Below, in pieces: positions 1 to 23,758 of a stretch of 23,758 nucleotides of DNA. How positions within the stretch are numbered: the first letter of the stretch is position 1; the number at the start of each line of letters is the position of its first letter. The stretch is from a virus. The DNA is taken from positions 1 to 23,758 of IMG/VR virus record IMGVR_UViG_3300037042_001945. One strand, written 5' to 3'. The position numbers were made by a program, and so were the translations under genes. The notes beneath the pieces are model-generated. The model made no database searches, had not been told where the DNA came from, and saw only the letters and a list, made by a program, of their open reading frames with translations.

Positions 1-486
1 GATAACCTTGCGCCGTTGCTCCCGTGAACCGTGCGCTACCCCAACCCGGAGTCGCATGGCCGTCTTGAATATGTCAGCGACCCACGCCGATTGCATGATG
101 GATACGGGGCACACGATGAGCACGCGGCTTAACTTATTTGCGCGTAGTAGGTAGTCTGCGGCCCATATCACGCTGCTTGTTTTCCCGGTTCCTTGTTGTG
201 AAAAGCAGAAGCAACGCTTGTGAAGCGTTAGAAACTCCGCCGTAGTGCGTTGGTGGTCGAAGGGCCGGTACTTGCCGGGCCAATCATAATGCACCGCTAT
301 AGGCGACCGAACGCCCTTTAGGCGCAGGTTCTTGAGTATCTGTGCCTCGTCCAGCCCGAAATGGACGGCGACTTCGTGGACCCCGGGCTGCACCTCGCCG
401 AGGTACTTGCTCTTCGGAATAACTTTCGTGATGCGTTCGTGGTCGCGCACGCGCATCTTGAGCACCTTGCCTTGGACTATTTCCAC
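1..486 (-). CDS. SNF2/DEAD-type helicase, N-terminal part (cut by window edge)
   Basis: I translated this by hand from a GTG start at 486, which overlaps the stop of the upstream radical SAM gene by 10 bases and follows a GGA-rich ribosome binding site. The reading frame runs off the left edge, so only about 162 residues are visible. A Walker A motif (QQGTGKTS) lies near residue 100, preceded by a conserved Q-type segment (FDHQRTTAEFL) and followed by a motif Ia-like strand (VLIVCPVSIMQSAW). This order is typical of SNF2-family superfamily 2 ATPases found in phage replication modules. The role is likely DNA remodelling or unwinding during replication or recombination, as inferred from the family. 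An ATG at 456 is an alternative start. Confidence 0.8.
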   Translation of the reverse strand, partial: MEIVQGKVLKMRVRDHERITKVIPKSKYLGEVQPGVHEVAVHFGLDEAQILKNLRLKGVRSPIAVHYDWPGKYRPFDHQRTTAEFLTLHKRCFCFSQQGTGKTSSVIWAADYLLRANKLSRVLIVCPVSIMQSAWVADIFKTAMRLRVGVAHGSREQRRKVI

Positions 487-1484
487 TTGAACTTTCCTTC
501 TTTGATGCCTACCTGCACGATCCCTTGGTGCGCGAGATTCGTCTCCCCCAACTCAGGCACGAGTAGCGCCCACGGGGGGGTTTGCAGGTATTCCATCACG
601 AGCGTCTCTACGGACGGGGCGCAGATCAGCCGCCATATCTGCCCGTTGGATGTGAAGTTCATGTGATACGGGTTGTTATCCGACGGGAACGGGGCTATGT
701 CTAGCCCTCTGCTGTGCATGGACGCGTAGAACCGGGCAACCAGTTGACTCATATCGAACGGGGGGGTTCCGCATATCCCTGTTTTACCGGGGGACCGCAA
801 ACGTATGTGTTGCGCGAACCCTTTGAACCTCATGCCGAGGTCGATGGCCTCTTCAATGTCGTCCAATTCAGGTAGGGTAAACGCTAACCACGTCAGCGGG
901 TGGCCGCTAATCCGAAGGCGCTCTAGCCCTAGCATCTTCTGGTCAAACAACCGGGGGTTGCTTAGGTAGTTGCGCCCATGCAGGGACACGCAGAACGAGT
1001 GTACGTCCTCGCATTGTTCCTCTATAAACCCCGGCTCCGCTAGTCGTACAGCGTTGGTGACGATGTTAACTGGCTTGCCGCTGTCCTGCTTCAATGCGGC
1101 TACGAGCTCCTTTAAGTCGTCACGCATCGTTGGTTCTGCGCCCATGAGCGTCAGTCCCCCACCTTTAACCGCCAGTCGTGAAATATCTACCAGCGTTTCT
1201 ATGCTCTTGTCCTTGATCTTGTTGTTCGGGAGTGCGTAGCAGTGGGGGCACTGCACGTTGCACTTGTCGGTCACGTCTAGGCAGGTTACTCCTATGTACC
1301 GGTACCACTCTTCCGCGTCAGGCCCCTTCAGCAGCGACAGCTTGAAAAGCTCGGCGTCAACATCCATGCGTTCACGTTGGGCCCCGTGGTCCGCGCACTC
1401 CTTTACAAGCCACGCGCCGTCTTCGGCGTACTCCAGCTCAGCAGGTACTTCAGCGTAACAGTGGTTACATAGTGCGGTCAGCAT
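477..1484 (-). CDS. Radical SAM enzyme with N-terminal zinc-ribbon-like domain
   Basis: This is a 335-residue protein. I chose the ATG at 1484, not the one 24 bases upstream, because GAGGAG sits five bases before it. The radical SAM cluster motif CX3CX2C is at C75, C79 and C82, followed by a GGEP-like motif (GAEPT, 115-119). The N-terminus has CX2C at 6-9 and a Cys/His pair in CADHG at 30-34, resembling the zinc-binding front of the tetraether-synthase/MJ0619-like radical SAM group. That resemblance is my inference. Radical SAM enzymes use a 4Fe-4S cluster and S-adenosylmethionine to start radical chemistry; the substrate here is unknown. It overlaps the helicase start and sits beside replication nucleases, so nucleic-acid or nucleotide modification is possible. 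It lacks the compact size of QueE. Confidence 0.85.
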   Translation of the reverse strand: MLTALCNHCYAEVPAELEYAEDGAWLVKECADHGAQRERMDVDAELFKLSLLKGPDAEEWYRYIGVTCLDVTDKCNVQCPHCYALPNNKIKDKSIETLVDISRLAVKGGGLTLMGAEPTMRDDLKELVAALKQDSGKPVNIVTNAVRLAEPGFIEEQCEDVHSFCVSLHGRNYLSNPRLFDQKMLGLERLRISGHPLTWLAFTLPELDDIEEAIDLGMRFKGFAQHIRLRSPGKTGICGTPPFDMSQLVARFYASMHSRGLDIAPFPSDNNPYHMNFTSNGQIWRLICAPSVETLVMEYLQTPPWALLVPELGETNLAHQGIVQVGIKEGKFKWK

Positions 1485-1510
1485 TTTCGTCTCCTCAAAG
1501 CAAAACACCC

Positions 1511-1557
1511 CGAAACCTAAGTTTCGAGGAAAAATTGGGTGACACCTTACGGGTGTC
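1511..1557 (-). terminator. Pair of small hairpins between HNH-like and radical SAM genes
   Basis: Two short inverted repeats lie in the 190-base gap. GACACC/GGTGTC (1541-1557, loop TTACG) is followed on the - strand, after six bases, by five T residues. CGAAAC/GTTTCG (1511-1526, loop CTAA) comes next, just before the radical SAM ribosome binding site. They could weaken transcription or shape the mRNA. The stems are short and the T-runs weak, so termination is uncertain. Confidence 0.3.
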
Positions 1558-1670
1558 GTTCGGTCAGCTCCCGCGAGAAAGGTACAAAAGTCGCGTACTG
1601 ACTGGTGCCGTTGTTTTAAGCTCGGAGCTCATTACACACCCCACTGGGGCACCGATAGGGTATCGTGTTC

Positions 1671-1976
1671 TTATTTCTTGGGCTTGCGCTCGCGCTTGGA
1701 TACTTCCGTCTTCAGCGAGTGGTCGCCATTACGGGCGAACGAGCGGTTAGCACCAGCGGCCTCAACTTTGAGGTTGCTCCGTGCGTTCGTACCGCCCTTG
1801 GTCATCGTCAGCTTGTGCGCTACATCCTTGCCGTCGCCTACGGATACCAGACCTTCCTTCTCCAAGGCGTACCGCGCGCGGTTACGGGCGCGTCGCTTCT
1901 CCATGACAGCCTCGCTGCCATCGTAGGCTTTGGCGGCCTTCGTGTATTTCCTATCTTCTGGGTTCTTGTACGGCAT
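1671..1976 (-). CDS. Small basic HNH-like phage protein
   Basis: This is a 101-residue basic protein. The start is set at the ATG at 1976 because AGAGGA precedes it by six bases; the ORF could extend nine codons upstream. The N-terminus (MPYKNPEDRKY) and the core (VGDGKDVAHKLTMTKGGTN, then NLKVE and ANRS) match a common small phage family that I recall being annotated as HNH endonuclease-like. In that family the usual core is KDVDHK; here the Asp before His is Ala, so cleavage activity may be reduced or lost. It lies 10 bases after the RecB-like nuclease gene and is probably co-transcribed with the replication module. Confidence 0.65.
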   Translation of the reverse strand: MPYKNPEDRKYTKAAKAYDGSEAVMEKRRARNRARYALEKEGLVSVGDGKDVAHKLTMTKGGTNARSNLKVEAAGANRSFARNGDHSLKTEVSKRERKPKK

Positions 1977-1986
1977 AGGGTATCCT

Positions 1987-2661
1987 CTATCCACAGTGCT
2001 CACAATACGTCACGGGGCACCACTTACGGCACAAGCCGTTAGGGTTCGGGTTCCACACATCAACTTCGTGCGATCGCTCGATCGCACCTACGTCGATCGT
2101 CCACTTGCGCCACATTGTAGCTTCATCCTTGCGGTAGTACATAGCAGGTACGAGCTTATTGTGCCGAGTGAACAGCAACGCGGCGTGGATGGTCTCGACA
2201 TCAGGGTAGTGCGCGAACACCATCAGCGACATAAGCTCCAACTGGCTCACATCTGGGTACTTCGCGTTGCCTGTTTTGTAATCTACCGTCCACGCCTTGC
2301 CGCCGTTGATAATCACCAAGTCGGCGATACCGCGAACCCACCGCGCGTCGTCCTTGAAGTCGCAGGGGGAACAGTCAGGGAGTAACGCCATCTCCAATTC
2401 GCACAGCTTCTCGCCGGGGATAGCCCGCAGCGAGTCGAGCATACGCTGGAACTGCTCCAACCCTTCCGCCAGCGGTGTACCGTCGCGGATGTAGTCCTCG
2501 GCGGCTTTGTGTACAACCTTGCCGTAGATCGTGGCCTCGGTGTCTTGGTGGGGGTACAGCTTCAGCACGCGGTTGGCGTGGTACTTGCGAGGGCAAGTCT
2601 TGAACTCCTTTAGAGCTGAAAACGACCATGTAATCCTAGACTTACCCGCTACTTCGCTCAC
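1987..2661 (-). CDS. PD-(D/E)XK nuclease, RecB/Cas4-like, with likely Fe-S cysteines
   Basis: This is a 224-residue protein starting at GTG 2661, which shares its first base with the last base of the polymerase stop codon; GAGG precedes it. The motifs run in order: WSFSALKEFKTCPRKYH at the N-terminus, GKVVH (the GxxxH helix), GIADLVI with the first acidic metal ligand, the DYKTG catalytic D-x-K, and QLELMSL (the QxxxY-like motif). The single N-terminal Cys in KTCPRK and the C-terminal cluster CRKWCPVTYCEHC fit the four-cysteine iron-sulfur arrangement of Cas4/AddB-type nucleases. Such enzymes trim DNA ends, and phage copies usually act in replication or recombination. There is no Cas1 or Cas2 nearby, so a CRISPR role is not indicated. 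Confidence 0.85.
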   Translation of the reverse strand: MSEVAGKSRITWSFSALKEFKTCPRKYHANRVLKLYPHQDTEATIYGKVVHKAAEDYIRDGTPLAEGLEQFQRMLDSLRAIPGEKLCELEMALLPDCSPCDFKDDARWVRGIADLVIINGGKAWTVDYKTGNAKYPDVSQLELMSLMVFAHYPDVETIHAALLFTRHNKLVPAMYYRKDEATMWRKWTIDVGAIERSHEVDVWNPNPNGLCRKWCPVTYCEHCG

Positions 2662-4568
2662 TATTTCGCCTCACCGTAGGAATCCCCGAACGACCCTTCC
2701 GCCCACATCATGAGCTCAGGCCACCAAGTAGGCGGCGTGCGCATCGTATCCAGCATGAAGTCCAAGCACTCCTGCGCCCGGCTTTCCTCTACGATACACA
2801 CCACCTCATCGTGCACAGTATGCACAACATCATACTTCGCTGCTACCGTAAGTAGCTGCTCCGCCATGATACACCTAGCTAGGTGCTGCACAATGTTTTC
2901 GTCAACTTTCGGCCCGTGCAGTCTGCGTCTGTTCCGCCCTTCGCCGTACCAGAACTCCTTGTCTGCCTCTTTGTACTCTAGCGCGGGGTACCGGATCATG
3001 CCTACGGGGGTCTTGATGCCGCCTTCCTGTACAACGCACATACCCCACGGGTCTATCTCCTTGCCGTATTCGCGGTTCCATAAGTACACCAGCGCGTCAT
3101 TGCACGACCGCCACCCGGAGCAGATGCGGGTGTACTCTTTACGCCACGCCCTAACAATCTTAATCGCCTCATCATCCAGCATGTCCACGCCGCCCATCGT
3201 CTTGGCAATGCGTACAAACGTCGTAGGGCCAGATCCGAAACCTAGACCCAAGTGCGCGATCTTACCGATCTGCCTCTGGGACTTAGTGACCTCGCTTACC
3301 TCAACCCTGTACAGCTTACTTGCGAAGTCCTTGTACAGGTCGGCCTTCTCTGGGTCAGCGTTGAACAGCGCGGTACTTGATTCCGCCTTCCACAGAAAGT
3401 GGTTCACCCGGAGCTCGATGCCCGATAAGTCCACGACGACTACCTTATGCCCTTTTGGTGCGCGTAGGCTGTTGCGTAGCGCGTCGGTGGGTTTGCCTGA
3501 AACACGTGGTAAATTCTGGTGGTTTAACTTCCCACCGCTGCCCGTCCACCTTCCGGTAACAGCCGCGTAGTAGCTCAAGAAGATCGGCATCTTGCCGCCT
3601 ACAGCCGCACCTGTGTCCAAGAAGCGTTGCACCCGGGTTTCGAGGAGAGTACTTTTGACACCCAGTCGTGCCCGTGCAGCCGTAGCCACAAGCGGGTCGT
3701 CGTGGTCTTGCAGTTCAAGGAACGCCTCGTCGGTTTTGGCGAGGGCAAATACAGTCTTTTCCGGGTTAGTCGGGGAGGGCTTAGTCGGCGGTTCCACACC
3801 CAGATCTCGAAGTAGCGCGGCGAACTTGGGCGCACTGGCCAGTACTTTCTTAACCGCAGCGGCAGCATCGTCTTCCTCCATATCTGAGCTGTACGCCCCT
3901 GTAAGCGACGCAAGGTCTAGCAGCATCAAGCGTTTCGCATCCTGCTCGGCGACGAGCGCCGCCTCCAGCATGCCCATGTCCAGTTCGAACTTAGGCTCGG
4001 TCAACATCCGGGTGGTGCGGTCGATGAGTTTCATCTCAAACGCGGGGGTATTCGGGGCCAGCTTGTAGAATATGCCAGCGCACAGCTCCACATCCAGCTT
4101 GTTGTACTCCTTCAATGCTTCGATCTCTTCCGGTGCGAAGTCCTCGTACCGTTTGCCCTTGGTGTTGGTGGCTTCGAGGTCGCCCTTCTCTCCGACCCCC
4201 AGCGCGGCAGCCACCTTCTTCAGCGACCCACCGACAGAGGACTGGTAGAACGGACGAGCCATAGACAAAGTACAGCCCCACATCTTAGGGTTAACCCCGA
4301 AGCGCCACGCGAGGATCATTGCGTCGAACCCACTCATGTTGTGCCCGATAACCATCGTGTCCGACCAGTCGATCCTGCCTAGAAGGTTGCGTATGTTGTC
4401 CTCTCCGAACACGCAGTGCGTCGTTCCGCGCTTACCCTTCTCGTCGAACCTCGCCGCTACGCTGATGATCTCGGTGTCCGGGTGCATGACGTATTCAATC
4501 GGCGGCATCTTGGTCAGGCTATGCGTCGTTGACCAATAGGATTCCGCATCTATAAAGCATAGTCTCAT
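2661..4568 (-). CDS. Family A DNA polymerase with 3'-5' exonuclease domain
   Basis: This is a 635-residue replicative polymerase. The N-terminal DnaQ-like proofreading domain shows FIDAES (D7, E9), GHNMSGFDA and YNKLD. The polymerase domain shows motif A (VVVDLSGIELR), motif B (QRQIGKIAHLGLGFG) and motif C (VHTVHDEV). It lacks the 5' nuclease domain of host Pol I, as is usual for phage enzymes, and is somewhat shorter than the T7 polymerase. Aligning motif B with E. coli Pol I places Leu at position 762 and Phe at 766. The Leu762 type has been reported as common among viral polymerases from seawater. The start ATG overlaps the VRR-NUC stop as ATGA, so the two are probably translationally coupled. 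Confidence 0.95.
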   Translation of the reverse strand: MRLCFIDAESYWSTTHSLTKMPPIEYVMHPDTEIISVAARFDEKGKRGTTHCVFGEDNIRNLLGRIDWSDTMVIGHNMSGFDAMILAWRFGVNPKMWGCTLSMARPFYQSSVGGSLKKVAAALGVGEKGDLEATNTKGKRYEDFAPEEIEALKEYNKLDVELCAGIFYKLAPNTPAFEMKLIDRTTRMLTEPKFELDMGMLEAALVAEQDAKRLMLLDLASLTGAYSSDMEEDDAAAAVKKVLASAPKFAALLRDLGVEPPTKPSPTNPEKTVFALAKTDEAFLELQDHDDPLVATAARARLGVKSTLLETRVQRFLDTGAAVGGKMPIFLSYYAAVTGRWTGSGGKLNHQNLPRVSGKPTDALRNSLRAPKGHKVVVVDLSGIELRVNHFLWKAESSTALFNADPEKADLYKDFASKLYRVEVSEVTKSQRQIGKIAHLGLGFGSGPTTFVRIAKTMGGVDMLDDEAIKIVRAWRKEYTRICSGWRSCNDALVYLWNREYGKEIDPWGMCVVQEGGIKTPVGMIRYPALEYKEADKEFWYGEGRNRRRLHGPKVDENIVQHLARCIMAEQLLTVAAKYDVVHTVHDEVVCIVEESRAQECLDFMLDTMRTPPTWWPELMMWAEGSFGDSYGEAK

Positions 4569-4927
4569 TTTACGTACCCCTTAATTACGCCGCCTACGAC
4601 TTTCTCCATGTCTTTGCGGCGGTTCACAACCGTCGTGAGGAACCGCTTCAGTGCTTCCAGATCTTCAGCGTCGATGACTAACGCCAACCCGCGTGCAGTC
4701 TCTATCTCGGTCAGGTTCTTGGTCTGCAACGCCGTAGGCGGGTTCTTCTGCTTATCAGCTTTTACTTCTATAGCCACGAACTCCCCGTACACACATGCCA
4801 CAATATCAGGCACCCCGCTCTTACCGAACGAGCCCATTGCAGGCATGAAGTAGTACACATCTGTACCGAACGCCTTGAGAATGTCCTTGATCTTGCGCTT
4901 AACGCGCCCTTCTGGAGTCTCAGCCAT
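4565..4927 (-). CDS. VRR-NUC domain nuclease
   Basis: This is a 120-residue protein. The family signature is plain: a GSFGKSGVPDI segment carrying the catalytic Asp, then FVAIEVKAD supplying the E-x-K pair, then NPPTALQ and a hydrophobic strand ending in ALVIDA. VRR-NUC proteins are compact PD-(D/E)XK nucleases; phage versions are stand-alone and may cleave branched or flapped DNA. The gene sits directly before the polymerase with a 4-base ATGA overlap and after a small gene with an 8-base overlap. That fits a replication or recombination role in the same transcript. Confidence 0.88.
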   Translation of the reverse strand: MAETPEGRVKRKIKDILKAFGTDVYYFMPAMGSFGKSGVPDIVACVYGEFVAIEVKADKQKNPPTALQTKNLTEIETARGLALVIDAEDLEALKRFLTTVVNRRKDMEKVVGGVIKGYVK

Positions 4928-5096
4928 GATCGTTCTCCGCTAGAGACGCGATAACCAACGCGCGGGTTGCTTCACTCGCAATCGTCTCCGCACATTTGCG
5001 GGCTTGTTCCCATTCCTTCCGACTCATCAAGCTGTACAGCTCTCGACTCAGGGGCTGCAAGTTTATCGGGGTTGGTGTTGTGTTTGTATGTGGCAT
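4920..5096 (-). CDS. Small hypothetical protein overlapping its upstream neighbour
   Basis: This 58-residue protein is of unknown function; an ATG four codons upstream at 5108 is an alternative start. The C-terminal two thirds is a regular amphipathic helix pattern (LSRELYSLMSRKEWEQARK, then CAETIASEATRALVIASL). It overlaps the start of the VRR-NUC gene by 8 bases and lies over the last 125 bases of the zinc-ribbon gene in another frame. Of the two overlapping frames, this one looks more protein-like than the other's tail. The ribosome binding site is weak (GAG seven bases before ATG). No domain recognised. Confidence 0.5.
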   Translation of the reverse strand: MPHTNTTPTPINLQPLSRELYSLMSRKEWEQARKCAETIASEATRALVIASLAENDHG

Positions 5097-5607
5097 ATAG
5101 CTTCTCATCCTGTAGGTAATACTCCATAGGCTTAAGGGTATTGCGCGCGAGGTCAGCGGTCATAGCGGTTCGCACCCCCTCGTAGTAACTGACCAGTGCC
5201 TTACGCCTAGCCAGTGCCCGTAGGGTTCGCGGGGAAGCAGTACCGTATTCGATCTTCAGTTCCAGCGCCGCCGCCTGATGCTTGCTCTGCGCCTCTAACC
5301 TGTTGATGCGGGTGTTGATGTACCGGAGTGCCGCCACATACGCCCGGTGCGCCGCCGCAGCGGCTTCGTCCGCAGCTTCACGAGTCCGTATACGCCCCCG
5401 CGCCGAGGCTTCCCGGTTGTTTCTAACTCTACGACACGACGAGCAGTATGCGTCGTACTTGCCTTTAGGTAGATGCCGTCTATACGGACTCACCCGGGCA
5501 CAGCGCGGGCACGCTACGCATGTGTTGCTGTACAGCTCGTCGGGTTGTATCTCCGACTCCTCAATCGGCTCCTGCCAATCATCGTCGAATTCCTCACGTA
5601 TTTCCAC
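4972..5607 (-). CDS. Hypothetical protein with zinc ribbon and helical region
   Basis: This 211-residue protein is read from a GTG at 5607 that follows GGAG by nine bases and comes one base after the upstream stop; the open frame extends 44 codons further but would run through that gene. Residues 28-63 hold two CX2C pairs (CPRC and CSSC) in a zinc-ribbon spacing like that of phage recombination-endonuclease VII or HNH fingers. A long Ala/Arg-rich helix follows (about 65-160), probably a coiled coil. The last 40 residues look disordered and overlap a second gene. No catalytic motif was found, so I make no functional claim beyond likely metal and possibly nucleic-acid binding. Confidence 0.6.
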   Translation of the reverse strand: MEIREEFDDDWQEPIEESEIQPDELYSNTCVACPRCARVSPYRRHLPKGKYDAYCSSCRRVRNNREASARGRIRTREAADEAAAAAHRAYVAALRYINTRINRLEAQSKHQAAALELKIEYGTASPRTLRALARRKALVSYYEGVRTAMTADLARNTLKPMEYYLQDEKLYATYKHNTNPDKLAAPESRAVQLDESEGMGTSPQMCGDDCE

Positions 5608-5608
5608 G

Positions 5609-5845
5609 TCACTCGTCTCCGTATAGTGCTGTCCATGTTTCAACCCCGGGGCTGTCGTATACATCCCTGTGGTCTTCCGTGAAGTGCGTACCCCACGAAT
5701 CGGTGTATCGCCATGCGATCGGCTTGCGCACTTTATCAAGCTCCGTGGTCAGTTCTGCCAGCAGTTGATCTATCGTGCCCCTCTGGTCTGCGTATAGCGG
5801 GTTTATCCGTGACCGAAGCTCTGCGATAAGTTCTCGGGTGGTCAT
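5609..5845 (-). CDS. Hypothetical protein with WRYT...LYG module
   Basis: This is a 78-residue protein starting at ATG 5845, placed four to eight bases after GGAGAAGG. The first half is a predicted helix (TRELIAELRSR, then IDQLLAELTTELDKV). The second half contains IAWRYTDSWG and ends in WTALYGDE. Small phage proteins with an AWRY start and a PLYG-like end are common, and their function is unknown. It overlaps the next upstream gene by four bases and is one base from the next downstream gene, as expected in an operon. Confidence 0.65.
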   Translation of the reverse strand: MTTRELIAELRSRINPLYADQRGTIDQLLAELTTELDKVRKPIAWRYTDSWGTHFTEDHRDVYDSPGVETWTALYGDE

Positions 5846-6018
5846 TTGGCCTTCTCCCATCCAGCTTTCAGGTGTCCGTAATCACGGGGTTCCGTGACAG
5901 GGGCTGTACTTCCGCAGACATCGCAGGTATCAATATGCCAGCACGCTGTGCCCACTGGTTTATTGCCGTATTTCAGGCCACACTTGGCGCATATCCACGC
6001 CGGGTAGTCTTTTCTCAT
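5842..6018 (-). CDS. Small zinc-binding protein
   Basis: This is a 58-residue protein starting at ATG 6018, seven bases after GGAG; a longer frame upstream lacks a good start site. It has two CX2C pairs, CAKC near residue 10 and CDVC near residue 36, with an intervening Cys and His (ACWHIDTC). That gives a likely zinc knuckle. It ends by overlapping the next gene's start by four bases (ATGA). I recall similar short rubredoxin-like proteins from phages, with no known role. Confidence 0.65.
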   Translation of the reverse strand: MRKDYPAWICAKCGLKYGNKPVGTACWHIDTCDVCGSTAPVTEPRDYGHLKAGWEKAK

Positions 6019-6019
6019 T

Positions 6020-6223
6020 TCATTTCTCCCATTTGCCTTTTTCACCATGCCGGGTACTAAGGATAGTGGTCTTATCCTCGCCAATGATCTCTATTACCGC
6101 ATCGGTATCACAGAATGACCAACGGTAATCAGCAGTCACCTCTCGTTGTGCTTCTTCAAGCGTTACGCCACGGCATAGGATAGGAGTGCCTTTATTGATG
6201 CACTTGTAGTAGGTCACATCCAT
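6020..6223 (-). CDS. Small hypothetical protein
   Basis: This is a 67-residue protein starting at ATG 6223, just after a G-rich stretch that could act as ribosome binding site. The start lies inside the last codons of the membrane-helix gene upstream, a 10-base overlap. It contains VTLEEAQREV and a CDTDAVIEII strand and has no recognised domain. A longer frame upstream (to 6286) would overlap the neighbour far more and is less likely. Confidence 0.55.
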   Translation of the reverse strand: MDVTYYKCINKGTPILCRGVTLEEAQREVTADYRWSFCDTDAVIEIIGEDKTTILSTRHGEKGKWEK

Positions 6224-6372
6224 ACCGCCCCCGCCATAAACCCGAGACCGATCAAGCACGCTGCCCAGATATAGGGCTCTGCCCAATGATGGTCTGGTTC
6301 AAAAGACACCTGATGGCCGTAGGCTTCTCTGGAGGATCGCGAGAATTTAAGTGTTTGATTGCTGTTGTTCAT
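6214..6372 (-). CDS. Small single-span membrane protein
   Basis: This 52-residue protein was found by hand translation. The ATG at 6372 follows GGGAGAGTGAA, a good ribosome binding site. The N-terminal 33 residues are polar (LKFSRSSREAYGHQVSF), and the C-terminus is one hydrophobic segment (YIWAACLIGLGFMAGAVWM) long enough to cross the membrane. The start overlaps the upstream stop as ATGA. Small single-span proteins with this plan are frequent in phage early regions. The function is unknown; a membrane-associated role during takeover or lysis control is only a guess. Confidence 0.65.
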   Translation of the reverse strand: MNNSNQTLKFSRSSREAYGHQVSFEPDHHWAEPYIWAACLIGLGFMAGAVWM

Positions 6373-6647
6373 TTCACTCTCCCTGTACACAAGAATTCCT
6401 GTATTGCACTCCTCGGGCGTTTCGACACCGGGAAGTAGAACATGAGGTCACGCTCGCCTTCCGTTACATAGAGCAAACCCGAGTCGCACATCCGACGAAG
6501 CGCATGGGTGTACACGGCAGGGGGGATGTCTGGTGTTGCCGCTGCGAGTTCCGCCACCGTTACCGGCACTTTCCATACGGACAGCCGCTCCGTCAACTGC
6601 TCCACCACCTGAGCACACCTCGCCGATTTCTTGAATTCGCGAGTCAT
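6369..6647 (-). CDS. Winged-helix-like small protein
   Basis: This is a 92-residue protein starting at ATG 6647, seven bases after GGAGG; upstream codons to 6710 are probably not translated. The segment VTVAELAAATPDIPPAVYTHALRR followed by MCDSGLLYVTEG has the helix-turn-helix plus beta-wing layout of winged-helix DNA-binding domains, of the kind that sense a growth or cleavage state in small regulators. It could be a phage transcription regulator. This is a fold-level inference from pattern alone. It overlaps both neighbours by four bases. Confidence 0.6.
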   Translation of the reverse strand: MTREFKKSARCAQVVEQLTERLSVWKVPVTVAELAAATPDIPPAVYTHALRRMCDSGLLYVTEGERDLMFYFPVSKRPRSAIQEFLCTGRVK

Positions 6648-6955
6648 TCTTCGCCCTCCTCCTGCGTGTCGCAGTACAGGCGCACCCCATGTGCGTACCC
6701 AGATACCCATGCCATACGGGCCGTGCCCTCCAGCCCCTCCGGCGGCTCGCTCTCACCGCTGCAAAACCCTACATCTACGCCGTCGGCGTAAGCATCCATT
6801 ACCGCTGTCTCATTCTGTTCCATATCGTCCTCCTCAAGTTCCCTGTCCCACGGGTCACGCCGTCCGTCTGCTGACTGTTCCCGCTCTCGTGCTGCCTCTT
6901 CCTTCAACTCCCAATACTCCGGGTCGTCTTCTTCTTTCATGTCCCAGTCACTCAT
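6644..6955 (-). CDS. Acidic hypothetical protein
   Basis: This is a 103-residue, strongly acidic protein. The ATG at 6955 follows AGGAGG with five-base spacing, one of the best ribosome binding sites in the window. The first 45 residues are Glu/Asp/Arg-rich and probably helical or disordered. The second half contains two AYADGVDVGF / GYAHGVRLY type repeats (aromatic-x2-G-x2-x-G), a motif I recall from small phage proteins of unknown role. Acidic small phage proteins sometimes mimic DNA, but nothing here shows that directly. Confidence 0.65.
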   Translation of the reverse strand: MSDWDMKEEDDPEYWELKEEAAREREQSADGRRDPWDRELEEDDMEQNETAVMDAYADGVDVGFCSGESEPPEGLEGTARMAWVSGYAHGVRLYCDTQEEGEE

Positions 6956-7134
6956 TTCTTCCTCCTGTTGTGCGGTAGCCCCGGTGCGGCAGCCCCGGGA
7001 TTCGTCTCGTGCTCATCGCTGCCATGCTCCCTACAGCCCCGGGATTCTTGCGCCAGCGCAACTAGGAACACCAGCACAATGCCCAGCAGCATCAGCCAGA
7101 AGAACACCCAAAATAAATCAAACATCAGCATCAT
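6952..7134 (-). CDS. Small membrane protein
   Basis: This is a 60-residue protein; starts at ATG 7134 or 7131 are both possible, after AGGAGG. The N-terminal 28 residues form one long hydrophobic helix (FWVFFWLMLLGIVLVFLVAL), followed by a charged, His/Pro-rich tail. The plan is that of a single-span inner-membrane protein. It overlaps the upstream gene's end by 17 bases and the next gene's start by four. The function is unknown; it could be spanin- or holin-like, but no lysozyme or spanin partner is in the window to support that. Confidence 0.6.
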   Translation of the reverse strand: MMLMFDLFWVFFWLMLLGIVLVFLVALAQESRGCREHGSDEHETNPGAAAPGLPHNRRKK

Positions 7135-7576
7135 CAATCCCTCCTGTACCCCCACTAGGTGCAACGGCTCTTAGCTGCATCAGTATGTTCATCGCCTTCT
7201 CCCGGTCTCGCACGAACCCAGTCCTGCCATGTACCGAGGTCATGCACTCACCAAAGTTGTATAAGGAGCCTGTAATGGCATCCATGAAGTACACCCCCGT
7301 ATGTGTGTCCACCAAAGCAAACGCACGGCCATCGGCCACGAACAGGTCGCGGTCTTCCATCCACTTCTTCTTGCTGTCTATGCTTACCAACGCGCTGTAG
7401 CACTCCTTGGTTGCCGCGCACTCCGCGTCGCTTGCCTTGCTGATGCGATACACGCGAGTCCCTGATTTCACTATCGACAACTCCCGACGCAAGCGTCGGA
7501 TCTCGGTGATCGCTTCCTCGTAGTGCTCGGTCGGCGTTGCCGCGAGTCGCGTCATGATGTCAGTTTTCTTTTTCAC
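7118..7576 (-). CDS. Hypothetical protein
   Basis: This 152-residue protein starts at GTG 7576, seven bases after GGAG; an ATG seven codons in is an alternative. An N-terminal helix (about 15-40, EAITEIRRLRRELSIV) is followed by a mixed region with strands such as LFVADGRAFALVDT and VYFMDAITGSLYNFG, and a Gly-rich tail. No recognised family. The start overlaps the tiny gene upstream as GTGA, suggesting coupled translation. Confidence 0.6.
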   Translation of the reverse strand: MKKKTDIMTRLAATPTEHYEEAITEIRRLRRELSIVKSGTRVYRISKASDAECAATKECYSALVSIDSKKKWMEDRDLFVADGRAFALVDTHTGVYFMDAITGSLYNFGECMTSVHGRTGFVRDREKAMNILMQLRAVAPSGGTGGIDDADV

Positions 7577-7674
7577 GGGCTTACTCCTTCGTTAAGTTCA
7601 TCTTCTACTACATCTTCCCAATACTCGGCTTCCGCCCAGTCATCCTGTGGCGTGCACCACCCAAAACACATCAT
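7573..7674 (-). CDS. Tiny acidic ORF, 33 residues
   Basis: The frame starts at ATG 7674 (or 7671) about ten bases after GGAAGG, and its stop overlaps the next gene's GTG start as GTGA. The product is acidic (DDWAEAEYWEDVVEDELNEG). It overlaps the 3' end of the upstream gene by 35 bases. It fills what would otherwise be the only gap in this tightly packed run, and the coupled stop/start supports translation. No function can be assigned. Confidence 0.45.
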   Translation of the reverse strand: MMCFGWCTPQDDWAEAEYWEDVVEDELNEGVSP

Positions 7675-7861
7675 CGCTTATTCGCCTTCCTACAATCGCA
7701 TCATGGAACCCCACCGGGGCTGTAAGCAACACAGCGAGGTGTTCCCTAATACCCAATGGCACATCATCTATCCCCGCGTACACGGTGTACGGCTCGTGTA
7801 GCTCGAATGGGGAAACTACACCCCACCCTTCAGGGCATCGCTCTACCCTTGCCATGCTCAT
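7640..7861 (-). CDS. Small hypothetical protein
   Basis: This is a 73-residue protein, read from ATG 7861 because GGGGAG lies seven bases upstream; a GTG at 7897 is less well placed. It has hydrophobic strands (YTVYAGIDDVPLGI and HLAVLLTAPVGFHDAIV) and no known motif. The upstream 40 bases look like a partial copy of the preceding gene's end plus ribosome binding site (GGAACTGGTGA followed by GGAG or GGGGAG occurs twice), so the start region may have arisen by a small duplication. Confidence 0.5.
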   Translation of the reverse strand: MSMARVERCPEGWGVVSPFELHEPYTVYAGIDDVPLGIREHLAVLLTAPVGFHDAIVGRRISDDVFWVVHATG

Positions 7862-7915
7862 ATATAAACTCCCCATCACCAGTTCCAATCGCTGCACTCA
7901 TGTGCCAACTCCTCC

Positions 7916-8779
7916 TCACCAGTTCCACTTATCAAGAATAGTGTCCACCTGAGACTTAACATCAGAGCGTACTCCTTCGTCCTTACGCAGGTCATCAGCA
8001 GTAACACCTAACAACGCCCTCTGTACCTCGCTTCGCGCGGTTTCAAGCTGAGGGTCGCCAGTCACATTAAGCACCCTCAACATGTCACATACTTCAAGGG
8101 CATTTTCCACCAGTGTATCACGGAAGATCTTGCTCTTGCCACCAACATCTGACCCCAAGCGGTCGCTCATCTTATCCAGTACGACCTTGAGCCGCCCCCA
8201 CAAGTCCTGATTAACTTCCTCCACGCGTTTGGCGTAGTCCTTGGCGTATTGCTCCTCCAGCTCCTTGCGGATGTCTTCGGCGATGTCCACTCGGAAGTCC
8301 CCTACCTCGGGCACGGGCATGAACGAGTAGCTGATGCTGAACTTGCTCGCTACCTCCGCTTCGGACGGGTACTCGCTTCGGTCGAACATACTGCCCAGCT
8401 TGAACGCTTGCGCGGAGATGAGCGTCGGGTACATGTGCACGAAGTCCACTACCATAGCGTCGAACTGCACCTTATGGGCATCGACAGCGGCCTTGAAGTC
8501 GAAGAACTGCTTGGTAGTGACGAGCCGCAGGCCAGAGTCAGACCACGGCAAGGTGGTACGCGTCAGCCAGTTACGAATCTCCGCCGCGTACTTATTGACC
8601 GCCGTCAAACGAGGGTCATCCGCCAGCAGGTTCTTCTGCACCTGCGCCGCTCGCTTACTCGCGCTCTTCGCGTTAGTCAGCTCCTCGCTCTCCTTCTTGG
8701 CTACCTTCTTGGCCGACCAGCAAGAGATGCTTACGGAAGCGAGCATCGCGGATGTTGCAATAGATGGTGTTTGGTTCAT
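7916..8779 (-). CDS. Conserved phage protein of vWA-MoxR neighbourhoods (DUF3150-like, tentative)
   Basis: This is a 287-residue protein. The ATG at 8779 follows AGGAG with seven-base spacing; the much longer open frame upstream reads the Gly-rich gene out of frame. The N-terminus has a short hydrophobic stretch (MLASVSISCW) leading into a Lys-rich helix, then conserved-looking segments TTLPWSDSGLRL and KLGSMFDRSEYPSEAEV, a PVPEVGDFRVDI strand and a long C-terminal helix (about 175-287). The layout resembles proteins I recall beside phage MoxR ATPases and vWA proteins, some labelled DUF3150; that label is tentative. It may be a partner or substrate adaptor of the AAA/vWA pair at 11-13.5 kb. 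Confidence 0.6.
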   Translation of the reverse strand: MNQTPSIATSAMLASVSISCWSAKKVAKKESEELTNAKSASKRAAQVQKNLLADDPRLTAVNKYAAEIRNWLTRTTLPWSDSGLRLVTTKQFFDFKAAVDAHKVQFDAMVVDFVHMYPTLISAQAFKLGSMFDRSEYPSEAEVASKFSISYSFMPVPEVGDFRVDIAEDIRKELEEQYAKDYAKRVEEVNQDLWGRLKVVLDKMSDRLGSDVGGKSKIFRDTLVENALEVCDMLRVLNVTGDPQLETARSEVQRALLGVTADDLRKDEGVRSDVKSQVDTILDKWNW

Positions 8780-8780
8780 T

Positions 8781-9095
8781 TCATTTCTCCTTGGTCTGTA
8801 TACACATAAGCTGGCACACCAGCATGAGCGGGTTGGTGTCGATGAATGTGGCGGTAACGCTTGGGTGCTCTCTGGTGCCGGTGCTGCTGCAATCACCGTC
8901 GCCATATCCGTCGCCATATCCGTCGCCGTCGCCGCGGCTGTCGCCGAGGCCGTAGCCGATGTTGGAGCCGTAGAGGATGCCGCCGCCGCCCCTACCGTCG
9001 CCCCTACCGTTGCCGTAGTCGTAGACGTAGTCGTAGCCGTAGCCGTCGCCGTAGCCGCCGTTACCGCCGCTGCCCATACCCGCTGACTTAAGCAC
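8781..9095 (-). CDS. Gly/Tyr/Asp-rich low-complexity protein
   Basis: This is a 104-residue protein starting at GTG 9095, seven bases after AGGAG. Residues 8-70 are almost only Gly, Asp, Tyr, Asn and Arg, with irregular GYGDG repeats. They are encoded by simple triplet-like repeats that also leave other frames open. The C-terminal 35 residues are ordinary (VTATFIDTNPLMLVCQLM). It ends directly in the ribosome binding site of the next gene. The low-complexity part may be flexible, able to self-associate or surface-binding; no enzyme motif is present. An alternative Ala/Thr-rich frame has a poorer start spacing. Confidence 0.55.
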   Translation of the reverse strand: MLKSAGMGSGGNGGYGDGYGYDYVYDYGNGRGDGRGGGGILYGSNIGYGLGDSRGDGDGYGDGYGDGDCSSTGTREHPSVTATFIDTNPLMLVCQLMCIQTKEK

Positions 9096-9096
9096 C

Positions 9097-9345
9097 TCAT
9101 TTCTCCTTGCACTTGATGCGCATGATGACGGCGTGCCATGCCACCTCCACTAACCCCGATGGGTCGCGCACCGTATCCTTCGTCGGGCCGCGCAGGGCAA
9201 TCTCCCCTAGGCCAGAGGTTGTACCCCATACTCGGATGCAGTCCGCGTCGTTGATGCGGATGTACTTATTCCCGTCCTCGCTCGTTGTCTCAGACACTTC
9301 GCCCATATAGACGAATCCGTTGGTGATAACTACGATCTCTTTCAT
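9097..9345 (-). CDS. Conserved small phage protein (MKEIVVITNGF family)
   Basis: This is an 82-residue protein starting at ATG 9345, seven bases after AGGAG. It is mostly beta: an N-terminal strand (IVVITNGFVYMGEV), then IRINDADCIRVWGTTSGLGE, IALRGPTKDT and a C-terminal WHAVIMRIKC. I recognise this pattern from many phage genomes, where it is always hypothetical; the WGTT-GLGE-GPT core is its hallmark. The start overlaps the upstream stop as ATGA. Confidence 0.7.
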   Translation of the reverse strand: MKEIVVITNGFVYMGEVSETTSEDGNKYIRINDADCIRVWGTTSGLGEIALRGPTKDTVRDPSGLVEVAWHAVIMRIKCKEK

Positions 9346-9521
9346 GCTTCTTCTCCTTGGGTAATGGCTGCTGTGAGTTCGTTGATAGTTAGCATATGTG
9401 CTTTCCAATCATGGTCGTATGGGCTTCCCCGTTCGTATGCTTGCAGGCTGCCCTCCAGATCCGCAAGGGCATATTTCGCTACTTGCAGTAGTTCTTCATA
9501 CTTGTCTTCGATCGTTTTCAT
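9342..9521 (-). CDS. Small helical hypothetical protein
   Basis: This 59-residue protein was found by hand translation. The ATG at 9521 follows AGGAGAAGAAGC, the same ribosome-binding sequence used by its neighbours, and overlaps the upstream stop as ATGA; its own stop overlaps the next start the same way. It is almost wholly helical (YEELLQVAKYALADLEGSL, LTINELTAAI). No domain recognised. The double coupling makes it very likely to be a real gene. Confidence 0.7.
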   Translation of the reverse strand: MKTIEDKYEELLQVAKYALADLEGSLQAYERGSPYDHDWKAHMLTINELTAAITQGEEA

Positions 9522-9961
9522 GCTTCTTCTCCTTCGCTCAGTAAAAAGTCTATAGGACTCACGCTATTGTCGGTGTTCACGCTACAGCGTATGCGTCGCT
9601 CCACATACAGCTCGTCACACATCGAGATGATGGCGTTCTGCGGGTATGCGGGGTGCTCCCCGTCATCATGGTCTGTCTCCACGTCCTCGGCGTCATCGCC
9701 GACCATAACGACAGCCCAAGCGAACCCTTGATCTCCGGCATTGCCTAGGAGCGCGACATGGTTACGGACCCCCTCGTACTCTGGATACCACTTAACGCCT
9801 ATGAACTCCCCGACGATGTGGGGCATCGCCGAGTCCACATACTTGAGCTCGTTGAGCGCATCCCCAATCTCAGGGATGAGCCGTTGTACGGCGATGAATT
9901 CCTTAGCGATCTCCCTGCTAGGGAAGCGAATCATGTATGTCACATTGCTTCTATATCCCAT
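9518..9961 (-). CDS. Hypothetical phage protein with MGYRSNV start
   Basis: This is a 147-residue protein. Two adjacent ATGs occur; the second (9961) has the seven-base spacing from AGGAG used by nearby genes. The N-terminus MGYRSNVTYMIRF is a familiar opening of small phage proteins of unknown function. The rest alternates helix and strand (IGVKWYPEYEGV, GFAWAVVMVGDDAEDV), with an acidic loop near residues 100-110 and two Cys near the C-terminus. No catalytic signature. It overlaps both neighbours by a few bases. Confidence 0.65.
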   Translation of the reverse strand: MGYRSNVTYMIRFPSREIAKEFIAVQRLIPEIGDALNELKYVDSAMPHIVGEFIGVKWYPEYEGVRNHVALLGNAGDQGFAWAVVMVGDDAEDVETDHDDGEHPAYPQNAIISMCDELYVERRIRCSVNTDNSVSPIDFLLSEGEEA

Positions 9962-10602
9962 CATTCTTCTCCTTCGGTTTCAAAAGTCACATCGTTGGCG
10001 TCGCAGTATTCGGCGAACGCCTCCTCACTACTGAGGTATTCGTACTCCTCATCCAACATCTCTAAAATAGTCGTCGAGAAGTCGTTGGCCTTCTCCAGCA
10101 CCATCTCCTCTATCTCGTCGAGTACGGCCTCCCCTCCGACAGCGTCCAGTACGTGCACCACACCCGCACCAGCGAACACCCCTGTACCTACAACCCCATC
10201 CTCATCTAGCCTCGCGCCGTAGTCCCCCACTCGCATCGTGGTGTTGCGGTATCCATAGCGGGAGATGCTCAGCACGCTATCCACCCATCCATCCTTCACG
10301 AGTTCCAACATTACGAACCACTTAGGATCGGCTTCCAACCCATGCGCCTTGGCGAACTTGAGCACATCCACCTCTCCCTCCCAGCTTGCGTCCCTGCTGT
10401 GCAGGTCGAAGCTAATGTTCTCAACCTCGAACCCGAGTGCCTCGCCGTCCCCCATAGCCAGCTCGTACACCGAGTCCCACCAGTCGTAGTCGAGCGAGTG
10501 TTCAACCCACTTCCAGTATTCCTTGTCGAACCGTTTGGGGTCACTCAGCTTCAGTTCGCTTGCGCTCAGTTCGTTCATCACACACCCTCTCTCATCGTTC
10601 AT
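9961..10602 (-). CDS. Conserved acidic phage protein (LDEEYEYLSSEEA family)
   Basis: This is a 213-residue acidic protein. It is read from ATG 10602, which shares a base with the upstream stop; an equally good start lies nine codons later at 10575, because the start and ribosome binding site are tandemly duplicated. The features WWDSVYELAMGDGEALGFEVENISF, WEGEV and the C-terminal EEYEYLSSEEAFAEYC resemble a widespread phage family (WYEYVYED...FSGFWSQGDGASF...YLTSDEA) that I recall as uncharacterised, or loosely annotated as antitoxin-like. That annotation is weak. The high acidity could suit a DNA-mimic or inhibitor role, which is speculation. Confidence 0.65.
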   Translation of the reverse strand: MNDERGCVMNELSASELKLSDPKRFDKEYWKWVEHSLDYDWWDSVYELAMGDGEALGFEVENISFDLHSRDASWEGEVDVLKFAKAHGLEADPKWFVMLELVKDGWVDSVLSISRYGYRNTTMRVGDYGARLDEDGVVGTGVFAGAGVVHVLDAVGGEAVLDEIEEMVLEKANDFSTTILEMLDEEYEYLSSEEAFAEYCDANDVTFETEGEE

Positions 10603-10622
10603 CACACACCCCCTCTCATGTT
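10564..10622 (-). repeat. Tandem duplication of a start region
   Basis: On the - strand, a unit of about 27 bases containing GAGAGGG, GTGTGTG and ATGAACGA occurs twice in a row, spanning the upstream stop and the start of the acidic protein gene. It doubles the ribosome binding site and start codon in frame. Confidence 0.65.
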
Positions 10623-10958
10623 CTTCCACAGCTCAGGGCTGACTATATTTGCCGCGTCGGAGGTCTTGTCCGCTTCCAAGCCAGCGCGTACTGCATCGCG
10701 CCAATCCCTAAGTTCATCGGGTGACAGCATCGCGGCATCGTATAGCGGGACACTCGTCGGGTGCAGGGATACGCTGGGTACTTCATACGCTTGGATGTGC
10801 GCGAACTTCTCGCGTACTGCGTATCCCTCAATGTCGTACTTCAACGCCTCGGTCAGCAGTACCTGCAACTGGTGCGCCTTCGCCAGAGGCAGAAGTAACG
10901 ACAGGTTCCACGACAGCTGCACGATGCCGAGGGGTTGGGTTTGTAGTTTCGATTTCAT
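10602..10958 (-). CDS. Hypothetical protein, first gene after a regulatory cassette
   Basis: This is a 118-residue protein; the ATG at 10958 follows GAGAGG with six-base spacing. A mainly helical N-terminal half (LSWNLSLLLPLAKAHQLQVLLTEAL) is followed by SVSLHPTSVPLYDAAMLSPDELRDW. No domain recognised. The gene stands behind the 16-bp palindrome at 10980 and a GTGAAC-type site at 11016, so it is probably the head of a sub-operon running left through the small genes. Confidence 0.6.
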   Translation of the reverse strand: MKSKLQTQPLGIVQLSWNLSLLLPLAKAHQLQVLLTEALKYDIEGYAVREKFAHIQAYEVPSVSLHPTSVPLYDAAMLSPDELRDWRDAVRAGLEADKTSDAANIVSPELWKNMRGGV

Positions 10959-10979
10959 GGTGTGCCTCTCATGTGTTGT

Positions 10980-10995
10980 GAGTCTAATTAGACTC
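10980..10995. promoter_or_regulatory. 16-bp palindrome GAGTCTAATTAGACTC, copy 1
   Basis: Perfect palindrome 22 bases before the start codon at 10958. It is identical to five other copies in the window. Confidence 0.75.
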
Positions 10996-11015
10996 GGGTT
11001 GGTTTGGTTTGGCTT

Positions 11016-11030
11016 GTGAACTCGGTTCAC
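11016..11030. promoter_or_regulatory. GTGAAC-N3-GTTCAC site
   Basis: Inverted repeat GTGAACTCGGTTCAC, 20 bases upstream of palindrome copy 1 and just after the end of the vWA gene. It is one of ten related sites. Confidence 0.65.
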
Positions 11031-11067
11031 ATGGATTGGTTTGGTTTGGCTTGTGTCGGACTGTTCC

Positions 11068-12282
11068 CTAGTCCATCACGCGGATAGTCTTACCGAACGG
11101 CGCGACGATGTCCTCCGTCATACCGAACAGCACGGGATACGGCGGTACGGGAGGGGTGGCCCAGCATCCATCGGTGAGACATACGACACAGGCAGGGGTG
11201 ACACGCCGCTCGATCACCCACTCGAACACGCACGACAGATCAGTACCGCCGCCATCCTTCGGCTTCAATGCGGATGCCATACCCTCGTACTGCCCTTTGG
11301 TGAACACCTGCTCGCCCACCACGCTAGTGCCCCACCATATGAGGTGTACCTTATCTGGCGATACCTGCTCGCATATGCCTACCATCTCGCTCACCATCGC
11401 CAGCAGTTCCTTCCCCCCGATACTTCCCGAGGTGTCGATTGCCACGACGATGTCACCGACAGACTCGCTATAGGTGGACGGCAGGTACATATCCCTCGAC
11501 ATACCACGGCGTGAGGGTCTCGCCCATGTGGACTCATCTCTCCCACTCGTGACGCTGGTGATGAACTCCCGCAGTTGCTCGCGCCAGTTGACCTGAGGTC
11601 GAAGCAGCTCATCCAGCGCAGAAGAGCCAGTACCCTTCCCTTCTCCGATCTTCTTTCGAATGATCTCTCCTTGGCGGATGGCTTGGTCTAAGGCTTCCTC
11701 GCGACGCTTACCTTCCTCGCTACCCTCCTCGGCCTCCTCCCATCCATGCCCGTCCATCGGCTCGCCTCCTTCCCCCTCGCTCGGCTCGCCTCCTTCCCCC
11801 TCGCCCTCGCCTCCTTCCCCCTTACCCTTGCCTTTGCCTCCCCCCTTGTCTAGCAGGTCGAACACTTGCTTCGTGTTCATGCCCTTGAACATCGGGTCAA
11901 TCAGGGCGGAGTCGGGGAGCTGCGTGATGCGGTGCGGGGTGTCTAGCTCCTCAATAATGTTATTAACGACATAGTCAGCCGCCATATTCGCCTTCTTGGG
12001 GCTGATGTCCCACAGCTTCTTCCACATCGGAAGCTGCTTCAACGCCTTGTGCATATTCTCGTGCACGATAACCGCGTTGAGCTGGGGTTCCGTTAGGGTC
12101 TCTATGAACGCTCGTCCATAGGTCACATCCCACCCGTTCGTGTATGCCGTCGGGCATCGACGGGCATCGTCCTCCACCTTTACCGCACCACACATAATCA
12201 CCCCAGACAGCAGGCAGAATTCAGGGCTACGCATAAGCTGCACATGCGCCCGTTGTACTCGTCTCTCTACGCTCAGTTTCAT
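11068..12282 (-). CDS. vWA-like putative metallopeptidase (DUF2201 type)
   Basis: This is a 404-residue protein. An N-terminal domain carries HENMH at 74-78, the HEXXH zinc-protease signature, followed by NMAADYVVNN (about 99-108), which resembles the third-ligand helix of this family. A highly charged Gly/Glu/Lys linker spans about 146-195. The C-terminal vWA-like domain has the metal-dependent adhesion motif DTSGS at 283-287, then GGGTD. This two-domain order is that of the DUF2201 putative metallopeptidases, which usually pair with MoxR AAA ATPases. The MoxR gene lies just upstream here, separated by one small gene. The start ATG follows AAAGGAACGACC, part of the repeated cassette. The substrate is unknown; a role in assembling or remodelling a protein complex is inferred. 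Confidence 0.9.
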   Translation of the reverse strand: MKLSVERRVQRAHVQLMRSPEFCLLSGVIMCGAVKVEDDARRCPTAYTNGWDVTYGRAFIETLTEPQLNAVIVHENMHKALKQLPMWKKLWDISPKKANMAADYVVNNIIEELDTPHRITQLPDSALIDPMFKGMNTKQVFDLLDKGGGKGKGKGEGGEGEGEGGEPSEGEGGEPMDGHGWEEAEEGSEEGKRREEALDQAIRQGEIIRKKIGEGKGTGSSALDELLRPQVNWREQLREFITSVTSGRDESTWARPSRRGMSRDMYLPSTYSESVGDIVVAIDTSGSIGGKELLAMVSEMVGICEQVSPDKVHLIWWGTSVVGEQVFTKGQYEGMASALKPKDGGGTDLSCVFEWVIERRVTPACVVCLTDGCWATPPVPPYPVLFGMTEDIVAPFGKTIRVMD

Positions 12283-12302
12283 GGTCGTTCCTTTCGTGTG
12301 TT

Positions 12303-12318
12303 GAGTCTAATTAGACTC
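12303..12318. promoter_or_regulatory. 16-bp palindrome GAGTCTAATTAGACTC, copy 2
   Basis: Perfect palindrome 21 bases before the vWA gene start, between it and the small gene upstream. Confidence 0.75.
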
Positions 12319-12324
12319 GGGGTT

Positions 12325-12483
12325 TCACTTGCCGGGGACTACGCCGTAGGGAATCAACCCTGCACCTCGTGCTATACGCACGGCGGATACTGGGTCTTTG
12401 GCGATCACGGGCAGGCTTGTCTTGATTCGTGAGTGCAGGCTCAGTTGGCACAGCACAAAATACTTTCGCTTGGGCATGGGCAT
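12325..12483 (-). CDS. Small basic hypothetical protein
   Basis: This is a 52-residue protein starting at ATG 12483 behind GAGGAGAGGAGACACC. It begins MPMPKRKYFVLCQL and ends GAGLIPYGVVPGK, with a short helical centre (DPVSAVRIARGAG). It is basic and compact and may fold as a single beta-alpha unit. It lies between the MoxR and vWA genes and is presumably made with them. No family recognised. Confidence 0.6.
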   Translation of the reverse strand: MPMPKRKYFVLCQLSLHSRIKTSLPVIAKDPVSAVRIARGAGLIPYGVVPGK

Positions 12484-12497
12484 GGTGTCTCCTCTCC

Positions 12498-13556
12498 TCA
12501 ATAAAGCCATGCGTTATTCAGGGCATACGCCGTAAATTTCGAGTTGGTGACGATCAACGCCGCCTTACTTCCCTTCATCGCTTGCGACACGAACAGGGAC
12601 TGCACCTCGGGGCGAAGCCGCGTCATGTAGTCCAGCCACCCGTTGACCGTGGTTTTATCCACGCGGGTTACTGCATCCAGTACAAGTATGGTCTGCGCTA
12701 CGGCATCGTCCGGTACAGGGCAGGTGTCAGGGTACGCAGTAACCCGCGCCCAGTCAGGCAGCGCATCGCCGACCGCAAAGAACGCCTGCATATCCCGTGC
12801 CGCTGACTCCCCCACAGTACCGGCAAGGGCCGCGATGAACGAACTGGGCGACAGCAAGTGCCGTTGCTTAGATATGTGGCTTGCCTTCTCCAGACTACGA
12901 GGGCAGACATACGCACCCTGCACCCTACGCGGGTTGTACGGGTACGGGTTGTCCATCATCTCCTTCTCTGGTGTCATGGTGTACGAATCCATGCAGTGCG
13001 GGTACTTACCCACCCACGCCAGCACAGACGCATCCCACCCAGCTCCCGTACCGTACGCCACCATCTCATCGGCGTTAGGTTTGGCCACCTCCACCACGCA
13101 CATCCGGCTTCGTGCGTGTCCTGCGATGGTGTCCCCTACCCCGTCACTTGAGAGGTTGGTTGTGGCGAACACCCGCGTGTCAGGGTGTAGGTGGAAGTTG
13201 CCGAGCCGCTTCTCTCCGTTGGACATGGGCAGTAGGGTGTTCTGCACCGGCCTAGGGGCTTTGCCGATCTCGTCCATCATGATGAGCATGGGGCGATCAT
13301 TCACGAACATAGCGTTCGGGGTGAAGGCGTACTTACCGCCCGACACCACGGGTATCTGCAAGTCACCTACATCCAACAGAGCGCAGTCGAGGTAGAGGCA
13401 CTCGTAGTCCGCGAACTGCGGGGATGCCTTGAGCGAATGAAACACGCTCGACTTGCCGATGCCTGGCTCGCCTTGCCCAAGGATGGTTACATCCCGTCCA
13501 ACGGTACTGATTAAGGTTTCAAATTCCTTTAGGGATACTTGAGTGTGCGTGTTCAT
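12498..13556 (-). CDS. MoxR-type AAA+ ATPase
   Basis: This is a 352-residue protein starting at ATG 13556, six bases after AAAGGA; five upstream codons in frame belong to the leader. Walker A is GEPGIGKS (29-36), Walker B is LIMMDEI (about 91-97) and sensor 1 is ATTN (about 127-130), each in the spacing of MoxR/CobS-like AAA+ proteins. MoxR ATPases act as chaperone-like motors together with vWA proteins, often for metal-centre insertion or complex maturation; the vWA partner is two genes downstream. The phage role is not known. The C-terminal third is helical with no added domain. Confidence 0.92.
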   Translation of the reverse strand: MNTHTQVSLKEFETLISTVGRDVTILGQGEPGIGKSSVFHSLKASPQFADYECLYLDCALLDVGDLQIPVVSGGKYAFTPNAMFVNDRPMLIMMDEIGKAPRPVQNTLLPMSNGEKRLGNFHLHPDTRVFATTNLSSDGVGDTIAGHARSRMCVVEVAKPNADEMVAYGTGAGWDASVLAWVGKYPHCMDSYTMTPEKEMMDNPYPYNPRRVQGAYVCPRSLEKASHISKQRHLLSPSSFIAALAGTVGESAARDMQAFFAVGDALPDWARVTAYPDTCPVPDDAVAQTILVLDAVTRVDKTTVNGWLDYMTRLRPEVQSLFVSQAMKGSKAALIVTNSKFTAYALNNAWLY

Positions 13557-13576
13557 GGTCGTTCCTTTCATGTGAT

Positions 13577-13592
13577 GAGTCTAATTAGACTC
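13577..13592. promoter_or_regulatory. 16-bp palindrome GAGTCTAATTAGACTC, copy 3
   Basis: Perfect palindrome 21 bases before the MoxR ATPase start. Confidence 0.75.
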
Positions 13593-13605
13593 GGGGTTGG
13601 TTTGG

Positions 13606-14460
13606 TTACTTGTTGATGAGTTCCATGTGCTTGTGCACCGTGCCCACGGGTAGGGGTTCGAGGTAGTACGCACCGGTCAGGGTGTACGCTACATCCTGCA
13701 CCCGCTTAACAAACTTCTCGTAGTTCAGACGGTAGCGCATCTCGCCGAAGCGGTGCACCCACCCCGACTCCATCGCGTTCGATATGATGCTCGTCCAGTT
13801 TTCGGGGGTGGTTAGGGTATCCATAGTGTTCATGGTGATGTACGCGTAGGTCTCGTGCGGCTTCATCGCGTCGCGTGCCTCTCTCGACAGCCCCTCCGCC
13901 TCGATCATCGCGGCGAACGCCCGAGCGTACTCAAGCAAGGGTTTGATAGCCGCCCGAGGTGCAGCGGCTTTCTTCCTGTCCACCTTCTTTACACCCACAG
14001 GGGGCACGGTAGCCCGTGCCACGCGGTTTGGGTTTGGGCTTATTTCGAGGGGTGTTAGTCCAGCAGGGTATGTGCCATCGGCATCGCTTACCAGCTCCAT
14101 CCCCGCGAGGCTGGTGCAGCGCACCCCGTACGGCAAGAAGCAGTTGGCGAAGTCCCGTGTGCTCATCGAGCCGTATGTAGTGTCCACCACGATCTTCCCG
14201 TCCGCGTGGAATGTCACCACACCTGTTCTATACAGGCGGCATATGTAGCGGTCGCCGTATGTGTCGCCGTATGTGTCGCCGTATGTGTCGCCGCGCCTTA
14301 TCAACGCCATAACGGCGTGGTTCTTGCGGTCTCGCCGCAAGGGCACGCCCGCCGCGTCCTTGCTATACCCCCTGATAGGGGATGTCGCGTTGTAATACGC
14401 CTCGCAGTCGGCGTACGAGCGCAGCACGGGGAAGGTGCGTGTGTTGAGTTGTCCGAACAT
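13606..14460 (-). CDS. Hypothetical protein with GDTY tandem repeat
   Basis: This is a 284-residue protein starting at ATG 14460 in the standard leader (AAAGGAACGACC). Near residues 57-68 the four-residue unit GDTY is repeated three times, encoded by a 12-base tandem repeat at 14251-14293. It is followed by strands YICRLYRTGVVTFHADGKIVV and a TTYGSMSTRDFANCFLP segment. I recall similar segments in uncharacterised phage proteins that open the MoxR/vWA cluster. A basic linker lies near 155-170 (VKKVDRKKAAAPRAAIK), and the C-terminal part is helical. The function is unknown. Repeat copy number could vary between strains. Confidence 0.65.
   Translation of the reverse strand: MFGQLNTRTFPVLRSYADCEAYYNATSPIRGYSKDAAGVPLRRDRKNHAVMALIRRGDTYGDTYGDTYGDRYICRLYRTGVVTFHADGKIVVDTTYGSMSTRDFANCFLPYGVRCTSLAGMELVSDADGTYPAGLTPLEISPNPNRVARATVPPVGVKKVDRKKAAAPRAAIKPLLEYARAFAAMIEAEGLSREARDAMKPHETYAYITMNTMDTLTTPENWTSIISNAMESGWVHRFGEMRYRLNYEKFVKRVQDVAYTLTGAYYLEPLPVGTVHKHMELINK
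14251..14293. repeat. 12-base coding tandem repeat
   Basis: The unit GTCGCCGTATGT, read on the + strand, occurs about three and a half times in a row inside the gene at 13606-14460. It keeps frame because the unit is four codons long. Confidence 0.8.
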
Positions 14461-14480
14461 GGTCGTTCCTTTCATGTGGT

Positions 14481-14496
14481 GAGTCTAATTAGACTC
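14481..14496. promoter_or_regulatory. 16-bp palindrome GAGTCTAATTAGACTC, copy 4
   Basis: Perfect palindrome 21 bases before the start codon at 14460. Confidence 0.75.
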
Positions 14497-14503
14497 AGGT
14501 TTT

Positions 14504-14518
14504 GTGAACTCGGTTCAC
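14504..14518. promoter_or_regulatory. GTGAAC-N3-GTTCAC site
   Basis: Inverted repeat GTGAACTCGGTTCAC, seven bases from palindrome copy 4. The two site types are close neighbours here, as at 10980/11016. Confidence 0.65.
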
Positions 14519-14549
14519 AGGGGTCGGTTCAAGCCGCCGGACTGTTCCC

Positions 14550-14747
14550 TCACGGGGTGATGGCGTACGCTATGGTCGCCGCAAGCGCGGCGTAATTGTC
14601 CGCGTGGGTCGCGGCTTCGGCAAACTTGCCGTACTTAAGCTCGTCCCACATCATCTTGTATTCCCAATCGCGCTCCGCCATGCGTAGCTGGGTGTCTTGC
14701 TCGAGGTCGAGCATGGTTTGGGTGTTCATGGTTTGGTTGGTGTCCAT
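14550..14747 (-). CDS. Small helical hypothetical protein
   Basis: This is a 65-residue protein starting at ATG 14747, preceded by GAAAGGAACGACC like its neighbours but with no palindrome. It is helical and charged (LRMAERDWEYKMMWDELKYG) with an Ala-rich C-terminal helix (FAEAATHADNYAALAATIAY). No domain recognised. It is separated from the gene upstream by 11 bases, so it is probably expressed from the same transcript. Confidence 0.6.
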   Translation of the reverse strand: MDTNQTMNTQTMLDLEQDTQLRMAERDWEYKMMWDELKYGKFAEAATHADNYAALAATIAYAITP

Positions 14748-14758
14748 GGTCGTTCCTT

Positions 14759-14980
14759 TCAGACCTCTACTTTCAGGCAGAGGCTACCGGCGTTGGCCGG
14801 GTCGCCGCCCTTATGGGCGAACTCCTCATATCCTTCTGTCATCCAGAAGGAATCGAAGTATCCCCCTTGGGGGAACCTGTTCCTAGGCGGTTCTATGCCC
14901 AATTCCTTGAGCCGCGACAGCGCGGCATCGGTGATGTCTAGTGTGCCCTTGATATAGGCCCGGTTTCCTAAGATAAGCAT
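14759..14980 (-). CDS. Small hypothetical protein
   Basis: This is a 73-residue protein starting at ATG 14980 in the standard leader. A strand-rich N-terminus (MLILGNRAYIKGTLDI) is followed by a helix (TDAALSRLKELGIEPP) and a GYFDSFWMTEGYEEFAHKG segment. No recognised family. It is preceded by palindrome copy 5 and, further up, by a CTGT-N8-ACAG sequence that resembles a LexA box. Confidence 0.6.
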   Translation of the reverse strand: MLILGNRAYIKGTLDITDAALSRLKELGIEPPRNRFPQGGYFDSFWMTEGYEEFAHKGGDPANAGSLCLKVEV

Positions 14981-15000
14981 GGTCGTTCCTTTCATGTGTT

Positions 15001-15016
15001 GAGTCTAATTAGACTC
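15001..15016. promoter_or_regulatory. 16-bp palindrome GAGTCTAATTAGACTC, copy 5
   Basis: Perfect palindrome 21 bases before the start codon at 14980. Confidence 0.75.
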
Positions 15017-15027
15017 GGGGTTGGTTT

Positions 15028-15045
15028 GCTGTACGGCAGTACAGC
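15028..15045. promoter_or_regulatory. Palindrome resembling a LexA (SOS) box
   Basis: GCTGTAC-GGCA-GTACAGC is an 18-base inverted repeat whose core is CTGT-N8-ACAG, the spacing of proteobacterial LexA boxes. The centre is less AT-rich than usual. It lies 12 bases beyond palindrome copy 5, so it could tie the downstream genes to DNA damage, or it could be a hairpin. Confidence 0.3.
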
Positions 15046-15090
15046 GGTAAGCAGTATCAGGGGCGGGGTTGGTTTGGTCGGTTCGGCGGT

Positions 15091-15105
15091 GTGAACTGAG
15101 TTCAC
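15091..15105. promoter_or_regulatory. GTGAAC-N3-GTTCAC site
   Basis: Inverted repeat GTGAACTGAGTTCAC overlapping the stop codon of the small gene at 15102-15251. Confidence 0.6.
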
Positions 15106-15251
15106 TCGCCGTCTAGGTGCGCGTCGCCTTCGCGCTCGTAATCAACCCAAAAGCGTGCTTCGCGCGCTTCGTTGTGGGTCTTTTGATCCTCGCGGATCGT
15201 GTGAGCCGCATCTTGCGGCTCCATGTCACCATAACAAACGATGTCGGTCAT
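15102..15251 (-). CDS. Small acidic hypothetical protein, first gene of the leftward operon
   Basis: This 49-residue protein was found by hand translation. The ATG at 15251 follows AAAGGAGAACCGCC, an excellent ribosome binding site. It is charged (REDQKTHNEAREARFWVDYER) and probably one helix followed by an acidic tail. It is the first ordinary gene downstream of the consensus promoter at 15807-15835, with about 550 bases of leader between them. Being first suggests early, strong expression. The function is unknown. Confidence 0.65.
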   Translation of the reverse strand: MTDIVCYGDMEPQDAAHTIREDQKTHNEAREARFWVDYEREGDAHLDGE

Positions 15252-15274
15252 AGGCGGTTCTCCTTTCATAAAGG

Positions 15275-15361
15275 TGCGCCCGTCCCTTGATACTACTTAA
15301 CGATGCACTGCCACGCCCATGCAGAATTAACTTCTTCTGTTTAGGGCGCACATCGTGCGCA
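15275..15361. other. Structured leader: long-range stem and competing hairpin
   Basis: TGCGCCC (15275-15281) can pair with GGGCGCA (15344-15350), closing a 62-base loop that contains a CAGAA/TTCTG hairpin. GCGCAC/GTGCGC (15347-15361) competes for the same right-hand bases. Two exclusive folds in an mRNA leader suggest a switch, but this is unproven. Confidence 0.3.
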
Positions 15362-15371
15362 TGTCAGCCAT
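15327..15371 (-). CDS. Possible 14-codon leader peptide
   Basis: ATG at 15371 lies five bases after AAGGGGA, and the frame is MADMRTMCALNRRS then stop. A hairpin (GCGCAC/GTGCGC, 15347-15361) falls inside it and a second (CAGAA/TTCTG) covers its stop. It lies 76 bases before the first gene. The layout is like a translated attenuator leader, but the ORF is too short to be convincing. Confidence 0.25.
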   Translation of the reverse strand: MADMRTMCALNRRS

Positions 15372-15444
15372 GCGCTTCCCCTTCTGCTATTTCATGCAGT
15401 CCTGTGTGGTGTTCAGGGGGTATCCGTCATAAAGACTCGGTTCT

Positions 15445-15459
15445 GTGAACTCGGTTCAC
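15445..15459. promoter_or_regulatory. GTGAAC-N3-GTTCAC site
   Basis: Inverted repeat GTGAACTCGGTTCAC in the leader of the leftward operon. Confidence 0.6.
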
Positions 15460-15516
15460 ATTCCCTATCATCCGCCTGCTCAGCATGGATGCGTGTCTTG
15501 TGTATGAAGCATCTGG

Positions 15517-15532
15517 GAGTCTAATTAGACTC
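15517..15532. promoter_or_regulatory. 16-bp palindrome GAGTCTAATTAGACTC, copy 6
   Basis: Perfect palindrome in the leader. This is the only copy not followed by a start codon at about 21 bases. A TATGAAGCATCTG direct repeat occurs at both sides of it. Confidence 0.7.
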
Positions 15533-15751
15533 TTGTGTGCGTTTTAGCAGGGCTTCGCTTATGAAGCATCTGCGGGTTATACACAAGGCGCATGAACAGA
15601 AAGTCTGCCAGCTTACGCCACGGTGACGGCCAATGCGGTATATGCACGCATCGGATTTGTATGTTGTTAAAGAGCGACTGGGGCATGGGCCGGTCGGGAG
15701 TGAAGGCGATGTGGGCAACATTGGTATAAGCCCGAGGATTCGTTTCGTTCT

Positions 15752-15766
15752 GTGAACCCAGTTCAC
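15752..15766. promoter_or_regulatory. GTGAAC-N3-GTTCAC site near promoter
   Basis: Inverted repeat GTGAACCCAGTTCAC, 35-50 bases downstream of the predicted leftward transcription start. A bound protein here could block or slow the polymerase. Confidence 0.6.
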
Positions 15767-15806
15767 AAACCCAATCCCATCTAACCTTCTCTCACTTCTA
15801 GATAAC

Positions 15807-15835
15807 ATTATACACCTATTCAAGGGGTTTGTCAA
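15807..15835 (-). promoter_or_regulatory. Consensus sigma70 promoter, leftward
   Basis: On the - strand, TTGACA (15835-15830) and TATAAT (15812-15807) are separated by exactly 17 bases, a perfect match to the sigma70 consensus. Transcription would start near 15800 and run into the leftward gene cluster. It is probably the main early promoter, served by host RNA polymerase. Confidence 0.85.
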
Positions 15836-15845
15836 GTCGGTTACA

Positions 15846-16031
15846 TGCCATTAAACCGCGTTCTTTTGTTCTAAACGGGCGTTTATGAGGCAGGGGCTGG
15901 GCTGGGCGTGTTCTCTGCGTGTTCCGGCGTGTTCTCTGCGGATTCTTCAAAATGCCGTTAAACCGCGTTCTTTTGTTCTAAACGGGCGGGAATGAGGCAG
16001 GGGCTGGGTTGGGCGTGTTCTCTGCGTGTTC
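15846..16031. repeat. 79-base direct repeat, two copies 107 bases apart
   Basis: Copies at 15846-15924 and 15953-16031 are nearly identical, sharing AAACCGCGTTCTTTTGTTCT, AAACGGGCG, GAGGCAGGGGCTGGG and GTGTTCTCTGCGTGTTC. The GTGTTCTCTGCG unit occurs again between them and at 16463. Confidence 0.85.
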
Positions 16032-16290
16032 TAATCTTGTGTAGTTTCAGTTTGGTGTGATTTGAGGCGTTCTTTATTCGATGCAGGGCGTTCTGGAATG
16101 GAACGCGCAGGAATAAGGCAGGGCCTAGGTTGGCGGAGAAAGCGGCTGATAAAAAGCCCGAAAAAAAAAGTTATAGTTTTTTCGGTAGTGGTTTGAGGCA
16201 GGGTCTAGGCTGGCGGTGAAAGCTGCACGAAAAATGGGGTAAAAATGTGGAAAAAATGGAACGCGCGAGATCGAGGCAGGGCGCGGGGTT
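15887..16290. repeat. Five-copy GAGGCAGGG-(N)-CTNGGNTGGCG motif family
   Basis: Copies start near 15887, 15994, 16115, 16195 and 16273, with spacings of about 107, 121, 80 and 78 bases; a decayed sixth lies at 16442. The last three are followed by GNGAAAGC(T/G)GC. All point the same way. Such iterated motifs often bind a replication initiator or regulator. Confidence 0.6.
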
Positions 16291-16687
16291 TGGGCGAAAG
16301 CTGCATATTTTGTGGAGGCCAAAAAAGAGAGCAAACGCCTCCGGCGGGTTGGTGGCGCGTTCGTTCTTTTTTATGTCTCTATATATATCTTTTTTCTAGG
16401 AAAGTTATATAGCGCGTTCCAACCGGAACATCGGAACAAATGAGGTCGAATGCGGGCTGGCGGTGTTCTCTGCGTGTTCTGCCTATTTTTTAAGCAGTGT
16501 GCTGGAAACGCCGAAACACTAGGCTGGCTCTGGGGTTTCGCGATTTGCCCTCAAGAACATTCTACTTTGAACCCGTTTTCGTGTTCCGCCGCGCTTGCGC
16601 CGCTTGCGCCGCTTTCGCTTGCCCGTGTGCAGTAACCGCCCACATGCCTCACCCAGCCTAGATTGTGCCTGCCTTTTGGTGACGCTT

Positions 16688-16702
16688 GTGAACTGAGTTC
16701 AC
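16688..16702. promoter_or_regulatory. GTGAAC-N3-GTTCAC site
   Basis: GTGAACTGAGTTCAC at the end of the first copy of the second direct-repeat pair. Confidence 0.6.
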
Positions 16703-16775
16703 TTTCTCGCGTACGGCTGCTCGTCAGCAGTAACCGCCCGTTACCCGCCTACAGCCTGGATTGTTCCTGCCTTTT

Positions 16776-16790
16776 GTGAACTAAGTTCAC
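16776..16790. promoter_or_regulatory. GTGAAC-N3-GTTCAC site
   Basis: GTGAACTAAGTTCAC at the end of the second copy of the repeat pair. Confidence 0.6.
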
Positions 16791-16844
16791 GATTTGTGCC
16801 CACCCACCCGCCTGCCTGCCAGACTGTTCCCGCATAGGGCGCGT

Positions 16845-16859
16845 GTGAACCGAGTTCAC
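16845..16859. promoter_or_regulatory. GTGAAC-N3-GTTCAC site
   Basis: GTGAACCGAGTTCAC, 36 bases before the next copy. Confidence 0.6.
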
Positions 16860-16880
16860 AAACGAAAAAACCCCGCGAGT

Positions 16881-16895
16881 GTGAACCGAGTTCAC
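16881..16895. promoter_or_regulatory. GTGAAC-N3-GTTCAC site
   Basis: GTGAACCGAGTTCAC just left of the terminator at 16908-16931. Confidence 0.6.
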
Positions 16896-16907
16896 AAATC
16901 GAGGGCG

Positions 16908-16931
16908 AAAAAAAACCCCGCTTTCGCGGGG
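16908..16931 (-). terminator. Intrinsic terminator of the lone leftward gene
   Basis: Stem CCCCGC/GCGGGG with a four-base loop (16916-16931) is followed on the - strand by eight T residues (16915-16908). It lies 22 bases after the stop at 16954. A shorter CTTTTC run follows on the + strand. Confidence 0.85.
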
Positions 16932-16953
16932 CTTTTCGTGAGGCCGATTATTA

Positions 16954-17355
16954 CTAAGTACCGCTCATGGCTTTTTTGTACTCATTCATACAATCAACCA
17001 GCATGGCATATACCATTGGCGGGTAATCCGCCTTGCCATTCACCTTGTTCAAGGTAGCCGCGCTTTTACGCATAAAGCTTACAAGTGGCGTTTCGGCCGT
17101 CGTTACAGTCGCAGTCTTTGGCTTGGAGCCAGAAGTTTTGCCATGACGGGCAAGACTCCAAAGTTTCCTACAAGCGTTATACTGGCGGTCGCCAGCCGTT
17201 TTGGCTTTCGCGTAAAGTGCTTTCTGGAAAGCTTTACGCTCACTTTCCGGCGTGGCACGCATCTGTTCTGCAAGGCGCATTAAAAGCCCGTCAGCGGATT
17301 TTACCGCCGATGATACAGAACGGACAAACGAAGATACAAATTGATTCTGTTTCAT
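16954..17355 (-). CDS. Basic helical protein with its own promoter and terminator
   Basis: This is a 133-residue protein starting at ATG 17355, seven bases after AAAGG. It is rich in Lys and Ala and almost all helical: FVRSVSSAVKSADGLLMRLAEQ, then ESERKAFQKALYAKAKTAG, RQYNACRKLWSLARHGK, a Ser/Thr/Lys linker near 83-97, and a C-terminal helix (MVYAMLVDCMNEYKKAM). No domain recognised. It is a single-gene unit with a near-consensus promoter upstream, a palindromic site beyond it and a strong terminator. A separately controlled basic protein beside an operator array could be the regulator that binds those sites; this is inference from position only. Confidence 0.7.
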   Translation of the reverse strand: MKQNQFVSSFVRSVSSAVKSADGLLMRLAEQMRATPESERKAFQKALYAKAKTAGDRQYNACRKLWSLARHGKTSGSKPKTATVTTAETPLVSFMRKSAATLNKVNGKADYPPMVYAMLVDCMNEYKKAMSGT

Positions 17356-17419
17356 GGTAATACCTTTCAATTGCGCACTAATACATAGACCGAAAGCGTG
17401 CGCTCTTTCGATGTAGTGA

Positions 17420-17447
17420 ATTATACAGTATTCCGTAGCATTGTCAA
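17420..17447 (-). promoter_or_regulatory. Near-consensus sigma70 promoter, leftward
   Basis: On the - strand TTGACA (17447-17442) and TATAAT (17425-17420) are 16 bases apart. It would start transcription near 17413 and express the gene at 16954-17355. The 5' leader holds a CGAAAG/CTTTCG hairpin. Confidence 0.82.
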
Positions 17448-17474
17448 CTACTTTTTAGTGGTTTTGAAACGCTT

Positions 17475-17490
17475 TGTGAACTAGTTCACA
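17475..17490. promoter_or_regulatory. Perfect 16-bp palindrome TGTGAACTAGTTCACA
   Basis: The half-sites match the GTGAAC/GTTCAC family but with a two-base centre instead of three. It lies 28 bases upstream of the -35 box of the promoter at 17420-17447, a position suited to an activator or a looping repressor. Confidence 0.6.
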
Positions 17491-17520
17491 TTTAATAAAC
17501 CTTTAATGACGCGCGCGATA

Positions 17521-17590
17521 CGCATGTACGCATGTACGCATGTACGCATGTACGCAGGTACGCAGGTACGCATGTACGCATGTACGCATT
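17521..17590. repeat. Octamer tandem repeat CGCATGTA, eight copies
   Basis: Eight full units run from 17521 to 17584, the fifth and sixth having GG for TG (CGCAGGTA), followed by a partial ninth. An open frame runs through it only because the unit lacks stops. Confidence 0.9.
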
Positions 17591-17700
17591 ATGCAGGCGC
17601 GACCCCCACTGCACCCCCCACCCCCCAAATTACGCGCGGGTCCCATCCACCTCTATACATACGAGTCCGCTCCAACGATCTGCATTTCCGGCGGGACCTA

Positions 17701-17717
17701 TATAGTGATTTACTAAT
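17701..17717 (-). promoter_or_regulatory. Possible single-subunit RNA polymerase promoter, copy 1
   Basis: On the - strand the sequence is ATTAGTAAAT-CACTATA, which matches the layout of SP6 (ten bases then CACTATA) and T7 promoters. The next bases are TAGG rather than the usual G start, and no phage RNA polymerase gene is in the window. Confidence 0.25.
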
Positions 17718-17744
17718 GTACCCGCGCATTTCCGGCGGGACCTA

Positions 17745-17761
17745 TATAGTGATTTACTAAT
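17745..17761 (-). promoter_or_regulatory. Possible single-subunit RNA polymerase promoter, copy 2
   Basis: Identical to the element at 17701-17717, 44 bases away, within the second tandem-repeat copy. Confidence 0.25.
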
Positions 17762-17817
17762 ATATCCGCGCATTTCCACGGGAGTTAGGTATATAAGGTT
17801 TGGCTTATGTACCCCCC

Positions 17818-17893
17818 ACCCCTAAGATACTCAAGTACCCCCCACCCCCTTCAAAACGTGACACCCCTAAGATACTCAAGTACCCCCCACCCC
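17818..17893. repeat. 31-base C-rich direct repeat, two copies 45 bases apart
   Basis: Copies at 17818-17848 and 17863-17893 are identical: ACCCCTAAGATACTCAAG followed by TACCCCCCACCCC. They lie between the tandem repeats and the terminase small subunit. Confidence 0.88.
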
Positions 17894-17909
17894 TTTTAAT
17901 TCTGGGACT

Positions 17910-17931
17910 CCCCCCTTGCGTTTTAGGGGGG
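17910..17931 (+). promoter_or_regulatory. Hairpin that could mask the terminase small subunit ribosome binding site
   Basis: Six C residues (17910-17915) can pair with six G residues (17926-17931) across TTGCGTTTTA. The G-run is the only ribosome-binding-like sequence before the ATG at 17933, so pairing would limit translation. Confidence 0.35.
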
Positions 17932-17932
17932 T

Positions 17933-18541
17933 ATGTATTATTTTGTGCATATGAATGACGACCTTAACGAGCACACGCCGTTCATAGAGCGAGTGCCTAT
18001 CACACCGCTACCTCCGCTCTCCGAGCGCGAGAGGGTGCATGTCGCCGCCATAACCGCCATTGCTGAATTCCAGCTTGGTGCAGATTTTGAAATCACGGAA
18101 GAGGACGAAGTGCTCGCACGCCAGATGGTGCAGGATGGGCGGATGCCCAATAAGTATGAGCTGAAGAAACCCGGGCTTGTGGTGCAGCTCGAGGCGCTCC
18201 TTGCCGAGTACGACTACCAGATCATCGACGAGGCTATAAAACTGCGGCGGTACGTCACCAACCGGCTGATTGCCGAAAGTGACGACAAAGACCCCAAGAT
18301 TCGTATGCGCGCCCTCGAGATGCTCGGGAAGATTACCGACGTGGGCCTGTTTACCGAGCGCAAGGAAGTGATAATCACCACTAAGACCGACGCGGACCTA
18401 GAAAAGGACCTGCGCGAGTCCCTCACGATCCTGCTGAACCCCGAAGACTTCCAAATTGAAGCCCCACCTGCTCCTGCACGTGTTATCCGCCCGGCGGACC
18501 TCGATATACGCGACGTGGAGTCTGCGTTGGATAAGTTTTGA
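17933..18541 (+). CDS. Terminase small subunit (putative)
   Basis: This is a 202-residue protein. The N-terminal 45 residues are Pro- and charge-rich; then come helices typical of DNA-recognition subunits. The region IDEAIKLRRYVTNRLIAESDDKDPKIRMRALEMLGKITDVGLFTERKEV resembles small terminase proteins I recall from marine phages. The C-terminus is Pro-rich and ends in an acidic helix (DIRDVESALDKF), perhaps the contact for the large subunit. Its position 74 bases before the large subunit fits. In the packaging motor it would bind phage DNA and feed it to the ATPase. The start is uncertain: ATG 17933 is very close to the G-run, and an ATG six codons later lacks a binding site. Confidence 0.75.
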   Translation: MYYFVHMNDDLNEHTPFIERVPITPLPPLSERERVHVAAITAIAEFQLGADFEITEEDEVLARQMVQDGRMPNKYELKKPGLVVQLEALLAEYDYQIIDEAIKLRRYVTNRLIAESDDKDPKIRMRALEMLGKITDVGLFTERKEVIITTKTDADLEKDLRESLTILLNPEDFQIEAPPAPARVIRPADLDIRDVESALDKF

Positions 18542-18586
18542 TGGATATGTTTTGGGGGGGGGCTTTGATGGATAAGTTTTGGGGGG
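18527..18586 (+). repeat. Three copies of TGGATAAGTTTTG at the terminase small subunit end
   Basis: Copies begin at 18527, 18541 and 18568; the second and third are followed by runs of nine and six G. The first encodes the last residues of the small subunit, so the gap before the large subunit seems to have grown by tandem duplication of the gene's 3' end. Confidence 0.7.
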
Positions 18587-18614
18587 TGAAGCGACGAGTT
18601 TTTAGGGGCTCGGC

Positions 18615-21182
18615 GTGGATTTAGAGGCCCTAACCCCACAGCAGATACAGTTTGTCCTTCAAAACGCCCACAAGCTGCCGAGGGAGAAGAAAGTGCGGGT
18701 GCTGGAGGTCATAAAAGAGCTAACCGAGCGGCGAGCTGCACAGTCGCGCAGGGGTTCTCTGCTTGAATTCGTGTTGCACGTCGACAAGAACTACAAAGTA
18801 GGTGCCCATCACAAGCATTTGGCGACGCTTCTCGAGGATATGGCGTACGGGCGCAAAGATCGGCTCACTGTGTCCATCGCTCCGCGCTTCGGTAAGTCGC
18901 AATTGACGTCAATTTACTTCCCCGCGTGGTTTATCGGCAACTTCCCTGACAAAAAGATCATGATGATCTCGCACACTGCCGATTTGGCGGTCGATTTTGG
19001 GCGAAAGGTGCGAAATTTGGTCGATTCCGACCCATATAAGAGTGTGTTTCCCGAAGTTTCCCTTGCTTCCGACTCTAAGTCTGCGGGTCGGTGGAGCACG
19101 AACAAGGGCGGGGAGTACTTCGCTATCGGTGTTGGAGGTGCTTTGGCTGGTCGTGGTGCCGACTTCATGTGTATCGCGGGGGATACACCCATACACACCG
19201 TGCAGGGGGTTAAGCGGGCAGATTGCGTGCAGCCGGGGGACCGTGTATGGGGGTTCGCAGGGTTTGAGGTGGTCGAAAAGTGCTTCACGTCTACGCACGA
19301 AGCACACGACACGTACTACGATGTTGGGGGCGTGCACCTCACGGGTAACCACCCTGTGTGGACGTTCGATAACGGGTGGACCGCAGCATCTAAGTTGACA
19401 ACCCACAATATATGTGACACCCTGTCCTTATGGTCGTACATCCGGCTGACTTTGAGGACTTGGTATGAGCAAACAGGCTACGCACGGCGAGAGCTACTCG
19501 CGCACCTACAACATATGGGCGCTCATGCGGCAGCGGTGCTCAAACCCGAACGCGGCGAACTACATCTGGTACGGCGGGCGCGGGATACAGTGCTGCGCGC
19601 AGTGGCGGGAGTTCGCGGTGTTCTTGCGCGAGATGGGGCACCCGCCGGGGCAGGCGTTTACGCTGGACAGGGTGGATCCCAACGGGGACTACACGCCGGA
19701 GAACTGCAGGTGGGCCGACCCCGAGACACAGGCGTGCAACCGCCGGAACGGGGTGAAGCTCACGGTGAAGGGCGAGACCCTGTCGCTGTCGCAGTGGTGC
19801 CGGAGAACGGGGCTCACGCGAGACGAGATAAATCACAGGGTGCGAGTGCTAGGCATGACTCCAGAACAGGCTATGGAGTCACCGAAGATGAGCTGGGTGC
19901 AGCGCCCCGTGCGGTGCACGAGTTTGGATGGGTTAAGCGTGCAGCGTTTCGACTCATTAGCGGATGCCGCGCGTGCTACGGGGATCGTGAAGGGTTCCTT
20001 GTGGGCTGCGCTGAAGCGGTGTTCGCCAGTCGTGTTTTCGGGCTCCTCATGGGAGTACGTCGATACAGTGTAACCCCACGAGTATGCGGGTCATCAACTA
20101 CGTTCTACAACTTCCAGACCGCTGATTCTAATACGTATTATGCGGGGGAATTGATGACCCACAATTGTATCGACGATCCCCACAATGAGCAAGATGTGCT
20201 GAACGGTAATTATGAGGTGTTCGACAGAGCGTACGACTGGTACGCGTTCGGTGCCCGTACCCGGCTGATGCCGGGAGGGCGTGTAGCCGTGGTCGCTACC
20301 CGGTGGGCCCAAAATGATCTCGTCGGGCGACTCATACAGGATATGACGCGCAACCCGGAGTCGGACCAGTGGGAGGTAGTAGAGTTTCCGGCGCTGATTG
20401 AAAGTGCAGCAGAACCTAGCGAAGACGGCGAACCTAAGCCTCCAGTCCTGAAGTCCCTGTGGCCTGACCAGTGGAGTCTGGAGTCCCTCCTGCGTACTAA
20501 GGCGTCTATGCCGCCGTTCCAGTGGAACGCGCAGTACATGCAGAACCCGACATCGGCTGAGGCTGCCATCATCAAGAAGGAGTGGTGGCAGAAGTGGGAG
20601 AAGGACGATCCACCTAAGTGCGAGTACATAATCATGTCGCTCGACGCCGCGGCAGAAAAGAATAACCGGGCGGACTACACAGCGCTGACCACGTGGGGGA
20701 TATTTACGCGGGACGGGACCGATGGGCTGCCGCAGATGAACATCATCCTGCTCAATTCACTCAAAGAGCGGTGGGAGTTCCCGACCCTGAAGCGGCGGGC
20801 CTACGAGGAATACACAGAGTGGGAGCCTGACTGGTTCGTGGTCGAGAAGAAGTCTGCGGGTACTGCGCTGTACCAAGAGATGCGGTCCGCGGGCGTGCCC
20901 GTGCAGGAATTCACGCCACACCGGGGTTCCGGCGATAAAACCGCGCGGTTGAACTCAGTTTCGGATATATTTGCGTCCGGTATGGTGTGGTATCCTGCCG
21001 GTAGGCGTTGGGCTGAGGAAGTTGTGGACGAGGTCTGCGGGTTCCCGGCTATGCCGAACGATGACTTGGTTGACTCTACTGTTATGGCGCTGATGCGGTT
21101 CCGAACGGGCGGGTTCATCCGGTTGCCCGGGGACCGATGGAACGATGAAGGGTTCACGCCGAGGCGTGCGGCGTACTACTAA
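18615..21182 (+). CDS. terL: Terminase large subunit precursor, interrupted by an intein
   Basis: This is an 855-residue precursor starting at GTG 18615, six bases after AGGGG. Walker A is IAPRFGKS (88-95). Walker B is split: GRGADFM ends at residue 185 and CIDDPHNEQD resumes at 518, so the ATPase forms only after the 332-residue intein is removed, leaving a 523-residue mature protein, a normal length for the family. The coupling motif is VVATRW. The C-terminal nuclease domain shows IIMSLDAAAEK, DWFVVEKKSAGTALYQEM and NDDLVDSTVMALMRF with the acidic metal ligands. The enzyme powers DNA translocation into the prohead and cuts concatemers. The portal gene follows after 16 bases. Confidence 0.95.
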   Translation: MDLEALTPQQIQFVLQNAHKLPREKKVRVLEVIKELTERRAAQSRRGSLLEFVLHVDKNYKVGAHHKHLATLLEDMAYGRKDRLTVSIAPRFGKSQLTSIYFPAWFIGNFPDKKIMMISHTADLAVDFGRKVRNLVDSDPYKSVFPEVSLASDSKSAGRWSTNKGGEYFAIGVGGALAGRGADFMCIAGDTPIHTVQGVKRADCVQPGDRVWGFAGFEVVEKCFTSTHEAHDTYYDVGGVHLTGNHPVWTFDNGWTAASKLTTHNICDTLSLWSYIRLTLRTWYEQTGYARRELLAHLQHMGAHAAAVLKPERGELHLVRRARDTVLRAVAGVRGVLARDGAPAGAGVYAGQGGSQRGLHAGELQVGRPRDTGVQPPERGEAHGEGRDPVAVAVVPENGAHARRDKSQGASARHDSRTGYGVTEDELGAAPRAVHEFGWVKRAAFRLISGCRACYGDREGFLVGCAEAVFASRVFGLLMGVRRYSVTPRVCGSSTTFYNFQTADSNTYYAGELMTHNCIDDPHNEQDVLNGNYEVFDRAYDWYAFGARTRLMPGGRVAVVATRWAQNDLVGRLIQDMTRNPESDQWEVVEFPALIESAAEPSEDGEPKPPVLKSLWPDQWSLESLLRTKASMPPFQWNAQYMQNPTSAEAAIIKKEWWQKWEKDDPPKCEYIIMSLDAAAEKNNRADYTALTTWGIFTRDGTDGLPQMNIILLNSLKERWEFPTLKRRAYEEYTEWEPDWFVVEKKSAGTALYQEMRSAGVPVQEFTPHRGSGDKTARLNSVSDIFASGMVWYPAGRRWAEEVVDEVCGFPAMPNDDLVDSTVMALMRFRTGGFIRLPGDRWNDEGFTPRRAAYY
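19170..20165 (+). other. Intein within terminase, with out-of-frame endonuclease gene inside
   Basis: Residues 186-517 of the precursor. The first residue is Cys186, opening block A (CIAGDTPI). Block B is LTGNHPVWT with the Thr-x-x-His pair. Block F is FYNFQTADSNTYYAGEL, and block G is MTHN followed by Cys518, giving the penultimate His516, terminal Asn517 and a Cys +1 nucleophile. This is a complete class 1 set. The N-terminal splicing part is about 98 residues and the C-terminal about 31, the size of a mini-intein. Between them the terminase frame reads about 203 Arg/Gly/Ala-rich residues that resemble no endonuclease domain, because the DNA there encodes an HNH protein in the +1 frame. Cis-splicing is inferred from the motifs. 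Confidence 0.92.
19465..20073 (+). CDS. HNH homing endonuclease, nested in +1 frame inside the terL intein
   Basis: This is a 202-residue protein. The ATG at 19465 follows GAGG by seven bases and the TAA is at 20071-20073. The N-terminal domain has the signature of phage HNH/intron-type endonucleases: YNIWALMRQRCSNPN, YGGRGIQCC, and TLDRVDPNGDYTPENCRW then QACNRR (residues about 66-94) as the metal and DNA-cutting core. A DNA-binding helix-turn-helix follows (LSLSQWCRRTGLTRDEINHR), and a NUMOD1-like module ends the protein (FDSLADAARATGIVKGSLW). Third codon positions are GC-rich in this frame, as for a real gene. It lies exactly where a domain would sit in a bifunctional intein and presumably spreads the intein by cutting intein-free terL; that role is inferred. 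Confidence 0.93.
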   Translation: MSKQATHGESYSRTYNIWALMRQRCSNPNAANYIWYGGRGIQCCAQWREFAVFLREMGHPPGQAFTLDRVDPNGDYTPENCRWADPETQACNRRNGVKLTVKGETLSLSQWCRRTGLTRDEINHRVRVLGMTPEQAMESPKMSWVQRPVRCTSLDGLSVQRFDSLADAARATGIVKGSLWAALKRCSPVVFSGSSWEYVDTV

Positions 21183-21198
21183 GTGATGAGGAACCGAA

Positions 21199-23655
21199 AT
21201 GATTGAGAAAAGTATGTACGGTGCCCCTATGGGCATGACCGAGCTGGATATGACGGACCTTGGAGGCGCGCAGGAGCCGTTGGTTATCGAGATGGAAGAC
21301 CTAGGTGGTGACGCTGACGGTATGGAGATCGAGCTGGGGGTGGGGATGGGTATCTGTGATCCGCTTGCGGACTTCTCTGCCAACCTAGCGGAGGTTCTGG
21401 ACGACGACGTACTGGCTACCATTTCCGACGAGCTGGTTGAGTCCTACGAGACGGACATCGGGGCCCGCAAAGAGTGGGAGGATACGTATTACGAGGGTAT
21501 CAACCTGCTGGGCCTCAAGCCGGAAGAGCGTACGGAGCCTTGGGAGGGTGCCTGCGGGGTGAATCACCCCCTGCTGGCCGAAGCGGTGGTCAAGTTCCAG
21601 TCTGAGACGATCATGGAGACGTTCCCTGCACAGGGTCCGGTCAAGACCAAGATCATCGGGCGTGTTACCCGTGAGAAGGAAGAGGCTGCAGAGCGTGTCC
21701 GCGAGGATATGAACTACTACCTGACGGAGAAGATGACGGACTACCGCCCGGAACACGAGCGGCTGCTGTGGAACCTGCCTATTGCGGGGTGTGCGCTGAA
21801 GAAGGTGTACCAAGACCCGTTCAACAAGCGCCCGGTGGCGCTGTTTATCCCCGCTGAAGACTTCATCGTGCCGTATGGTGCTACGGATCTGGCTTCCGCC
21901 CCGCGCTATGCGCACCGGATGAAGAAATCCAAGAATGAGGTACGCAAGCTGCAGGTGGCTGGGTTCTACAAGGACATCGAGCTCGGTGACCCGGTACCTG
22001 ACACGAACGACATCCGTAAGCGCAAGGATGAGTACGCAGGCATGGACGCGTCCAAGGACGACCGCTACACGCTGCTCGAGTACCACGTAGAGCTGGACAT
22101 CGAAGGGTTCGAGGATACCGATGCTTCCGGTGAGTTCACCGGTATTGCGTTGCCGTACGTCGTGCATATGGAGAAAGGGTCGGGCAAAGTGCTCGCCATC
22201 TACCGTAACTGGCGGGAAGACGACGACACGAAGCAGAAACGGATGCACTTCAGCAAGTACGGGTACATCCCCGGGTTCGGGTTCTACGACTTCGGCCTGA
22301 TCCACCTCGTCGGTGGGTTCGCCAAGGGCGCGACCTCTCTGCTGCGGCAGCTCGTGGATGCGGGGACTTTGTCGAATCTACCCGGCGGCTTGAAAGCACG
22401 TGGGCTGCGTATCAAGGGCGACGACACTCCGATCGCTCCGGGTGAGTGGCGGGATACCGATGTGCCTAGCGGTTCCATTCGTGACAACATCATGCCACTG
22501 CCGTACAAAGAGCCGTCGATGGTGCTGTACCAGCTGTTGGAGAACATCGTCGGTGAAGGTCGGCGCTTCGCTGCAGTTGCAGACATCAACGTGGCTGACA
22601 TGCAGCCCAACGCGCCAGTTGGCTCTACACTGGCTATCCTAGAGCGTACGCTCAAGACGATGTCGGCTATTCAGGCGCGTGTACACGCGGCGATGAAGCA
22701 GGAGTTCAAGATTCTCAAGGAGATCGTGCGCGAGTACGCTCCTGAGCACTACGCATACGACGTCGATGCTCCTGAAGGCGCGAAGGCTAAGCAGGCGGAC
22801 TACGACATCGTGGACATAATCCCGGTGTCAGACCCCAACGCGTCGACTATGTCGCACCGCATCGCGCAGTACCAGTCCGTGCTCCAGCTCTCCCAGACGG
22901 CCCCTAACTTGTACGACATGCCGCTCCTCCACCGTCAGATGGTCGAGGCTCTCGGCGTGCGGAACGCGGACAAACTGGTGCCTACGAAAGACGACATCAA
23001 GCCGATGGACCCGGTGACGGAGAACATGGCGGTGCTGAAGGGCGACCCGATCAAGGCGTTCATGTATCAGGACCACGAAGCGCACATCGCCGTGCACATG
23101 GCGTTCGCGCAGGACCCGAAACTGCAGCTACTGATGCAGAACGACCCGGGGGCACCGGCCAAGATGGCTGTAGGCGCAGCGCACCTGTCGGAACACATCG
23201 CGTTCGCGTACCGCGCTCAGATCGAGCAGCAGCTCGGTGTGGCCCTACCGCCGCCGGAAGACAAACTGCCGGAGGATGTGGAGGTTGATCTGTCCCGTCT
23301 CGTGTCGCAGGCGGCTCAGAAGCTCTTGCAGAAGAACCAGTCAGAGGCGCAGCAGCAGCAGGCGCAGCAGCAGCAACAGGACCCCGTCATCCAGATGCAG
23401 ATGCAGGAGCTTCAGATTAAGGGTCAGGACTTGCAGCGCAAGACGCAGAAGGACCAGATGGACTTCACCATCGAGCAGGAGCGGCTCAAGATCGAGCGCG
23501 AGCGTATCGCATCGAATGAGAAGACCGAGGGCGTGCGCATGATAAACAAGTCGGCGGGTGACCAGCAGAAGATCAAGAGCACGGAGAAGATCGAAGGCAC
23601 TCGGCTACTGAATCAAGCCGCTATGAAGACTACCGGGGGCGATAGACCCGTATGA
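21199..23655 (+). CDS. Portal protein
   Basis: This is an 818-residue protein starting at ATG 21199, six bases after GAGGA and 16 bases after terL. The long alpha/beta core has features I recognise from portals of podovirus-like environmental phages: WEDTYYEGINLLGLK, PWEGACGVNHPLLAEAVVKFQSE, IPAEDFIVPYGATDL and MQPNAPVGSTLAILERT. The C-terminal 150 residues are Gln-rich and form a long coiled coil (AQQQQQDPVIQMQMQELQI), which could be the barrel or crown region. Twelve copies form the ring at the capsid vertex through which terminase pumps DNA. Placement directly after terL supports the call. The acidic N-terminus (about residues 15-60) is unusual but not disruptive. Confidence 0.9.
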   Translation: MIEKSMYGAPMGMTELDMTDLGGAQEPLVIEMEDLGGDADGMEIELGVGMGICDPLADFSANLAEVLDDDVLATISDELVESYETDIGARKEWEDTYYEGINLLGLKPEERTEPWEGACGVNHPLLAEAVVKFQSETIMETFPAQGPVKTKIIGRVTREKEEAAERVREDMNYYLTEKMTDYRPEHERLLWNLPIAGCALKKVYQDPFNKRPVALFIPAEDFIVPYGATDLASAPRYAHRMKKSKNEVRKLQVAGFYKDIELGDPVPDTNDIRKRKDEYAGMDASKDDRYTLLEYHVELDIEGFEDTDASGEFTGIALPYVVHMEKGSGKVLAIYRNWREDDDTKQKRMHFSKYGYIPGFGFYDFGLIHLVGGFAKGATSLLRQLVDAGTLSNLPGGLKARGLRIKGDDTPIAPGEWRDTDVPSGSIRDNIMPLPYKEPSMVLYQLLENIVGEGRRFAAVADINVADMQPNAPVGSTLAILERTLKTMSAIQARVHAAMKQEFKILKEIVREYAPEHYAYDVDAPEGAKAKQADYDIVDIIPVSDPNASTMSHRIAQYQSVLQLSQTAPNLYDMPLLHRQMVEALGVRNADKLVPTKDDIKPMDPVTENMAVLKGDPIKAFMYQDHEAHIAVHMAFAQDPKLQLLMQNDPGAPAKMAVGAAHLSEHIAFAYRAQIEQQLGVALPPPEDKLPEDVEVDLSRLVSQAAQKLLQKNQSEAQQQQAQQQQQDPVIQMQMQELQIKGQDLQRKTQKDQMDFTIEQERLKIERERIASNEKTEGVRMINKSAGDQQKIKSTEKIEGTRLLNQAAMKTTGGDRPV

Positions 23656-23758
23656 TCCAGACATTCGTAGAGCACCTACGCAAAAGAATCAAAGAGGAGT
23701 CCGAGTCGGTCGCAGATGCCCTGCGTACCGGCGGAGTCAAGTCTTTCGATGAGTACCG
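23652..23758 (+). CDS. Hypothetical structural-region gene, N-terminus only
   Basis: Starts at ATG 23652, overlapping the portal stop as ATGA, and runs off the right edge after 35 codons. The visible part is a charged helix (FVEHLRKRIKEESESVADAL) followed by GGVKSFDEY. Short proteins with this opening often follow portal genes in phages and are uncharacterised. Confidence 0.6.
   Translation, partial: MIQTFVEHLRKRIKEESESVADALRTGGVKSFDEY

Follow-up and report, generated by a model that had tools for sequence, protein, structure and literature searches.

Can a phage intein carry its homing endonuclease as a separate gene, written in a different reading frame of the same DNA that encodes the splicing domains and the filler between them? 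This question is raised by the large terminase gene (terL) of an IMG/VR virus record, IMGVR_UViG_3300037042_001945, the 23,758 nt of which are referred to here as the window. The answer that we consider highly probable is that the locus is a mobile intein with two overlapping genes, one a terL-frame insert that is spliced out and the other a separately initiated HNH homing nuclease. The coordinates of terL, the HNH open reading frame (ORF) and the intein were re-derived and agree with those given by an initial sequence-only reading of this DNA. The features concerned are as follows.

18615-21182, + strand: terL, 855 aa, GTG start, open throughout without a stop
18615-19169, + strand: terL N-extein, the large terminase ATPase up to Walker B (...GRGADFM), continuous with the Terminase_6C/TIGR01630 C-terminal part; the intein-free homologue L002 continues ...GRGADFMCLDDVHNEQD
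18929-20445, + strand: diverged, putatively co-converted tract that, not counting the intein, reaches about 240 bp upstream of the insertion site and about 280 bp past it
19170-19427, + strand: intein N-terminal splicing part (Hint-N), with Cys1 in block A, CIAGDTPI, and block B, LTGNHPVWT (TxxH)
19454-19458, + strand: Shine-Dalgarno sequence GAGGA, 6 nt upstream of the HNH ATG
19458-20063, + strand: terL-frame reading of the HNH-gene DNA (intein residues about 97-298), an open filler with no folded domain predicted
19465-20073, + strand: HNH endonuclease gene, 202 aa, in the +1 frame relative to terL and wholly inside the intein, with its own ATG and stop
20074-20165, + strand: intein C-terminal splicing part (Hint-C), with block F, TFYNFQTADSNTYYAGE, and block G, LMTHN, then Cys+1
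20166-21182, + strand: terL C-extein, CIDDPHNEQ..., the RNaseH-like nuclease domain (Pfam PF17289 Terminase_6C, E 4.5e-9; TIGR01630, E 4.9e-12)

The insertion is a true intein, as the initial reading had held on the strength of blocks A, B, F and G: Cys1, TxxH, HN and Cys+1 are all in place, and a Hint fold is found at both ends. The intein comprises terL residues 186-517 (nt 19170-20165, 332 aa) between the junctions ...GRGADFM/CIAGDTPI and LMTHN/CIDDPHNEQ, so that the coordinates predict a spliced TerL of 523 residues. The diagnostic residues Cys1, LTGNH, YNFQTADSNTYY and THN, followed by Cys, are present, and NF, NT and THN of the Hint-C region are invariant among relatives. In the AlphaFold model of the terL-frame intein, pLDDT is 77-91 over residues 1-80 and 80-92 over residues 300-332, and it drops to 20-50 over the filler (residues 96-298). 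The best Foldseek matches of the window intein are all inteins or intein-like domains, with the gp41-1 intein (6qaz) first at E 2e-5, and a profile of seven relatives matches the gp41-1 intein (E 2e-8) and NrdJ-1, both of which are split inteins. Pfam Intein_splicing and Vint match four of the seven members of the intein family, and Pfam gives no match for the window intein alone; Pfam and NCBIfam being weak or empty for both the window intein and the HNH protein, assignment relied on PHROGs, structure and PDB profiles. The insertion site is empty in homologues, with terL uninterrupted at the exact junction in L002-L005 and others, and in 65 further terL loci. L002, the terL of which is 90% identical to that of the window, reads GRGADFMC-LDD across the site; two other contigs, L097 and L098, carry a similar intein there, and a scan for mini-intein forms at this terL site returned only intein-free terL. 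The earlier statement that nothing is split in the window holds as well, with the terL frame unbroken from 18615 to 21182.

Equally well founded was the proposal of a separate HNH gene in the +1 frame, equipped with start signals, namely, GAGGA and the ATG at 19465, and with a stop of its own. The product belongs to PHROG 3377, HNH endonuclease (E 1.6e-49), with PHROG 374 also matched; its AlphaFold model has a pLDDT of 85, with 93-97 in the core, and its best structural match in Foldseek is the HNH homing endonuclease I-HmuI (E 7e-5). The HNH motif, LDRVD..GDYTPENCRWA, follows the DR-x-D...NCRW pattern, in which the place of the first His of many HNH enzymes is taken by Arg; this residue, Arg69, is invariant in a 20-member alignment. 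Relatives show 51-56% identity, with conservation over the full length.

The most mundane explanation of such an arrangement would be a sequencing or assembly frameshift, whereby an ordinary large intein had its in-frame HNH domain displaced by an indel error. Indel errors are possible in a single contig, and one relative, L243, is an in-frame fusion of Hint-N and an endonuclease-VII-like (EndoVII) nuclease with a shifted C-part. However, 9 terL-HNH loci, drawn from independent metagenomes, share one register, the nested layout is found also in the finished genomes of APSE-1, Caulobacter phages, Phlyer and Chandler, and each nested gene begins at a start of its own, in most cases behind a Shine-Dalgarno sequence, and ends at its own stop, so that two compensating indels would be needed every time. 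The register recurring in independent contigs and finished phage genomes, we regard a frameshift artefact as practically negligible, in agreement with the initial reading.

The overprinted layout of intein and nuclease is not a singleton; it recurs in three types of host genes, with both HNH and endonuclease-VII-like nucleases. A homology screen of viral contigs and phage records that started from the nucleases yielded 318 distinct nucleases that were classified, and 125 of these (169 loci) are nested in inteins of terL, DNA polymerase A (PolA) and SNF2-like helicases. They divide into 80 PolA-type HNHs, some of which are located in SNF2-like helicases (L183, L191, L328), 38 EndoVII-like nucleases and 7 terL-type HNHs; an in-frame endonuclease domain was found in none of the 318, 4 are broken, and the remainder are mostly free-standing or have only one Hint half visible. 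Viral contigs supply HNHs that lie within terL inteins and keep the register seen in the window (L013-L016, L097-L100), nested HNHs in DNA polymerase A inteins (L070, L084) and a different terL intein with an EndoVII-like ORF (PHROG 2914) hidden in another register (L006); among phage records, nested HNHs are present in Hamiltonella phage APSE-1 (P46 within P45), Caulobacter phages and Shewanella phage SFCi1. Some single polA genes contain two nested HNHs in two inteins. The register, given as the host frame relative to the nuclease, is fixed per family (+2 in terL-HNH and in the main PolA-HNH group, +1 in EndoVII and at the second PolA site), and a Shine-Dalgarno match of at least 4 nt precedes 86% of nested nuclease starts vs 21% of random positions.

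Does the host frame stay open over the nuclease by chance? The expectation was obtained by shuffling synonymous codons within each nuclease, with codon usage kept. The initial reading had pointed out that several stops would be expected over the overlap and none occurs, and indeed, in the terL frame over the window HNH, 3.15 stops are expected and 0 seen (P = 0.023, 20,000 synonymous shuffles), a value with which, for the window alone, chance openness is disfavored, its decisive rejection coming only with the family data. Across relatives, the openness is far beyond chance: the host-frame stops expected in nested genes are 7.7 for terL-HNH, 5.7 for PolA-HNH and 1.6 for EndoVII, with 0 seen in all, each of these zeros being conditional because the nested class was defined partly by openness, a dependence that leaves unaffected the control frames (the third frame, and both frames of free-standing relatives), where the stops observed equal those expected. 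With the HNH register, the only way for a stop to appear in the host frame is a T-ending codon followed by AA, AG or GA. NNT precedes these dinucleotides in 0 of 1390 cases in nested genes, all 1390 having C, compared with 2279 of 4249 in free-standing relatives. Replacement of NNT by NNC can avoid every host-frame stop and leave the nuclease unchanged, which may account for the recurrence of this register.

The same data bear on the possibility that the segment is a self-splicing intron with an HNH gene, the terL frame being open by chance. HNH genes are frequent in phage group I introns (PMC11878797, PMC3984707), which lends the idea some initial appeal, but Rfam detects no intron in the window or in ten relatives, as the initial reading would have it, the Hint blocks are present and folded in the prediction, and stop avoidance over more than 100 loci would make no sense for an intron. 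An intron is, accordingly, an exceedingly improbable reading of the locus, although not quite as far-fetched as a frameshift.

That both frames are under selection, as first proposed, turns out to be correct in a restricted sense. In pairs of PolA relatives, mismatches at positions 1/2/3 of the host codon occur at rates of 0.19/0.13/0.39 upstream of the nuclease and 0.20/0.13/0.38 downstream of it, and inside the nuclease, these become 0.36/0.15/0.13, with position 1 being the nuclease wobble; in EndoVII pairs, the rates inside the nuclease are 0.11/0.34/0.18, with position 2 being the nuclease wobble. Thus, the phase of substitution switches at the nuclease borders. Since the peak mismatch rate in the overlap is near that of normal wobble positions, the host-frame amino acids are essentially free, with openness alone kept. 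From these patterns, we conclude that the nuclease frame is selected as a protein and the host frame over it only to lack stops; selection on the host frame as a protein is the part of the proposal that does not stand, substitutions there falling at the nuclease wobble at about the rate of flank wobble.

Conservation of the terL-frame filler as a protein is thereby rejected, and a related possibility, namely, that both frames are functional as protein and the filler has a role of its own, for example, in shaping splicing or as a DNA-binding linker, seems very unlikely. Across our sample, the filler varies little in length and is present in every case, and a few of its residues are common to the terL inteins; however, it is predicted to be unfolded, the shared residues sit opposite conserved HNH codons, and filler-changing substitutions accumulate at wobble speed.

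As to mobility, comparison of the window with the intein-free L002 is informative. Identity between the two is about 81% in the tract around the insertion site and about 95% over the rest of terL (99 mismatches in 520 positions vs 54 in 1052; Fisher P 3e-17, and P 2e-9 for third positions alone). Over two sub-tracts (-240 to -120 and 0 to +120), L097, with its intein at the same site, resembles the window more than it resembles L002, which does not hold for the other sub-tracts of the diverged region. Homing with co-conversion is expected to leave just such a footprint, a diverged tract with the insertion point at its centre, and the window HNH probably spreads the intein; an unrelated recombination event could also have centred such a tract on the site by chance. 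The footprint also bears on the notion that the intein splices and the HNH is a dead passenger, with the openness of the terL frame as the sole live constraint. A stage with a degenerate endonuclease is common in the homing cycle of inteins, and the window HNH lacks the canonical first His. Yet the HNH frame is intact, with a Shine-Dalgarno sequence, ATG and stop, substitution in relatives is wobble-biased, identity is 51-56% with the full length conserved, and the divergence from a close intein-free allele has the shape of co-conversion. Such a relic is improbable, albeit the least so of the four alternatives considered here.

In the light of these observations, the working of the two overlapping genes can be envisaged as follows. 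Reading in the terL frame, the ribosome would pass straight through the 332-aa insert, after which Hint-N and Hint-C would fold together and excise the intein, including the linker of about 200 meaningless residues, to yield the 523-aa TerL. From the same mRNA, internal initiation at the GAGGA-ATG of position 19465 would produce the free HNH nuclease, which could nick or cut intein-free terL near Walker B, and the empty allele would then acquire the intein together with its flanks through copying during repair. The two ORFs, the Hint anatomy, the Shine-Dalgarno sequence, the stop avoidance, the substitution phase, the co-conversion footprint and the split relatives discussed below are features read from sequence that point to this scheme. 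For the window intein, splicing is suggested by analogy to the TerL6-f intein of Chandler, which has the same layout and splices; translation and specificity of the window HNH are what we infer.

The case of Chandler is the most telling among the known systems. According to Kelley et al. 2016 (PMC5050341), the TerL6-f intein of Chandler gp6, from the B3 mycobacteriophages, splices in a reporter assay, and endonuclease (HEN) domains are given there for TerL1-b and TerL1-c. We found that this 254-aa intein contains an overprinted 183-codon EndoVII-like ORF, and likewise in Phlyer; hence, an intein with such a layout can splice. Unlike the window intein, TerL6-f occupies another terL site (the C-motif) and carries a nuclease of another family in another register. 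APSE-1 resembles the window in having an HNH nested in an intein, with P45 (DNA polymerase with the intein) and P46 (HNH endonuclease) as overlapping annotations in NC_000935, and differs in the PolA site and in an HNH subfamily with an extra N-terminal Cys-rich part. The intein itself carries no annotation in that record.

With canonical large inteins of the PI-SceI type, where a LAGLIDADG endonuclease is in frame, the window shares the order of Hint-N, endonuclease-coding region and Hint-C and homing into an essential conserved motif, here of a phage gene; unlike in those, its nuclease is a separate protein from the other frame, and the in-frame middle is filler. HNH genes that lie out of frame in non-intein phage insertions have already been published (PMC11855218). 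The ShiLan insertion described there is, like that in the window, an HNH overprinted in the other frame of an open host gene with a mobile distribution, but it comes without splicing domains or a detectable ribosome-binding site and is thought to remain in the protein (PMC11855218), whereas in the window, Hint domains flank the HNH gene and a GAGGA Shine-Dalgarno sequence precedes it. Mobile inteins, HNH homing nucleases, fractured genes and out-of-frame HNH insertions are, then, already known. For overlapping frames in actinobacteriophages, PMC11855218 cites Gosselin et al. 2025 (bioRxiv 10.1101/2025.01.02.630785) and Gorbalenya 1998 (NAR 26:1741), which may hold examples; our literature search found no description of a nuclease overprinted in an intein, and what appears to be new, as far as the searched literature goes, is an HNH or EndoVII gene overprinted in a spliceable intein, at such scale and with split derivatives.

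Some practical consequences can be envisaged. In intein screening, middle DNA whose host-frame reading resembles junk may prove to carry an intact nuclease in a second frame, so that phage inteins taken to be endonuclease-free or degenerate may be active; if the overprinting interpretation is true, many phage inteins listed without an endonuclease would be mobile. These large natural collections of gene overlaps, with openness as the sole constraint on one of the frames, also offer a clean system for the study of overprinting evolution.

Fractured genes present another facet of the story. They are reportedly cases, attributed to Dassa et al. in NAR in 2009, where host gene and intein are broken in two, with a separately translated nuclease gene between the intein halves. 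The window comes near to them, given that intein parts flank a separately translated nuclease gene and that the nearest solved relatives include the split gp41-1 and NrdJ-1, and departs from them in its unbroken host frame, with no two separate ORFs. We encountered the fractured form in three contigs (L168, L169 and L181), at a PolA site also used by nested forms. In these, the polA frame stops just past Hint-N, followed by the HNH gene and then by Hint-C and the end of polA, and in all three, the TGA of the HNH gene overlaps, as ATGA, the ATG of a short ORF, MKVYDI.NAGP...VSN/C.... Judging by this order of ORFs, we read them as putative natural split inteins (polA-IntN / HNH / IntC-polA). In the HNH tree, which has many weak inner branches and comes from a method that does not infer the root, they group within the nested PolA clade, apparently twice (the wider clade has a support of 98 and the inner one of 92). 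The terL-HNHs (92) and the HNHs of the second PolA site (100) form separate clades, which implies that overprinting arose at least three times among HNHs, in addition to EndoVII.

The suggestion that this arrangement represents an evolutionary intermediate is, with three truly split PolA relatives within a nested clade, plausible; the evidence points less to an intermediate in the invasion of inteins by endonucleases, as was initially envisaged, than to one on the way to a later split of an intein that has a separately translated nuclease. A break of the host frame and the gain of a start codon for the C-part at the nuclease stop would suffice to turn the nested form into a split intein whose halves flank a free nuclease gene. 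The direction from nested to split is likely rather than proven. The broader generalization, for which we see the balance as even, is that overprinting is a common and stable mode of carriage of HNH and endonuclease-VII nucleases in phage inteins, adopted independently at least four times, with the in-frame form not seen in these families, and is ancestral to some natural split inteins (fractured genes) via a host-frame break and a C-half start that overlaps the nuclease stop (ATGA). Split inteins are tools in wide use, and a single HNH clade, with nested, split and free-standing members all found around polA, makes their origin directly testable. The free-standing form is exemplified by L158, the sister of L168, where the HNH gene directly follows an uninterrupted polA.

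The insertion points of homologous inteins seem, to judge from the sequences that flank them, to be able to move by one or a few codons. At the Walker B motif of the terminase gene, the intein site reads GRGADFM|CIDD in the window (19170) and in the relative L097, and GRGADL|CIIDD, one codon off, in the terL genes of L013-L016 and L099, whose related inteins also hold nested HNH genes. The PolA inteins likewise occupy offset sites, GGKL|CEN and EN|CTQA.

Two nested HNH matches per gene were observed in the PolA genes of L121, L135, L140, L146, L174, and L185, and in those checked, the second HNH lies in the other register. In L016 (843-4349), the terL gene with the Walker B nested-HNH intein contains a second, larger intein at Walker A (PPRHA...HNTKSEF), apparently of the LAGLIDADG type as judged by eye, and an SNF2-like helicase (L328:1005-4268) shows a second apparent intein at the DE-box (DECFPAEVQ...VHNCSKMKN). 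Immediately past the stop codon of an uninterrupted polA gene, there is a free-standing HNH gene (L158:3003-3624), the nearest relative of which in the HNH tree is the HNH of L168, a split polA locus.

The terL intein of L243 (1941-2740) has a different layout: Hint-N continues in frame into an EndoVII-like nuclease and then reaches a stop, and Hint-C lies in the frame that stays open across the nuclease. Either a frameshift or an error in sequencing could account for this arrangement; alternatively, IntN may be fused to the nuclease.

In Hamiltonella phage APSE-1 (NC_000935), the overlapping HNH gene P46 is already annotated in the public record, with the intein in the DNA polymerase P45 left unmarked. 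The p45 gene is reported to differ between APSE haplotypes (PMC8579659), and this variation could be due, in part, to the intein.

Near the packaging genes of the window, a short near-direct repeat (18528-18590; gatggataagttttggggg / gatggatatgttttggggg) sits between terL and the gene preceding it, and a repetitive ORF built from a short tandem-like repeat (17506-17760; MYACTHVRMYAGTQVRMYACTH) lies in a gene-poor stretch ahead of these genes.
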